A stretch of DNA of 64,000 bases from Candidatus Polarisedimenticolaceae bacterium (GTDB lineage: Bacteria; Acidobacteriota; Polarisedimenticolia; Polarisedimenticolales; DASRJG01): the NCBI GenBank assembly GCA_036275915.1, contig DASUCV010000004.1, forward strand, positions 62,001 to 126,000, given 5' to 3'. A program made the position numbers and the translations under genes. Of the stretch, positions 1-64,000 are shown in pieces. Below the pieces are notes generated by a model. The model searched no databases and had not been told where the DNA came from. It saw only the letters and a list, made by a program, of their open reading frames with translations. The first letter of the stretch is position 1, and the number at the start of each line of letters is the position of its first letter.

Positions 1-160
1 GGTCGCCCGGGAGCAGGACGCGGTCCTCGTCGCGAACGGTCTCGTCCCACGCGCGCGCCATCCGCTCGGCGTGATCGGTCCACTCGGGGCCGAAAATGTC
101 CATCGGCTTGGCCCCCGACGTGGAGAGATGAAGATCGGCGATCGCGAAGATCCGCGACAT
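1..160 (-). CDS. metallophosphoesterase, N-terminal part only
   Basis: The first 53 codons of a gene that runs off the left edge of the window. The protein starts MSRIFAIADLHLS and continues to VLLPGD at the edge. D-x-H after a hydrophobic beta strand, followed some 40 residues later by GD, is the start of the calcineurin-like metallophosphoesterase metal site (D8, H10, then D52). These enzymes use two metal ions to cleave phosphoesters; the substrate cannot be told from this fragment. The start is the ATG at 160. It is divergent from the gene at 224, with only 63 bp between them. Confidence 0.75.
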   Translation of the reverse strand, partial: MSRIFAIADLHLSTSGAKPMDIFGPEWTDHAERMARAWDETVRDEDRVLLPGD

Positions 161-223
161 GGCGTCCCGAATGCTAGCAGCGGAATTCGACGTGACCGCC
201 GCCTCCTCGTATCATCTGAAACC

Positions 224-1978
224 GTGCCGCGCCGATTCCTGGTTTCGCTCGCCTTCTCCGCCGGACTGCTCGCCGCGGGAACGACCGCGCTCGCGGCGCC
301 GGATCCGGGACCGCCCCCCAGCGAGGCGGCCCCACCCGCCGACCAGCACCGCGGCCCCGACTACATCGGGGAGGCGGCGTTCGTCGGCGTCGGGACGTTG
401 ACCGTCGTCTATCCCGCCGGTCCGGGTGAGCCGGTCGACGACAACCGGCGCTCGGCGGTCGCCCGGGCGCGATGGCTCACCTCCGCGCACAAGAACAAGG
501 TCGAGGTCGCCGCGGACGACCAGCTCACCGACGAGCAGAAGAAGGGCAACCTCCTGATCCTCGGCTGGTCCAACCGCCTGCTCGGCTCGCCCGGCATTCC
601 GCGCCCGTTCACGCACGACGAGACCGGCACACGCTTCGTCGGCGTCGTCGAGCCGAACCCCGGCGTCGACCTGCTCTTCTTCAACCGCAACCCGCTCAAC
701 TGGCCCTCGTTCCTCGTCTTCTGGTCGCGCATCGACCCCGAGCGCGATCGCTCGCAGCCGGTGCCGCGGATCGGCTCCGATTGGGCGATGTACCGCGATT
801 ACCAGCCGATCCGCCAAGGGATGTTCAAGCCGGGGCAATTCTGGCCGCCGCAGCGCGACCCCACGGCCGAGGCCGATCACAGTAGCGGCGACGGTCTCCC
901 CGCGGCGCGCCGCGGCACCTTCGATTCCGCCCGCTACCACATCGTCTACGACGCGAAGAAGATCCCCGACGCGGAGATCAAGGCGATCGCCGACGCGCGC
1001 GAGACCGCGCTCACGAAGGCGATCGAAGCGGTCGGCGCTCCTCCCGAAGGGTTCAAGATCTACCTCGTCGTCTACGAGGACGAGACCTCGAAACGGGATG
1101 CCACCGGGATCGGCGATCCCACGCATTCCGTCCTCCCGACCCACGAGATCTACATGGTGCGGCGCTTCGCGCGCTCGACGAATCCCCACGAGGAGATCCA
1201 CGTGGTCGGGCGCGCCGTGCTCGGTCCCTGTTTCTCGACCGCGCTCTACGAGGGCTACGCGCTGTCGCTCGACAACCTGTGGCGCGGCTACGACATGCCG
1301 ATGCACGCCGCGATGCTGCGGCGCGCGAGCAAGCTGCCCGGTCCGTCGGTGCTCCTGGACGAGGAGCGCCTGCGCGCGCTGCCCGACGAGATCGCGCTGC
1401 CCGCGTCCGGCGTCTTCGTGACCTGGCTCCGCGAGACGTACGGCCCGGGCGTGGTCAAGAAGGTCTACGGATGGAGCGACGGCCAGGTCGCGACCTTCGC
1501 GTCCCGCCTCGGCACGACCGAGGACGCCATGGCCACGGCGTTCGCCACTTGGGCCGACGGCAAGGTCGTCGCCATGAAGTCGTCACTCGAATTCATGGAC
1601 GCCGAGGACGAGGCGAAGGAGAAGCAGCTCGTCAGCGACTGGCCGGGGATGAGCGCGGCGCTCAAGAAGGCGCTCGTCGCGAAGCCGGGCGATCCGCAGA
1701 CTCTTTTCAACCTCGCGTCGGCCCAGATGCGCGCGGACGATCTCCCTGGCGCCGAAGCGTCGCTCAAGGCTCTTCTGACGGAGACGCTTCCCGCCGACTC
1801 GTCGCGCTTCCTGGCGTTCGGCCACTACCAGCTCGGGCGCGTCTACGACCTCGGGGGACGGCGCAAGGCCGCGCTCGCCGAGTACGACGCCGTGCTCGCG
1901 CTCCCCGACGACCACGGTTCGCACGACCTCGCGCGCCAGCGCAAGGAATCGCCCGCGACGAAGGAGCAGCTCGAGTAG
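224..1978 (+). CDS. secreted HExxH metalloprotease-like protein with C-terminal TPR
   Basis: A 584-residue protein starting at GTG 224, chosen because it opens directly on a signal peptide (VPRRFLVSLAFSAGLLAAG, Ala-rich cleavage region near residue 25); an upstream in-frame start at 71 would overlap the divergent phosphoesterase. Residues 322-326 are HEEIH, an HExxH zinc motif, and 17 residues later the ALYEGYA segment (E343) sits where gluzincin peptidases of the MA type carry the third zinc ligand. The last ~100 residues look like TPR helices (LFNLASAQMRADDLPGAEASL). Peptidase function is inferred from the motif only. It ends 3 bp before the stop of the convergent sensor kinase. Confidence 0.65.
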   Translation: MPRRFLVSLAFSAGLLAAGTTALAAPDPGPPPSEAAPPADQHRGPDYIGEAAFVGVGTLTVVYPAGPGEPVDDNRRSAVARARWLTSAHKNKVEVAADDQLTDEQKKGNLLILGWSNRLLGSPGIPRPFTHDETGTRFVGVVEPNPGVDLLFFNRNPLNWPSFLVFWSRIDPERDRSQPVPRIGSDWAMYRDYQPIRQGMFKPGQFWPPQRDPTAEADHSSGDGLPAARRGTFDSARYHIVYDAKKIPDAEIKAIADARETALTKAIEAVGAPPEGFKIYLVVYEDETSKRDATGIGDPTHSVLPTHEIYMVRRFARSTNPHEEIHVVGRAVLGPCFSTALYEGYALSLDNLWRGYDMPMHAAMLRRASKLPGPSVLLDEERLRALPDEIALPASGVFVTWLRETYGPGVVKKVYGWSDGQVATFASRLGTTEDAMATAFATWADGKVVAMKSSLEFMDAEDEAKEKQLVSDWPGMSAALKKALVAKPGDPQTLFNLASAQMRADDLPGAEASLKALLTETLPADSSRFLAFGHYQLGRVYDLGGRRKAALAEYDAVLALPDDHGSHDLARQRKESPATKEQLE

Positions 1979-1981
1979 CGG

Positions 1982-3859
1982 CTACGCCGCTTCGCGCGCC
2001 GACGGGAGCACGAGCGTGAACGTCGCTCCCTGGCCCGCGTCCGAGCGGTACCAGACGCTTCCGCCGTGCGCTTCGGCGATCATGCGGACGAGCGGGAGCC
2101 CGAGGCCCGACCCTCCCGGCTTCGTCGTCACCCTCGTGTCGAAGAGCTTTTCCGCGAGCTCCTGGGGCAGCCCCGGCCCGCTGTCGGTCACGCTCACGCG
2201 GACGAGCCCGCCCGAGGCGCCGACGTGGAGGACGACACGGCCTCCTTGCGGCATCGCCTGGATCGCGTTGAGCACGAGGTTCAAGACCGCTTGCTGGAGA
2301 CGGTCGGGAACACCGAAGACCGGCGGGAGCTCGCCGTCCGATTCGAGGCGGAGGTCGACACGCGCCTTCATCGCCGCGTAGGAGAGGAGCTGCATGACGC
2401 GCTTGCACGTGTCGCGCACGTCGACTTCGGCGGGCTCCGGGGCCGAGCGGAGGAGGCCGAGGTAGTTGTTGAGGAGCTCGGTGAGCCGGCGCGTCTCTTC
2501 CTGGATCGTGTGGAGCGACTCGGACATCGCCCGCCGAGACGGGAGGGCCGTCGCCTCGCCGACGTACTGCTGAACGACGCCGGCGTTCAGGCCGATCGAG
2601 TGGAGCGGATTCCGGATCTCATGCGCGAGCGATCCCGCGAGGTGCGCCAGGACGGCGAATCGGCCCGCCTCGAGCAGATGCGCTTCGACCTTCTGGAGCG
2701 TACCGAGATCCCGTAGGAGGACGAGCGTTCCCGAGGCCCCGGGCCGCGGCTCGAACGGGACCTCCGTGACCTGAACGGGCGTCGGCTCTCCCCCGTCCCG
2801 GACGATCTCGACCCCGCGCGCGGGATGAACCGACCCGGCCGACCAGCCGATCGCCAGCTCCGGATGGCGTGCGAGCGCATCCTTGATCGCGGCATCGTCC
2901 GCTCCCTCCGCGGGAACGCCGAGGATGCGCAGCGCCGCCGCGTTCCAGGCGACGGGCCGTCCCCTCTCGTCGATCGCGAGCATGCCCTCTTCGAGAGACT
3001 GCGAAAGGGTCGCGAGGAGCGCTTCCCGCTCGCGGCCTCGCGAGTCGAGCGCCTCGAGCCGGCCCCCCATCTCGTTGATCGCCGACACCGCCGATTCGAG
3101 CCCGCTTCCGAGACCGAGGCGCTCCGCATCGAGCCGCCCGCGGAAGCCGCCCGCGCGGAATTTCGTGAGCGCACGATCGAGGCGGCGTACCGGAACCGCC
3201 GTGATGGCCGCCATGAGCAAGCCCGAGGCGACGCCGACGAGGAGAAAGATGAAGAGCGGCCTCATCGAGTCGGTCGCCGAGACCGAAGGCGGCTGCAGGC
3301 GCGGAAGCCGCTGGAGGAGCGCGTTGTCGGGTTCGAAGTCGAGGAGCAACGATCCGAGACGCCGTCTCGGTCCGGTCGCGTTCGGCGGGTCGTCGAAGAC
3401 CGGCACCATGACGCGGGTGAACGCTCCGCCCTGCGGCTTCTCGATCAGCTGCCGGACGACCTGGTCGGAGGCGAAGAGCGACGATCGCTCCGGTCCGGTG
3501 AACGCGAGATCGACCACGCTCGGATCGTTCGCGTATTGGATCCTCTTGTCCCGGTCGACGACGAGGAACGACCGGATGCTCGGAATCTCTCGAAGGATCG
3601 CGTTCAAGCCCATGACGATGCGATCGCCGTCGCGGTCCTTGACCTCCGGCTCGCGCTCCAGGCGAAGGAGAAGGGCGCGCGCGATCTCGTTCGCGGTCCC
3701 CTCGAAGAGCTGCTCGGCCGGTCGCGTCGCGAGGCTCTGCTCCCAGCTGCGGTAGTAGGTCTGGAACGACTCCCGCACCATGACGAAGGCCAGGGCGCCG
3801 ACCCCCACCGTGAACGCCGCATTGAGGACGAAAATGCGGAGGGAGAGCGGGACCCTCAC
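1982..3859 (-). CDS. membrane sensor histidine kinase, NtrB/AtoS-like
   Basis: A 625-residue kinase beginning at GTG 3859, which overlaps the stop of the upstream response regulator by 4 bp (GTGA). Visible order: transmembrane helix about 6-28, an extracytoplasmic sensor region about 29-198, second transmembrane helix 200-223, a HAMP-like linker, a PAS domain about 285-385, the HisKA H-box LAHEIRNP with phospho-acceptor H413, N-box N531, G1 DSGPG (559-563) and G2 GSGLGL near 583-588. It should autophosphorylate and pass phosphate to the NtrC-type regulator encoded just upstream. The sensed signal is unknown. Confidence 0.92.
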   Translation of the reverse strand: MRVPLSLRIFVLNAAFTVGVGALAFVMVRESFQTYYRSWEQSLATRPAEQLFEGTANEIARALLLRLEREPEVKDRDGDRIVMGLNAILREIPSIRSFLVVDRDKRIQYANDPSVVDLAFTGPERSSLFASDQVVRQLIEKPQGGAFTRVMVPVFDDPPNATGPRRRLGSLLLDFEPDNALLQRLPRLQPPSVSATDSMRPLFIFLLVGVASGLLMAAITAVPVRRLDRALTKFRAGGFRGRLDAERLGLGSGLESAVSAINEMGGRLEALDSRGREREALLATLSQSLEEGMLAIDERGRPVAWNAAALRILGVPAEGADDAAIKDALARHPELAIGWSAGSVHPARGVEIVRDGGEPTPVQVTEVPFEPRPGASGTLVLLRDLGTLQKVEAHLLEAGRFAVLAHLAGSLAHEIRNPLHSIGLNAGVVQQYVGEATALPSRRAMSESLHTIQEETRRLTELLNNYLGLLRSAPEPAEVDVRDTCKRVMQLLSYAAMKARVDLRLESDGELPPVFGVPDRLQQAVLNLVLNAIQAMPQGGRVVLHVGASGGLVRVSVTDSGPGLPQELAEKLFDTRVTTKPGGSGLGLPLVRMIAEAHGGSVWYRSDAGQGATFTLVLPSAREAA

Positions 3860-5262
3860 AGCTCGAACTTCTTGACCTTGTTGTGCATGGTCTTGAGCGA
3901 GATGCCCAGGATCTTCGCGGCACGGGTCTTGTTGCCATTCGTGTGGGACAGCGTCTGGCGGATCATCTCGCGCTCGGCGTCGTCCATCGTCGCGCCGACC
4001 GGGAGCGAGACGACGTCGGCGTTCGAGGCGACCGCCTGAGGCGCGGACTCGGCCGACGCAGGCGAGACCTGGACCCGCGAGGCGCCCGCTCGTTGGACCT
4101 CGATCGGCAGATGCTGCGGGAGGATCGGGCGCCCGCCGGCGAGGAGCGCCGCGCGCTCGATCGAATTCTTCAGCTCGCGAATGTTCCCGGGCCAGGTGTG
4201 AGCGCACAGCAACTCGAGCGCGCGGGGATCCATCGGAGAGACGGGCGTCCCGTTGCGCGCCGCGTATTCCTCCGCGAAGTAGCGCGCGAGCATCGGAACG
4301 TCCTCGCCGCGCTCGCGGAGCGGAGGCAGCACGATGGTGAACACGTTCAGCCGGTAATAGAGATCCTCGCGAAGCTTCCCTTCCGCCATCGCCGTCATCG
4401 GATCGCGGTTCGTCGCGGTGAGCACCCGCACGTCCGACTCGATGACGTCCCTCCCGCCGACGCGGCGGAACTTCTGCTCCTGGAGGACGCGGAGCAGCTT
4501 TGCCTGGAGGAGCTCGTCCATCTCGGAGATCTCGTCGAGGAAGAGCGTTCCGCGGTGCGCCATCTCGAAGCAGCCGATCTTGCGCTGCATGGCGCCCGTG
4601 AACGCGCCCCTCTCGTGTCCGAAGATCTCGCTCTCGAGGAGCGTCGCCGGGATCGCCGCGCAGTTGATCGCGACGAACTCGTTCTTCTTGCGCGGCGAGA
4701 GATCGTGGAGCGTCTGAGCGACGAGCTCCTTGCCTGTCCCGCTCTCGCCCACGATGAGCACCGAGAGGGTCGACGGCGCAACCTGTTCGATCTGACGATA
4801 GACCGCCCGGATCGCCTCGGACCCGCCGCGTAGCCTGCCGAAGGCTCCGCGCTCGCGCAGCTCGGCGCGCAGGCGCCGGTTCTCGTTCATCAGCTCGCGG
4901 GTCCCGGCGAACTTCTCGAGGAGGATCTTCAGCCGCCCGGGCTCGACCGGCTTCTCGAGGAAGTCGAGCGCGCCGAGCTTCACCGCCTCGACCGCGGCCT
5001 CGATCGTTCCCTGGCCGGAGAACACGATGACCGGGATCCCGTGCTGCTCCCGGAGCTGCCGGACGAACTCGAGACCGTCGATCCCCGGCATCACGAGGTC
5101 GGTGATGATCGCGCTGGGGCGATCCCGCTCGATCCGGGTCAGCGCTTCGTCCGCCGACGACGCCGCCGCGGACTCGTACCCCCAGGCCTCGAGGAGCCGG
5201 CGGAGCCCTTCGCGGGCCCCGGATTCGTCATCTACGACAAGGATTCGGTCGCCCATCGCCAT
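3856..5262 (-). CDS. sigma-54-dependent response regulator, NtrC family
   Basis: 468 residues in three domains. The receiver (1-120) has acidic pocket D11/D12, phospho-acceptor D55 and K104. The AAA+ domain has Walker A GESGTGKE (172-179), the sigma-54 contact loop GAFTGA (219-224) and Walker B FLDE (241-244). A Fis-type helix-turn-helix fills the last ~40 residues. The intact GAFTGA loop shows that it can open sigma-54 promoters. It is coupled to the kinase at 1982-3859. Start is ATG 5262; a second ATG two codons later (MGDRIL) is equally possible. A sigma-54 promoter lies upstream at 5540-5555, with a small membrane-peptide gene between. Confidence 0.95.
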   Translation of the reverse strand: MAMGDRILVVDDESGAREGLRRLLEAWGYESAAASSADEALTRIERDRPSAIITDLVMPGIDGLEFVRQLREQHGIPVIVFSGQGTIEAAVEAVKLGALDFLEKPVEPGRLKILLEKFAGTRELMNENRRLRAELRERGAFGRLRGGSEAIRAVYRQIEQVAPSTLSVLIVGESGTGKELVAQTLHDLSPRKKNEFVAINCAAIPATLLESEIFGHERGAFTGAMQRKIGCFEMAHRGTLFLDEISEMDELLQAKLLRVLQEQKFRRVGGRDVIESDVRVLTATNRDPMTAMAEGKLREDLYYRLNVFTIVLPPLRERGEDVPMLARYFAEEYAARNGTPVSPMDPRALELLCAHTWPGNIRELKNSIERAALLAGGRPILPQHLPIEVQRAGASRVQVSPASAESAPQAVASNADVVSLPVGATMDDAEREMIRQTLSHTNGNKTRAAKILGISLKTMHNKVKKFEL

Positions 5263-5343
5263 TCCAACACCGATCGCGGGGAGTTTCAGTGTGCCACGCC
5301 CCCGGCCGGACGACCATGTAAAAGCTACGGACCAGCCCCAGAA

Positions 5344-5454
5344 TTAGCGGAGTTTCGACATGATCCTGAGAAGGAGGGAAAGGAAGAGGGATGCCGTCCC
5401 CAACGCCGCCCCAACGCTCAGTACGATCGACCCCACGAGGAGCAGAAGCTGCAT
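5344..5454 (-). CDS. 36-residue single-pass membrane peptide
   Basis: A short gene with ATG at 5452-5454 and TAA at 5344-5346. An AAGGAG ribosome binding site lies 7 bases before the ATG, better than those of most long genes here. The product starts MQLLLLVGSIVLS, stays hydrophobic for about 29 residues and ends RIMSKLR, so it looks like one membrane helix with a short basic cytoplasmic tail. It lies between a sigma-54-type promoter and the NtrC-family regulator gene (82 bp downstream, same strand). Function is unknown; it could be a target or a feedback partner of the two-component system. Confidence 0.6.
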   Translation of the reverse strand: MQLLLLVGSIVLSVGAALGTASLFLSLLLRIMSKLR

Positions 5455-5654
5455 GTTTCGACTCCTTGGGAACCGGAACCCGTCGGCCCCGGCCCGAGTG
5501 GTCGTCTCCTGACAGGTCTCAGGCCGGGCTCAACATAGTTGCAATACAGTTGCCATTCAAGCTCGATAATTTTCATGCTTTATCGCGACTCGTCGGCGGA
5601 GACTTAGCAGGGGTATATTCCCGCCTTCATGCCCCCCACTCAGGTTCAGAAGCG
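5455..5654. other. divergent intergenic region
   Basis: This 200-bp gap separates the minus-strand membrane-peptide/regulator/kinase genes from the plus-strand cytochrome gene. It holds the sigma-54 promoter at 5540-5555 and an A+T-rich stretch at 5530-5620 that stands out from its surroundings. I found no convincing sigma-70 promoter for the cytochrome gene, although TATATT at about 5614 could be a -10 box. Confidence 0.5.
5540..5555 (-). promoter_or_regulatory. sigma-54 (-24/-12) promoter
   Basis: Read on the minus strand this is TGGCAACTGTATTGCA, with GG and GC separated by exactly 10 bases and both TGGCA and TTGCA cores present. It differs from the RpoN consensus (TGGCACG-N4-TTGCA) at two bases. 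The predicted start near 5529 lies 75 bp before the 36-residue membrane peptide and 267 bp before the NtrC-type regulator. Confidence 0.65.
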
Positions 5655-7601
5655 GTGATCCGGTCACTTTTTCGTTTCGCGATGGCCGGAGCCTCCGCCG
5701 CCGTCTTGTGTCTTTCATGCTCGGGGCCCAGCCACGAATCGGCACCCGTGGCGGCGGTCGGAGCCGGTGGGGCGGGCGGGCGCTTCGTCGGATCCGAGGC
5801 GTGTCGCTCGTGCCACGCCAGCGAGTACGCCGCGTGGTCGGGGAGCCGCCATCGCAGCGCGATGCGCATCCCCGCACCGGGCGAGAAGATCGCCCTCGCA
5901 TCCGCTCCCTCCTCGCCGTTCCGGTTGGATTCGGACGGCGCGGTCGAAGGGCCCGGTGAGAACGGCGGGGCCGTCCGTGGCCGCGTCGCCTTCCTGCTCG
6001 GCGGCAAGCACCGCGAAGACGTCGTCGTTCGACTCGAAGACGGGCGCCTTCAGGTGTTCCCCTGGTCGTGGGACGCCGATCGATCGGCGGCGTTCCGTCC
6101 GCTCGAGGCACTCGCCGGCGGCAGCTCTCCGCCGGCCGACGCCATCGACTTCTGGACCCGCGCGGGCCGGAGCGCCCCGCTCGCGTGTTACGGCTGTCAT
6201 GCGACCGGGCAGACGCTGACCGCCGCGGGGAAGACGCCGGGAGGCATGACGATCCCAGCCACACGCTGGATCGAGCCCGGGGTCGGTTGCGAAGGGTGTC
6301 ACGGACCGGGAGGCCCCCACCTCGAAGCGGCTCGCGCGAAGGCGGCGACCGCGGGGACGATGAAACTCGCGCGCGCGGACGGGAGCGTCGACGCCTGCGC
6401 GGCCTGTCACGGCCTTCGCGACGTGCTGCCCTCGCCATTCGGGGACGAGCCGGCGCATCGTTATGGCGCGCCGCTCTACGAAGCGGCCGATCCCTTGCTG
6501 ACGGTACCGTCGAACTTCGAGTTCCACGAGCCGTTCTTCGGCGATCTCCGGCCGGCGACCTACCAGCAGGAAGCGGTCGCCTTCGCCCAGTCCGGATGCG
6601 CGCGCCGCGGCGGCTTGACCTGCTCGGGATGTCATGACGTGCACTCGGGAACGCTGCGGCCCGACGCCGGCGATTCCCTGTGCGCCAAGTGCCACAAGGC
6701 GATCGCCGACGCAGGCCGCGGCCACACGCTTCATGCGCCCGGCTCCCCGGGCGGGCGCTGCATCGACTGTCACATGGCGGCGATCGTCCGCGGTCCGGCA
6801 TCGTCTTCCGCGCGCGACCACTCGATGGCGCCGCCGACCGCTTCTGCCGGACATATCCCCGCCGCATGCGCATCGTGCCACGCGAGCGGCGGCAAGCTCG
6901 ACGCGATCGCGGCGGCGTGGAAGAAGATGCCCGACGGCAAGGCCGCGGCGTGGCGACGGGGAATCGGCGATGCCGTCGACGGCGCCGAGACCGACGCCGG
7001 CACCGACGCTCTCCTCCGTGCCGTGTCCGATGACGGCAACGGTTGGTTCGTGCGCTGGTCTGCGCTCCGGAGAATCGTCACCGCTTCGACGCCGCGCCGC
7101 ACCGAGCCGATGGCCGAGGTACTGAAGCGAACCCTCTCCGACCCGAATCCCGCGCTCCGGCGCGAAGCGGCACGCGCGCTCGGCCGATTCGGCCGCCCGC
7201 AGGAGTTCGAGGCGCTCGTCAAGGCGACGAACGATCCCGACCCGTGGACCGCGCTCGCCGCGGCGGTCGCGCTCGGGAGGCTCGGAGCACCCGATACCGG
7301 CACGCGCTTCCCCGAAGTCCTCAAGCGGCCCGATCTCGTCCTCGATGCGCGGGCCCAGTTCGCCTACGGGCACGCCCTCCTTCTCGCGCGCAATTGGGTG
7401 CGGGCGGAATCGGTTCTCGAGCGCGCGCTCGAAATGAACCCGATGATGGTCGGCGCGATCAGCGATCTCGGCCTCAGCCTGCGCGCTCAGGGGAAACGCG
7501 ACCAGGCCGACGCCGCCTGGAAGACCGCCCTCGAGATCAACCCGCGCTTCGAGTCGGCCCGGCAGAACCTCGAGAAGGGCTCGTCCGCCGCCTCCGAGTA
7601 G
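5655..7601 (+). CDS. octaheme c-type cytochrome with HEAT and TPR repeats
   Basis: 648 residues from GTG 5655; ATG 5682 is an alternative. A signal sequence ends in a CLSCSG stretch that may be a lipobox. Eight CxxCH heme-binding motifs follow: CRSCH, CYGCH, CEGCH, CAACH, CSGCH, CAKCH, CIDCH and CASCH. After residue ~430 the protein changes to HEAT-like repeats (NPALRREAARALGRFG) and then TPR helices (LERALEMNPMMVGAISDLG). It should be an exported electron-transfer protein whose repeats could dock a partner. Similar multiheme-TPR proteins exist in Acidobacteria-like genomes, but their redox partner is not defined. Its stop directly abuts that of the convergent PHP gene. Confidence 0.88.
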   Translation: MIRSLFRFAMAGASAAVLCLSCSGPSHESAPVAAVGAGGAGGRFVGSEACRSCHASEYAAWSGSRHRSAMRIPAPGEKIALASAPSSPFRLDSDGAVEGPGENGGAVRGRVAFLLGGKHREDVVVRLEDGRLQVFPWSWDADRSAAFRPLEALAGGSSPPADAIDFWTRAGRSAPLACYGCHATGQTLTAAGKTPGGMTIPATRWIEPGVGCEGCHGPGGPHLEAARAKAATAGTMKLARADGSVDACAACHGLRDVLPSPFGDEPAHRYGAPLYEAADPLLTVPSNFEFHEPFFGDLRPATYQQEAVAFAQSGCARRGGLTCSGCHDVHSGTLRPDAGDSLCAKCHKAIADAGRGHTLHAPGSPGGRCIDCHMAAIVRGPASSSARDHSMAPPTASAGHIPAACASCHASGGKLDAIAAAWKKMPDGKAAAWRRGIGDAVDGAETDAGTDALLRAVSDDGNGWFVRWSALRRIVTASTPRRTEPMAEVLKRTLSDPNPALRREAARALGRFGRPQEFEALVKATNDPDPWTALAAAVALGRLGAPDTGTRFPEVLKRPDLVLDARAQFAYGHALLLARNWVRAESVLERALEMNPMMVGAISDLGLSLRAQGKRDQADAAWKTALEINPRFESARQNLEKGSSAASE

Positions 7602-8387
7602 CTACTCGCCGCCCCTCAGCCAGCGCGAGAGGATCGATCGCTTCGGCGGCGGGGGCGGTGGCGGCAGCTCGGGATCGCGCGCCTCGAGGAACGCCTGCGG
7701 CACATCGGTGGCCATCTTGAGCGCGTGCGCGTCGCCGATCCAGCCGGCGATGCGGGCGACGGCGTCGTTCAGCACCGGAGGACGGCCGCGCGTGTTGTGA
7801 GCGTCCGACGCGACAACGTGCACGAGACCCTTGCGGACCAGCTCTTCGGAAAACTCCTCGATCGACTCCCCGAAGACGCCGAGGACCGAGCCGGTCGTGA
7901 TCTGACCGAATGCGCCCAGACGAAGAACCGCCTCGTAGCGCTTCACGTCCTCCTGGAAATAACGGATGCGCTCCGGATGCGCGAAGAGCACCTGGAGGCC
8001 GGCGAGGCGCATCTGGAAGACCAGGTTCTCGAGATCGACGGGATATTGGCTCATCGAGAGCTCGAAGAGGACGGTCTTCCCATTGTCCGCGAGCGTCGGC
8101 GCGTGCCGGCTCTTGACCCGTTCGATCAGGTCGGAGCAGACGTGGACTTCGGCGCCGGGCAGCACGACGACGTCGACGGCCGCTTCGCGGAGCGCGGCGT
8201 TGAGAGCGCGGACGCCTTCGAGCACCTGCTCCCGCGGGTTCATGTAGAAGCCGTCGCGGTAGTGCGGTGTCGCGACGATCGTCCGCGTGCCCGCCTGGAC
8301 GGCGACGCGGGCGAAGTCGATCGCGGCCTCGAGCGTCGGAACGCCGTCGTCGACCCCCGGCAGGATGTGCGTGTGGAGATCGATCAC
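7602..8387 (-). CDS. PHP-domain tyrosine-protein phosphatase, CpsB/YwqE type
   Basis: 261 residues, starting at GTG 8387 in a 4-bp GTGA overlap with the gpsA stop. It opens VIDLHTHILPGVDDGVP, the HxH metal motif and DDG of the PHP phosphatases, and continues with VATPHY and later FAHPER and ASDAHN, further metal-ligand segments. Family members such as YwqE and CpsB dephosphorylate the tyrosine kinases that control capsule or exopolysaccharide export, and the length matches (about 255). A Pro-rich stretch near the C-terminus is a local addition. No polysaccharide genes are nearby, so the partner kinase must be elsewhere. Confidence 0.85.
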   Translation of the reverse strand: MIDLHTHILPGVDDGVPTLEAAIDFARVAVQAGTRTIVATPHYRDGFYMNPREQVLEGVRALNAALREAAVDVVVLPGAEVHVCSDLIERVKSRHAPTLADNGKTVLFELSMSQYPVDLENLVFQMRLAGLQVLFAHPERIRYFQEDVKRYEAVLRLGAFGQITTGSVLGVFGESIEEFSEELVRKGLVHVVASDAHNTRGRPPVLNDAVARIAGWIGDAHALKMATDVPQAFLEARDPELPPPPPPPKRSILSRWLRGGE

Positions 8388-9415
8388 GGTTGCTCCCGGA
8401 GTCCGGCGGGCTCCTCGGCGCCGAGCGGACGCGTCATGAGCCGGCGGACCGCGGCGGCCGGGTCGCCCTCTTCGTAGAGGATCCGGTGGACCTCGTCGAC
8501 GATCGGCATCGTCACGTCGTGGCGCCGGGCGAGGTGCCACGCCGAGCGTGTGGTCCCCACGCCCTCGGCGACGTGACGCATGCGTGCGGTGACGTCGCGC
8601 AGACGCTCGCCGCGGCCGAGAGCGCGTCCGACCTGACGGTTCCTCGAAAGCGATCCGGTGCAGGTGAGAACGAGATCTCCCAGCGCGGAGAGGCCGGCGA
8701 ACGTCTCACCGGACGCTCCCATGGCGACGCCGAGGCGTCGCATCTCCGCCAGTCCCCGCGTGATGAGCGCGGCCGCCGTGTTGTGGCCGAGACCGAGGCC
8801 GTCGACGATTCCGGCCGCGATCGCGACGACGTTCTTGAGCGCCGCCGCGACCTGGACGCCGACGACGTCGCCGGTCGTGTAGAGCCGGAGTGTCTCCCCC
8901 GAGAGCAACGACTGGACCGTGGCCGCGACCGCCGGGTCCGCCGCTGCGGCGACGACCGCCGTCGGAACTCCGCGCGCGACTTCCTCGGCGAACGACGGGC
9001 CGGAGAGGGCCGCGACGGGCGTCCCGGCGGGAAGGCAAGCCGCTGCGACCTGCGTCGGGAGGAGAAGCGTCTCTTCCTCGATCCCTTTCGTCGCGACCAC
9101 GACCGGCACGCCGCTCCCGAGCGAAGGCGCGAGCCGCCTGTAGACCTCGCGTGCGAACGGAGACGGCACCGCGAGGACGGCGAGCGCGACGCCGGAAACC
9201 GCCTCGTCGACGCGGCCGGTCGGGACGACGAGCGCCGGGACCTCGTGGCCGGGCAGGTAGATCGGGTTGTCGCGGCGCTGCCGCATGCGCTCGACGAGGT
9301 CGTCCTCGTGGATCCAAAGACCCACCGGCACTCCGCGGCCGCTGAGATGGATCGCGAGCGCAGTGCCCCAGGCTCCGCCACCCAAGATTCCGATCCGCGC
9401 GGACTCGACGGTCAC
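8384..9415 (-). CDS. gpsA: glycerol-3-phosphate dehydrogenase [NAD(P)+]
   Basis: 343 residues, the usual GpsA length. The dinucleotide-binding motif ILGGGAWGTALA is at the N-terminus, and the catalytic-domain signatures KNVVAIAAG and GLGLGHNTAAALITRG follow. It reduces dihydroxyacetone phosphate to sn-glycerol 3-phosphate, the acceptor for membrane phospholipid synthesis. The start is GTG 9415, overlapping the plsY stop by 4 bp. Placement next to plsY, which acylates the product, makes functional sense. Confidence 0.95.
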   Translation of the reverse strand: MTVESARIGILGGGAWGTALAIHLSGRGVPVGLWIHEDDLVERMRQRRDNPIYLPGHEVPALVVPTGRVDEAVSGVALAVLAVPSPFAREVYRRLAPSLGSGVPVVVATKGIEEETLLLPTQVAAACLPAGTPVAALSGPSFAEEVARGVPTAVVAAAADPAVAATVQSLLSGETLRLYTTGDVVGVQVAAALKNVVAIAAGIVDGLGLGHNTAAALITRGLAEMRRLGVAMGASGETFAGLSALGDLVLTCTGSLSRNRQVGRALGRGERLRDVTARMRHVAEGVGTTRSAWHLARRHDVTMPIVDEVHRILYEEGDPAAAVRRLMTRPLGAEEPAGLREQP

Positions 9416-10017
9416 CGCTGTTCGCCCTTCGGCGCGCCCCACGAGACGCGCGGCTCTTCCCCGCGACGCATCCTCGCAAAGTTCTCCCGATGGCGCCACG
9501 CGATGAGCACGGCGACGAGGGTCGCGGCGAGTATCGTCGCGCGAGCGTTGCCGGCGGCCCACGCGGCGAGAGGGAGGACCAACGCTCCCGCAACCGACGC
9601 GAGCGAAAGGAGCCGAGTCGCAAGGAGAACGACGGCGAAGGCCGCGAGCGCGGAGGCGGCCGCCGCCGGTGCCAAGACCGCGTACGCCCCCGCCGCGGTC
9701 GCGACTCCTTTCCCTCCACGCCCCGAGAGCCACGGCGAGAACACGTGGGCGACGACGGCGGCGGCCGCGGCTGCGATCGACGCTTCTCGGCCCGCGAGTC
9801 CACCCGCCACGGCCACGGCGGCCGCGCCCTTCCCCGCGTCGAGGACCAAGGCCGCGAGCCCCCACGCCGTGCCCGCGCTGCGCTGCACGTTCGCGGCGCC
9901 GGGGTTCCCGCTCCCCTCTCTCCTGAGGTCGCGGCCCGTCGCCAGCCGGTGAACGATCCAAGCGAACGGAACGCTTCCGAGAACGGCGCCCACGAAAAGT
10001 CCGATCGCGAGCCTCAC
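9412..10017 (-). CDS. plsY: acyl-phosphate:glycerol-3-phosphate acyltransferase
   Basis: 201 residues, mostly hydrophobic with five or so membrane helices. PlsY motifs are present: GSGNPGAANVQR near residue 36, and HVFSPWLSGRGGKGVATAAG around residue 100. The enzyme transfers an acyl group from acyl phosphate to glycerol 3-phosphate at the inner membrane, the first acylation of phospholipid synthesis. The start is GTG 10017, coupled by a 4-bp overlap to thpR upstream; gpsA overlaps its stop downstream. Confidence 0.95.
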   Translation of the reverse strand: MRLAIGLFVGAVLGSVPFAWIVHRLATGRDLRREGSGNPGAANVQRSAGTAWGLAALVLDAGKGAAAVAVAGGLAGREASIAAAAAAVVAHVFSPWLSGRGGKGVATAAGAYAVLAPAAAASALAAFAVVLLATRLLSLASVAGALVLPLAAWAAGNARATILAATLVAVLIAWRHRENFARMRRGEEPRVSWGAPKGEQR

Positions 10018-10571
10018 GGCATCCGGCCCACGGGAAAGCGTCGTTCGATCTCGTAACGGGCGCCCCCCCGCCCGAGGATGCTGCGAAAGAGGACGACCTC
10101 GGCGGGATCGAACGTGCCGAGCGTCCCCACCGTCTCGAGCGCGGAGCATCGCGCCCGATCGGTCCGCGCCCGCGCGAGCGTCACGTGCGGAAAGAACGGA
10201 CGAGCCTCGTGGATGAGTCCCGCGGCGCGCGCGGCATCCTCGAACTGTGCGGCGAGCGCGGCGAGCACGCCGCCGGTGCTCCGGTCCTCGACCCCGAGCC
10301 AGAGGATGCGCGGGCGTCTGACGCTCGGGAATGCGCCCGCGTCGCGGAGCACGAGCGTAAGGCCGGGTGTCGCGCGCGTCGCCTCCGCCACCGGCGCCTC
10401 GAGCGCCGAGAGGACCGCACGGTCGACCTCGCCCAGGAACCGGAGGGTCACGTGCAGACCCTCGTCCCGCGCGAGCCTCCACTCTCTCTCGTCACCCGCG
10501 ATCGTGCGGGCGGCCGCCGCCGCCGAGGCGACGAGCGCGGCGGGGAGCGGGATCGCGAGGAAGGCCCTCAT
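10014..10571 (-). CDS. thpR: RNA 2',3'-cyclic phosphodiesterase (2'-5' RNA ligase family)
   Basis: 185 residues starting MRAFLAIPLP, a typical LigT/ThpR opening. The two HxTx catalytic motifs are HVTLRFLGE (about residue 42) and HVTLARAR (about residue 130). Family members open 2',3'-cyclic phosphates on RNA ends. ATG 10571 overlaps the cinA stop by 4 bp, and the cinA-thpR neighbourhood is common in bacteria. Confidence 0.92.
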   Translation of the reverse strand: MRAFLAIPLPAALVASAAAAARTIAGDEREWRLARDEGLHVTLRFLGEVDRAVLSALEAPVAEATRATPGLTLVLRDAGAFPSVRRPRILWLGVEDRSTGGVLAALAAQFEDAARAAGLIHEARPFFPHVTLARARTDRARCSALETVGTLGTFDPAEVVLFRSILGRGGARYEIERRFPVGRMP

Positions 10572-11803
10572 CCGGAGGCGAGGAGCGATCGGCGGAGGAG
10601 ATCGAGCGCCGAGGCGACGGCTCGCCTTCGGATCAAGGCACGATCGCCGGGCCAGTCGAGCAGGCGCGAGGCGCCCGACGCGCCGTCGTCGAGCGCCACG
10701 TGGACCGTGCCGACCGGCTTCGTCGCGGTCCCGCCGCCGGGCCCGGCGATGCCGGTGATCGCGAGCGCGAGATCGACGCCCAAGAGGCGCCGCACCCCCG
10801 CGGCCATGGCGGCCGCGACCGGCGCGCTCACGGCGCCGTGGCGCCGGAGGAGCTCCGGGTCGATGCCGAGCGGCCCGGTCTTCACTTCGTCGGCGTAGGC
10901 GATCACCCCTCCACGGAACCAGGCGGACGATCCGGGCACGTCGGTGATCGCGGCACCGAGAAGTCCGCCGGTACACGACTCCGCCACCGCGAGGGTCAAG
11001 CCTCGCGCCGCGAGGACTCCGCCGACGACCGAGCCGAGCGTGTCTTCGCCGGCGCCGTAGAGATCGTCGCCGAGGCGCTCGCGCATCGCCGCCTCGAGCG
11101 CGGCGAGCCGCTCGGCCGCCTCCCGCGCTTCCCGTCCCCTGGCCGTGAGAAGCAGCTCGACGGTCCCAGCTCCGGCCAGGATCGTGGTCTCCGTGCCCGG
11201 CGTGTCGTAGAGATCGCGCAGCTTCTCATCGACCCACGACTCGGGGCGTCCCGCGACGCGAAGGGTCACGCGCGCGAGGGGCCCGGTGCCGAGACGCGCC
11301 ACCGCCGGCGCCACGGTCGCGTCGTACATCGCCTGCATCTCGGCCGGCACGCCCGGAAGCGCCGCGAGGAGCCGTCCGCCGCCGGCGACGAGGATGCCCG
11401 GCGCCGAGCCGAGGGGGTTCGGAATCCACGCCGCGCCGCGCGGCTTCTCCGCCTGCCGGTGCTGGCGCTCACTCGCCGTTCGGCCGCGCGCGCGGAAGAG
11501 ATCCTCGATCGTCACGACCATGGTCTCGTCCCGCTCGAGCGGCACACCGAGCGCCGCCGCGAGCGCCTCGCGGGTCCGGTCGTCCTCGGTCGGTCCGAGC
11601 CCTCCGGTGACGACCACGATTGGCGCGGCCATGCGCGCGCTCCGGACGAAGGACGCGATCGCGTCGACGTCGTCCCCGATCGCCGCACGCCACGCGGTCG
11701 CGACACCGGCATCGAGCAGGCGCAGGACGAGCCAGCTCGAGTTCGTGTCGATCCGTCCGGGCTGGAGGAGCTCACTGCCGACGGTGAGGACGACGGCGCT
11801 CAC
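10568..11803 (-). CDS. cinA: CinA: competence/damage-inducible protein with NMN amidohydrolase domain
   Basis: 411 residues, full length for two-domain CinA. The N-terminal MoeA/MogA-like half has ILTVGSELL-type sequence (AVVLTVGSELLQPGRIDTN) and VTGGLGPTEDDRTREALA; it is known as an ADP-ribose pyrophosphatase. The C-terminal half has SCTGGLLGAAITDVPGSSAWF and GIAGPGGGTATKPVGTVHVAL, the nicotinamide-mononucleotide deamidase domain. Start GTG 11803, coupled by 4 bp to the DUF502 gene. Confidence 0.95.
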   Translation of the reverse strand: MSAVVLTVGSELLQPGRIDTNSSWLVLRLLDAGVATAWRAAIGDDVDAIASFVRSARMAAPIVVVTGGLGPTEDDRTREALAAALGVPLERDETMVVTIEDLFRARGRTASERQHRQAEKPRGAAWIPNPLGSAPGILVAGGGRLLAALPGVPAEMQAMYDATVAPAVARLGTGPLARVTLRVAGRPESWVDEKLRDLYDTPGTETTILAGAGTVELLLTARGREAREAAERLAALEAAMRERLGDDLYGAGEDTLGSVVGGVLAARGLTLAVAESCTGGLLGAAITDVPGSSAWFRGGVIAYADEVKTGPLGIDPELLRRHGAVSAPVAAAMAAGVRRLLGVDLALAITGIAGPGGGTATKPVGTVHVALDDGASGASRLLDWPGDRALIRRRAVASALDLLRRSLLASG

Positions 11804-12471
11804 GGGACGGGATCGGGCCGCCGGATACGCTCCGACAGCGCGTCCGGCGTCACGATCCCTCCGCTGACGATGAGCTTGACGCCTTCCTCGATCGTCAGAT
11901 CGACGTCGACGAGATCCGATACCGGCACGAGCGCGAGCCACCCCGACGTGGGATTCGGCGCGGTCGGAAAGAAGACCATGAGGGTGTCGATCGAGCCGTC
12001 ACGCCCGGGGACCCTCGCCCGCCGTTCGTTCGTGACGAAGCCGAGCGTCCACACCGACGGTCGCGGGTACTCGACGAGCACGACGCGCGAGAAGGCTCCC
12101 TTCCCGCCGGAGCCGAGCGCGTCGAGGAGCTGGCGGGCCGCCCCGTAGACCCCTTTGACGAGCGGGATCCGGAGAATGAGCGCTTCGAGCCAGGCGACGA
12201 TCCTGGCGCCGAGGAGGTTCGCCGCGAGGAGCCCGATGAGATAGACGAGGAGCAGCGTCAGGACGACGCCGACGAGCGGGATCGCGAAGCGCGTGCGCCA
12301 TCCCCCCGGGTCCTCGATGCCGAGCGCCGGGAGCACGCGGACGACGAGGGGCGTGATGTCGTCGCTCACGATCCCGAACAGGATCCTGAGGAGCCACAGC
12401 GTGATGATCGTCGGGAGAACGATCAGAAGACCGCGGACGAGATGCGTGCGCACGTGACGCAGAGGCGTCAT
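11800..12471 (-). CDS. DUF502 family membrane protein
   Basis: 223 residues. Two membrane helices are clear: about 14-36 (GLLIVLPTIITLWLLRILFG) and about 65-90 (IPLVGVVLTLLLVYLIGLLAANLLG). The soluble part has the IPLVKGVYGAARQLLDAL and VVLVEYPRPSVWTLGF segments found in DUF502 proteins. No molecular function is established for the family. It is the first gene of a six-gene chain linked by 4-bp overlaps down to the PHP phosphatase, so the promoter is probably in the short gap 12472-12521 or further upstream. Confidence 0.85.
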   Translation of the reverse strand: MTPLRHVRTHLVRGLLIVLPTIITLWLLRILFGIVSDDITPLVVRVLPALGIEDPGGWRTRFAIPLVGVVLTLLLVYLIGLLAANLLGARIVAWLEALILRIPLVKGVYGAARQLLDALGSGGKGAFSRVVLVEYPRPSVWTLGFVTNERRARVPGRDGSIDTLMVFFPTAPNPTSGWLALVPVSDLVDVDLTIEEGVKLIVSGGIVTPDALSERIRRPDPVP

Positions 12472-12521
12472 GACCGTTCCCCCGGAGGATCCGGGAGGAG
12501 TCTAGCAGCGGCGAGCGGAGG

Positions 12522-13238
12522 CTACTTGCCGCCGATCGGGGGCTGCGTCACGTTCGACGTCACGCCTGCCGAGGTGCCGGGATTCAGATCGTCCGTGACC
12601 GTCGACGTGCTCGCGAAGGTGATCGTCTTCGTGACGTGCGCGCCGATCGTGTCGTAGTCGACCTGGATCCGGCCGTCGCTCAGCCAGGCGATCTGCGGGC
12701 TCATCGCGTCGTCGCCCGGATCCGAGATCACCATCGGTGGCGACCACACGGAAACCAGGAACATCGACATCTGCACCGTCGCCGCACCCGCGCCCCGCGA
12801 GAGCCAGACGACGTAGGGACGTCCGCCGGCGGAGATCGCGATGGCCGGATCGACGGCGTCGGACCGATCGATCCCGGGAACGACCGCCTTCACCTGCGAC
12901 CATCCGCGACCTTCCCAGCGCGACCACACGAGGTCGAAGTCGAGGCCGTTGAAGTGGCTCCAGACGACCCACGGCCAACGCTGGTGCGCGGTGTCCTCGG
13001 CGACGGCGGGGTACAGATCGCCTGACCGGTCGCCGCGGGTGTTCAAAGCCACGCGCCCCATGCGGAGGTGGGACACCGTCCAGATGCGCGGGTTGCGAAC
13101 CGACGCGTTCGCCTCGATCACGGTTCGCACGTAGCCGCCGAACGCATCGAGCTCCGCCGACACTTCCGCTCGCGCCTGGCCGAACACGGCGCCGGCGCTC
13201 AGGAGCGCGAGGGCCATCGACCTACGCAAAGTGTTCAT
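12522..13238 (-). CDS. secreted protein with beta-propeller-like repeats
   Basis: 238 residues with a signal peptide (MNTLRRSMALALLSAGAVFG, then QARA). ATG 13238 is preceded by GGAGG seven bases upstream. The mature part has repeated short strands such as HQRWPWVVWSHFNG, GRPYVVWLSRG and SPQIAWLSDGRIQV, resembling sialidase/BNR-type propeller blades, but too few for a full propeller. It ends in a Thr/Ser-rich tail. The gene overlaps the end of the XRE-TPR regulator by 17 bp, so the two are almost certainly cotranscribed. Function unknown. Confidence 0.7.
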   Translation of the reverse strand: MNTLRRSMALALLSAGAVFGQARAEVSAELDAFGGYVRTVIEANASVRNPRIWTVSHLRMGRVALNTRGDRSGDLYPAVAEDTAHQRWPWVVWSHFNGLDFDLVWSRWEGRGWSQVKAVVPGIDRSDAVDPAIAISAGGRPYVVWLSRGAGAATVQMSMFLVSVWSPPMVISDPGDDAMSPQIAWLSDGRIQVDYDTIGAHVTKTITFASTSTVTDDLNPGTSAGVTSNVTQPPIGGK

Positions 13239-14487
13239 GGTCGAACCTCCGATGCTTCGCGACCCACCGGTCGAACTCGTCGACCTCTGGGAAACGCCGC
13301 TCCAGAAGGGATCGCAGGTGCCTGAGGCGCCCGAAAGCGATCTTCTCCCGCGTGCCGTTCCCGTCATCCTTGGCGCCGACCCACCGATGGAACGCGTTCA
13401 GGAACAGGATGTCGTGATAGGGCCCGGCGGGATCGGAGGCCAGCGTGTCGGACTCCGCGAACTCGTGGCTCGCGCGCGCGACGTCGGCATGCTGGAGGTA
13501 GGCTTCGCCGATCCGGGTGGCCGACAGCGCCGCGATGCGCCGGTAGCCGTATTCCCGCGCGCTCCCATGGACGGCCTGGAGCTTGGCGAGCCCTTCCTGG
13601 AATCGTCCCGCCTTGACGAGACAGCCGCCGAGATTCGTGAGAACGACGAGCTTCTGATCGTTCGCGCCCCCGCTCGCCGCGAGCACCTCATGGGCGCGCT
13701 CGTAGAACGCGAGAGCCTTCGTGAGATCGCTCGTCTCGTAGATATTGGCGAGGGTGTTGAGCGCCGTCGCATGCGCGGGCGCATCCGTCGATGCAACCGC
13801 GAGGGCGAGGCTCTCGCGCACGAGGACCTCGGCCAGGCACAGATCGCCGAGCTCGCGGTAGACGGACCCGAGCTGGAGGAGCGCACGGATCTGGATGCCC
13901 GGCTTGGTCTCGTTGCGGAGCTTCAGGATCTCGCGCAGCTCGTGCTCGCACATCGAAAGCTTGCCCAGGGCCTTGAGCGCCGTCGCCATGCTCCAGCGCG
14001 CGCTCGCGAGGCGATCGTTCTGCCCGGGTCCCTCGTTCCGCTCCGCGACCTCGACCGCCTTCTCGTACGCGACGAACGCGCGGCCGTACTCGCCGCGCGA
14101 GAGCGACTGGGCGCCGATCGTGAGAAGCGCGTCGTAGTCGTCGGTTTCCGGCTTGAACGGCTCGAACTCCTCGAGGTCGAGCACGTCGGAAAAATTCTGG
14201 ATGGAGACGTTGAAGATACGCGCGAGCGCGCGGAGCTTGTCGAACGACGGTAGCGCTTTCCCCTTCTCGAACCGGGAGAGCTGCGAGTTGTCGATCGACT
14301 CGCCCAGCGAGAACGCCTTCTCCTCGACCTTCCGTAGCGTGTAGCCGTAGCCTTCTCTGAGGCGCCTCAGGTGCTGGCCCAAGCGCGCCGAGGGGCGTCC
14401 GTCGACCGAGCGCAGAGCGGCCTCTGCCGACGACCTTCCCGGTGGACCACCGGGAAGCCCCGCTCGTCCAGGCGATTCATGGCTCAT
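13222..14487 (-). CDS. XRE-type transcriptional regulator with TPR repeats
   Basis: About 421 residues from ATG 14487; GTG 14511 is an alternative start. After a ~30-residue Gly/Pro-rich lead comes an XRE helix-turn-helix (LGQHLRRLREGYGYTLRKVE... SQLSRFEKGKALPSFDKLRALARIF). The remaining ~300 residues are TPR helices (YGRAFVAYEKAVEVAE, LGSVYRELGDLCLAEVL, ALNTLANIYETSDLTKALAFYERA). HTH followed by TPRs is the architecture of ligand- or peptide-gated regulators. It overlaps a secreted-protein gene downstream and faces an AraC-type regulator across a 205-bp divergent region. Confidence 0.85.
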   Translation of the reverse strand: MSHESPGRAGLPGGPPGRSSAEAALRSVDGRPSARLGQHLRRLREGYGYTLRKVEEKAFSLGESIDNSQLSRFEKGKALPSFDKLRALARIFNVSIQNFSDVLDLEEFEPFKPETDDYDALLTIGAQSLSRGEYGRAFVAYEKAVEVAERNEGPGQNDRLASARWSMATALKALGKLSMCEHELREILKLRNETKPGIQIRALLQLGSVYRELGDLCLAEVLVRESLALAVASTDAPAHATALNTLANIYETSDLTKALAFYERAHEVLAASGGANDQKLVVLTNLGGCLVKAGRFQEGLAKLQAVHGSAREYGYRRIAALSATRIGEAYLQHADVARASHEFAESDTLASDPAGPYHDILFLNAFHRWVGAKDDGNGTREKIAFGRLRHLRSLLERRFPEVDEFDRWVAKHRRFDHEHFA

Positions 14488-14538
14488 CTCTCCCCCCCGC
14501 GTTCGAGCCACCCCTGCGAACGTGCCCTACATCCAGAT

Positions 14539-14567
14539 CGTTTATCCCCACATTTCGGATCTGTCAA
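14539..14567 (-). promoter_or_regulatory. sigma-70 promoter for the XRE-TPR gene
   Basis: On the minus strand the -35 box is a perfect TTGACA (14567-14562), followed by a 17-base spacer and a weak -10 TAAACG (14544-14539). Transcription would begin near 14532, about 45 bp before the chosen start. Confidence 0.5.
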
Positions 14568-14613
14568 CGTCGAATTGTCCGGCAGAATGATCCTGCGGAT
14601 GATCAGTCCGCGC

Positions 14614-14642
14614 TTGACCCTCGCAACGTCTCCCCGTACATT
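14614..14642 (+). promoter_or_regulatory. sigma-70 promoter for the AraC gene
   Basis: TTGACC (14614-14619), a 17-base spacer and TACATT (14637-14642) make a good vegetative promoter. The predicted start near 14649 gives a 44-base leader before GTG 14693. It lies only about 50 bp from the divergent XRE promoter, so the two could share operators. Confidence 0.6.
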
Positions 14643-14692
14643 CACGAACCTCCTGCAACCATTGAGGTTGCGGGCTCCGGTCTCCACGCGAG

Positions 14693-15445
14693 GTGCCCCG
14701 CTTGGCGACTCTTCGGCTCGTCTCGCTCCCCCGCGTCCCGCGGTCGTTCTCGGAGCTGCGCTTCGACGCCGCACTCGAAGCGCAGGCGTTCCGGCAGCTC
14801 GCCGCACTCGAGATCGATGCGTGCCACGCGAGCTTCGCGCGGCTCGTCGAAGGTCTCGACTTCACGGCGCCCGGGATCTCGGGCCGCGAAGTCGCGGCGC
14901 TGCTGCTCGACGTGCTCCAGCGCATCAACCGCCGCCTCCATCGTCCGCCGGACGGCGACGAGGCGTGCCAGGCCAACCGCGCGGCGCTCATCGCGCAGTT
15001 CTCCGGTCTCGACTCCGCATCGCATGCGCGCGAGGAGTTCCTCGTCACCCTCGACCGTTTGCTCGCCGCCCTCGAGACTCCGTCCGGCTCCCACCCGCTC
15101 GTCGAGAAGGCGCAAACCTACATCGACGAGAACTACCAGCGGCGACTCTCGCTCTCCGGGATCGCGCGTGCGCTCCACGTCTCGCCCAACTACCTCTCGC
15201 GCGTGATCCGCCGCGCGACCGGGATGACCCTCACCGCGCAGATCCACCGTGCACGCCTCGAGCACGCGCGCCTCCTGCTCGCCGCCGAAGGCCGGAGCAT
15301 CTCCGAGATCGCCTACATGGTCGGCTACCAGAACTACCGCGACTTCTACCGCAACTTCGTCAAGTACGAGCGCGCGACCCCACGGCAGGCACGGCGCTCG
15401 ATGGGCCCGCCGTCGTCCGAGCCGACCTCCATCGTCCGGGACTGA
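14693..15445 (+). CDS. AraC-family transcriptional regulator
   Basis: 250 residues from GTG 14693. The C-terminal third is a double helix-turn-helix AraC domain: LVEKAQTYIDENYQRRLSLSGIA, VSPNYLSRVIRRATGMTL and the second helix pair ISEIAYMVGYQNYRDFYRNFVKY. The ~115-residue N-terminal helical region does not look like a cupin sensor and I do not recognise it. The HEAT-repeat gene begins 4 bp after its stop, so the regulator and an exported protein form a two-gene operon. Confidence 0.88.
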   Translation: MPRLATLRLVSLPRVPRSFSELRFDAALEAQAFRQLAALEIDACHASFARLVEGLDFTAPGISGREVAALLLDVLQRINRRLHRPPDGDEACQANRAALIAQFSGLDSASHAREEFLVTLDRLLAALETPSGSHPLVEKAQTYIDENYQRRLSLSGIARALHVSPNYLSRVIRRATGMTLTAQIHRARLEHARLLLAAEGRSISEIAYMVGYQNYRDFYRNFVKYERATPRQARRSMGPPSSEPTSIVRD

Positions 15446-15449
15446 TCGG

Positions 15450-16877
15450 GTGCGTCTGCTGCTCGCGTGCCTGCTCGGCGGAAGCACCGCTCTCGCCCAG
15501 CCGGCCGCTCCTTCGTCGACCCCGCAGGCCAGGATCGTCGAGCTGCGGGCTCTGGCGTCGAAGGGCGCGGCGGGTGCCGCGGAGCTGACCGAGGCGCTGA
15601 AGGACCCGCGCGCGCCCGTGCGCGCCGCCGCCGTCCAGCTCCTCGCCGAGGTGCGCGGCGCCTCCGCGGCGCGCGACATCGCGCCGTTGACTGCGGACCC
15701 CGAAGACGCGGTCGCGGTGGCCGCGGTCGCCTCGCTCCTCCGGCTCGGCGGCGACGTGTCGTACGGCGCGGTGCAGAAGGCGCTCGTATCCCCATCGGCT
15801 CGGGTGCGATCGCAGTCCGCGGCCTACATCGGCGACGCGCGGGACACCCGTTTCACCAAGGATCTGGGGGGACTCCTCTCGGATCCCGCGCCCGGGGTCC
15901 GCCACTCCGCGATCGAGGCCCTGCGCGCCGCGAAAGATCCGGCCTCGTTCCCGTTCCTCATGGCGGCGACCGCCGACGAGATGCCGGAGGTCGCGTCGGC
16001 CGCGATCGGCGGCCTCGCCTCCCTCGGCGACCGGCGCGCGCTGCCGCGCATCGCGCCGCTGACGTCGTCCGCCAAGGTGCAGGTCCGGGCGGCGGCGGCC
16101 GGCGCGCTCGCGGCGCTCGGCGGTCTCACGACGCAGCGCGAGGCGTTCGAGCGATCGGTCGCCGACCCCGACCGGAACGTCCGCTCGGCGGCGGCCTCGG
16201 GGATGCGCGACCACCCATCGGCCGACGCCGCGCCGTTTCTCGTGAAGCTCGGCGGCGACGCCGAGGCCATGGTCCGCCGGATCGTGGTGCAGGCGTGGCG
16301 CGAGCAGGCGGGTGCCGCATCCGCGGATGCGCTCGCCGCCTTCGTCACCGACGCCAACGACGGCGTGCGGACGACGGCGATCTACGCTCTCGGCACCCGG
16401 CGTCTGACCGATCGGGCGCCGGCCGTCGCAGCGCGCGCCGCCGATCCGTCCTCGAGCGTCCGCGAAGCCGCGGCGGCCACGCTGGGCGACCTCGGCGGGC
16501 CTGCGGCAGAGGCCGCCCTCATCACTCTTTCGGGCGACGCCGAAGCGTCGGTGCGCGCGATCGCCGTCGTCGCGCTCGCCCAGCAGCGGGGACCGAAAGC
16601 CCTGCCCGTCCTTCAAGCGTCACTCAAGGATCCCGATGCGCTCGTGCGCCTCGAGGCGATTCGGGCGCTCGGCGTCCTCGGCACGCCCGAGGCGCTCTCG
16701 CGTCTCCGCGATCTCGCCGGAGGCGGCGACGTCGCCATCAGGATCGCCGCGATCGATCAGCTCGGCGCATGCAAGGACCGCGGCGCCATCGCGCTGCTCC
16801 GCAAGATCACGCAGGAGCCGATCGAGACGCTTCGGGCCGCCGCGAAACGTGCGCTCGATGCGATCGGAAGTCAGTAG
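15450..16877 (+). CDS. exported HEAT-repeat protein
   Basis: 475 residues starting at GTG 15450, directly on a signal peptide (VRLLLACLLGGSTALAQ). The rest is about a dozen HEAT-like repeats of ~31 residues, each with a variant of D-P-x-x-x-V-R-x-x-A-x-x-A-L-G, for example DPAPGVRHSAIEALRAAKD, DPDALVRLEAIRALGVLG and DPSSSVREAAAATLGDLG. HEAT solenoids are protein-binding scaffolds. No catalytic motif is visible. It is cotranscribed with the AraC regulator and ends 3 bp before the convergent giant gene stop. Confidence 0.85.
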   Translation: MRLLLACLLGGSTALAQPAAPSSTPQARIVELRALASKGAAGAAELTEALKDPRAPVRAAAVQLLAEVRGASAARDIAPLTADPEDAVAVAAVASLLRLGGDVSYGAVQKALVSPSARVRSQSAAYIGDARDTRFTKDLGGLLSDPAPGVRHSAIEALRAAKDPASFPFLMAATADEMPEVASAAIGGLASLGDRRALPRIAPLTSSAKVQVRAAAAGALAALGGLTTQREAFERSVADPDRNVRSAAASGMRDHPSADAAPFLVKLGGDAEAMVRRIVVQAWREQAGAASADALAAFVTDANDGVRTTAIYALGTRRLTDRAPAVAARAADPSSSVREAAAATLGDLGGPAAEAALITLSGDAEASVRAIAVVALAQQRGPKALPVLQASLKDPDALVRLEAIRALGVLGTPEALSRLRDLAGGGDVAIRIAAIDQLGACKDRGAIALLRKITQEPIETLRAAAKRALDAIGSQ

Positions 16878-16880
16878 TTC

Positions 16881-23696
<6,816 letters not shown>

Positions 23697-23814
23697 CGAC
23701 CTGCCCCTCCCGGTCCTTGTTCCCGGTAACCCTCTTCTATACCGCTGCATCGGAGGAAGGTCCAGCGACAACGCGCGGCAGTGGTGGCTTTCGGCGGTGT
23801 ATAGTCGAACGCCG

Positions 23815-25275
23815 ATGCGCCGTTCGGGCAGGACACACCGCTGGGATCCGCTCGGCGGAGTCGTCCTGGCCCTGGCCGTGCTCGCGTGCACCGCCGGCGC
23901 GGGAGCGGGGGCGTCATCCCGCTCCGTCCGCGGACTCCCGCTTCTCCCCTCCGTCTCCGCCGCATCCAAGTTCGAGGGCGATTTCGAGTCCCGCCTCGCG
24001 GCATCCGATCCGGGCCGCCGCCAGGTCGCCCTCATCGACCTGACCGACCAGCTCGATCTTCGCGAGCTCGGCCGCCGCCTCGACCGCGCCGGGCAGGGCA
24101 AGCGCGCGCGCCGCGATGCGGTGGTCTCGGCCCTCGAGCAGGTGGCGCGGCGCCAGCAGGCGAAGCTGGCGCCCACGATCTCCGCCCTGACGTCCGACGG
24201 GTCCCTCGGGTTCGCGAAGGGGGTCGCGATCGTCAACCGGCTGGTCGTCGAGGGGACCCCGCAGGCGATCCGCACGCTCGCGCGTTGCCCCGAGGTCCGT
24301 TCGGTCCGCCCGGACTGGAGCTCCGAGCGCGCGCCCGTCGGCAAAGGGGACGCGGAGGCCGACGCCACGCTCGGCGCAACGTTCCCCTCTTGGGCGCCGG
24401 CCAGCATGCACGCCGACACCTTGTGGTCGCGTGGATACGACGGGCAGGGCGTCGTCGTCGCGATCATCGATACCGGCGCGTTCGAGAGCCACGAACAGCT
24501 CACGGGCCGCCGCGTGCCGGGCGATGCGGGATGGTTCGATCCGGTCGAGGGAACGACGATCGGCACCGATCACCACGGACACGGCACGGGGGTTCTCTCC
24601 CAGGCGGTCGGCGGCAATCCCGAAGGGCGGATCGTGGGCGTGGCGCCGAAGGCACGGTGGGCCGCGGCGGTCGGCAATTGGCGCAATTACTACGTTCGCT
24701 CGCGGATGACCCTCGCGGCGGACTGGGCGCTCCGGGTCGCCCGCCCCGACGTTCTCGTGAACGCCTGGTCGCACGACGAAGGTCCGTGCAGCGAGTTCGA
24801 CCGGCCGTTCATCGACGCCTGGAAAGCGTCGGGCATCTTCGTCGTCTTTCCGGCCGGGAACGGCGGACCGGCGGCGGGAACCGGCGAGAGCCCTGCGCAG
24901 CTTCCGGGGGTTCTTGCCGTCGCCGCGCTCGGGCGGGACGGTCTCGTCGACGCCCTGTCCAGCCGCGGACCGAGCCGCTGCGGCAGCCCGGGGTTCCCTT
25001 CGTTCGCGGCTCCCGGACGCGACCTGCCCATGGCGCTCGCGAGCGGACCGCGCGCCTACGCGATGGGCGAGGGAACGTCGCTCTCCGCCGGCCTCCTCGG
25101 GGGCGCGGCCGCGCTCCTCCTCCAGGCCGCTCCCGAAACCGACCCCGACACTCTCGAGCGGGTCCTCGTCAGGACCTCGCGGGACCTCGGGCCGCCGGGG
25201 CGCGACGACGACACGGGGGCAGGCGCGATCGACCTCGAAGCGGCGCTCGCGGCGCTCGAAGAGCGGCGGCCGTGA
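23815..25275 (+). CDS. subtilisin-like serine protease (S8), exported
   Basis: 486 residues from ATG 23815 with a hydrophobic export signal (residues ~14-30). A ~170-residue prodomain-like region precedes the catalytic domain. The triad is D219 in [16 protein letters not shown]256 in HGHGTGVLS and S421 in [12 protein letters not shown]348 in FPAGNGGP is the oxyanion residue. All are intact, so it should be active. The next gene starts inside its stop codon (GTGA overlap), tying it to the phosphatase-fold/TPR lipoprotein. It is divergent from the giant FG-GAP protein with 118 bp between. Confidence 0.92.
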
Positions 25276-27551
25276 AGCGTGCGGCGCTCGCGGCGCTCGC
25301 CGTCGTCCTCGCCGGGTGCGGTGGCCGGCCGAGGGACGTCGTCGTCATCACGCTCGACACCTTCCGCGCCGACCGCCTCGGCTGCTACGGCTCGACACGC
25401 GGTCTCACGCCCCGGCTCGACGCGTTCGCACGCGAGGCCGTGGTCTTCGCCGACGCGAGCTGCGCCGTGCCGCTCACCTTGCCGTCGCACGCCGTCATCT
25501 TCACGGGGCGATACCCGTCGACGACGGGCGTGCGGAACAACGGAGCGTTCGTCGTGCCGGCGAGCGAGACGACCCTCGCCGAGGCGCTCGCCGCGCGCGG
25601 CTGGCGCACCGGCGCCGTCATCGCGGCCTTTCCGCTCAAGGCGCGTTTCGGCTTGAGCCAGGGGTTCGAGATCTTCGATGAGGACTTGCCGGCCGTCGCG
25701 CTCGAGCCTGGCCGGACGTTCGCGGTCCATTTCGCCGAGCGCGACGCGACGGCGGTGACCGACCGCGCCCTCGCGGTCTGGGCGCGCCTCGCGGGCAAGC
25801 CTCGCTTCCTCTGGGCCCACTACTTCGACGCCCACGCGCCGTACACCGCGCCCGCGCGCTTCGCCGCGGCGCATCCGGACGCGCCGTACGACGCCGAGGT
25901 GGCGTACGTCGACGAGCAGGTCGGCCGGCTCCTCGACACCCTCGAGCGGGACGCTCCCGACGCGCTCATCGTGATCGCCGGCGATCACGGCGAGAGCCTC
26001 GGGGAGCACGGCGAGAAGACGCACGGCGTCTTCCTCTACCAGAGCACCGTCCACGTCCCGCTCATGATCCGCGCGCCGCGAAGGTGGCCGAAGCCCGGCG
26101 TGATCGAAGCGCCGGTCTCGCTGGCCGACGTGATGCCGACCGTTCTCGGCACCGTCGACGTCCCGGCCCCCCCGGGGCTCGATGGCGCGGACCTGGCGCC
26201 GCTCATCGAGCGCCACCGTCCGCCGCACCGCGAGGTCTACGCGGAATCCTATCTTCCGTTCCTCCAGTTCCGGTTCAGCCCGCTCACGATGCTGCGCGAC
26301 GGCGGCCTGAAGTACATCGAGGCCCCGACGCCCGAGCTGTACGACGTGGGCGCCGATCCCGGGGAACGGCGCAACACGTGGAGCCGGTCGGGGCCGGCCT
26401 CCGAGATGGCGGAGCGCCTCGCGGAACAGCGGGCCCGCGCCGACGCGCAGGCGGCCGGCCGCGCCGAGGGCGCGCTCGACGCCGAGGCCGAGGCGCGCCT
26501 GCGCAGCCTCGGCTATGCCTCCGCCGGCACGCTCGCCGGATCGAGCGGGCCTCCCGGCCGTGACCCGAAGACGATGACCGGCTACCTCGAGAGCTACGAC
26601 GAGGCGATCGGCCTCGTCGGCGCGGGCGAGGTCGAGAAGGGGCTGTCGATGCTCCGCGCGCTCGTGCCGCAAGCGCCCGAGAACTTCATGGTCCATTACC
26701 AGATCGCGGCGGCGCTGATCGGCTCTGGACGGAACGATCAGGCGGTCCCCGAGCTCGAGCAGGTCATCGCCGCGGCCCCGGAGTTCGGCGCGGCGCACAT
26801 GATGCTCGGCGAAAGCCTCGCCGCGCTGGGCAGGCTCGACGACGCGGTCGCGCGGTTCGACGCCGCGGCGCGCGCCATGCCGGGGCTCGCTGAGCCGAAG
26901 ATCACCGAAGGCCACGCGCTCGAGACCCGCGGCCGCTTCGACGCCGCGGCGGTGGCCTACCACGACGCCATCGAGCGCGAGCCCTCGTCCTGGAACGCCG
27001 CGTATGCCCTGCTGACGCTGCGGGTGGGACGCGGCGACGTGGCCCACGCCGTCGACGAGTTGGCCGCGCTCCGCGGAGAGCACGCGGGCTCGTGGGCGCT
27101 CGAGACGACGTACGCCGATGCGCTGTCGCGACAGGGCGAGACCGGTCGCGCGGAGGAGGCGATCCGGCGCTCGTTGGCGCTCGATCCCAACCGCCTCGAG
27201 ACGCTCGAGCGCGCGGCCGCGATCTTCGTCGCCGCACGGCAGCCGAAGGAAGCGATCGACGCCTACCGCAAGATCCTGGCGGCCGGGCCCGGCACGGCGG
27301 CGGCGCAGTGGGGCCTCGCCAAGGTGCTCGTCCAAGCGGGGACCGACGGCGAAGCCGACGCGGCCATCGGAGAGCTCGAGCGCCAGTACCCGCGGCGGGC
27401 CGACGCTCTGATCTTGCGCGGGCTGCTCTTCGAGCGGCGCGGCGATCGCGAAGCGGCCGAGGGCGCCTATCGCAAGGCGGTCGCTCTCGATCCAGGCTCC
27501 GAGCCGGCGCGGCGCGCGCTCGAGCGTCTGGTTCGGGGCGGCGCTCGCTGA
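25272..27551 (+). CDS. sulfatase-fold (alkaline phosphatase superfamily) lipoprotein with TPR tail
   Basis: 759 residues from GTG 25272. The lipobox LAGC places the lipidated Cys at residue 16. The metal-binding start VVVITLDTFRADRLGCYG and later IVIAGDHGESLGEHGEKTHG are alkaline-phosphatase-superfamily signatures. At the nucleophile position the sequence is CAVPLTLPSHAVIFTG: the C-x-P-x-R of true sulfatases is absent, and a Thr or Ser is more likely to act. From about residue 430 there are TPR repeats to the end. Two relatives occur at 35252-37186 and 50277-52469. The substrate is unknown. A strong terminator follows. Confidence 0.85.
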   Translation: MKRAALAALAVVLAGCGGRPRDVVVITLDTFRADRLGCYGSTRGLTPRLDAFAREAVVFADASCAVPLTLPSHAVIFTGRYPSTTGVRNNGAFVVPASETTLAEALAARGWRTGAVIAAFPLKARFGLSQGFEIFDEDLPAVALEPGRTFAVHFAERDATAVTDRALAVWARLAGKPRFLWAHYFDAHAPYTAPARFAAAHPDAPYDAEVAYVDEQVGRLLDTLERDAPDALIVIAGDHGESLGEHGEKTHGVFLYQSTVHVPLMIRAPRRWPKPGVIEAPVSLADVMPTVLGTVDVPAPPGLDGADLAPLIERHRPPHREVYAESYLPFLQFRFSPLTMLRDGGLKYIEAPTPELYDVGADPGERRNTWSRSGPASEMAERLAEQRARADAQAAGRAEGALDAEAEARLRSLGYASAGTLAGSSGPPGRDPKTMTGYLESYDEAIGLVGAGEVEKGLSMLRALVPQAPENFMVHYQIAAALIGSGRNDQAVPELEQVIAAAPEFGAAHMMLGESLAALGRLDDAVARFDAAARAMPGLAEPKITEGHALETRGRFDAAAVAYHDAIEREPSSWNAAYALLTLRVGRGDVAHAVDELAALRGEHAGSWALETTYADALSRQGETGRAEEAIRRSLALDPNRLETLERAAAIFVAARQPKEAIDAYRKILAAGPGTAAAQWGLAKVLVQAGTDGEADAAIGELERQYPRRADALILRGLLFERRGDREAAEGAYRKAVALDPGSEPARRALERLVRGGAR

Positions 27552-27555
27552 AACA

Positions 27556-27583
27556 AAGAGGGCGGGGTTTCCCCCGCCCTCTT
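27556..27583. terminator. strong bidirectional terminator
   Basis: A 12-bp G+C-rich inverted repeat (27556-27567 with 27572-27583, loop of four) begins 5 bp after the plus-strand lipoprotein stop and ends before the stop of the convergent gene at 27606. It has A residues on the left and CTT on the right, so it can act in both directions. Confidence 0.75.
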
Positions 27584-27605
27584 CGCATCGTGGATTACGA
27601 ACGGA

Positions 27606-28421
27606 TCAGTAGTGAATCTGCGGAGCGTTGGCCGCCTGATTCGTCTGCTTCACGTGGAACGTGTTTGCCACACCGTCGATCGTGATCGTCGCGTCGACGT
27701 ACGGACCGGGGTGCGAACGATTCCAATTACCGAAGGCCTGCATGGCGTTCCGGTTGTTCGGATTCGTCATGTCGAGGATCGCCCGGCGCTTCGCGAGGTT
27801 GAACTGCACGCCGATCTGCCCGGTCATCGGAACCTGGAAGGCGCTGCCGTTGTGGTTGTCCACCACGATCGACGTGTTGAGCGCGTTCAGGTTCGTCCGC
27901 AGCCAGGTCTGGCCGTTCAGCTGGACCGGGGTCATCTCGTTGGCGAGGGCGAGAAGCTTCATGCTGCGGTCGCCGTTGGCGACGCGGCCGCACTCACCGT
28001 AGTAGCGGCTGGTGCTCACGAGGTACGTGAGGCTGCGGAAGCCGCTGCAGTTCGCGTTGCCGCGATAGTCGAACATGTCGACGTCGCCCACCTCGGGATC
28101 GTCGGCCGTCACGATGGCGCAGCCGTTCCAATCCGGCGAGCAGTAGGTGTCGTCCTTGAAAAGATCGTCGATCGTCGTCGCGAAGTTGTACGTCGAGAGC
28201 GTACGGTCGCCGTTCGCGGCCTGGTCGACGTACCACATGAAGTTGTCAACGCCGTCGGGCCACGTGGTCGCGAACTGCGCGAACTGGCGGATGTACGCCT
28301 TGCCGTTCGTGTTGACCGTGCCGCCCACGTCGTTGTCCGTGATCAGGGAGTAGTTCGTGATGGCACAGCCAAAACCAAGGGCTGCTGCCGCCGCGAACGC
28401 CGCCACAACGAACTTCTTCAT
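27606..28421 (-). CDS. exported protein of unknown function
   Basis: 271 residues. ATG 28421 is preceded by AAGGAG seven bases upstream. The signal sequence is MKKFVVAAFAAAAALGFGC; the Cys may be a lipidation site although GFGC is not a standard lipobox. The mature protein has paired Cys (DTYCSPDWNGC, ANCSGF, YYGEC), many Asn/Thr and short beta-like strands. I do not recognise a family. It stands alone behind a 230-bp region with direct repeats and converges on the phosphatase-fold lipoprotein gene across a shared terminator. Confidence 0.75.
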   Translation of the reverse strand: MKKFVVAAFAAAAALGFGCAITNYSLITDNDVGGTVNTNGKAYIRQFAQFATTWPDGVDNFMWYVDQAANGDRTLSTYNFATTIDDLFKDDTYCSPDWNGCAIVTADDPEVGDVDMFDYRGNANCSGFRSLTYLVSTSRYYGECGRVANGDRSMKLLALANEMTPVQLNGQTWLRTNLNALNTSIVVDNHNGSAFQVPMTGQIGVQFNLAKRRAILDMTNPNNRNAMQAFGNWNRSHPGPYVDATITIDGVANTFHVKQTNQAANAPQIHY

Positions 28422-28651
28422 CACATGACTCCTTTTCGACAGTCTGTCGCTGCCCCCTGGAACTAAAACTTTTTAGGCCCCTTGCCCCCTTGAACCCGCT
28501 GCTGCCGGCGAAACTGTCCTCACATCCAGGCTCTCCAACGCAACTCCTTGGTCCAAGTTGCGAAGGTATACAGCGATTTTTTGTCAGTCCGTCGAGATTT
28601 GTGATGACCAAACCTTGCAATGTGCTGTCCGATTCATACCTTGCGAAGGTT
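28422..28651. other. intergenic region with direct repeats and a small palindrome
   Basis: This 230-bp gap lies upstream of the unknown exported protein and downstream of the GT-C-like gene, and is more A+T-rich than its surroundings. It contains the palindrome CTAAAACTTTTTAG (28463-28476) and one copy of a ~23-bp repeat (28558-28582) whose partner is at 28641-28662. No standard promoter stands out, though T-rich tracts accompany each repeat. Confidence 0.5.
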
Positions 28652-28662
28652 TCAGCGTTTTT
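28558..28662. repeat. pair of ~23-bp direct repeats
   Basis: TTGCGAAGGTATACAGCGAT plus a T run (28558-28582) and TTGCGAAGGTTTCAGCGTTT plus TT (28641-28662) share TTGCGAAGGT, then CAGCG, then a T tract. They are 83 bp apart. The second copy overlaps the last codons of the membrane protein gene. They could be binding sites or remnants of duplication. Confidence 0.55.
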
Positions 28663-30082
28663 CCGGTTCGTCGGAGATGAGCAGCGCGAAAGCCGTATCG
28701 CCATCAATGCGCTGCCATCCATGGCGCGATGACAAAGCGGCCGCGAGCGGATCGCCCGCGTCGACGAGCACCCATCGGATATCGAACCGGCGCACGAGAT
28801 CGTCGAAGAGCCGCTCCCAGCCCGGTCGAGCGAGGAGGATCGTGTCGTACACGTCGGTGCGGAACGTGCCGTAGAGGTCGTTCCGTCCGTCCATCGCGAC
28901 GACCTCGCCGGGGTAGAGGCGCCACATCAGGAAGCCGCCGAACCGGTAGGCGTTGAAACCGTTCCCACCGATCCCCTGCCGGACGAGGCGGCGCACTTCC
29001 GTCTCGGGAAGCGGGCGGCTCGGCTGCTCGCCGAAGCGCGGGACGACGCCGATGAACTTCGCTCCGGAGAGGAGCACGACGATGATCGCGGCCCCGACGA
29101 GGACCAGCGGCCTCGCGCGGAAACGCAACCCGCCGATCGCCTCGATCGTGACCGGCACGAGCACGATCGCGAACAAGGGAAGATGCCGGATCGCCGTCAC
29201 GAAGAGCGCGCCGAACCCCAGGACGCGAAGGAGCCCGGCCGGCCTCGGTCTTGCCCCCGCCACGATCGCCGCCACGAGAAGCGCCGCCGTCAGCACGAGG
29301 AGCGGGAGATGGAGGAGGTCCGGCCGCGCCCACTCGTTGTTGCCGGCGACCATCGCCGGATCGCGCGCGTACCGGAACGCGTAGGCGAGCTGCCGCCAGC
29401 CGAGGGGGTTGAGGCATGCGGCGACGGGGGCGAGGAGCGCCGCCAACGTCACCCGGCGAGCCCGCGCCTCGCGCGCGATCCAGGCGCCTGCGGCCTCGGC
29501 GGCGACCGCGGCGCAGCCGAGCAGCACCGCGCCATGGACGTTCGACCAGACGGCGATCACGGCGAGGACCCCGGCCAGCGCCCCCTTCGAGCCGATCCGG
29601 TCGCGGTCGAGAAGGTCGATGACAGCGGCGAGCGCGAGGTACGAGAGGATCTGCGGCCGGATGTCCCAGAAGAGGTTGCCGAAGGTCAGGAAAGCGGCGA
29701 GCCAGACCCCGAGCGCGGCGAGGCCGGGGCCGGCCCCGGAGCGGAGGATCGTCGCGGCGAGGAGCGCCATCGTCGCCGCGCAAGCCGCGCCGCGGAGGAG
29801 CACGAGGCCGACGCGTCCGCCGGGCGTGAGCACGAGCACGCCGCCGTCGTCGCGCTCCGCACGTCCGATGAGCGCGGCCAACGCCTGGAAGCCCCACTCG
29901 TTGTCGTGCCACGGCGCCTGTCCGAACGTCGCCGAGCCGACCCCGCGCGTCGGGATCGTACGCGTGTCGAGGATCCTGCGTCCGGTCGCGAGGTGGTAAT
30001 AGGCGTCGACGCTCGTGATCGGGAAGAGGGCCAGCCAAAAGGTCGCGAGGACGGCGGCGAGAGGAAGGAAGCGCGCGTTCAC
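28652..30082 (-). CDS. polytopic membrane protein, GT-C glycosyltransferase-like
   Basis: 476 residues from GTG 30082 with roughly ten hydrophobic segments. After the first helix comes SVDAYYHLATGRRILDTRTIP and then APWHDNEWGFQALAAL, matching the pattern D-x-x-H-L-A-x-G-x-x-I...I-P...P-W-x-x-x-E-W seen in a widespread group of PMT-like membrane proteins. The C-terminal ~110 residues are soluble (VRRFDIRWVLVDAGDPLA). A lipid-linked sugar transfer role is only a guess from topology and this motif. Confidence 0.6.
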   Translation of the reverse strand: MNARFLPLAAVLATFWLALFPITSVDAYYHLATGRRILDTRTIPTRGVGSATFGQAPWHDNEWGFQALAALIGRAERDDGGVLVLTPGGRVGLVLLRGAACAATMALLAATILRSGAGPGLAALGVWLAAFLTFGNLFWDIRPQILSYLALAAVIDLLDRDRIGSKGALAGVLAVIAVWSNVHGAVLLGCAAVAAEAAGAWIAREARARRVTLAALLAPVAACLNPLGWRQLAYAFRYARDPAMVAGNNEWARPDLLHLPLLVLTAALLVAAIVAGARPRPAGLLRVLGFGALFVTAIRHLPLFAIVLVPVTIEAIGGLRFRARPLVLVGAAIIVVLLSGAKFIGVVPRFGEQPSRPLPETEVRRLVRQGIGGNGFNAYRFGGFLMWRLYPGEVVAMDGRNDLYGTFRTDVYDTILLARPGWERLFDDLVRRFDIRWVLVDAGDPLAAALSSRHGWQRIDGDTAFALLISDEPEKR

Positions 30083-30145
30083 GCGCAAACGATAGCCGGT
30101 AGTCGGTGGTTTCCGATCTACAGTCCGACGACGATCGACTCTCGA

Positions 30146-30835
30146 TTAGTTCGAGAGGGTGATCGAGCCGTCGGACCCCATCGTCATGAGAATCTTCGTC
30201 GTCGAGCCCTTCAAGGGCTTCGCCGCGACGGCGGGCGACGACCGCCCCAGAGAATTCTCGATCTTCTTCACGTACTGCTGCGTCTCCTGGTAGTTCGGGA
30301 CCCCGCCGTACTTGTGGACCGCGCCGGAACCCGCGTTGTACGCGGCGAGAGCCAGCGTCACGTTACCGTCGAACTCGTCCAGGAGGTCGCGGAGGTGGGC
30401 CGCGCCCGCACGCAGGTTCTGGTACGGATCGTGGAGGTCCGAGACACCGTACTGCTTCGCCGTCGACGGCAGGAGCTGCATGAGCCCCCGCGCGCCCTTG
30501 TTCGAGACCGCCTTCGGGTTGAAGCCCGACTCGACGAGGGCGACCGCCTTCACGAGCGACGGATCGACGCCGTTGTCGCGCGCGACCTGATCGATGTAAG
30601 GGTCGTAGATCGTCGCGGGAAGCGCGCCGGGGCGGGCGTACTGCGCGGGGCCCCCGCGCAGCCTCGGCACCGGCTTGGCGGTCCGGTGCTTGTCGACCGG
30701 CACCGTGTTCGTGAAGATGACGTTCCCGTTCTTGTCCGTGTAGAAGAGCATCTCGTCCGCGCGCACGGACGCCGCGCAGAGCGTCAGGACGACGGCGAGG
30801 CAGAGGCTTCGATGCGGCGCGCAACGGCGGTGCAT
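30146..30835 (-). CDS. lytic transglycosylase (SLT) with N-terminal DUF4124
   Basis: 229 residues with a signal peptide (APHRSLCLAVVLTLCAASVRA). A short DUF4124-like domain (EMLFYTDKNGNVIFTNTVPVD) is followed by a Slt-type domain. The catalytic Glu is in KAVALVESGFNPKAVS, then GARGLMQLLPSTAKQYGV, LRAGAAHLRDLL and LALAAYNAGSGAVHKYGGVPNY. It should cleave peptidoglycan with 1,6-anhydro product formation in the periplasm. ATG 30835 overlaps the alaS 3' end by 52 bp; internal starts would shorten the signal peptide. Confidence 0.9.
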   Translation of the reverse strand: MHRRCAPHRSLCLAVVLTLCAASVRADEMLFYTDKNGNVIFTNTVPVDKHRTAKPVPRLRGGPAQYARPGALPATIYDPYIDQVARDNGVDPSLVKAVALVESGFNPKAVSNKGARGLMQLLPSTAKQYGVSDLHDPYQNLRAGAAHLRDLLDEFDGNVTLALAAYNAGSGAVHKYGGVPNYQETQQYVKKIENSLGRSSPAVAAKPLKGSTTKILMTMGSDGSITLSN

Positions 30836-33465
30836 GCCGTCCTCAGCGCCTCGTCCAGCCGCGACGGGTCCTTGCCTCCCGCCTCGGCCAGATCCTGACG
30901 GCCGCCGCCCCCGCCTCCGATGATCGCGGCCAGCTCGCGGACGAGCTCGCCGGCGCCGACCTTGCCCTTGACGTCGTCCGTGACCGCGACGAGCAGAGAG
31001 GCCTTCCCGTCGTCGGCGCGGCCGAGGACCACGATGCCGGAGCCGAGCGTCTTGCGAAGATCATCGGCGAGGACGCGCGACTCCTGCGCGCTGAGCCCGT
31101 CGACGCGCGCCGCGAGCACCTTGACCCCGGCCGCGACCTCCGGTGACGCGGCGCGGCGCGCGAGATCCTCGCGGACGGCGCGCACGCGCTGCTGCTCGAG
31201 GTCGCGCTGCACGACGCGGAGCTGCTCGAGGCGCTGCCCGAGCTCGGCAGCCGCGTCGTGGCGCGGCACGGACAGGAGATCCTCCACACGTCTCAGAATC
31301 TGGTGATCGGATCGTGATTTTTCCAGCGACCCTTCGCCGGTCACCGCCTCGACCCGGCGTGTCCCCGAGGCGACGCCGCGCTCGTGGGTGAGGAGAAACA
31401 TCCCGATCTCGCCCGTTCTCGCGCAATGGGTCCCGCCGCACAGCTCTTTCGAGAATGACCCGATCGTCACCACTCTTACGTTTTCGCCATACTTCTCGCC
31501 GAAGAGCGCCATCGCCCCCGACTGGAGCGCCTCGTCGAGCGGCAGGACGTCGGTCGTGATCTCTGCGTTCTCGAGGACCTTCCGGTTCACGAGCGACTCG
31601 ATGTCGGCGAGCGCCCGGTCGCCGACGCCGGCGAAGTGGGAGAAGTCGAAGCGCAGCCGGTCGGGCGCGACGAGCGAGCCGGCCTGCTTGACGTGCGTGC
31701 CGACGACCTCGCGCAGCGCAGCGTGGAGCAGGTGGGTCGCCGTGTGGTTCCGGCGGATCGCATCGCGCCTGGCGACGTCGATCTCCGCGGCGACGTACTC
31801 CCCCACCGCGAGGCGTCCGGACTCGACGAGGACGCGCGAGGCGATGAGCCCCGCGGCCGGCCGGTGCGTTCCGTCGACACGGACGCGCGCACGCTCGGAC
31901 ACGATCCACCCGGTATCGCCGATCTGACCGCCCGCCTCGCCGTAGAACGGCGTCGCCTCGAGGAGGACCTCGCCCGTCGCCCCTTCGCGCAGCTCGTTCA
32001 CTGTGGAGCCGGCCTCGTCGATGAGCGCGGCGACCTTCACCCCTTCGAGCGCCGGTACGCGGAAGCCCTCGAAGACCGTGCGATAACGTCCCGCAAGCTC
32101 GTGCCACGCGCCCGCCGCTTCTTCCTTCTTCCCACCCTTCCACGAGGCCTGCGCACGCTGGCGCTGCTTGCCGAGCTCCGCCTCGAACCCCGGCATGTCG
32201 AGAGTGATGCCGCGCTCCTCGGCGACGTCCTGCGCGAGGTCGAGCGGAAGGCCGAAGGTATCGTAGAGCCGGAACAGGTCGGCGCCGGGGAGCACCCTCG
32301 CCTCTCCCTTCATCTTCGCGAGCGCCTCGTCGAGGAGCGTGAGGCCCGCCGCGACCGTCTCGCCGAAGCGCTCCTCTTCGCGGCGCGCCACCTCGAGGAT
32401 CGCCGGCATGGCGCCGACGATCTCGGGATAGACCTCGCCGAGCGTCTCGATGACGGCGGGCGCGACCCCGTGAAGGAACGGTCCCTGGATCCCGAGCTTC
32501 CGCCCGTGGCGGATGGCGCGGCGGAGCACGCGACGCAGCACGTACCCGCGCTTGTCGTTCGCGGGCACGACACCGTCGGCGACGAGGAAACAATGCGCGC
32601 GGATGTGATCGGCGATGACGCGCATCGAGACGTCCGCCGCGTCGTCCTCGCCGTACGTGCGGCCCGACGCCCTCGCCGCCGCATGCAGGATCGGCTGGAA
32701 GAGATCGGTGTCGTAGTTGCTGCGCTTCCCCTGGAGCACCGACGTGATCCGCTCGAGCCCCATGCCGGTATCGATCGACGGCGCCGGCAGCGGCTCGAGA
32801 CGGCCGTCGGCGTGCTGCTCGAATTGCATGAAGACGAGGTTCCAGATCTCGATGTAGCGGCGGGTGTCGGTGTCGGGGTTCGAGACCCCGGCCACCGAGG
32901 TGAGATCGGCGCCGAGATCGTAGTGGATCTCGCTGCACGGCCCGCACGGACCGGTGTCCCCCATTCTCCAGAAATTGTCTTTCTCGCCGAGCCGGAGGAT
33001 CCGGGACGGATCGACCCCGACGACATCGCGCCAGATCGCGAGGGCCTCGTCGTCGCCCGGCACCTGCTCGGTCCCCGCGAAGACGGTGACCCAGAGGCGA
33101 TCCGCCGGAACGCCGTACACCTTCGTGATCAGGTCCCACGCGAAGGAGATCGCCTCCTTCTTGAAGTAATCGCCGAACGAGAAGTTGCCGAGCATCTCGA
33201 AGAAGGTGTGGTGGCGGGGCGTGCGGCCGACCTGCTCGAGGTCGTTGTGCTTGCCGGAGACCCGGAGACATTTCTGCGACGAGGTCGCGCGCACGTACTC
33301 GCGCTTCTCCTTCCCCGTGAACACATCTTTGAACTGGTTCATTCCGGCGTTCGCGAAGAGGAGCGTCGGGTCCTTCGGGAGGACGAGGGGCGAGCTGGGC
33401 ACGATGCGGTGCCCGCGCGCGGCGAAGAACTCGAGGAAAGCGCGGCGGATCTCGAGCGATGTCAC
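30784..33465 (-). CDS. alaS: alanyl-tRNA synthetase
   Basis: 893 residues, full length. The N-terminal FLEFFAARGHRIVPSSPLVL and LLFANAGMNQFKDVFTGKE are the class II aminoacylation domain, the editing domain has the zinc motif HTATHLLHAALREV with CGGTHCARTGEIG, and the C-Ala domain ends near GGGGGRQDLAEAGG. It charges tRNA-Ala. ATG 33465 overlaps the recX stop by 4 bp, the common recX-alaS linkage. Confidence 0.97.
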   Translation of the reverse strand: MTSLEIRRAFLEFFAARGHRIVPSSPLVLPKDPTLLFANAGMNQFKDVFTGKEKREYVRATSSQKCLRVSGKHNDLEQVGRTPRHHTFFEMLGNFSFGDYFKKEAISFAWDLITKVYGVPADRLWVTVFAGTEQVPGDDEALAIWRDVVGVDPSRILRLGEKDNFWRMGDTGPCGPCSEIHYDLGADLTSVAGVSNPDTDTRRYIEIWNLVFMQFEQHADGRLEPLPAPSIDTGMGLERITSVLQGKRSNYDTDLFQPILHAAARASGRTYGEDDAADVSMRVIADHIRAHCFLVADGVVPANDKRGYVLRRVLRRAIRHGRKLGIQGPFLHGVAPAVIETLGEVYPEIVGAMPAILEVARREEERFGETVAAGLTLLDEALAKMKGEARVLPGADLFRLYDTFGLPLDLAQDVAEERGITLDMPGFEAELGKQRQRAQASWKGGKKEEAAGAWHELAGRYRTVFEGFRVPALEGVKVAALIDEAGSTVNELREGATGEVLLEATPFYGEAGGQIGDTGWIVSERARVRVDGTHRPAAGLIASRVLVESGRLAVGEYVAAEIDVARRDAIRRNHTATHLLHAALREVVGTHVKQAGSLVAPDRLRFDFSHFAGVGDRALADIESLVNRKVLENAEITTDVLPLDEALQSGAMALFGEKYGENVRVVTIGSFSKELCGGTHCARTGEIGMFLLTHERGVASGTRRVEAVTGEGSLEKSRSDHQILRRVEDLLSVPRHDAAAELGQRLEQLRVVQRDLEQQRVRAVREDLARRAASPEVAAGVKVLAARVDGLSAQESRVLADDLRKTLGSGIVVLGRADDGKASLLVAVTDDVKGKVGAGELVRELAAIIGGGGGGRQDLAEAGGKDPSRLDEALRTACTAVARRIEASASPSS

Positions 33466-33929
33466 GGATCGTCCCTTTCGAGGCCGTACGGCGCGAGCGC
33501 CGCGAAAGCCGCACTCTCGTCAAATCCTTCGGAGAGCAGCGCATTGTACACGCGCGCGAGACGCGCCTTGTCCGCGCGGCCGGGCGCGGGACCGAGCCTC
33601 TTCACGACGGCGCGCGCCAAGCTCGCGGCCGGATCGACGGCACCCGAGGCGACGGCATCGTCCCACGCGGACTCGGCCGCGCTCTCGTCGATGCCGCGTG
33701 CGGCGAGCTCGCCGACGACCCGCGCCTTGCCGCGGCTGGCGCCGCGGGTGCGAACACGGTCGGCCGAGACCGCACCGTCGTCGATCTTGTAGGTCGCCGC
33801 GACGCGCGCGATCGCCTCGTCGATCGCGCGCTTCTCGTACCCCTTCGCCTCGAGCTTCAGGGTCAGCTCGCGGCGTGTGAGAAGGCGGCGGCCGAGGAAA
33901 CGGACGGCGTCTTCGTAGGCGGTCGGCAC
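33462..33929 (-). CDS. recX: RecX regulatory protein
   Basis: 155 residues from GTG 33929 (VPTAYEDAVRFLGRRLLTRRELTLKLEAKGY). The three-helix repeats of RecX are seen: LLTRRELTLKLEAKGYE, SRGKARVVGELAARGIDES and RLARVYNALLSEGFDESAAFAAL. RecX binds RecA filaments and limits recombinase activity. A TTG at 33950 is an alternative start but lies inside the T-run of the pilT terminator, so I prefer GTG. No recA is in the window. Confidence 0.85.
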   Translation of the reverse strand: MPTAYEDAVRFLGRRLLTRRELTLKLEAKGYEKRAIDEAIARVAATYKIDDGAVSADRVRTRGASRGKARVVGELAARGIDESAAESAWDDAVASGAVDPAASLARAVVKRLGPAPGRADKARLARVYNALLSEGFDESAAFAALAPYGLERDDP

Positions 33930-33947
33930 GTCGTCACTGTAGCGCGG

Positions 33948-33978
33948 CAAAAGAAAACGCCGCCCGGTGGGGCGGCGT
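33948..33978 (-). terminator. rho-independent terminator of pilT
   Basis: On the minus strand a 9-bp perfect stem (33978-33970 with 33965-33957, 4-base loop) is followed by GTTTTCTTTTG. It lies 28 bp after the pilT stop and just before recX, so it separates these two same-strand transcripts. Confidence 0.75.
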
Positions 33979-34005
33979 CGTCGCGTTGCGGTTCGAAAAC
34001 TCCGG

Positions 34006-35190
34006 CTAGCCCCGGCTGAACTCGAACGGCGAGTCGGGGTGCTGCGGGTCCATCCCGCCGTTCTCGGCCTTGGTCGCGGCGGAGTCCATCTGCTCGGCCG
34101 CCATGTCCGACGTGCTGTGGATCCCGGCGACCTTGAGCTTGAACTCGTCGGGGTTCGTCGCCTGCCGGAGCGCCTCCTCGAACGAGATGAGGTCCTGCCG
34201 GTAGAGCCGGTAGAGCGATTGGTCGAACGTCTGCATCCCGTACTGGCTCGTGCCGGCCGAGATCGCGTCGCGGATCAGCTTCGTCTTTTCCTTGTTCTCG
34301 ACGCAGTCGCGGATGTAAGCGGTCGAGCGCAGCACCTCGACGGCGGGGACACGGCCCTTGCCGTCGCTGCGCGGGACGAGGCGCATCGACACCGCCGCCT
34401 TCAAGACCGACGCGAGCTGGAGGCGGATCTGCTTCTGCTGGTGCGGCGGGAATACCGAGATGATGCGGTTCACCGTCTCCGTCGCGTCGAGCGTGTGGAG
34501 GGTCGAGAGCACGAGGTGGCCGGTCTCGGCGGCGGTGAGCGCGGTCTCGATCGTCTCGTAGTCGCGCATTTCGCCGACGAGGATGACGTCGGGGTCCTGA
34601 CGGAGGGCCGAACGCAGCGCGAGGGCGAAGGACTTCGTATCGACCTCCACCTCGCGCTGGTTCACCAGGCTCTTTTTGTCCCGGTGCAGGAACTCGATCG
34701 GATCTTCGATGGTCATGATGTGCTCGGTCCGCGTCGAGTTGATGAAATCGATCATCGCGGCGAGCGAGGTGGACTTGCCGGAGCCGGTCGTCCCGGTGAC
34801 GAGGATCAGACCGCGCCGCTCCCCGGAGATCTGCTCGAGCACGTTCGGGAGGAGCAGGTCGCGGATCGTCAGGATCTTGACCGGGATGACGCGGAGGACG
34901 AGACCGACGGTGCCGCGCTGCTGGAAGACACTGCAGCGGAAGCGCCCCAGACCGGGCACCGAGTAGGCCATGTCGATCTCGAAGTTGTCCTTGAACTTCT
35001 GCTTCTGGCGGGCGCTCATGATGCTGAACGCCATCGCGATCGTGTCCTCCTGCATGAGCCGCTTCTGCTCGGTGAGGGGCAGGAGCTTGCCGTCGACGCG
35101 AATGACCGGGTGGCTGCCGACCTTGAGGTGAAGGTCCGAGGCGCCGCGGTCGGTCGAGATCTTCAGGAGGTCATTGATGTGCAGTTCCAT
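34006..35190 (-). CDS. pilT: type IV pilus retraction ATPase PilT
   Basis: 394 residues. ATG 35190 follows GAGGGGAG. Motifs: ASDLHLKVGSHPVIRVDG N-terminal domain, Walker A VTGTTGSGKSTS, Asp box IMTIEDPIEFLH, Walker B DVILVGEMRDYETI and His box GHLVLSTLHTLDA. The C-terminus is extended and ends FEFSRG. PilT/PilU hexamers power pilus retraction for twitching. No other pilus gene is in the window. Confidence 0.95.
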   Translation of the reverse strand: MELHINDLLKISTDRGASDLHLKVGSHPVIRVDGKLLPLTEQKRLMQEDTIAMAFSIMSARQKQKFKDNFEIDMAYSVPGLGRFRCSVFQQRGTVGLVLRVIPVKILTIRDLLLPNVLEQISGERRGLILVTGTTGSGKSTSLAAMIDFINSTRTEHIMTIEDPIEFLHRDKKSLVNQREVEVDTKSFALALRSALRQDPDVILVGEMRDYETIETALTAAETGHLVLSTLHTLDATETVNRIISVFPPHQQKQIRLQLASVLKAAVSMRLVPRSDGKGRVPAVEVLRSTAYIRDCVENKEKTKLIRDAISAGTSQYGMQTFDQSLYRLYRQDLISFEEALRQATNPDEFKLKVAGIHSTSDMAAEQMDSAATKAENGGMDPQHPDSPFEFSRG

Positions 35191-35251
35191 GGACTCCCCT
35201 TCGAGGGCGGTACGAACCCCGTCCGGAACATAGGTTCCGTGGGAAGTCGGG

Positions 35252-37186
35252 TCAAATCCCAGCCAGGCGCGCCTTTACCGCGGGGTCTCCCGCCGACCGG
35301 TCGGCGCACCTCCTGGCCAGCGCCACGGCGTCGTCCCGGCGTCCGAGACGCTTGAGGAGGGCGATCGCCCCGTCGAGCGCGCTCAGGTCGGAGGGCCGGC
35401 TGTCGAGCGCAGCCTCGTACCCGGCGAGCGCTTCGGCGTCGTGCCCGAGCCGCTCGTGCGCCCGCGCCGCGAGGGCGAGGAGCTCGGCGTCTCCCGGCGA
35501 CGTCTTCAGTCCACTCTCGGCGGCGGCAAGTGCCTCTCCGCTCTTTTCGTCGGCGAGCAGCGCCTCGGCGAGTCGCGCGTCGACGCCGACGAGGCCGCCG
35601 CCCCTCGCCTGGAGCGTGCGCCACAGCGCGACGTTCTCGCCGGACTTTCCTTCGACCCTCAGGAGGTCCGCGAGGCGCCGGTACGCCAGGTAGAAATCGG
35701 GGTAACGCTCGACGAGACCGCGATAGGCCGCTTCGGCACCGGCGAGATCGCGGCGTGCCCGGAGCGCCTCGCCGAGACGCAGCCGGAACTCGGGGTTCCC
35801 GGGATCGCCGGCGACGAGCCTCTCGAAGAGCGGCACGGCGTCGCCGCCCGAGTGGATCGCCTCGGTCCCGTGGAGATAGTCGTCGTAATCGCGGAGCGCG
35901 TCCTTCGGATCGCGGCGCTGGGTGCCGGGTGCGGCCGCGTCGCCCGTGCCGCCGCTTCCGACGTAGCCGAGCGACTGGAGCTTCGCGAGCGCTTCGTCGT
36001 CAAGAGACGCGGCAGACGACGCGAGCCGGTGACGCGACGATGCGCCGCGGAGTGCCTGGCGGAGCGCTGCGTCGGCCGCCGGGTCCCGCCCCGCGAGGTT
36101 CTCGGCCTCACGCGCATCGGTGTCGAGCTCGTACCGCTCCGGCCGCGGGGCCTCGATCCACTTCGCCGGGCCGCGGCGGACCGCCGACAGCTCGGCCCAG
36201 CCGAACTCCTCGGCGGCGAAATGGGTCTCGGCATACACGTCGCGCGCGGGAGCGCCGCGACCGAAGAGGTCCGCGCCGTCGACCTCGGGAAACGGGACGC
36301 GCGCGAGCGCGGCGAGCGTCGGCGCGAGGTCGACGAGGCTCGCCGGCGCTGCGATCCGTTTCCCCGCCGCCACGGTCCACGGAGCGCGAATCGCGAGGGG
36401 CACGTGAATCATCGGCTCGTAGAGGAGGAGGCCGTGCGTCGGCTCGCCGTGGTCGCCGAGTCCCTCGCCATGATCGCCGGCGACCGCGACGACGGTCCGA
36501 TCGAGGACTCCGGCGTCGCGAAGCGCGCCCACGATCCTGCCGAGCGTGGCGTCGGCGAAAGCGATCTCACCATCGTACGGTCGCGCGCGGAACCTCTCCG
36601 CGTAGGGGCTCGGCGGCGTGTACGGGTCGTGCGCGTCGTAGAAGTGGACCCACGCGAAGAACGGCGCGTCTTCCTTCGCCATCTTCGCGAGCCACGGCAT
36701 CGCGCGCGCGGCGACCTGATCGGCCGTGCGCTCGGGTCGTGACCGCCCCTTCTCGTCCTGGCCGAAGTCGTCGTCGAACGTCTTGAAGCCGGTCGCGAAG
36801 CCGAACGGCCGCGAGACGGGGAAGGCGCCCACGAACGCTCCCGTCTCGTAGCCGGCGGCGGCGAGCACCGACGCGAGCGTCGCCGCCTCGGCCGGGAGAC
36901 GGAGCCGCCCGTTGTTGCGCACCCCGTGCGCCGCGGGATAGAGGCCGGTCATGAGGCTCGCGTGCGCGGGCGTCGTGAGCGGCGTCGGCGTCCACACGCT
37001 CTCGAAGAGCACGCCTTCCTTCGCGATGCGGTCGAAGACCGGCGTCGCCGCGTCCTTGTTCCCGTAGGCGCCCAAGTGGTCGGCGCGCGTCGTGTCGAGC
37101 GTGACGAGCAGGATGTTCGGATGTGCGGGCGGCGCCGGGCGTCCGCACGCGGCCGCCGCGAGCAAGAGGACGACGAGCGCTCTCAA
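35252..37186 (-). CDS. sulfatase-fold (alkaline phosphatase superfamily) lipoprotein with TPR tail, second copy
   Basis: 644 residues. The start is TTG 37186, which overlaps the rsmE stop by 4 bp (TTGA) and opens on LRALVVLLLAAAACG, a lipoprotein-like signal. Core motifs: NILLVTLDTTRADHLGAYG, VAVAGDHGEGLGDHGEPTHG and, at the nucleophile site, TPTPLTTPAHASLMTG, again without the sulfatase cysteine or arginine. Residues from about 440 on are TPR helices. Close in design to 25272-27551 and 50277-52469. Its translation seems tied to the rRNA and ribosomal-protein methyltransferases upstream. Confidence 0.82.
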   Translation of the reverse strand: MRALVVLLLAAAACGRPAPPAHPNILLVTLDTTRADHLGAYGNKDAATPVFDRIAKEGVLFESVWTPTPLTTPAHASLMTGLYPAAHGVRNNGRLRLPAEAATLASVLAAAGYETGAFVGAFPVSRPFGFATGFKTFDDDFGQDEKGRSRPERTADQVAARAMPWLAKMAKEDAPFFAWVHFYDAHDPYTPPSPYAERFRARPYDGEIAFADATLGRIVGALRDAGVLDRTVVAVAGDHGEGLGDHGEPTHGLLLYEPMIHVPLAIRAPWTVAAGKRIAAPASLVDLAPTLAALARVPFPEVDGADLFGRGAPARDVYAETHFAAEEFGWAELSAVRRGPAKWIEAPRPERYELDTDAREAENLAGRDPAADAALRQALRGASSRHRLASSAASLDDEALAKLQSLGYVGSGGTGDAAAPGTQRRDPKDALRDYDDYLHGTEAIHSGGDAVPLFERLVAGDPGNPEFRLRLGEALRARRDLAGAEAAYRGLVERYPDFYLAYRRLADLLRVEGKSGENVALWRTLQARGGGLVGVDARLAEALLADEKSGEALAAAESGLKTSPGDAELLALAARAHERLGHDAEALAGYEAALDSRPSDLSALDGAIALLKRLGRRDDAVALARRCADRSAGDPAVKARLAGI

Positions 37187-37899
37187 CGCCCGAGGTCTCC
37201 CCAGGCGTGGAGCACGATCGCCGCGGCGACGACGCCCGCGGTCTCGGTGCGGAGGATGCGAGGGCCGAGCGAGACCGCATCCCAGCCCTGCGCGGCCGAG
37301 CGCTCGAGCTCCGCCTCGCTGAATCCTCCTTCCGGCCCGACCGCGATACCGACCTCCCGCGTGGCCCCGCGGGCGAGAGCCGTCGCGAACGCGACGCCGC
37401 CCGAGGAGGTATCGAGGACGAAGCAACGCCGTTCGGGGGATGCAGCTTCGATCGCTCCGATCGAGACCGTCGGGACACGCCGCCGCCCGCTCTGCTTCGC
37501 GGCCTCCATGACGATGCGCTCGTACCGCTCGAGGCGTGCGGGAGACGGCACGTCGGCCTCGGAGCGCTCCGCGGCGAAGAGCCTGAACGCCGAGACGCCG
37601 ACCTCGGTGCCCTTCTGCAGGACCCACTCCACACGCTCGGGACGCACGATCGCTTGATGGACGACGATCGCGATCGGCGGCTCGGAATCTCCCGTCCGCG
37701 GGTCCCGCACCTGGAGGCGCACGACCGATTTCTCGATCGCCTCGATCGTCGCATCCCACTCGCCCCCGCTCCCGTCGAAGACGGCGACCTCGTCCCCGGT
37801 CCGCAGGCGAAGGACGCGGGAGACGTGGTGCGACTCCTCGGGATCGAGCACGATCGACGTGCCCGGCGCGCACGGCGCCGCGGAGAACACCCGCCTCAT
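37183..37899 (-). CDS. rsmE: 16S rRNA (uracil-1498-N3)-methyltransferase
   Basis: 238 residues beginning MRRVFSAAP at ATG 37899, in a 4-bp overlap with prmA. RsmE/SPOUT motifs: LDPEESHHVSRVLRLRTGDEV at the N-terminus and IAVGPEGGFSEAELE, then LGPRILRTETAGVVAAAIVLH at the knotted SAM site. It methylates the small-subunit rRNA. The prmA-rsmE pair is a common arrangement. Confidence 0.95.
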   Translation of the reverse strand: MRRVFSAAPCAPGTSIVLDPEESHHVSRVLRLRTGDEVAVFDGSGGEWDATIEAIEKSVVRLQVRDPRTGDSEPPIAIVVHQAIVRPERVEWVLQKGTEVGVSAFRLFAAERSEADVPSPARLERYERIVMEAAKQSGRRRVPTVSIGAIEAASPERRCFVLDTSSGGVAFATALARGATREVGIAVGPEGGFSEAELERSAAQGWDAVSLGPRILRTETAGVVAAAIVLHAWGDLGR

Positions 37900-38732
37900 C
37901 GCGCGCGGATCAAGAGCAGGCACGCCCACGGTCCGTCGCGACGCTGCTCGTCGAGGACGAACCCGTGGAGGGCCGCGACCACCTCCCCGGCGTCGTCGGC
38001 GACGATCCCGGAGACGACGAGGTGGCCGCCGGGTCTCACCGCGGAAGCGAGGGCCTGGGCCTGGCTCAAGAAGAAGGACGACTGGACGTTCGCGACGACG
38101 CCGTCGAAAGCGCCGGACGCGGCATCGAGCGAACCCTCGACGACATCGATCACCGTTTCGGCGCGGTTCCTGGCCACGACTTCACGGGCGACGTGCGCGG
38201 CTTCCGGATCGTTGTCGACGGCCACCACCCGTGACGCGCCGCATCGCACGGCGACGATCGCGAGGATCCCGGTGCCCGTGCCGACGTCGACCCAGGAGGA
38301 TCCGGGACGCACGAGATCTTCGAGCGCCGCGGCGCACATCCTCGTCGTCTCGTGCTCGCCGGTCCCGAAGGCCATTCCGGGGACGAGCACGATCGGATCG
38401 CGGCCGGGATCGGCATCGCGCGCGCTACCGGGCAGGACGACGAACCGCCGCCCCAGAGGAATCGGCGCGAGCGCGGCCTGCCACTTCTCGACCCAGCGGG
38501 CGTCGGCGACATCCTCGACGCGGAGCGCCGTCGCGATCCCGTGCGCCTCGAGGACGCGCGCCGCGCGGCGCCGCCAGGCTTCCTCGTCGTCCGCTTCGCC
38601 GAGGTAGACCCGGAGCGTGCTCGCTCCCGGTCCCGCGGGCTCGATCTCGACGCCGAGACTCCCGCCGCCGAGCACCGACGCCACCTCGTCCTCGACGGAC
38701 GAGGGAACGACCGCCGACAGCATGCGCCACAT
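37896..38732 (-). CDS. prmA: ribosomal protein L11 methyltransferase
   Basis: 278 residues. The SAM-binding core VDVGTGTGILAIVAVRCGAS and VVAVDNDPEAAHVARE are class I methyltransferase motifs, preceded by VLVPGMAFGTGEHETTRMC, a PrmA hallmark. The usual motif NIL.. is NVQSSFF here, a mild change in the product-site loop. It trimethylates L11. It overlaps rsmE by 4 bp. Confidence 0.9.
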   Translation of the reverse strand: MWRMLSAVVPSSVEDEVASVLGGGSLGVEIEPAGPGASTLRVYLGEADDEEAWRRRAARVLEAHGIATALRVEDVADARWVEKWQAALAPIPLGRRFVVLPGSARDADPGRDPIVLVPGMAFGTGEHETTRMCAAALEDLVRPGSSWVDVGTGTGILAIVAVRCGASRVVAVDNDPEAAHVAREVVARNRAETVIDVVEGSLDAASGAFDGVVANVQSSFFLSQAQALASAVRPGGHLVVSGIVADDAGEVVAALHGFVLDEQRRDGPWACLLLIRAR

Positions 38733-38747
38733 CCCTCGAATCCTAGC

Positions 38748-40586
38748 TCAGGGACAGGTCGTGCTCTGCCGGCCGTCGCCGTAAGGGCCGACCCCGCACG
38801 CGCTCACGCCGCGGACCACGTACCAGAAGCCGTCGCCGATCGCGGGGTCCTCGGCATCGAACGCCGAGGTGGCCGCGATCCCCGACGCGAGGCACAGCTC
38901 GCCCCCGCCTCCCGGCCCTACGGGCAGATCGGAGATCAGGCCGCGAAGCACCGACGAGGCGCTGCTCGCCGGAGCGGCGGTCCACGAGATCGTCGTCATC
39001 CCACCTGCTTGCTCGAGGGTGACGGTGTCGCCGACGTCGTCGGGAAGACTCGGACCGGTGCCGCTGCAGACGCCGCCGGAGCACGCGTCGCCCGTCGTGC
39101 AGGCGTTCGCGTCGTCGCACGTGGTGCCGTCCGGCTTCGCCGGCGTCGAGCAGAGGCCGGTGCCGACGCTGCACGTGCCCGCGGTGTGACACTGGTCGAT
39201 CGCCGTGCACTGCACCGGCTGCGTCCCGGTGCACACGTTGGCGAGGCATCGGTCGACCTGCGTGCAGGGGTTGAAGTCGTTGCAGAAGGTCCCGTTCGGC
39301 GCGAGGCCGCACGGATTGGGCACGACCGTCGAGACGAGCGCGAAGTTCTGCAGCCCGGAGGTGAAGAGGTTGATCGTCGCGTTGGCGGTCCCCGGGCCCA
39401 CGTTCGCGTCGAAGCGGAAGTTGTACAGCGTTCCCCACCTCAGCGCGTTGGCGTTGGGATTCGTCGCGAACGTGTCGGTCGCCCACGTGATCGCATTCGA
39501 GGAGACCGTGGCGGTCCAGTCGGTGCCGTCGAACGCTTCGTGGTCGTAGTCCACGTCATGGAAGCCGATGTTCGTGATCGTCGCGCCGGGCTCCACGGGA
39601 ACGACGAACGACTGCGCTGACCGGTGGTTGGTCACGTTCTGGATCGCGTACTCGTAATGCCATTGCCCGCCGCCGAGATCGGTCGCCTTGGCGGCGACGA
39701 TGAACATTCCCTCGGGGCCGGGGACGATCGTCTCCGTGACGGTGGGATCGGTCGCCTTCCATGCCTGAACGCCGGCCTTCTGCTGCACCGTCGTTCCCGT
39801 CAGGTTCATCGTGAATGGGGACGTCCCGGTGAACGTCGCCGGGCGGTACGACGCGTTGTTCGTGTTCTTCTTCGCCGTCGCGTCGTCGTGGGTCACGTAC
39901 TGTCCTTCCGCGAAGTAGAGCGCGCCCGGGTTCAATGCCGGATCGATGTCGACGTCGTGGATCTGCAGACGCTTGGTGATGACGGTGGCATCGGGCGGAA
40001 GGGTCGTGATCCGCGAGTCCGGGTACGGGAAGACGCCGGTATACGGGTCGACGGCAGCCTTCGGGCCGAGACGCGTCTGGCTTCCATTGAGGCCGGAATC
40101 GTAGGGATCCGAGCAGTTGACGCCGAGGTGATTACCGTTCGGCGGGACGTCGCACGAGGCGCTGCACACGTTGCCGGCGAGTGCGGTGAACCCGTGCTTC
40201 AGCCATGACTGGCCGATCTGCTCGAATCGTCCGTCCTTCAGGCGGAAGACGTTCTGGCCGATGACCGGGTGCTCGGCGCTGCTCCCGATCCAATTGAGCC
40301 AGCAGGTGCCGACGTTGCAGGAGACCGTTCCCACCGAGTAGGCCGAGATCCCGCCCACCGTCCCCCAGCGCGTCGGCGTCGTGAGGTCGCCGACGATCAC
40401 GTCGGGAAAATCCCCGTTGAGCTGGCAGCTGTCGTCGCAGCACGAATTGGCGGTGCCGTTCGACGAGCCGTCGTCGCACGCCTCACCGGCTTCGAGAACG
40501 CCGTTGCCGCATGCGGCGCGCGCCGAGGAGACCGTCATCGTGGAGGCAAGCGCGAAGGCGATCGCGAGCAGAGAGCGTTTTTTCAC
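38748..40586 (-). CDS. secreted Cys-rich protein with C-terminal Fn3-like module
   Basis: 612 residues from GTG 40586 with a signal peptide (VKKRSLLAIAFALASTMTV). The mature N-terminus CGNGVLEAGEACDDG is a DUF4215/myxococcal Cys-rich repeat. A ~400-residue region (DVIVGDLTTPTRWGTVGG... NGSQTRLGPKAAVDPYTG) appears to belong to an uncharacterised family of exported proteins. Cys-rich repeats follow (CTQVDRC, CTTGDACSGGVCSGTG). The last ~90 residues resemble the C-terminus of the giant FG-GAP protein (DGFWYVVRGVSACGVGPYG... CP). No enzymatic motif is seen. Confidence 0.72.
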   Translation of the reverse strand: MKKRSLLAIAFALASTMTVSSARAACGNGVLEAGEACDDGSSNGTANSCCDDSCQLNGDFPDVIVGDLTTPTRWGTVGGISAYSVGTVSCNVGTCWLNWIGSSAEHPVIGQNVFRLKDGRFEQIGQSWLKHGFTALAGNVCSASCDVPPNGNHLGVNCSDPYDSGLNGSQTRLGPKAAVDPYTGVFPYPDSRITTLPPDATVITKRLQIHDVDIDPALNPGALYFAEGQYVTHDDATAKKNTNNASYRPATFTGTSPFTMNLTGTTVQQKAGVQAWKATDPTVTETIVPGPEGMFIVAAKATDLGGGQWHYEYAIQNVTNHRSAQSFVVPVEPGATITNIGFHDVDYDHEAFDGTDWTATVSSNAITWATDTFATNPNANALRWGTLYNFRFDANVGPGTANATINLFTSGLQNFALVSTVVPNPCGLAPNGTFCNDFNPCTQVDRCLANVCTGTQPVQCTAIDQCHTAGTCSVGTGLCSTPAKPDGTTCDDANACTTGDACSGGVCSGTGPSLPDDVGDTVTLEQAGGMTTISWTAAPASSASSVLRGLISDLPVGPGGGGELCLASGIAATSAFDAEDPAIGDGFWYVVRGVSACGVGPYGDGRQSTTCP

Positions 40587-40614
40587 CGCGCGAATGTACG
40601 ACGAGCCGCGTCCG

Positions 40615-41724
40615 TCAGGAGCCGAAGATGTCTTTGACGCGCTCGAAGAGGCCGCGCCCGGGGGCGTCGACACCGTCCAGGACGGCGAGCTTCTCGTAGA
40701 GCTCGCGCTGCTCGGGGGTGAGACGCTCCGGGGTGACGACGCGCACGTGGACGTGGAGGTCGCCGCGAGCGGAGCGGTCGAGGGCCGGAAGCCCCTTGCC
40801 GCGGAGGCGCACGACGGTTCCGGACTGCGTCCCCGGGTCGAGCTCGACCTCTTGGTTGCCGCCGGCGAGGAGCGGGACGGCGAGCGTGGTGCCGAGGGCC
40901 GCCTGCGCCATCGTGATCGAGACTTCCATGTGGAGCTGAGGGCCCTCACGCGTGAAGACCGGGTGGTCCGCCACGTGGAGGAGCACGTAGAGGTCGCCGG
41001 CGGGTCCGCCGTCGGGGCTCGCCTCGCCTTCCCCCGAGATGCGGAGGCGCATGCCGTCGTCGACCCCCGCGGGGACGCGGACGGTGACCGACTTCTCGAC
41101 GCGGACGCGCCCGCGGCCTTCACACGTCTTGCAGGGCTTGACGATCTTCTTCCCCGACCCCCCGCAGGTGCCGCAGGTGCGCGCGATCGTGAAGAACCCC
41201 TGCTGGAAGGCGACCTGTCCACGGCCCCGGCAGGTCGGGCAGGTCTGGACGCCGTCCTTCCCCTCGGCACCCGTCCCCCTGCACGTGCCGCAGCGGTCGA
41301 GGCGCGGAATGCGGATCGGCGTCTCGATGCCCGCCGCCGCCTGCTCGAACGTCAGCTCGAGGTCGTACTGGAGATCTTGGCCGCCGCGCGGGCCGCGACG
41401 GCCGCCGCCGAAGATGTTCCCGAAGCCGAAGAGATTGCCGAGCACGTCGCCGAAGTCGGCGAAGACGTCGGCGTCGAACCCCGAGAAGCCGGGCTGGGCG
41501 CCGAGCCCAGCGCGGCCGAAGCGGTCGTAGCGCGCGCGCTTCTCCGGATCGGAGAGGACGGAGTACGCTTCCGCGGCCTCCTTGAAGCGCTCCTCCGACG
41601 CCTTGTCACCGGGATTGCGATCGGGGTGAAAGCGGACCGCCATGCGGCGGTAGGCTTTCTTCAGCTCGTCCGGGCTCGCGTCGCGCTCGATTTCCAGGAC
41701 TTCGTAGTAATCACGCTCCGCCAA
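40615..41724 (-). CDS. dnaJ: chaperone DnaJ (Hsp40)
   Basis: 369 residues, normal length. J domain with HPD ([10 protein letters not shown]), a G/F-rich linker, and four zinc-finger CxxCxGxG repeats ([32 protein letters not shown]), then the substrate-binding C-terminal domains. It delivers unfolded proteins to DnaK and stimulates its ATPase. It starts 3 bp after the dnaK stop. Confidence 0.97.
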
Positions 41725-41727
41725 CCG

Positions 41728-43611
<1,884 letters not shown>

Positions 43612-43612
43612 G

Positions 43613-44281
43613 TCAGGACTCCCTTCGATCGCCGGGATCACCGTCGTCGTCGCCGCCGATGCGCACGCGCACCATCGCCGGCCGGACCAGGCGATCGTGC
43701 AAGAAGTAGCCGCGCTGGAACACCTGCGTCACCGTGTGCGGCGGTGCGCTCGGGTCGGGGTCGGTCGCGACCGCCTCGTGGAGCGCCGGATCGAACGTGG
43801 CACCGACGCTGTCCATCGCCCGGAGGCCTTCCTTCTCGAGGATCTGGAGGAGCTGGCGGTGGATGAGGCCGATGCCCTCGACCACCGCGTCCGCGGTGCC
43901 GCCCGGGCGCACCGAGAGCAGCGCACGCTCGAAGTTGTCCAGCACCGGCAGGATCCTCGCGACGAGATCGGAGGTCGCGTAGCGGAGATGATCGAGCCGC
44001 TCGCGCTCGCCGCGCTTCTTGAAGTTCTCGAAGTCCGCCTGGAGCCGGACGAGACGATCGCGGAGATCGCGGATCTCCTCGTCGCGGCGATCCGGCTCCG
44101 GCGGAGTGTCGGACTCGGCCGGTTCCTCGAAGACGAGCTCGACGTCGTCCTCCGACGCCGCCTCCTCCGGGACGTCACGGATCTCCTCGCCGTTCTCGTC
44201 GACCGAGACGACCTCGAGGATCTCGATGTCGTCCGTTCCTTCTTGGTCCGGCGGGATGCGCCGGGCGGGATCGATCGGCAT
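43613..44281 (-). CDS. grpE: nucleotide exchange factor GrpE
   Basis: 222 residues. A long acidic N-terminal region ([22 protein letters not shown]) leads into the coiled coil ([22 protein letters not shown]) and the beta domain ending [23 protein letters not shown], the GrpE signature. It releases ADP from DnaK. The gene lies between hrcA (10 bp upstream) and dnaK (1 bp downstream). Confidence 0.95.
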
Positions 44282-44291
44282 CGGGTCCCCC

Positions 44292-45359
44292 TCAGGCGCC
44301 TGGATGGGTGAGGAATCGTGTCAGAAGATGCGCGAGATAGTCGACGAGCGCGATCGCACGGGCGTACTCCATCCGCGTCGGGCCGACGATGCCCACCGTG
44401 CCGAGCACGCGATCGCCCGTGCGGTAGCTCGCCGCGACGAACGAGAGATCGGCGAGGCTCGACTCGGGGTTCTCGTGGCCGATGACGACCTGCACCCCTT
44501 CGTCGCCGAGCACACGCTCCAGGAGGTCGACGAGCCGGCCCTTCTGCTCGAGCGTCTTCAGGAGCGACTTCGTGCGGTCGAGGTCGCCGAACTCCGGCGC
44601 GCCGAGGAGGTTCGACGCCCCCTCGACGAGGACGTCCTTCCCGTCGCGCTCGAGCGAGAACGCGTCGGCCCCCAGCTTGAGGAGGCGGGCGCGCAGGCGA
44701 TCGACCTGCGCGCGCTCCTCGGTGATCTCGCGCGCGATCGCCTCGCGGATCTCCGAGAGCGGCTTGCCGCCGAAGCGCACCGACAGCTCGCGCCCCATGA
44801 GGTCGAGGTCGGCCTGATCGAACGGCTCGAAGACGTGGAGGATGCGGTTGTGGACGACCCCCGACCGGTCGATGAGGATCGCCACGACGCGGCGCGGATC
44901 GAGCCCGATGAACTCGAGCCGGTCGACGACGACCCGGCGCATCTCCGGCGTCAGGACGACCCCGACGTGCTGGCTCACCCGCGAGAGCTGGCGCGCGGCT
45001 TCGGCGAGCAGCTCGGGGATCTCCCCGCGCCGGTGCTCGAGCGCGAGGTCGATCTCCTGCGCCTGCCCGGCCTGGAGGCGGGCCTGGCCCATGAGATGGT
45101 CGACGTAGAGCCGGTAAGCGCGATCGGTGGGAACGCGGCCCGCCGACGCGTGCGGCTGGAGGAGGAGTCCCCGTTCCTCGAGATCCGACATCACGTTCCG
45201 GATCGTCGCCGGCGAGAGGTCGAGCCCGGAGCCCTGCGAGAGGGTTCTCGAGCCGACCGGCTCGCCGGTGATCACGTGCGCCTGGATCACCGACTTCAGG
45301 ATCTCGAGCTGGCGCTCCTCGAGCGCGCTCAGGTCCCGCGGGTTCGGGTCCTTGCTCAT
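44292..45359 (-). CDS. hrcA: heat-inducible transcription repressor HrcA
   Basis: 355 residues from ATG 45359, overlapping the prfB stop by 4 bp. N-terminal winged helix (QLEILKSVIQAHVITGEPVGSRTL, LSPATIRNVMSDLEERGLL) followed by QPHASAGRVPTDRAYRLYVD and the C-terminal domain with VGIVGPTRMEYARAIALVDYLA. HrcA binds CIRCE operators and is kept active by GroEL. I see no CIRCE inverted repeat anywhere near this operon, so its targets are probably elsewhere. Confidence 0.96.
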   Translation of the reverse strand: MSKDPNPRDLSALEERQLEILKSVIQAHVITGEPVGSRTLSQGSGLDLSPATIRNVMSDLEERGLLLQPHASAGRVPTDRAYRLYVDHLMGQARLQAGQAQEIDLALEHRRGEIPELLAEAARQLSRVSQHVGVVLTPEMRRVVVDRLEFIGLDPRRVVAILIDRSGVVHNRILHVFEPFDQADLDLMGRELSVRFGGKPLSEIREAIAREITEERAQVDRLRARLLKLGADAFSLERDGKDVLVEGASNLLGAPEFGDLDRTKSLLKTLEQKGRLVDLLERVLGDEGVQVVIGHENPESSLADLSFVAASYRTGDRVLGTVGIVGPTRMEYARAIALVDYLAHLLTRFLTHPGA

Positions 45360-46490
45360 GCCGGGCTCGCGCCGCGCGTCAGGCTCGCCTCGCGGCCGCT
45401 CGTGAGGAACGCGCGGATGAAGCCGTCCAGGTCGCCGTTCAGAACGCGATCGGCGTCTCCCATCTCGTGGCCGGTCCTGTGGTCCTTGACGAGCCGGTAG
45501 GGCGCCAGGACGTACGAGCGGATCTGGCTCCCCCACTCGATCTTCTTCTTGTCGCCGACTTCCTGCGCCATCTTCGCTTCGGCGGCCTCGCGCGCACGGT
45601 CGGCGAGCTTCGCCTTGAGGATCCCCATGGCGACGTCGCGGTTCCGGTGCTGGGAGCGCTCGTTCTGGCAGGTGACGACGATGTTCGTGGGGAGGTGCGT
45701 GATGCGAACCGCCGAGTCGGTGACGTTGACGTGCTGGCCGCCGGCGCCCGACGACCGGTACGTGTCGATGCGGAGGTCCTTGTCCTCGATGACGATGTCG
45801 ACGTCGTCCTTCACCTCGGGGATGACGTCGACCGACGCGAACGACGTGTGGCGCCGCGCCTGGGCGTCGAACGGCGAGATGCGCACGAGGCGGTGCACCC
45901 CGCGCTCCGCCTTGAGGTATCCGTATGCGTTGGGACCCTCGACGCCGATCGTGACGCTCTTGATCCCCGCCTCTTCGCCGGCCTGCCAGTCGAGCGTCTG
46001 GACCTTGAACCCTTTCCGCTCGGCCCAGCGTGTGTACATCCGGTAGAGCATCTCGGCCCAGTCCTGCGACTCGGTGCCGCCGGCGCCCGGGTGGATCTCG
46101 ACGATCGCCGCCGAGGCGTCGTGCTCGCCGGAGAGGAGCGTCCCCAGCTCCGTCTCCTCGACCCGGCCGGCGAGAGCGGCGACGGCGGCCTCGAGGTCCG
46201 TCCCGACGTCCTCGCCCTCGCGCGCCAGCTCGTGCATCGTGCGGGCGTCGTCGAGCAGTCCGCCGAGGACACTTGCAGTCTCGATGCTCTCGGTCAGGCG
46301 GGAGCGCCGCTGCTGGAGCGTTTTCGCCCGGTCGGGATCGCTCCAGACTTCCGGGAGGCTCAGGTCGCGCTCGACGGATTCGAGCTCGGCGTGCTTCCGG
46401 TCGACATCAAAGGAACCTCCGGAGCGACTCGACTTTTTCGGCGAGCTGCTCGATATGGGCACCGAGGTCCTGAAGGTCCGGAGCGCGCAC
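45356..46490 (-). CDS. prfB: peptide chain release factor 2, with programmed +1 frameshift
   Basis: RF2 of 377 residues made from two frames: 46490-46410, then 46408-45356. The first segment ends ...VESLRRFL followed by an in-frame TGA (46409-46407); skipping one base continues as DVDRKHAELES. The slippery CTT TGA and the CGGAGG just before it match the classic prfB autoregulatory frameshift. RISPFDAQARRHTSF has the SPF tripeptide of RF2, and GAGGQHVN the GGQ catalytic motif. RF2 reads UGA/UAA. The start GTG 46490 follows GGAGGGG; GTG 46502 in the same frame is possible. hrcA overlaps the stop by 4 bp. Confidence 0.95.
46407..46412 (-). promoter_or_regulatory. prfB programmed frameshift site
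   Basis: CTTTGA on the minus strand, with internal Shine-Dalgarno-like CGGAGG ending 3 bases upstream, as in E. coli prfB (AGGGGGTATCTTTGA). Low RF2 favours +1 slippage at CTT and thus more RF2. Confidence 0.9.
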
Positions 46491-46510
46491 GATCCCCTCC
46501 ACAGGCTCGA

Positions 46511-46538
46511 AATTTAGGACTCACCCGGGCTCAGGCAA
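46511..46538 (-). promoter_or_regulatory. sigma-70 promoter of the prfB-hrcA-grpE-dnaK-dnaJ group
   Basis: TTGCCT (46538-46533), 16-base spacer, TAAATT (46516-46511) on the minus strand. The start near 46504 leaves a leader of about 14 bases containing GGAGGGG before GTG 46490. Confidence 0.5.
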
Positions 46539-46585
46539 GTCCGCACCGAAAAATAGCATAGGGCCGTGGGTCCGGAGGGTGCGGC

Positions 46586-47152
46586 CTAGCCCCCCACCTT
46601 CACGACCCATGTGCTGTTTTGACCGTCGCGGTGGAGCTTTTCCGCTCCGGCATCGGCCAGATCCTTCGTCGCGTAGCCGCCCACACGGACCTTGTAGAGG
46701 CTGCCCGAGCGCCCCTCGGCCACGGCGTCGGCGCGGACCGGATAGCCGAGCCCGCGCAGGGTGCGCACGACTTCCTGCGCCGCCTGCTGGTCGCGGCCGA
46801 CGAAGACCTGGACGTACCACGACCCCGGCGTCGCGCTCGCGACGGGAGCGGGCACCGGTGCCGTCGGCTGGAGCTGGGCCTCGCGCTTCGGCTCCGCTTC
46901 CTTGCCAGGACCCGTCGTCGTGTCGAAAAAGGTCGGCTTCTCCGCCGCCTCGGCCGGCTCGGACTCGACGTTGCCGAGCGGGTCCGCGGACGCCGAGGCC
47001 GCGCGGGTGGGCGCGTTCCACCTCTCGACGGTGCGTCCGAGCGTGAACGCGCCGTAGAGGAGGGCGAGGAGCACGCCGCCGGCGACGAACAGGGTCAGCC
47101 CTTCGAGGCGCAGCTCGCGGGGCTCGTCCCTTCCCCCACCCTCAGGCGCCAT
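46586..47152 (-). CDS. membrane-anchored SPOR-domain protein
   Basis: 188 residues from ATG 47152. One membrane helix (residues ~20-42, LTLFVAGGVLLALLYGAFTLG), a Pro/Glu-rich linker, and a C-terminal SPOR domain (SWYVQVFVGRDQQAAQEVVRTLRGLGYPV... LYKVRVGGYATKDLADAGAEKL). SPOR domains bind denuded septal peptidoglycan, pointing to a cell-division or cell-wall role. It overlaps the end of the GGDEF gene by 11 bp, so it belongs to the NfeD-slipin-GGDEF operon. Confidence 0.88.
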   Translation of the reverse strand: MAPEGGGRDEPRELRLEGLTLFVAGGVLLALLYGAFTLGRTVERWNAPTRAASASADPLGNVESEPAEAAEKPTFFDTTTGPGKEAEPKREAQLQPTAPVPAPVASATPGSWYVQVFVGRDQQAAQEVVRTLRGLGYPVRADAVAEGRSGSLYKVRVGGYATKDLADAGAEKLHRDGQNSTWVVKVGG

Positions 47153-48176
47153 CGGGGTCACGCTTGCGCTCGGCGGTGGCGATGCCGTTCTTCGTCGTCG
47201 ACTTGATCGTCTGCATCGCGCGGTCGGCCCTGAGGACCAGCTCCTCCTTCGTCCGCGCGTGGAGCGGGAACGACGCGATGCCGAACGACGCGGTCATCGG
47301 CTCGCCGCGGGCGGAGCGCAGGCCGACGAGGAACGGCCGGCCGCAGATCGCCTCGCGCACGCGCTCGGCGACCTCCATCGCCCCGTGCCACTCCGTCTCG
47401 GGGAGCACGATGCAGAACTCGTCGCCGCCGAACCGGAAGAGCTTGTCGAATTTCCGGATCTTGCCGCGCACGCGCTCCGAGACCTCGAGGAGCGTCCTGC
47501 TCCCCGCGGCGTGGCCCAGGCGCGTGTTGACGTCCTTCAGGTTGTCCATGTCGAAGAAGATGAGCGACATCGGCGCCTTGAAACGGTTCGCGCGCGCCAT
47601 TTCCTCGAGGATGAACTCTTCGAAGTATCGGCGGTTGAAGCAGGAGGCGGTGTCGTCCTTGATCGTCAGCTCGCGGATGGCGCGCACCTGCATCGCGTTC
47701 GTGATCGCCGGGCGCACGCGGATCGCGAGGTCGGTGAGCGCTGCGGCGACGTCGCGCGCCGGGTCGAGGAGCACGACCGCGGCAACCGCCTCGTCGTTCC
47801 GTCCGCGGAGCGGCACGGCGAGTGCGCGCACGCCGTCGGCAGCGAGCGGGAACGCGCCCTCGGCCCAGTCCGAAGCGGCGCGCAGGCGCACCGCGTGACG
47901 GAGGCTGTCGAGGCGCGGATCGCCCGACGCGAGGCTGGCGGCCACCGGTGCCAATGCGACACCCTCCGGGTCGGGTCCGAAGGCGACGCCTTCCTTCGCG
48001 GCGGCCCACCCTCGCGCGGCGTCGAGGAACACGGCGAGCTGCTGCTCCAGCTCGAGGCACTCCGCCACCGCGAGCGCGCACTCGAGCGGCGACGGCTCGA
48101 GCGCCGCGGGCACCGCGCGCGCCGTCTTGGGCTCGCGGGCGGCCTTCACCCCCGCACCGCTGCGCCGCTCGCTCAT
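47142..48176 (-). CDS. diguanylate cyclase (GGDEF) with GAF-like N-terminus
   Basis: 344 residues from ATG 48176, overlapping the slipin stop by 4 bp. The C-terminal domain has [38 protein letters not shown] and the intact active site [17 protein letters not shown] five residues before GGDEF fits the inhibitory RxxD site, so it should be a product-inhibited c-di-GMP synthase. The N-terminal ~170 residues look like a divergent GAF sensor. No membrane helix is seen; it is cytoplasmic but tied by its operon to membrane proteins. Confidence 0.9.
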
Positions 48177-48931
48177 TTGTCCCCGAGGAACGGCCGAATG
48201 AGATCGATCGGCAGCGGGAAGACGAGCGTGGAGTTCTTCTCGGACGCGACCTCGGTCAATGTCTGGAGGTAGCGGAGCTGCAAGGTGACCGGGTTGCGTC
48301 CCAGCTCCTCCGCGGCGGCGGCGAGCGCGGTCGCCGCCTGCCGCTCGCCGTCGGCGTGGATGATCTTGGCGCGCTTCTCGCGCTCGGCCTCCGCCTGCTT
48401 CGCCATGGCGCGCTGCATCTCGCTCGGAAGGTCGACGTGCTTGACCTCGACCGCCGACACCTTGATCCCCCACGGATCGGTGTGCTTGTCGAGGATCGTC
48501 TGCAATTGCTGGTTGAGCCTGTCACGCTCCGAGAGCAGCGTGTCGAGCTCCACCTGGCCGAGGACCGAGCGGAGCGTCGTCTGCGAGAGCTGGCTCGTTG
48601 CGTAATGGAAGTTCTCGACGTCCACGACCGCCCGGCGCGGGTTCATCACCCTGTAGTACACCACCGCGTTGACCTTCACCGAGACGTTGTCGCGCGTGAT
48701 GATGTCCTGGGGCGGCACGTCGTGGACGACCGTGCGCAGGGAGATCCGCACCATCCGATCCGCGATCGGGATCAGAAAGAAGATGCCGGGCCCGTAGTCC
48801 ATCGGCCTCAGGCGTCCGAGCCGGAACACGACGCCGCGCTCGTACTCGGGCAGGATCTTGACCGAGTTCGCCACGAAGAAGGCGACGACGACGACGGCGA
48901 CGATGAGTCCCGCGGAGAAGTGCTCGATCAT
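48173..48931 (-). CDS. slipin / stomatin-like SPFH membrane protein
   Basis: 252 residues. One N-terminal membrane helix ([17 protein letters not shown]), then an SPFH domain: [59 protein letters not shown] and [23 protein letters not shown]. Slipins form oligomers in ordered membrane patches and are typically partnered with NfeD proteases, here 18 bp upstream on the same strand. Confidence 0.93.
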
Positions 48932-48949
48932 GCGTCCCCCGTTTTCCGA

Positions 48950-50242
48950 TCAGACCTTGGCGTCGACTGATTCGACGTCGACGACGAGATCGTGCACGCC
49001 GACGACGCGCACGCGCGCCCCGGCGGGCAGAGGCCCCGACATTCCCTTCGCCTGCCAGATCTCGCCGTGGACGAACACGGTCCCCTCCGGCTCGAGCGGA
49101 TGCTGCACGACCCCGATCTCCCCGCGCAAGCCCTCCACGCCGGTCGCCAGAGGCGTGCGGCGGGCCTTCACCGCGAGCCGCGTCGCGCCGAAGCAGATTG
49201 CCGCGAGCGTCAGGCTTCCGGGAAGGACGACGGCGAGCGGTGGACGGAGATCGCCGCCGGACCCTGGAAAGAGCAGGACCGATCCGAGCACGACGGCGAC
49301 GGTGCCGAGCGCCGCGAGCAAGCCGTGCGACGCGATCTTGAGCTCCAGGACGAAGAGGACGAGCCCCGCGAGCACGAGGCCGATCCCGACGACGGACACC
49401 GGAATGTTCCTCGCCCCGACCGCGAAGAGTATGAGAGCGAGGACGCCGACGAGCCCGGGAACCCAAGCGCCGGGGTGGTTGAACTCCGCGTAGAGCCCGG
49501 CGAGTCCGATGATGAAGAGAAGGAACGCCACGGTCGGGTTCGCGAGGAACTCCAGAGCGTTGTCGGAGCCGGTCCTCGGCTTCTCGATCACCTCCGGCGA
49601 GGCGAGCGCCAGGGTCACGGTCGTCCCGTCGAACCGCTTCACGACGCGGCCGTCGAGCTGCTTCAAGAGGTCGGCCCGGTCCTTCGCGACGAGATCGACG
49701 ATCTTTCCGGCGACCGCGGCACGGTCGGTGAACGATTCGGCGGAGACGACCGCCTTCTCGCAGCTCACCGGGTCGCGGCCGCGGTGCTCGGCGATCGAGC
49801 GCGCGAGCGCGGCGAGGTCGTTCGTCATCTTCTTGAGGAGGACGTCCCCCTCGTCGCTCTTCCCCATGCCGTAGATGACCGCCGCGGCGCCGGTGCGCGT
49901 CCCCGGCGCCATCGCGGCGACGTCGGCGGCGATCAAGAGGTAGAAGCCCCCCGACGCCGCGCGCGCGCCGGACGGCCCGACCCACACCGCGATCGGGACC
50001 TTCGACGCGAGCATCCGCTTGACGACGTCCTCGGTCGCGTCGACCTCCCCACCGGGCGTGTCCATCTCGATGAGGACGAGCGCGTCCCCGTTCGCCTCCG
50101 CGGCGTCGATCGCATCCGTGATGCGGCGCGCCGACGCATGGGTGATCTCGGTGTCGAACGTGACCAGCCGCACCGAGGGTGCGGCCGCCCGAGCGGAGAC
50201 CCCGAGACACACCGCCAACAGGAGGCCGGCGAGGCGGGACAT
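48950..50242 (-). CDS. NfeD-family membrane serine protease (1b type)
   Basis: 430 residues. A signal peptide (MSRLAGLLLAVCLGVSARA) precedes a ClpP-like protease domain (VLIEMDTPGGEVDAT, PSGARAASGGFYLL with the likely nucleophile Ser, MGKSDEGDVLLKKM with the likely catalytic Lys). Four or so membrane helices follow (about 235-345), then a C-terminal OB-fold (GEIGVVQHPLEPEGTVFVHGEIW). The family cleaves the hydrophobic tail of stomatin partners. First gene of the NfeD-slipin-GGDEF-SPOR group. Confidence 0.93.
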   Translation of the reverse strand: MSRLAGLLLAVCLGVSARAAAPSVRLVTFDTEITHASARRITDAIDAAEANGDALVLIEMDTPGGEVDATEDVVKRMLASKVPIAVWVGPSGARAASGGFYLLIAADVAAMAPGTRTGAAAVIYGMGKSDEGDVLLKKMTNDLAALARSIAEHRGRDPVSCEKAVVSAESFTDRAAVAGKIVDLVAKDRADLLKQLDGRVVKRFDGTTVTLALASPEVIEKPRTGSDNALEFLANPTVAFLLFIIGLAGLYAEFNHPGAWVPGLVGVLALILFAVGARNIPVSVVGIGLVLAGLVLFVLELKIASHGLLAALGTVAVVLGSVLLFPGSGGDLRPPLAVVLPGSLTLAAICFGATRLAVKARRTPLATGVEGLRGEIGVVQHPLEPEGTVFVHGEIWQAKGMSGPLPAGARVRVVGVHDLVVDVESVDAKV

Positions 50243-50276
50243 ACGGATCGAGTATAGGTGCCGCGAAACGGCAGGG

Positions 50277-52469
50277 TCAAGGAAGGGCGCGAAGTGCCTC
50301 CCGCGCCTTCGTGAATCCCGGATCGAGGGCGAGCGCGCGCTCGTACGCGCGGCGCGCTCCCTCCGTGTCGCCGCGCTTGGCCGCGACCACGCCCAGATAG
50401 TAGACCGGCCTCGGGTCGCCCGGCGCTGCCGCGGCGCCGCGGGTGAAGGCGTCGGCGGCCGCGTCGAACGCGCCGGCCTTGAGCGCCGTCACCCCGAGCT
50501 TCCCCAGGAGCTCGACGCCGGGGTGCGGGGCCAGATCGACGAGCACCGCATAGCACGCCGCGGCGCGCGCGGCGTCGCCGCTCGCCGCGAGCAGCGCGGC
50601 GGCGTCCGGGAGCACCTCGGGGTCGCCGGCCCTCGCGTCGGCGAGCGCCTTCGCGGCCGCGAGGCGCGCCGCGTCGTCGCCGGACGCGGTGGCGAGCGCG
50701 AAGCGGGCCGCGAGCGCCATGCCGTTCCGCGGATCGCGGCGCAGCGCCGCGTCGAGGAGCGTCGACGCCTCGTCGAGCCGCTTCTCGGCCACGAGGAGGC
50801 GCGCGAGATCGACCGCGGCCGCGTCGCCCGACGGCTCCTCGGCGAGGATCGCCCGGTAGAGCTTCTCCGCCTCCGGGAGCTTCCCGGAGAGACGCGCGGC
50901 ACCGGCCTCCAGGCCCTTCGCCTTGAGGACGAGCGCCCGCGGCGCGTCGCGATCCGCCTCGGCCGCGGCGACCGCCTGCGCGGCCTCGTCTTCGGCCTCC
51001 TTGGCATCGCCGAGTGCGAGGAGCGCCATGACCGCCGTGGTGCGCGCCTGATGGTTCGCGGGGTTCTTGGCGACGATCGCGCGGGCGCCGTCCAGGGCGC
51101 CCCGCGCGTTCCCCGCGTCGAGCGCCTCGCGCGCCGCGTCGAGCGCACGCAGCTCCAGGAGGCCGTCCTTCGGATCGATCAGCCGCCCTCCGCTGCCGCC
51201 GCCGGGCCCCTGGAGGTACCCCAGCGAGCGGAGCCGCGCCTCCTCGTCGGGATCGAGGTCGCGCCGCGCCGACTCCCCCGCGGGGGGGAATCCGGCGACC
51301 CACGCGTCGAGACGATCCGCGAGAGCGCGCGTGCGCGACGCCTCCCCTTGAGAAAGGTCGCGCGCCTCGCCGGGATCCTGCGCGAGGTCGTACAGCTCGG
51401 GGCGTGGAGCGCGGATGTACTTGAAGCGCGCGTCCCGGAGCATGCGGAGATCGCTCCACCCGAACTCGAGGCGCGGCATCATCGTCTCCGCGTGAGCGAC
51501 GGCGTCGTGGCCGTCGTTCTTCCCGTCGATCCGCGTTCTCAGGCTCCGGCCCTCGGCGCGTGCGAGCGGCGGGAGCCCGAGATAGTCGACGAGCGTCGGC
51601 GCCAGCGCGGCCAGCTCGACGGGGCCCGCGATCTTTCCGCCGCGCGGCACGAGGCCCGGAGCCCGCAGCAGGAACGGCACGTGCAGCGCACCCTGGTAGA
51701 GGAGAAGCCCGTGCGTGGCCTCGCCGTGCTCGCCGAGGCTCTCGCCGTGATCGCCCACGATGGCGAGGACGGCGCGATCGAGGACGCCCGACGACCGAAG
51801 CCGCGCGACGAGATCGCCGAGGCAGGCGTCGACGTAGGAGATCTCTCGGTCGTAGCCCGTTCCCGCGAGCGTGCGCCCGGGGCGCTCGGGTGGCGCGTAG
51901 GGGGCGTGCGGGTCGTAGTAGTGGACCCAGAGGAAGAACCGTTTCCCGGCATGGGCGTCGAGCCACGGCAGCACGTGCGCGTTGACCTCGTCCGCCGTCC
52001 GCTGCGCCTCGAAGACCTGGTCACGGCCGCCGGCGAAGCGGTTCACGTCGACGTCGTCGTAGACGTCGAACCCCTGCTCCGTCCCGAACCCGCGGTTCAG
52101 GACGTACGCGCCGACGAACGCTGCGGTCGTGAAGCCGGCGGCACGGAGGTGCTCCGCGAGCGTCTCCTCCTCGTCGCGCAGGCGGTAGATCCCGTTGTGG
52201 CGCACGCCGTGGCCGTCGGGGTAGCGGCCGGTCAAGATCGTCGCGTGCGACGGGAGCGTGAGCGGCACCTGGCTCGTCGCGTCGAGCGCGATCGTCCCCT
52301 CGGCGGCGAGCCGGTCGAGCACCGGCGTCGGCACCGCCTTCCCGCCGAACGCCCCGATTCGATCCGCGCGCGTCGTGTCGAGCGTGACGAGGATCAGCGA
52401 GAGATCGTCACGTGGCTTGGGCGCACAGGCGGCGAGCAGGGCCACGCCGAGGACGAACAGGAGCCGCAC
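50277..52469 (-). CDS. sulfatase-fold (alkaline phosphatase superfamily) lipoprotein with TPR tail, third copy
   Basis: 730 residues from GTG 52469, two bases after the coaD stop. The lipobox LAAC marks the lipidated Cys at 15. Motifs: ILVTLDTTRADRIGAFGG, LAIVGDHGESLGEHGEATHG and at the nucleophile site SQVPLTLPSHATILTG, without the C-x-P-x-R of sulfatases. The last ~330 residues are TPRs rich in Ala/Asp (DAALRRDPRNGMALAARFAL). It closes the recN-coaD operon. Substrate unknown; an envelope phosphoester or phospho-sugar is a possibility. Confidence 0.84.
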   Translation of the reverse strand: MRLLFVLGVALLAACAPKPRDDLSLILVTLDTTRADRIGAFGGKAVPTPVLDRLAAEGTIALDATSQVPLTLPSHATILTGRYPDGHGVRHNGIYRLRDEEETLAEHLRAAGFTTAAFVGAYVLNRGFGTEQGFDVYDDVDVNRFAGGRDQVFEAQRTADEVNAHVLPWLDAHAGKRFFLWVHYYDPHAPYAPPERPGRTLAGTGYDREISYVDACLGDLVARLRSSGVLDRAVLAIVGDHGESLGEHGEATHGLLLYQGALHVPFLLRAPGLVPRGGKIAGPVELAALAPTLVDYLGLPPLARAEGRSLRTRIDGKNDGHDAVAHAETMMPRLEFGWSDLRMLRDARFKYIRAPRPELYDLAQDPGEARDLSQGEASRTRALADRLDAWVAGFPPAGESARRDLDPDEEARLRSLGYLQGPGGGSGGRLIDPKDGLLELRALDAAREALDAGNARGALDGARAIVAKNPANHQARTTAVMALLALGDAKEAEDEAAQAVAAAEADRDAPRALVLKAKGLEAGAARLSGKLPEAEKLYRAILAEEPSGDAAAVDLARLLVAEKRLDEASTLLDAALRRDPRNGMALAARFALATASGDDAARLAAAKALADARAGDPEVLPDAAALLAASGDAARAAACYAVLVDLAPHPGVELLGKLGVTALKAGAFDAAADAFTRGAAAAPGDPRPVYYLGVVAAKRGDTEGARRAYERALALDPGFTKAREALRALP

Positions 52470-52471
52470 GG

Positions 52472-52972
52472 TCAACGACGGACGTTCCGCCCGAACTTCG
52501 CGTCGAGCGCCCGCGCGACGCTCGCCGGCACGAGGCCGGAGACGTCGCCGCCGAGGCGCGCGACCTCGCGGACCAGCCGGCTCGAGACGTAGGAGAACGC
52601 CTCGCTCGGCATGAGGAACGCGGTCTCGAGCTCGGGCGCGAGGCGCCGGTTCATCATCGCCATCTGGAGCTCGTACTCGAAGTCGGACATCGCGCGGAGG
52701 CCGCGCAGGATGAGATGCGCGCCGCGCTGCTTCGCGTAGTCGACGAGCAAGCCGTCGAAGCTGTCGACGACGACGTCGTCCCACGACGCGACCGCTTCCC
52801 GGAGGAGCGCGATCCGGTCCTCGACGGAGAAGAGCGGCTGCTTGTCCTCGTTCCTCAGGATCGCGAGCACGAGCTTGTCGACGTGCTTGCGGCCCCGCTC
52901 GACGAGGTCCAGGTGGCCGAACGTCACCGGGTCGAACGTGCCGGGGTAGATGCCGATGCGCATGCCGCTCAT
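52472..52972 (-). CDS. coaD: phosphopantetheine adenylyltransferase
   Basis: 166 residues from ATG 52972, which overlaps the recN stop by 4 bp; MRIG at 52963 would also match the family. The nucleotidyltransferase signature YPGTFDPVTFGHLDLVERG, LRGLRAMSDFEYELQMAMMNR and the C-terminal YVSSRLVREVARLGGDVSGLVP are all present. It makes dephospho-CoA from 4'-phosphopantetheine and ATP. Confidence 0.95.
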   Translation of the reverse strand: MSGMRIGIYPGTFDPVTFGHLDLVERGRKHVDKLVLAILRNEDKQPLFSVEDRIALLREAVASWDDVVVDSFDGLLVDYAKQRGAHLILRGLRAMSDFEYELQMAMMNRRLAPELETAFLMPSEAFSYVSSRLVREVARLGGDVSGLVPASVARALDAKFGRNVRR

Positions 52973-54633
52973 CTCCTGCCGCCGCGCGCCTCTTCGAGAA
53001 GCTCGGCCGCGTTCTCCCTCGCCGCCTCGGTCGTCTTCTTCCCGCCGAGCATGCGGGCCAGCTCGTCGACCCGCGCCTCGCCGTCGAGCACCACGATCGC
53101 GGTGTGGGTTCTCCCGCCGCGCGCGCGCTTCGAGACATGGTAGTGGGACCGGGCGTGCGCGGCGACCTGCGGCAGATGGGTGACGCAGAGGACCTGGTGC
53201 GCGGCCGCGAGGCGCGCGAGCCGCGCGCCGACCGCGAGCGCCACCGCCCCCGAGACGCCGGCGTCGACCTCGTCGAAGACGAGCACGCGCCGGTCCTCCG
53301 CCACGTCGGAGGCGACGTGGAGCGCCAGGAGCACGCGGGACAGCTCGCCGCCGGAGGCCGACCGCGCGAGCGGCCGCGGCGGCTCGCCCGGATTCGCCGC
53401 GAGCTGGAATTCCGCGCGCTCGTTCCCCCGCGGGTGCGCCGTCCCGCCGCGCGGCGCGAGCACGACCGTGAAGCGAGCCTTCGGGAGCGCCAGGGGCGCG
53501 AGCTCGTGCTCGACCGCCCGGCCGAGTCGCGACGCGGACTCTTCGCGCAGCCGCGTGAGATCGCCCGCTGCGTCGTCATAACGCCGCGCGACCAGATCGC
53601 GCGCCTCCGCCGCAGCCTCGACTTCGGCGTCGATGTTCGCCAGCGTGCGCAGCTCGGCGGCCGCCTCGTCCGCGAGCCTGAGGGCGTCGGCCTCGTCGGG
53701 GCCGAAGCGCAGGAGCAGGCGCTCGATCGCCACGCGCCGGGTCTCGATCGCGTCCAGGCGCGCGGGGTCGAAATCGCGCGCGTCGCGATAGGCGGTCAGG
53801 GTGTCCCGCACGTCCTCGATCTCGACACGCGCGGCGGCCAGCCGGCCGGAAAGCGTATCGAGCGGCGGGTCGATCGCCGCCAGCTCGTCCATCCGCCGCT
53901 CCGCCGCACGGACGCGCGCCGCTTCGTCGAGAGCGGCGATCGTCTCGTCGAGGAGGCCGGCGACGCGCGAGCCGTTCTGGAGCACCGCGCGCTCGCGCCG
54001 CAGCGCCTCGAGCTCGCCTTCTCTCGGCGCGGCCTCGCCGATCGCGCGGACGGTCTCGCGGAGAGCCAGCTCACGGGCCTGGCCCTCGCGCGCCAACGCT
54101 TGCCGCCGCGCCAGGAGGTCCGCGGCGGATGCGAGCGCGGCGCAGGCGGCCTCGACCCTGGCGAGCGCGTCGGCGTGGCCGCCGAAGGTGTCGAGGATCT
54201 CGAGCTGCCGCTCGGGGGCGAGAAGGCCCCGGCTCTCGTGCTGGCCGTGAAGGTCGACGAGGAGATCGCCGATCTCGCGCAACGCGCCGACCGTCGTCGG
54301 CGAGCCGTTGACGAGCGTGCGGCCGCTCCCCGATGCCGCGAGCTCGCGGCGGACGACGACCTCGCCCTCGGCCGCGTCGAGGCCCGCGGCGTCGAGGCGC
54401 GCCGCGACGGCGGCCGGCGCTTCCGGCTCGAACGCCGCTTCGACGACGGCACGATCGGCGCCTGCTCGGAGCAACGACGCGTCGGCGCGGTCGCCGCACG
54501 CGAGGCCGAGCGAGGTCACGACGATCGACTTGCCGGCGCCGGTCTCTCCTGTGATGACGTTGAGCCCGGGCGTCAGCTCGACCTCGAGGTCTTCGATCGT
54601 GGCGAGGTTGCGGATGCGCAGCGTTCGGAGCAC
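52969..54633 (-). CDS. recN: DNA repair protein RecN
   Basis: 554 residues, an SMC-like ATPase. Walker A is VITGETGAGKSIVVTSLGLACG at the N-terminus; coiled coils fill the middle; the ABC signature LARSASGGELSRVLLALHV and Walker B RVLVFDEVDAGVSGAVA are near the C-terminus. RecN gathers broken DNA ends for recombination repair. It leads the recN-coaD-lipoprotein operon and is divergent from tolQ. Confidence 0.95.
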   Translation of the reverse strand: MLRTLRIRNLATIEDLEVELTPGLNVITGETGAGKSIVVTSLGLACGDRADASLLRAGADRAVVEAAFEPEAPAAVAARLDAAGLDAAEGEVVVRRELAASGSGRTLVNGSPTTVGALREIGDLLVDLHGQHESRGLLAPERQLEILDTFGGHADALARVEAACAALASAADLLARRQALAREGQARELALRETVRAIGEAAPREGELEALRRERAVLQNGSRVAGLLDETIAALDEAARVRAAERRMDELAAIDPPLDTLSGRLAAARVEIEDVRDTLTAYRDARDFDPARLDAIETRRVAIERLLLRFGPDEADALRLADEAAAELRTLANIDAEVEAAAEARDLVARRYDDAAGDLTRLREESASRLGRAVEHELAPLALPKARFTVVLAPRGGTAHPRGNERAEFQLAANPGEPPRPLARSASGGELSRVLLALHVASDVAEDRRVLVFDEVDAGVSGAVALAVGARLARLAAAHQVLCVTHLPQVAAHARSHYHVSKRARGGRTHTAIVVLDGEARVDELARMLGGKKTTEAARENAAELLEEARGGRR

Positions 54634-54687
54634 GAGAGGATCGCTCGGGGAGGCCGTTCCGGGACGCGGAGAATACCACGCCTTGGC

Positions 54688-54716
54688 TTGTGGGCCGCAC
54701 GAGCACGCGATAGCAT
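54688..54716 (+). promoter_or_regulatory. possible promoter of the tol-pal operon
   Basis: TTGTGG (54688-54693), 17-base spacer, TAGCAT (54711-54716). A start 6-7 bases after the -10 would fall at or next to GTG 54723, so the transcript would be leaderless if this start is right. Confidence 0.4.
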
Positions 54717-54722
54717 CGCCGG

Positions 54723-55406
54723 GTGCTGATCCTCGCCGCAGCGCCGAGCCGCCTCGACGTATGGGCGCTCGTCATGGAATCCGGCGCCATGGCGAAGTTC
54801 GTGCTCCTCGTGCTGCTGATCTTCTCGGTCGTCTCGTGGGGAATCATCTGGGAGCGCTGGCGCGCCTTCAAGCGCGCGCAGCTCGAGACCGACCGCTTCC
54901 TCGACAAGTTCAAGCGGGGCGGCGGACTCGCCGCGATCCAGGACGGAACCGCCGCGATGTCGGCGAGCCCCCTCGCGCATCTCTTTCGCGCCGCGTTCCG
55001 GGAGATCTCGCTGAACCCGCCCCCGGCGGAAGGCGCCGACCCGACGACGATCGAGGCGCTCGACCGTGTGCTCCGCAAGAACGCCTCGGTCCAGGTCACC
55101 GAGCTCGAGCGCAGCCTCGGGTTCCTCGCGACGACGGCGGGCGCGACCCCGTTCATCGGCCTCTTCGGCACGGTGTGGGGGATCATGAACGCGTTCCACA
55201 GCATCGGCGCCGCCGGCACCGCGTCGCTCGCCGCGTACGCCCCCGGGATCGCCGAGGCGCTCGTGGCCACCGCCGCGGGCCTCTTCGCCGCGATCCCGGC
55301 GCTCATCGGCTACAACCACTTCATGCGCAAGCTGCGGCTCTTCGAAGCCGGGATGGACGAGTTCAGCGCGGACATGGTCCACCGGGTGCTCGGCCGGCGG
55401 AGCTGA
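54723..55406 (+). CDS. tolQ: TolQ/ExbB-type proton channel subunit
   Basis: 227 residues with the three membrane helices of the family: about 25-48 (FVLLVLLIFSVVSWGIIWERW), 130-155 and 170-195 (ATTAGATPFIGLFGTVWGIMNAF, GIAEALVATAAGLFAAIPALIGYNHF). With TolR it forms the proton-driven motor of the Tol-Pal system at the inner membrane. GTG 54723 is preferred because the segment LDVWALVMESG is typical before the first helix; ATG 54774 is an alternative. Confidence 0.93.
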   Translation: MLILAAAPSRLDVWALVMESGAMAKFVLLVLLIFSVVSWGIIWERWRAFKRAQLETDRFLDKFKRGGGLAAIQDGTAAMSASPLAHLFRAAFREISLNPPPAEGADPTTIEALDRVLRKNASVQVTELERSLGFLATTAGATPFIGLFGTVWGIMNAFHSIGAAGTASLAAYAPGIAEALVATAAGLFAAIPALIGYNHFMRKLRLFEAGMDEFSADMVHRVLGRRS

Positions 55407-55407
55407 G

Positions 55408-55848
55408 GTGGCGCTCTCGGTCGGGGGCGGGAACGGCCGGTCGGGGCGCCACCGGGCCCTGGCCGAGATCAACATCACGCCGCTCGTCGACGTGATGCTC
55501 GTCCTCCTCATCATCTCGATGCTCGCGGCGCCGATGCTTCAAAAAGGCATCCCGCTCGACCTGCCGTCGACCGAGACGGCGCAGGACATCAAGGACCCGC
55601 GGACGGTCGTCTCGCTCGACCGGAACGGGCGCATCCGGATCAACGACACGCCGGTCCACCCCGATCTCCTCGAGCAGCGCATGCACGCGCTGATGGCGTC
55701 CTCGCCCGAGGAGACGGTGTTCCTCCGCGCCGACCGCCTCATCCCATACGGCGAGGTCCTCATCGTGATGGACCACATCCGGAAGGGCGGCGTGAAGCGG
55801 GTCGCGCTCGTCACGGTGCCGCTCGAGGCGGGAAGGCCGGCGCGATGA
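55408..55848 (+). CDS. tolR: TolR/ExbD-type proton channel subunit
   Basis: 146 residues from GTG 55408, one base after the tolQ stop. INITPLVDVMLVLLIISML contains the membrane helix and the conserved proton-carrying Asp (D in LVDVML). The periplasmic domain (GRIRINDTPVHPDLLEQRM, VFLRADRLIPYGEVLIVMDHI) follows. Partner of TolQ. Confidence 0.93.
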   Translation: MALSVGGGNGRSGRHRALAEINITPLVDVMLVLLIISMLAAPMLQKGIPLDLPSTETAQDIKDPRTVVSLDRNGRIRINDTPVHPDLLEQRMHALMASSPEETVFLRADRLIPYGEVLIVMDHIRKGGVKRVALVTVPLEAGRPAR

Positions 55849-56609
55849 GGGTGATCATCCGGTTCGGCTCGCGTCTCTCGCGGTTCGTGTCGGGATCCGC
55901 CGCGGCGCACGCGCTCGCCCTCGCGGTCGTCCTCGTCGTCCCGTTCACGCGCGCGCGTCAGGCGCCGATCGAGAACGCGACCGTCGTCGCCCTCGCGGGG
56001 CCGATCGGCGGCTCCCCTCCCGCCTCGGCGCCTCCGGCTCCGCCGGCCGCGAAGCCGGAGCCGCCCGCCCCCGCGCCGCCTCCCAAGGAAGCGCACACGG
56101 TGAAGGAAATTCCGGCGGCGCCGAAGGTCAAGGTGAAGCCCGAACCGGCCGTCAAGAAGAAGGAAGCGCCGAAGGAGCAGCCGGAGCCGGTGAAGCCGGC
56201 GGCTCCCGCGACGGAGAAGCCGGCGGTGCCGGGAGCCGGCACGGGGGCCGGCGCCGGCGCGAAGCCGGGTCCGGGCGCCGCGACGGGGATCACGGCGTCC
56301 GTCGGAAACGGCGACGCGAGCCTCAATTGGTACGGCGCTGCGGTCAAAGCCGCGCTCGAAGCGGCATGGCAGAAGCCGTACCTCGACGATCAGACGCAGA
56401 CGTACTCGGTCGTGGTCGCGTTCGAGATCGCGAAGGACGGAACGACGCGCGACGTGCACGTCGTCGAGCCGTCCGGTGTTCCGAGCCTCGATCGCTCCGC
56501 CGTGCGCGCCGTCATGGAAGCTTCGCCGCTCCCTGCCGTGCCGCCGACCTTCGCCGGCGACGTCGTCCCCGTGACGATGCGCTTCAACCTCAACCCGGAA
56601 GGCCGCTGA
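55845..56609 (+). CDS. TonB/TolA-like periplasmic linker protein
   Basis: 254 residues, overlapping tolR by 4 bp. One N-terminal membrane helix (AAAHALALAVVLVVPFTRA), a Pro/Ala/Lys-rich stretch of ~130 residues, and a C-terminal TonB domain (QTYSVVVAFEIAKDGTTRDVHVVEPSGVPSLDRSAVRAV). In this position it should act as TolA, spanning the periplasm from TolQR to TolB-Pal, though the C-terminal fold is of TonB type. Confidence 0.85.
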   Translation: MRVIIRFGSRLSRFVSGSAAAHALALAVVLVVPFTRARQAPIENATVVALAGPIGGSPPASAPPAPPAAKPEPPAPAPPPKEAHTVKEIPAAPKVKVKPEPAVKKKEAPKEQPEPVKPAAPATEKPAVPGAGTGAGAGAKPGPGAATGITASVGNGDASLNWYGAAVKAALEAAWQKPYLDDQTQTYSVVVAFEIAKDGTTRDVHVVEPSGVPSLDRSAVRAVMEASPLPAVPPTFAGDVVPVTMRFNLNPEGR

Positions 56610-57904
56610 TGCTCCGCTCGTCCTGCCTCGCCCTCCTCCTCGCCGCCGCTCCCCTGCTCGCGCAGCAGACGCCGCCCCCTCCGGGCGGGATCGGCGGCGT
56701 CATCACGGGAACGGGGTTCACCAAGATCAAGATCGCCGTGCCGGATCCGGTCACCGACGGCACGCTCGCTCAGGCCGCGCGCGAGATCGGACAGACGGTC
56801 CGCGACGACCTCGACTTCTCCGGCTACTTCGAGGTCGTCCCGCCCTCGCTCTATCCGCTCGCCGCGACCTCGCCCGAGACGACGCCCGACGCCAAGTGGG
56901 CGAGCCTGGGTGCCGGGGACGTCGCCTTCTCCCGCCTCGGGTCGGTGTCCGGCCGCCTCGACTTCCGCGCGCGCCTGCAGACGACGTCGCCGGCCTCGAC
57001 CCTCTTCGACCGCCGTTACGGCGGTCCGCCCGACCTCGCGCGGCGCGTCGCGCACCAGCTCGCCGACGACATCGTGCAGCAGCTCACCGGCCAGCCGGGG
57101 ATCGCGTCCACCTGGATCGCCTTCGTCTCCTCGCATGACAAGGGGAAGGAGATCTACATGATGGACTACGACGGCCAGCGCGTGCGCCGCATCACGACGA
57201 CGAACTCGATCAACCTCATGCCGACCTGGTCGCCGGTCGCCCAGCGCCTCGCCTTCATGACCTGGCGGTCGGGCCCGCCGGCGATCGACATCCTCGAGAG
57301 CGACGGCCGGATCGCGCGCGCGCAGACGGCCGGCGGGACCCTGAACATCGCGCCCGACTGGGCGCCCGACGGCCGGAAGATCGTCTACGCCTCGAATGCG
57401 GCCGGGAACGCCGACATCTACATCCTCGACCTCGCGGCGGGGCGGAGCACGCGCCTCACGAACTCCCCCGCGATCGACACGAGCCCGTCGTTCTCGCCGA
57501 CGGGGCGCGAGATCGCCTTCACGTCGGACCGGTCGGGCGCGCCCCAGATCTACGTCATGGACGCGGAGGGGCTGAACCCGCGGCGCCTCACGTCGGGGGA
57601 CGAGTACGCCGACGCGGCGGCGTGGTCGCCCAAGGGCGACAAGATCGCGTACGCCTCGCGCGTCGACGGACGCTTCGAGATCGTCGTCGTCGACGTCGCG
57701 AGCGGCGCCGCCACGACGATCACGCACCACGAAGGCAACAGCGAGAACCCGCGATGGGCTCCCGACGGACACCACATCGTCTTCTCGTCGAACCGTGCGG
57801 GCTCGTACGACATCTACACGATGCGATCCGACGGCACCGACGTGCGGCGCCTGACGCGCGGCGGCGACTGCATCACGCCCGATTGGTCGCACCGCGTGCC
57901 GTAA
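56609..57904 (+). CDS. tolB: Tol-Pal system protein TolB
   Basis: 431 residues from ATG 56609, which shares one base with the upstream stop. Signal peptide (MLRSSCLALLLAAAPLLAQ), an N-terminal TolB domain (FTKIKIAVPDPVTDGTLAQAA, RVAHQLADDIVQQLTGQPGIASTWIAFVS) and a six-blade WD40-like propeller (MPTWSPVAQRLAFMTWR, IAPDWAPDGRKIVYAS, TSPSFSPTGREIAFTSDRSG). It is the periplasmic partner of Pal. Confidence 0.95.
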   Translation: MLRSSCLALLLAAAPLLAQQTPPPPGGIGGVITGTGFTKIKIAVPDPVTDGTLAQAAREIGQTVRDDLDFSGYFEVVPPSLYPLAATSPETTPDAKWASLGAGDVAFSRLGSVSGRLDFRARLQTTSPASTLFDRRYGGPPDLARRVAHQLADDIVQQLTGQPGIASTWIAFVSSHDKGKEIYMMDYDGQRVRRITTTNSINLMPTWSPVAQRLAFMTWRSGPPAIDILESDGRIARAQTAGGTLNIAPDWAPDGRKIVYASNAAGNADIYILDLAAGRSTRLTNSPAIDTSPSFSPTGREIAFTSDRSGAPQIYVMDAEGLNPRRLTSGDEYADAAAWSPKGDKIAYASRVDGRFEIVVVDVASGAATTITHHEGNSENPRWAPDGHHIVFSSNRAGSYDIYTMRSDGTDVRRLTRGGDCITPDWSHRVP

Positions 57905-57920
57905 GAACGCCGCAGCGGGG

Positions 57921-57949
57921 TTGCGATCGCGGAGGAGCGTGGCTAGACT
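57921..57949 (+). promoter_or_regulatory. possible internal promoter for pal
   Basis: TTGCGA (57921-57926), 17-base spacer, TAGACT (57944-57949) in the 82-bp gap between tolB and pal. It would let pal and cpoB be expressed beyond the level of the tol genes. Confidence 0.4.
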
Positions 57950-57986
57950 CGCCGGCGAACGGCCCACCATAAGGAGTCCAGCCCTG

Positions 57987-58559
57987 ATGAGAACGTTGAG
58001 CCGCTTCCCCCTCGTCCTTGCAGTCGTAGCACTCATGGCGCTCGGCGCCACGGCCTGTTCGACGAAAGCGAAACCGTCGGCCACTCCCGACACGACCACC
58101 GCCGCTCCTCCGCCGGTGGAGACGAAGCCGGCACCGGAACCGGCGCCCGTCGCCGCCGAGCCGTTCCCCACGCAGCAGGTCGACAAGGCCCCGGTCGAGA
58201 CGTCGATCGACGACCTGAACCGCCAGGGCGTTCTCAAGACCATCTACTTCGCCTACAACAGCAACGATCTCGACGACGCCTCCAAGGCGACCCTCCAGGC
58301 GAACGCGTCGTGGCTCAACGCGCATCCGACGCACACCGTCGAGATCGGCGGCCACTGCGACGAGCGCGGCTCGATCGGCTACAACGTCGCGCTCGGCGAC
58401 CGCCGCGCCAACTCGGTCAAGGAATACCTGACGACGCTCGGCGTCAACGGCGGCAAGCTCTCCGCCATCTCCTACGGCGAGGAGCGCCCCGCCGATCCCG
58501 GCCACACCGAGGCCGCCTGGTCCAAGAACCGGCGCGCCGAGTTCACGATCAAGTCGTGA
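57987..58559 (+). CDS. pal: peptidoglycan-associated lipoprotein Pal
   Basis: 190 residues from ATG 57987 with AAGGAG ten bases upstream. Lipoprotein signal ending GATAC, a Pro/Thr-rich linker, and an OmpA C-like domain (TIYFAYNSNDLDDASKATL, EIGGHCDERGSIGYNVALGDRRANSVKEYL) that binds diaminopimelate in peptidoglycan. It anchors the outer membrane. cpoB overlaps its stop by 4 bp. Confidence 0.95.
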   Translation: MRTLSRFPLVLAVVALMALGATACSTKAKPSATPDTTTAAPPPVETKPAPEPAPVAAEPFPTQQVDKAPVETSIDDLNRQGVLKTIYFAYNSNDLDDASKATLQANASWLNAHPTHTVEIGGHCDERGSIGYNVALGDRRANSVKEYLTTLGVNGGKLSAISYGEERPADPGHTEAAWSKNRRAEFTIKS

Positions 58560-59389
58560 CGAAAGGCGCCCGCGCCGTCCTGGCGGTCGTCCCCGCCCTC
58601 GCCCTCTGGGGCTGCGTCATGCCCGATCAGATGGCGCAGCTCCAGAGCGACGTGGCGAAGGTGCAGCAAGAGCTCGCCGCGGTCTCGAAGACTCAGGGCG
58701 AGCTGTCGCAGAAGGTCACCGACCTGCAGGCGAAGGTCGGTTCCGGCGACACCGTGAAGCGCTCCGAGATCGCCGATCTCACGTCCCACGTCAACGACAT
58801 CGTCAGACAGAACGCGGCGACCGCCGACAAGGTCGACCAGGTCAACACCCGCGTCGACCGGCTGTCGCAAGACGTCCAGGCGGCGCGGGAGTCGGCGCGC
58901 CGCGCGGTCCCGCCGCCGGCAGACCCGGTCCCGGGGGCGACCACCGCACCCGGAGCCGTTCCCGTTCCGGTCCCGGTTCCTCCTCCCGGCGGCGCCGCCG
59001 CGGGCGCGATGACGAACCCGAACTCGCTCTACACCTCCGCCTACGCCGACTTCTCGAAGGGCAACTACCCCCTCGCGATCCAGGGGTTCGAGGAATACGC
59101 GGAGAAGTTCCCCGAGGCCGATCTCGCCGACAACGCGATGTACTGGATCGGCGAGTGCTACTTCAGCCAGGGAAACTACAAAGAAGCGATCGGCGCCTTC
59201 GACAAGATGCTCGCGAAGTACCCCGGCAGCGACAAGGCCGCCGCGGCGAACCTCAAGAAGGCGCTCGCCTTCGTCCAGAGCAACCAGATCGGACAGGGGG
59301 TCGAGCAGCTCCGCTACGTCGTTGCGACCTACCCGGGCAGCGACGAGGCCCGGATCGCCAAGGACAGGCTCGCCACGCTGGGAAAATAG
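58556..59389 (+). CDS. cpoB: CpoB/YbgF-type TPR periplasmic protein
   Basis: 277 residues from GTG 58556. Lipoprotein-like signal (VVPALALWGC), a coiled-coil region (LQSDVAKVQQELAAVSKTQ, IVRQNAATADKVDQVNTRV), a Pro-rich linker and three TPRs (LYTSAYADFSKGNYPLAIQGF... KALAFVQSNQIGQGVEQL). In E. coli CpoB coordinates Tol with peptidoglycan synthesis at the septum. Here it may be lipidated, unlike the E. coli protein. Confidence 0.9.
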   Translation: MTKGARAVLAVVPALALWGCVMPDQMAQLQSDVAKVQQELAAVSKTQGELSQKVTDLQAKVGSGDTVKRSEIADLTSHVNDIVRQNAATADKVDQVNTRVDRLSQDVQAARESARRAVPPPADPVPGATTAPGAVPVPVPVPPPGGAAAGAMTNPNSLYTSAYADFSKGNYPLAIQGFEEYAEKFPEADLADNAMYWIGECYFSQGNYKEAIGAFDKMLAKYPGSDKAAAANLKKALAFVQSNQIGQGVEQLRYVVATYPGSDEARIAKDRLATLGK

Positions 59390-59406
59390 TCGGCCGCTGA
59401 GCCTCT

Positions 59407-59441
59407 GACTGTCGACTGTTGACTGTCAACTGTGAACTGCT
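59407..59441 (+). repeat. five-copy heptamer tandem repeat
   Basis: GACTGTC-GACTGTT-GACTGTC-AACTGTG-AACTGCT, five imperfect 7-bp units in a row between cpoB and rpsT. The third unit contributes the -35 box of the rpsT promoter, and GTTGACTGTCAAC (59418-59430) is a perfect inverted repeat around a central T. Confidence 0.8.
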
Positions 59442-59446
59442 AACAT
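59419..59446 (+). promoter_or_regulatory. sigma-70 promoter of rpsT
   Basis: TTGACT (59419-59424), 16-base spacer, TAACAT (59441-59446). The predicted start near 59453 gives a ~21-base leader containing GGAGG before ATG 59474. The -35 and spacer lie inside the heptamer array. Confidence 0.6.
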
Positions 59447-59473
59447 CCCCGGGCTTTTCGGAGGTCTCGCGAC

Positions 59474-59740
59474 ATGGCGTCTCATGCTTCGGCGGTCAAG
59501 AAGAACAAGCAGGACATCAAGCGGCGCCTGCGCAACCGTGCCCATCAGAGCAGGCTGCGCACCCAGATCAAGAAGGTGCGCCAGGCGGTCGCCGCCGGCG
59601 ACGGGCCGACCGCGCAGAGCCTCATGAAGGACATGATCGCGCTCGTCGACCGCACCGCGAAGCACGGCGTCCTCCATAAGAACGCCGCGGCGCGCACGAA
59701 GTCGCGTCTCACCCGCGCGGTCGCGAAGCTCTCCGCCTAG
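59474..59740 (+). CDS. rpsT: 30S ribosomal protein S20
   Basis: 88 residues, the usual size, Lys/Arg-rich and helical (SAVKKNKQDIKRRLRNRAHQ, RTQIKKVRQAV, KHGVLHKNAAARTKSRLTR). GGAGG stands ten bases before the ATG. It binds 16S rRNA. Its TAG stop lies in CTAG, which also provides the stop of the convergent MauE-like gene, so the two genes overlap by 4 bp tail to tail. Confidence 0.96.
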   Translation: MASHASAVKKNKQDIKRRLRNRAHQSRLRTQIKKVRQAVAAGDGPTAQSLMKDMIALVDRTAKHGVLHKNAAARTKSRLTRAVAKLSA

Positions 59741-60165
59741 CGCCTTTCGATCGACCCGACGATCCCGAGGGCCAGCATCCCGAGGTTCTCGGCCAGCTTG
59801 CGCAACCCGATCTTCGCCGCGCCCGCCTTCCCGAAGCAGCCGCAATCGAACGAGAGGCCGCGCGCCATCGCCTGGATGACGCCCACCGTGAACACCGCGA
59901 GGAGCAGCGTGTAGACGATCGCTCCCGCCCGCGGGCGCACGCCCGTGACGAGCGCGAGCCCGGCGACGAGCTCGACCCAGGGGATCGAGACGGCGAGGAG
60001 GTTCGTCGCTGCGATCGGAACGACCGGCTCCAGGTGGAAGTTGTGGATGCTCCCGGCGAACGCCGTGAGATCCGCGATCTTCGGGAGCGCCGCGGCGAGG
60101 AAAATGAGCCCGCACAGGATCTGGGCCCCCCGACGGACGGTCGGGTGCATCAGGAACGACTCCAC
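59737..60165 (-). CDS. DoxX/MauE-family membrane protein
   Basis: 142 residues from GTG 60165 with four membrane helices. The MauE-like pattern is visible: GLIFLAAALPKIADLTAFAGSI, LAVSIPWVELVAGLALVTG and SFDCGCFG, the paired Cys of members linked to thiol/disulfide exchange. It starts one base after the rhodanese stop, so the two may cooperate in periplasmic sulfur or redox chemistry. Specific role unknown. Confidence 0.82.
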   Translation of the reverse strand: MESFLMHPTVRRGAQILCGLIFLAAALPKIADLTAFAGSIHNFHLEPVVPIAATNLLAVSIPWVELVAGLALVTGVRPRAGAIVYTLLLAVFTVGVIQAMARGLSFDCGCFGKAGAAKIGLRKLAENLGMLALGIVGSIERR

Positions 60166-60166
60166 G

Positions 60167-60817
60167 TCAGGACCCCGCGCCCTTCTCGACCGGATAGCTC
60201 GCGCCCGACCACTCGGGCCAGCCGCCGGTGAAGACGAGCACCTTGTGCTTGCCGGCGGCGACGAGCGCGAAGCCGAGGTTCATCGAGAGCTCGCAGGTGC
60301 CGCCGCCACAGTAGACGATGATCGGCTTCCCTCTCGGGTCGAACTTCTCGAGGCGCGCCGGGTCGGTGGTCGCCTGCTCACCGGGAAGGCTCACAGCGCC
60401 TGGGATGTGGCCGCCGGCGTACTCCTCTGGATCGCGCGCATCGACGAACGTCGCCGCCTTCGCATCGAAGAATTCCTTCACCTTCGGGAGCTGGATCTGG
60501 ATCGGCCGCGGGAGGTCGGGAACGTCGAGCCCGGAGGCCGTCCCCTGCGCGCCGAGGCCGAGCGGATCGTTGTTGGTGGGGTCGTTCGCCGCCGGCGCCG
60601 CAGGAGGCGGGGTCGCGGAGGCAGCCTTCGCCGTCACGTCGTCGAGGGTGTCGAGCTTCTGCGGCTCGTAGCGCCACGCCAGCCCATCCTTCGCGCTTCC
60701 CATGCGCACGAGGACGTTCTGCGCCATCCCGAGACCGATTCCCAGGACCATGATCCCCAAGATGCCCTGCCAGAGCCTCGATCCGTTCTCGGTTCCGTCG
60801 GACCACCAACGATCCAT
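60167..60817 (-). CDS. membrane-anchored rhodanese-domain protein
   Basis: 216 residues. An N-terminal helix (QGILGIMVLGIGLGMAQNVLV) anchors the protein; a ~70-residue Pro/Asp-rich linker leads to a rhodanese domain (FFDAKAATFVDARDPEEYAGGHIPGAVSLPG, IIVYCGGGTCELSMNLGFALVAAG, VFTGGWPEW). The active-site loop begins with Cys (CGGGTCE), so sulfur transfer is possible, probably outside the membrane. Operon with the MauE-like gene. Confidence 0.85.
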   Translation of the reverse strand: MDRWWSDGTENGSRLWQGILGIMVLGIGLGMAQNVLVRMGSAKDGLAWRYEPQKLDTLDDVTAKAASATPPPAAPAANDPTNNDPLGLGAQGTASGLDVPDLPRPIQIQLPKVKEFFDAKAATFVDARDPEEYAGGHIPGAVSLPGEQATTDPARLEKFDPRGKPIIVYCGGGTCELSMNLGFALVAAGKHKVLVFTGGWPEWSGASYPVEKGAGS

Positions 60818-60862
60818 GCGCCGCTCCTCGTCCGTCGCCGCGAAAGCGCGGGACGCCGGGTG

Positions 60863-60891
60863 ATTCTAAGGTCGGCGGGACCTGGCGGCAA
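60863..60891 (-). promoter_or_regulatory. sigma-70 promoter of the rhodanese-MauE operon
   Basis: On the minus strand TTGCCG (60891-60886), 17-base spacer, TAGAAT (60868-60863). The start near 60856 is about 40 bp before the rhodanese ATG at 60817. Confidence 0.55.
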
Positions 60892-60903
60892 AGAGTGCCG
60901 CGA

Positions 60904-61467
60904 TCAGGCGGCGCGGTGGCGGCGCGGGCGCGCCTTCGCCGACTTCCTCGCCTTCGGCTTGGCGCGCTTCGCCGCAGGGCGCCGCTTGGCGGCCGGCTTC
61001 GACCCATTGGGGCTGTCGATGACGCGAAGGAGATCGAGCGCCGAGATGATGCCGGCGACCTTCTTCCCCTCGCGCACGATGACGCGGTGGATGTGGCGGC
61101 GCGTCATGAGGCGCGCGATCTCGCCGACGGGCGTCGTCCCCGAGACCGCGTGGACGACGGGCGTCATGACCTCCTCGACCGTCGCCGTGTTCACGTCCTC
61201 GATCTGGAAGCCTTGCGCGATCGGACGGCCGTCGACGCGGGCCCTCTGATAGAAATCGGACGGAACGATCAGCTCGTCGTCGCGCGAGAGCTGGTAATAG
61301 AGGAGATCGGTCTGCGAGATCACCCCGCAGAGATCGCCCTCGAGATCGAGCACGGGGGCTCCCGTGATATTGCGGCTCAAGAAGAGCTTACCCAGGTCCC
61401 TGAGGTCGGTGTCCTTGCGGACGCAGAAGACGTCTTTCGACATGATGTCCGACGCGACGTAGGTCAT
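60904..61467 (-). CDS. tandem CBS-domain protein with histone-like basic tail
   Basis: 187 residues from ATG 61467, which follows AAGGAGG. Two CBS motifs: VASDIMSKDVFCVRKDTDLRD... GAPVLDLEGDLCGVISQTDLL and VEEVMTPVVHAVSGTTPVGEIA... HIHRVIVREGKKVAGIISALDLLRVI. CBS pairs bind adenine nucleotides. The last 31 residues contain 15 Lys/Arg in a KPAAK/AKPKA pattern like histone H1 tails, suggesting nucleic-acid binding. It lies 60 bp downstream of the RNase R gene on the same strand. Confidence 0.88.
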   Translation of the reverse strand: MTYVASDIMSKDVFCVRKDTDLRDLGKLFLSRNITGAPVLDLEGDLCGVISQTDLLYYQLSRDDELIVPSDFYQRARVDGRPIAQGFQIEDVNTATVEEVMTPVVHAVSGTTPVGEIARLMTRRHIHRVIVREGKKVAGIISALDLLRVIDSPNGSKPAAKRRPAAKRAKPKARKSAKARPRRHRAA

Positions 61468-61527
61468 GGCGCCTCCTTGAACCGTGCCTCGCGAGGATAC
61501 ACCTCGAACGACGCGAGCAACGGACAA

Positions 61528-63333
61528 TCAGCGGCGCCTTCTCTTCTTCCCCTTTCGTTCGCGAGGCGCTTCCGCGCGATCGTCGACCGGCGAGAGATCG
61601 ACGCGCCGAAGAACGGTGTCGACGCGATCGATCTTCACGCGCAGCGCGTCACCCAAACGAAACGTGCGTCCGGATTTCGCCCCACGCATCTCGTGCCGCA
61701 CGGGATCGAACTCGAACCATTCCTCGCCCAAACGTTGAACGCGGACGAGCCCCTCGCCGATTCCCCCGGCGAGCTGAACGAAAATTCCGAAGCGCGCCAC
61801 GCCGGTGACGAGACCGTCCATCGCCTCACCCTCGCGGCCGCGGAGGAACTTCACTTTCTTCCAGTCGACGAGCTCGCGCTCCGCCGCTTCCGCCTCGCGC
61901 TCGAACGTCGAGCACGACTCGCCGAGCGCCTCGAGATCGCCGGTGGCGGGAGCGCGGTGCCGCGTGCGCGCCGCCCTGAGCGCGCGGTGGACGAGGAGGT
62001 CGGGGTACCGCCGGATCGGCGACGTAAAGTGGAGGTAATGCGGCGCCGCGAGGCCGAAGTGCCCCTCGTCCTCCGGCGCGTAGCGCGCCTGCTTCATCGA
62101 ACGTAGGGCGAGCTGCGTGACGACGGGAAACGCAGGCAGCCCCTCCGCCTCGTCGAGCAGGCGCTGGACGTCGCCCGGCGTGATCTCCCCTCCCTTGGTG
62201 CGCAGCGTGAGCCCGAGGCTCCGCGCGAACGCCGCCAGGCCGTCGATCTTGACCGGATCGGGTGCCTCGTGCACGCGGAAGAGGCACGGCACGTGGCGTG
62301 ACGACATCCACGCCGCCACGGCTTCGTTGGCCGCGAGCATGAACTCCTCGATCATCCGGTGGGCCTTGTTCCGCTGCTCGACCTTGATGCCGGTCATGAC
62401 CCCTTCGACATCGAGGAGGATCGTCGGCGCCGGCAGGTCGAAGTCGATGCTCCCGCGCGCGCGCCGCCGCGTCTCGAGTCGCGCACGCAGCACCTCGGCG
62501 CTCCGAAGCATCGCGACGACGTCGTGCGCGATCGGAAGCCGCGTGCCGTTCCCGTCGAGCACCTCCGCGACCTGCGTGTAGGTGAGCCGCGCGGCGGAAC
62601 GGATGACGCCGTCGGCGAAGCGCGTCGCGACCACGTTCCCCTTCTTGTCGTAATCGATGACCACCGACTGGACGAGCCGGTCCTCCCCCGGCCGGAGCGA
62701 GCAGAGATCGTCGGCGAGGCGTTCCGGCACCATCGGGAAGACGCGGTCCGGAAAGTAGACGCTCGTCCCCCGCGCCGTCGCTTCCTTGTCGATCGGATCG
62801 TTCGCCTTCACGTAATAAGACACGTCGGCGACGTGGACGTAGAGGCGGCACCCTCCGCCGGCCGCTTCCTCGACCGCGATCGCGTCGTCGAAATCGCGCG
62901 CGCTCTCGCCGTCGATCGTGACCGGCGACGGCCGGTCGAACCGCTCGCGCTTCTTGAGCTCGGCTTCCGGGATCTTGCGGTCGATGCGCGCGGCGTGGAT
63001 GCGGACGCTTTCGGGAAACGTGCGACGCAGATGATGGCGGCGCGCGACGACCTCGCCGTCGACTCCCGGCGCCTCGACGTTGCCGAGCGACTCGACGATC
63101 TTCGCTTCCTCGGCGTGCTTCCTCGTCGCCGGGATCCGCGTCGCGACGACCGCGTCGCCTTCGCGCGCGTTGCCTCTCGACGTGACCGCGACTGGAGGCC
63201 CGTCATCCGCGTCGAACGGCTCGACGATCGAGCCGCGCAGGATGCCGATCAGCTCTTTCTTCGGCTCCGAACTGCGAACGGCGCGAGCGGGAGGCGCTCC
63301 GCTGCGGGCCGGCGACCTCCTCGTCTTGCGCAT
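61528..63333 (-). CDS. rnr: ribonuclease R / RNase II family exoribonuclease
   Basis: 601 residues, shorter than E. coli RNase R (about 810) because the N-terminal cold-shock region is reduced. The RNB catalytic domain has DGESARDFDDAIAVEE (metal-binding Asp cluster), YVHVADVSYYVKAND, RGTSVYFPDRVFPMVPERL and HFTSPIRRYPDLLVHRAL. An S1 domain (DGLVTGVARFGIFVQLAGGIGEGLV) and a short basic tail close it. It degrades RNA 3' to 5'. The start at 63333 gives a basic N-terminus and is not certain. Confidence 0.88.
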   Translation of the reverse strand: MRKTRRSPARSGAPPARAVRSSEPKKELIGILRGSIVEPFDADDGPPVAVTSRGNAREGDAVVATRIPATRKHAEEAKIVESLGNVEAPGVDGEVVARRHHLRRTFPESVRIHAARIDRKIPEAELKKRERFDRPSPVTIDGESARDFDDAIAVEEAAGGGCRLYVHVADVSYYVKANDPIDKEATARGTSVYFPDRVFPMVPERLADDLCSLRPGEDRLVQSVVIDYDKKGNVVATRFADGVIRSAARLTYTQVAEVLDGNGTRLPIAHDVVAMLRSAEVLRARLETRRRARGSIDFDLPAPTILLDVEGVMTGIKVEQRNKAHRMIEEFMLAANEAVAAWMSSRHVPCLFRVHEAPDPVKIDGLAAFARSLGLTLRTKGGEITPGDVQRLLDEAEGLPAFPVVTQLALRSMKQARYAPEDEGHFGLAAPHYLHFTSPIRRYPDLLVHRALRAARTRHRAPATGDLEALGESCSTFEREAEAAERELVDWKKVKFLRGREGEAMDGLVTGVARFGIFVQLAGGIGEGLVRVQRLGEEWFEFDPVRHEMRGAKSGRTFRLGDALRVKIDRVDTVLRRVDLSPVDDRAEAPRERKGKKRRRR

Positions 63334-63358
63334 CGTTGCTCCGAATCTCGGGGATTTC

Positions 63359-63388
63359 TTGACACTGCTCGCGGGCGATTGGTAGTGT
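63359..63388 (+). promoter_or_regulatory. sigma-70 promoter of tRNA-Leu
   Basis: A perfect TTGACA (63359-63364), 18-base spacer, TAGTGT (63383-63388); transcription would begin about 8 bases before the tRNA. Confidence 0.6.
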
Positions 63389-63402
63389 AGCCGTTCGTTC
63401 TT

Positions 63403-63489
63403 GCCGAAGTGGCGGAATTGGTAGACGCGCTAGATTCAGGATCTAGTGGGCGCAAGCCTGTCGGGGTTCGAGTCCCCGCTTCGGCACCA
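63403..63489 (+). tRNA. tRNA-Leu (CAG)
   Basis: An 87-base class II tRNA with CCA encoded. The acceptor GCCGAAG pairs with CTTCGGC (discriminator A), the D arm is GGCGGAATTGGTAGAC, the anticodon stem CTAGA/TCTAG encloses TTCAGGA with anticodon CAG at 63437-63439, a long variable arm GTGGGCGCAAGCCT marks Leu, and the T arm is GGGGTTCGAGTCCCC. Its last 30 bases recur downstream at 63826. Confidence 0.97.
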
Positions 63490-63551
63490 CCCCGAACGAA
63501 CTCTCTCGTTACGTCGTATGTTTTCGGTGTGGCCTTGAAGGAGGGGTCGTC

Positions 63552-63794
63552 ATGAACAACAGCGTTCGATCGTTGATGATCGCGCTCGCGATGGGCGCGG
63601 CGACGCTTGGAGCGATGAGCCTGCTGGCGCCGACGGCCTCCGCCGATCCGCGGCGGAAGATCTGCGGCGGAAAACCCGGGGGCGATGTCTGCCCGCTGGG
63701 CTACGTCTGCGTGGACTTCCCCGGCGACCACTGCGATCCGGCTCATGGCGACTCGGATTGCCCTGGCTACTGCAAGCCACAGCGGCCGCGATGA
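63552..63794 (+). CDS. small secreted Cys-rich protein
   Basis: 80 residues. ATG 63552 follows GAAGGAGGGG. A signal peptide (about residues 1-31, SLLAPTASA before the cleavage site) leaves ~48 residues with six Cys: ICGGKPGGDVCPLGYVCVD, DHCDPAHGDSDCPGYC. The CGG..C..GY.C..D...CDP..G..DC.G.C spacing resembles small disulfide-rich exported proteins of unknown function. It is the only gene between the tRNA-Leu 3' end and its direct repeat, as if carried by a tiny integrated cassette. Confidence 0.75.
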   Translation: MNNSVRSLMIALAMGAATLGAMSLLAPTASADPRRKICGGKPGGDVCPLGYVCVDFPGDHCDPAHGDSDCPGYCKPQRPR

Positions 63795-63825
63795 GATTGA
63801 ACATGCCCCGCCGTTAGAACAGCCA

Positions 63826-63857
63826 GTCGGGGTTCGAGTCCCCGCTTCGGTACCACC
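63826..63857 (+). repeat. tRNA-Leu 3'-end duplicate (att-like direct repeat)
   Basis: Thirty-two bases equal to 63460-63491 except for one C to T change: T arm, acceptor 3' strand and CCA of the tRNA-Leu plus two bases. There is no matching 5' half, so it is not a second tRNA. Such 3' duplicates are left when tyrosine integrases insert DNA at tRNA ends. Confidence 0.85.
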
Positions 63858-63896
63858 GCCCTCTGCGGCGTCGAGCGGCGCGCGCTGTAAGAAGTC

Positions 63897-64000
63897 TCAG
63901 GCCGAGCGGTCGTCGATTGACTCCAAGATGGCCGCCGCTTCGCGCGGGCGCGTCCGTTTGACCTTTCGAAGCCCATCCCTGACGATCCACTGAGTGTGAG
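63897..64000 (-). CDS. possible C-terminal end of a gene entering from the right
   Basis: A 33-codon open stretch on the minus strand ends at TGA 63897-63899; the peptide ends with LRKVKRTRPREAAAILESID then DRSA. Its amphipathic, basic-then-helical composition looks coding, and it lies just beyond the att-like repeat, where an integrase or cargo gene could sit. Too short to identify, and it may be noncoding. Confidence 0.2.
   Translation of the reverse strand, partial: HTQWIVRDGLRKVKRTRPREAAAILESIDDRSA

Follow-up and report, generated by a model that had tools for sequence, protein, structure and literature searches.

A conserved single-helix membrane peptide gene ahead of an NtrC-type activator/kinase pair, with a putative shared sigma-70/sigma-54 promoter, in Polarisedimenticolales

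In this work, we have analysed a stretch of 64,000 nucleotides from an acidobacterial genome (the window) and compared one of its loci with that of related genomes. Our results make it probable that a composite promoter drives the gene of a small membrane peptide, an NtrC-type activator and a histidine kinase as one unit, with a switch between sigma-70 and sigma-54 (Table 1). Sequence comparison establishes that the peptide is conserved, that both promoter types are conserved, that one is nested in the other, and that the sigma-54 box was lost jointly with the activator. The parts are of known kinds; what is new, within the searches made, is the peptide family, the way in which the parts are arranged, and the loss of this arrangement together with the activator.

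Table 1. Features of the locus, in window coordinates
Feature	Position	Strand	Remarks
Single-helix membrane peptide, 36 aa, MQLLLLVGSIVLSVGAALGTASLFLSLLLRIMSKLR	5454..5344	minus	profile matches, codon divergence; new family
Ribosome-binding site AAGGAG	5467-5462	minus	7 nt before ATG (5454)
-24/-12 (sigma-54) box TGGCAACTGTATTGCA	5555-5540	minus	GG-N10-GC; predicted +1 at about 5529
Sigma-70-type promoter TTGAAT-17-TATGTT	5532..5560	minus	encloses the sigma-54 box almost wholly in its spacer; predicted +1 at about 5525
yTTACnnGG element, candidate operator of the regulator	5314..5321	minus	conserved after the peptide stop
NtrC/AtoC-type sigma-54 activator	5262-3856	minus	receiver, AAA+ with GAFTGA, Fis-type HTH
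Membrane histidine kinase	3859-1982	minus	two TM helices, weak Cache-like extracytoplasmic region, PAS, HisKA, HATPase

The preliminary description of this DNA had proposed a one-helix reading frame of 36 residues behind an AAGGAG site, and this frame proved to be conserved: a profile of the peptide (final model) matches nine of the ten genomes of the order, plus G010, with E-values of about 1e-14 to 1e-19, and the relatives' genes carry purine-rich sites at the position of the ribosome-binding site. Elsewhere, the profile of the first model found nothing at E<=0.001 among 396 sampled genomes of the phylum. The length is 36 residues in all ten genomes, M1, Q2, S13, A17 and A21 are invariant, and none of the ten peptides has an acidic residue, the N terminus being uncharged and the C terminus basic. 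AlphaFold2 models the peptide as one helix spanning residues 3-35 (pLDDT 93). The peptide genes of G000 and G001 differ in 24 codons and 7 residues, the corresponding figures for G006 and G008 being 14 and 2, and the divergence falls chiefly on third codon positions; since codon changes far outnumber residue changes, the frame is under purifying selection. Searches of Pfam, NCBIfam, PHROGs and the PDB gave no convincing match, and as far as database searches go the peptide is a new family. A cis-acting leader peptide or RNA element was considered and rejected, as it is the amino acids that are conserved and Rfam gave one sub-threshold match at chance level. Small residues on one face of a helix, here at positions 13, 17 and 21, are a typical helix-packing pattern, and the S13-xxx-A17-xxx-A21 face suggests packing against a candidate membrane partner.

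Behind the peptide gene lie, as had been claimed, an NtrC-type activator with an intact GAFTGA motif (together with DLVMPG and GESGTGKE) and a membrane kinase, whose GTG start codon overlaps the TGA of the regulator. Orthologues of the regulator are 66-78% identical in G001, G002, G004-G006 and G008, all of the same order (in G008 the match is partial, one contig carrying the peptide and the start of the regulator and a second contig the remainder), and 56% identical in G010, which belongs to the class and falls outside the order; G003, G007 and G009 lack the regulator. The kinase co-occurs with the regulator across the genomes, and wherever the regulator was found, in the order and in G010, the 36-residue frame lies directly 5' of it. 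The best NCBIfam matches are AtoC/NtrC for the activator (418 against 714 and 558.6 bits) and AtoS/ZraS for the kinase (192 against 646); these scores are well below the equivalog cut-offs, that of NtrC or AtoC proper not being reached, and the pair is therefore an unnamed member of a broad class. Proteins related to the activator that were retrieved from genome contigs were distant and uninformative. The envelope signal that the preliminary description proposed for the kinase is unproven; behind it stand two transmembrane helices and a sub-threshold sCache_3_2 match, and a model of the sensor domain (pLDDT 61), too poor for a fold search, gave no fold match at E<=0.001.

Two genomes, G003 and G009, keep the peptide gene in synteny, in the order purC, GH3 hydrolase, peptidase-like gene, RpoH-like sigma factor and peptide, and lack the regulator and the kinase both at the syntenic locus and genome-wide (kinase search at E<=1e-60). 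They bear directly on the possibility that the peptide modulates the adjacent kinase by feedback, in the way that MgrB acts on PhoQ. The shared transcription unit in seven genomes of the order plus G010, the single helix encoded beside a kinase with two transmembrane helices, and the precedent of MgrB, a membrane peptide known to exert feedback on a kinase (PMC2789325), all speak for such a role, but in G003 and G009 the peptide and its invariant face are retained with the kinase gone, and we consider it unlikely. As the S13/A17/A21 face is unchanged in these two genomes, the packing partner of the peptide is probably other than the adjacent kinase; and since the peptide outlasts the loss of kinase and activator, its core job would lie outside their loop. 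Thus, the regulatory loop suggested initially stands in part: the activator can be matched to the box through their joint loss (see below), but a peptide that survives without the pair is not a mere output or partner of the loop.

The surroundings of the operon vary. In the window, a divergent multihaem cytochrome gene (5655-7601, plus strand), with C554/c3-like haem motifs and HEAT and TPR repeats, has a common intergenic region of about 200 nt with the peptide gene; a similar cytochrome occupies the equivalent place in G001, and the rest of the order has the RpoH-like sigma factor upstream. A link between the peptide and this sigma factor was rejected, since the factor is common in the class where the peptide is missing, and in the window's own genome it lies on another contig. 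A plasmid search found nothing.

The sigma-54 box lies where it had been placed, and its minus-strand sequence, GG-N10-GC spacing, both cores and predicted start at 5529 were all confirmed. It is near-consensus, agreeing with TGGCAC-G-N4-TTGCA at 10 of 12 positions, begins 101 nt before the peptide ATG, and occurs in this exact form once in the 4.5-Mb genome; when the 200 nt 5' of the peptide frame were dinucleotide-shuffled 2000 times, an equally good box arose only twice. The single box is by itself no evidence, because TGGCN7TTGCA has 12 matches in the genome against 40 for the reversed control. The genome scan for further boxes that had been suggested did return matches, yet fewer than its control, and the genome-wide count was dropped as a proof. 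The case for the box comes from conservation across genomes and not from single-site statistics. Alignment of the relatives on the box, also suggested beforehand, has TGG and TTGC kept 94-101 nt 5' of the ATG in 7/7 genomes, these being the genomes of the order in which the activator/kinase pair follows the peptide (G010 is outside the order), with flanks and neighbouring spacer columns that are poorly conserved or drifting; in each of the seven, no more than 6 of 2000 shuffles score as high. The RpoN gene is encoded in all 11 genomes and is intact in the window's own. What upstream motif searches in the relatives recovered was mostly the tail of the adjacent sigma-factor gene; no clear conserved activator site was found 5' of the box. 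The roughly threefold rarity of TGGCN7TTGCA relative to its control could mean that spurious sites are avoided, or could be no more than a word bias. Some of its other matches in the window's own genome (L069, L071, L072) lie just 5' of genes whose products appear to begin with signal peptides or lipoprotein signals, and a sigma-54 envelope regulon may have further members among these candidates.

Around the box, the elements TTG-17-TAnnnT are present in nine of the ten peptide genomes, with a spacer of 17 nt every time, a match that arises in about 1-5% of shuffles per genome. The TTG ends two bases before TGG, and the TA follows TTGC by three bases, in six of the seven box genomes; the composite TTGNNTGGN8TTGCNNNTA matches six genomes exactly once each, in every case at the peptide promoter, and the reversed pattern has none in the 11 whole genomes searched. 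The flanking pair also occurs in G003, G009 and G010, where no box is aligned inside it. The hexamers of the sigma-70 type match the consensus at just 6-8 of 12 positions, and a stricter promoter scan did not list them. The two predicted starts nearly coincide (5529 for sigma-54, 5525 for the sigma-70-type promoter). Since the flanks are kept without the activator and the composite occurs once per genome, the site with its nested box appears to be a promoter that sigma-70 and sigma-54 share in a mutually exclusive way. An RpoH-type promoter was rejected: CTTGAW resembles its -35 element, but the -10 element does not fit the RpoH consensus, and the 17-nt spacing suits sigma-70.

A pure sigma-54 promoter, as put forward in the preliminary description, would make the TTG and TA flanks incidental, or mere aids to DNA melting. 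It would explain G002, in which the sigma-54 box is kept and the sigma-70-type hexamers are lost. It would not explain why TTG-17-TAnnnT, at exactly 17 nt, recurs in nine of ten genomes, including two that have neither box nor activator, why TTG-17-TAnnTT precedes the peptide in all three genomes of the candidate second clade described below, or why both flanks accompany just one of the 12 genome-wide box matches, that of the peptide promoter. We judge it improbable; of the original claim, the conserved box is upheld, but its nesting in a conserved sigma-70-type promoter had not been foreseen.

The same comparison connects the box with the activator. G003 and G009 retain TTGTTG-17-TATGCT and have no box above chance, their best GG-N10-GC being reached by 986 and 1345 of 2000 shuffles. 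In a five-gene tree they are sisters (support 98.8/98) inside the pair-bearing group, which overruled a single-gene tree that grouped G009 with G005; the joint loss of box and pair is hence counted once, not twice, and probably happened in a single event. This joint loss implies, at the level of sequence, that the adjacent activator is the one that serves the box. In G010, which has the pair and the peptide, the only box candidate is weak and differs in position (9/12; reached by 57 of 2000 shuffles). The distribution also weighs on a pure sigma-70 promoter, with GG and GC in its spacer by chance or descent: the sigma-70-type pair is indeed more widely distributed than the box, and the genome as a whole shows no enrichment of the box by itself, but TGG and TTGC persist in 7/7 genomes while adjacent spacer columns drift, loss of the box coincides exactly with loss of the activator, and G002 keeps the box without sigma-70 hexamers, so that this explanation seems to us very improbable.

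No good terminator was found after the peptide gene. With the activator and kinase in the same unit, positive autoregulation of their operon is likely, as judged from gene order only. A yTTACnnGG element is found 11 nt past the peptide stop in six of seven genomes tested; in the window the distance is 22 nt, longer by roughly one helical turn. The information content of the element exceeds that of 40 of 40 shuffled sets at widths of 8, 12 and 16. It is absent from the post-peptide position in genomes without an adjacent regulator. In G001, G005 and G006 the element forms one half of a palindrome, of which TGTAAAACTTACA is an example. Activator sites usually lie upstream, which makes this downstream position unusual; the element is nevertheless the best candidate for the operator of the regulator.

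We propose that the sigma-70-type promoter, which is weak, would give basal transcription, and that sigma-54 polymerase could bind the same DNA through the box in the spacer, with an almost identical start point. Since the two polymerases could not occupy the promoter together, unactivated sigma-54 polymerase should repress, holding the gene down by occupancy. On a signal sensed by the kinase, the phosphorylated activator would open the sigma-54 complex, and more peptide and more activator and kinase would be made by positive autoregulation. The peptide would be a single helix, N-out/C-in, packing through S13/A17/A21 on a membrane partner other than the kinase, or on itself. The promoter activities, the occlusion, the autoregulation, the signal and the partner are inferred. 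That the peptide is instead a hydrophobic, membrane-damaging toxin of the type I toxin-antitoxin style, to which its size, its hydrophobicity and a leader of about 70-75 nt from predicted start to ATG would be suited, is very improbable for a single-copy, syntenic and strongly constrained peptide without an amphipathic charge pattern; no antisense RNA family was found with Rfam.

What was the origin of this arrangement? Three genomes of genus g22, of another family (L102, L103, L104), encode relatives of 35-37 residues, MDLLLLLLALVVSIALSLGLGAGLLSLLLRLIQTHSS and its kin, each alone weak (E of about 0.02). All three genes have a purine-rich ribosome-binding site and a TTG-17-TAnnTT promoter, and none of the three is preceded by a sigma-54 box. 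These orphan peptides lie in a different neighbourhood, with an apparent RND-type transporter upstream. They are a candidate second clade of the family; if homologous, the peptide and its sigma-70-type promoter would predate the link to sigma-54. Tentatively, and with rather less confidence than in the composite promoter, we suggest an ancestral, class-wide family of single-helix peptides of 35-37 residues with a housekeeping promoter, which a sigma-54 two-component system may have captured through a box arising in the spacer, giving a one-site switch, basal with sigma-70 and activated with sigma-54, whose reversal may be visible in G003 and G009.

This study adds a conserved, unannotated membrane micropeptide from a poorly studied lineage, and its invariant packing face gives a direct handle on the peptide's partner. 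Close relatives with and without the activator form a natural experiment: from one to another the sigma-54 element appears or disappears and the sigma-70-type element stays, so that single-site competition between sigma factors, and the move of a housekeeping promoter to sigma-54 control, become testable.

Through competition for binding, sigma-54 polymerase that is not activated represses overlapping sigma-70 promoters in E. coli (Schaefer et al. 2015, PMC4551910), and gonococcal pilE appears, in PMC6755734, as a cited case of overlapping sigma-54/sigma-70 sites. The likeness lies in the overlap of the two kinds of site; the polymerase competition seen there is here predicted from sequence. 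Unlike those sites, the window box sits in a 17-nt spacer with nearly identical predicted starts, is kept across three families beside the activator presumed to serve it, and disappears when that activator does. The regulator (receiver, AAA+ with GAFTGA, Fis HTH) and the kinase (PAS, HisKA, HATPase) resemble NtrBC, AtoSC and ZraSR, from which the pair differs in falling below the equivalog cut-offs. MgrB is controlled by the two-component system on which it feeds back (PMC2789325). The window peptide shares with MgrB and MgtR the form of a small single-helix membrane protein, with no sequence relation found, but whereas an MgrB-like peptide would occur solely with its kinase, G003 and G009 keep the peptide without one, and where the pair is present the peptide gene heads the operon.
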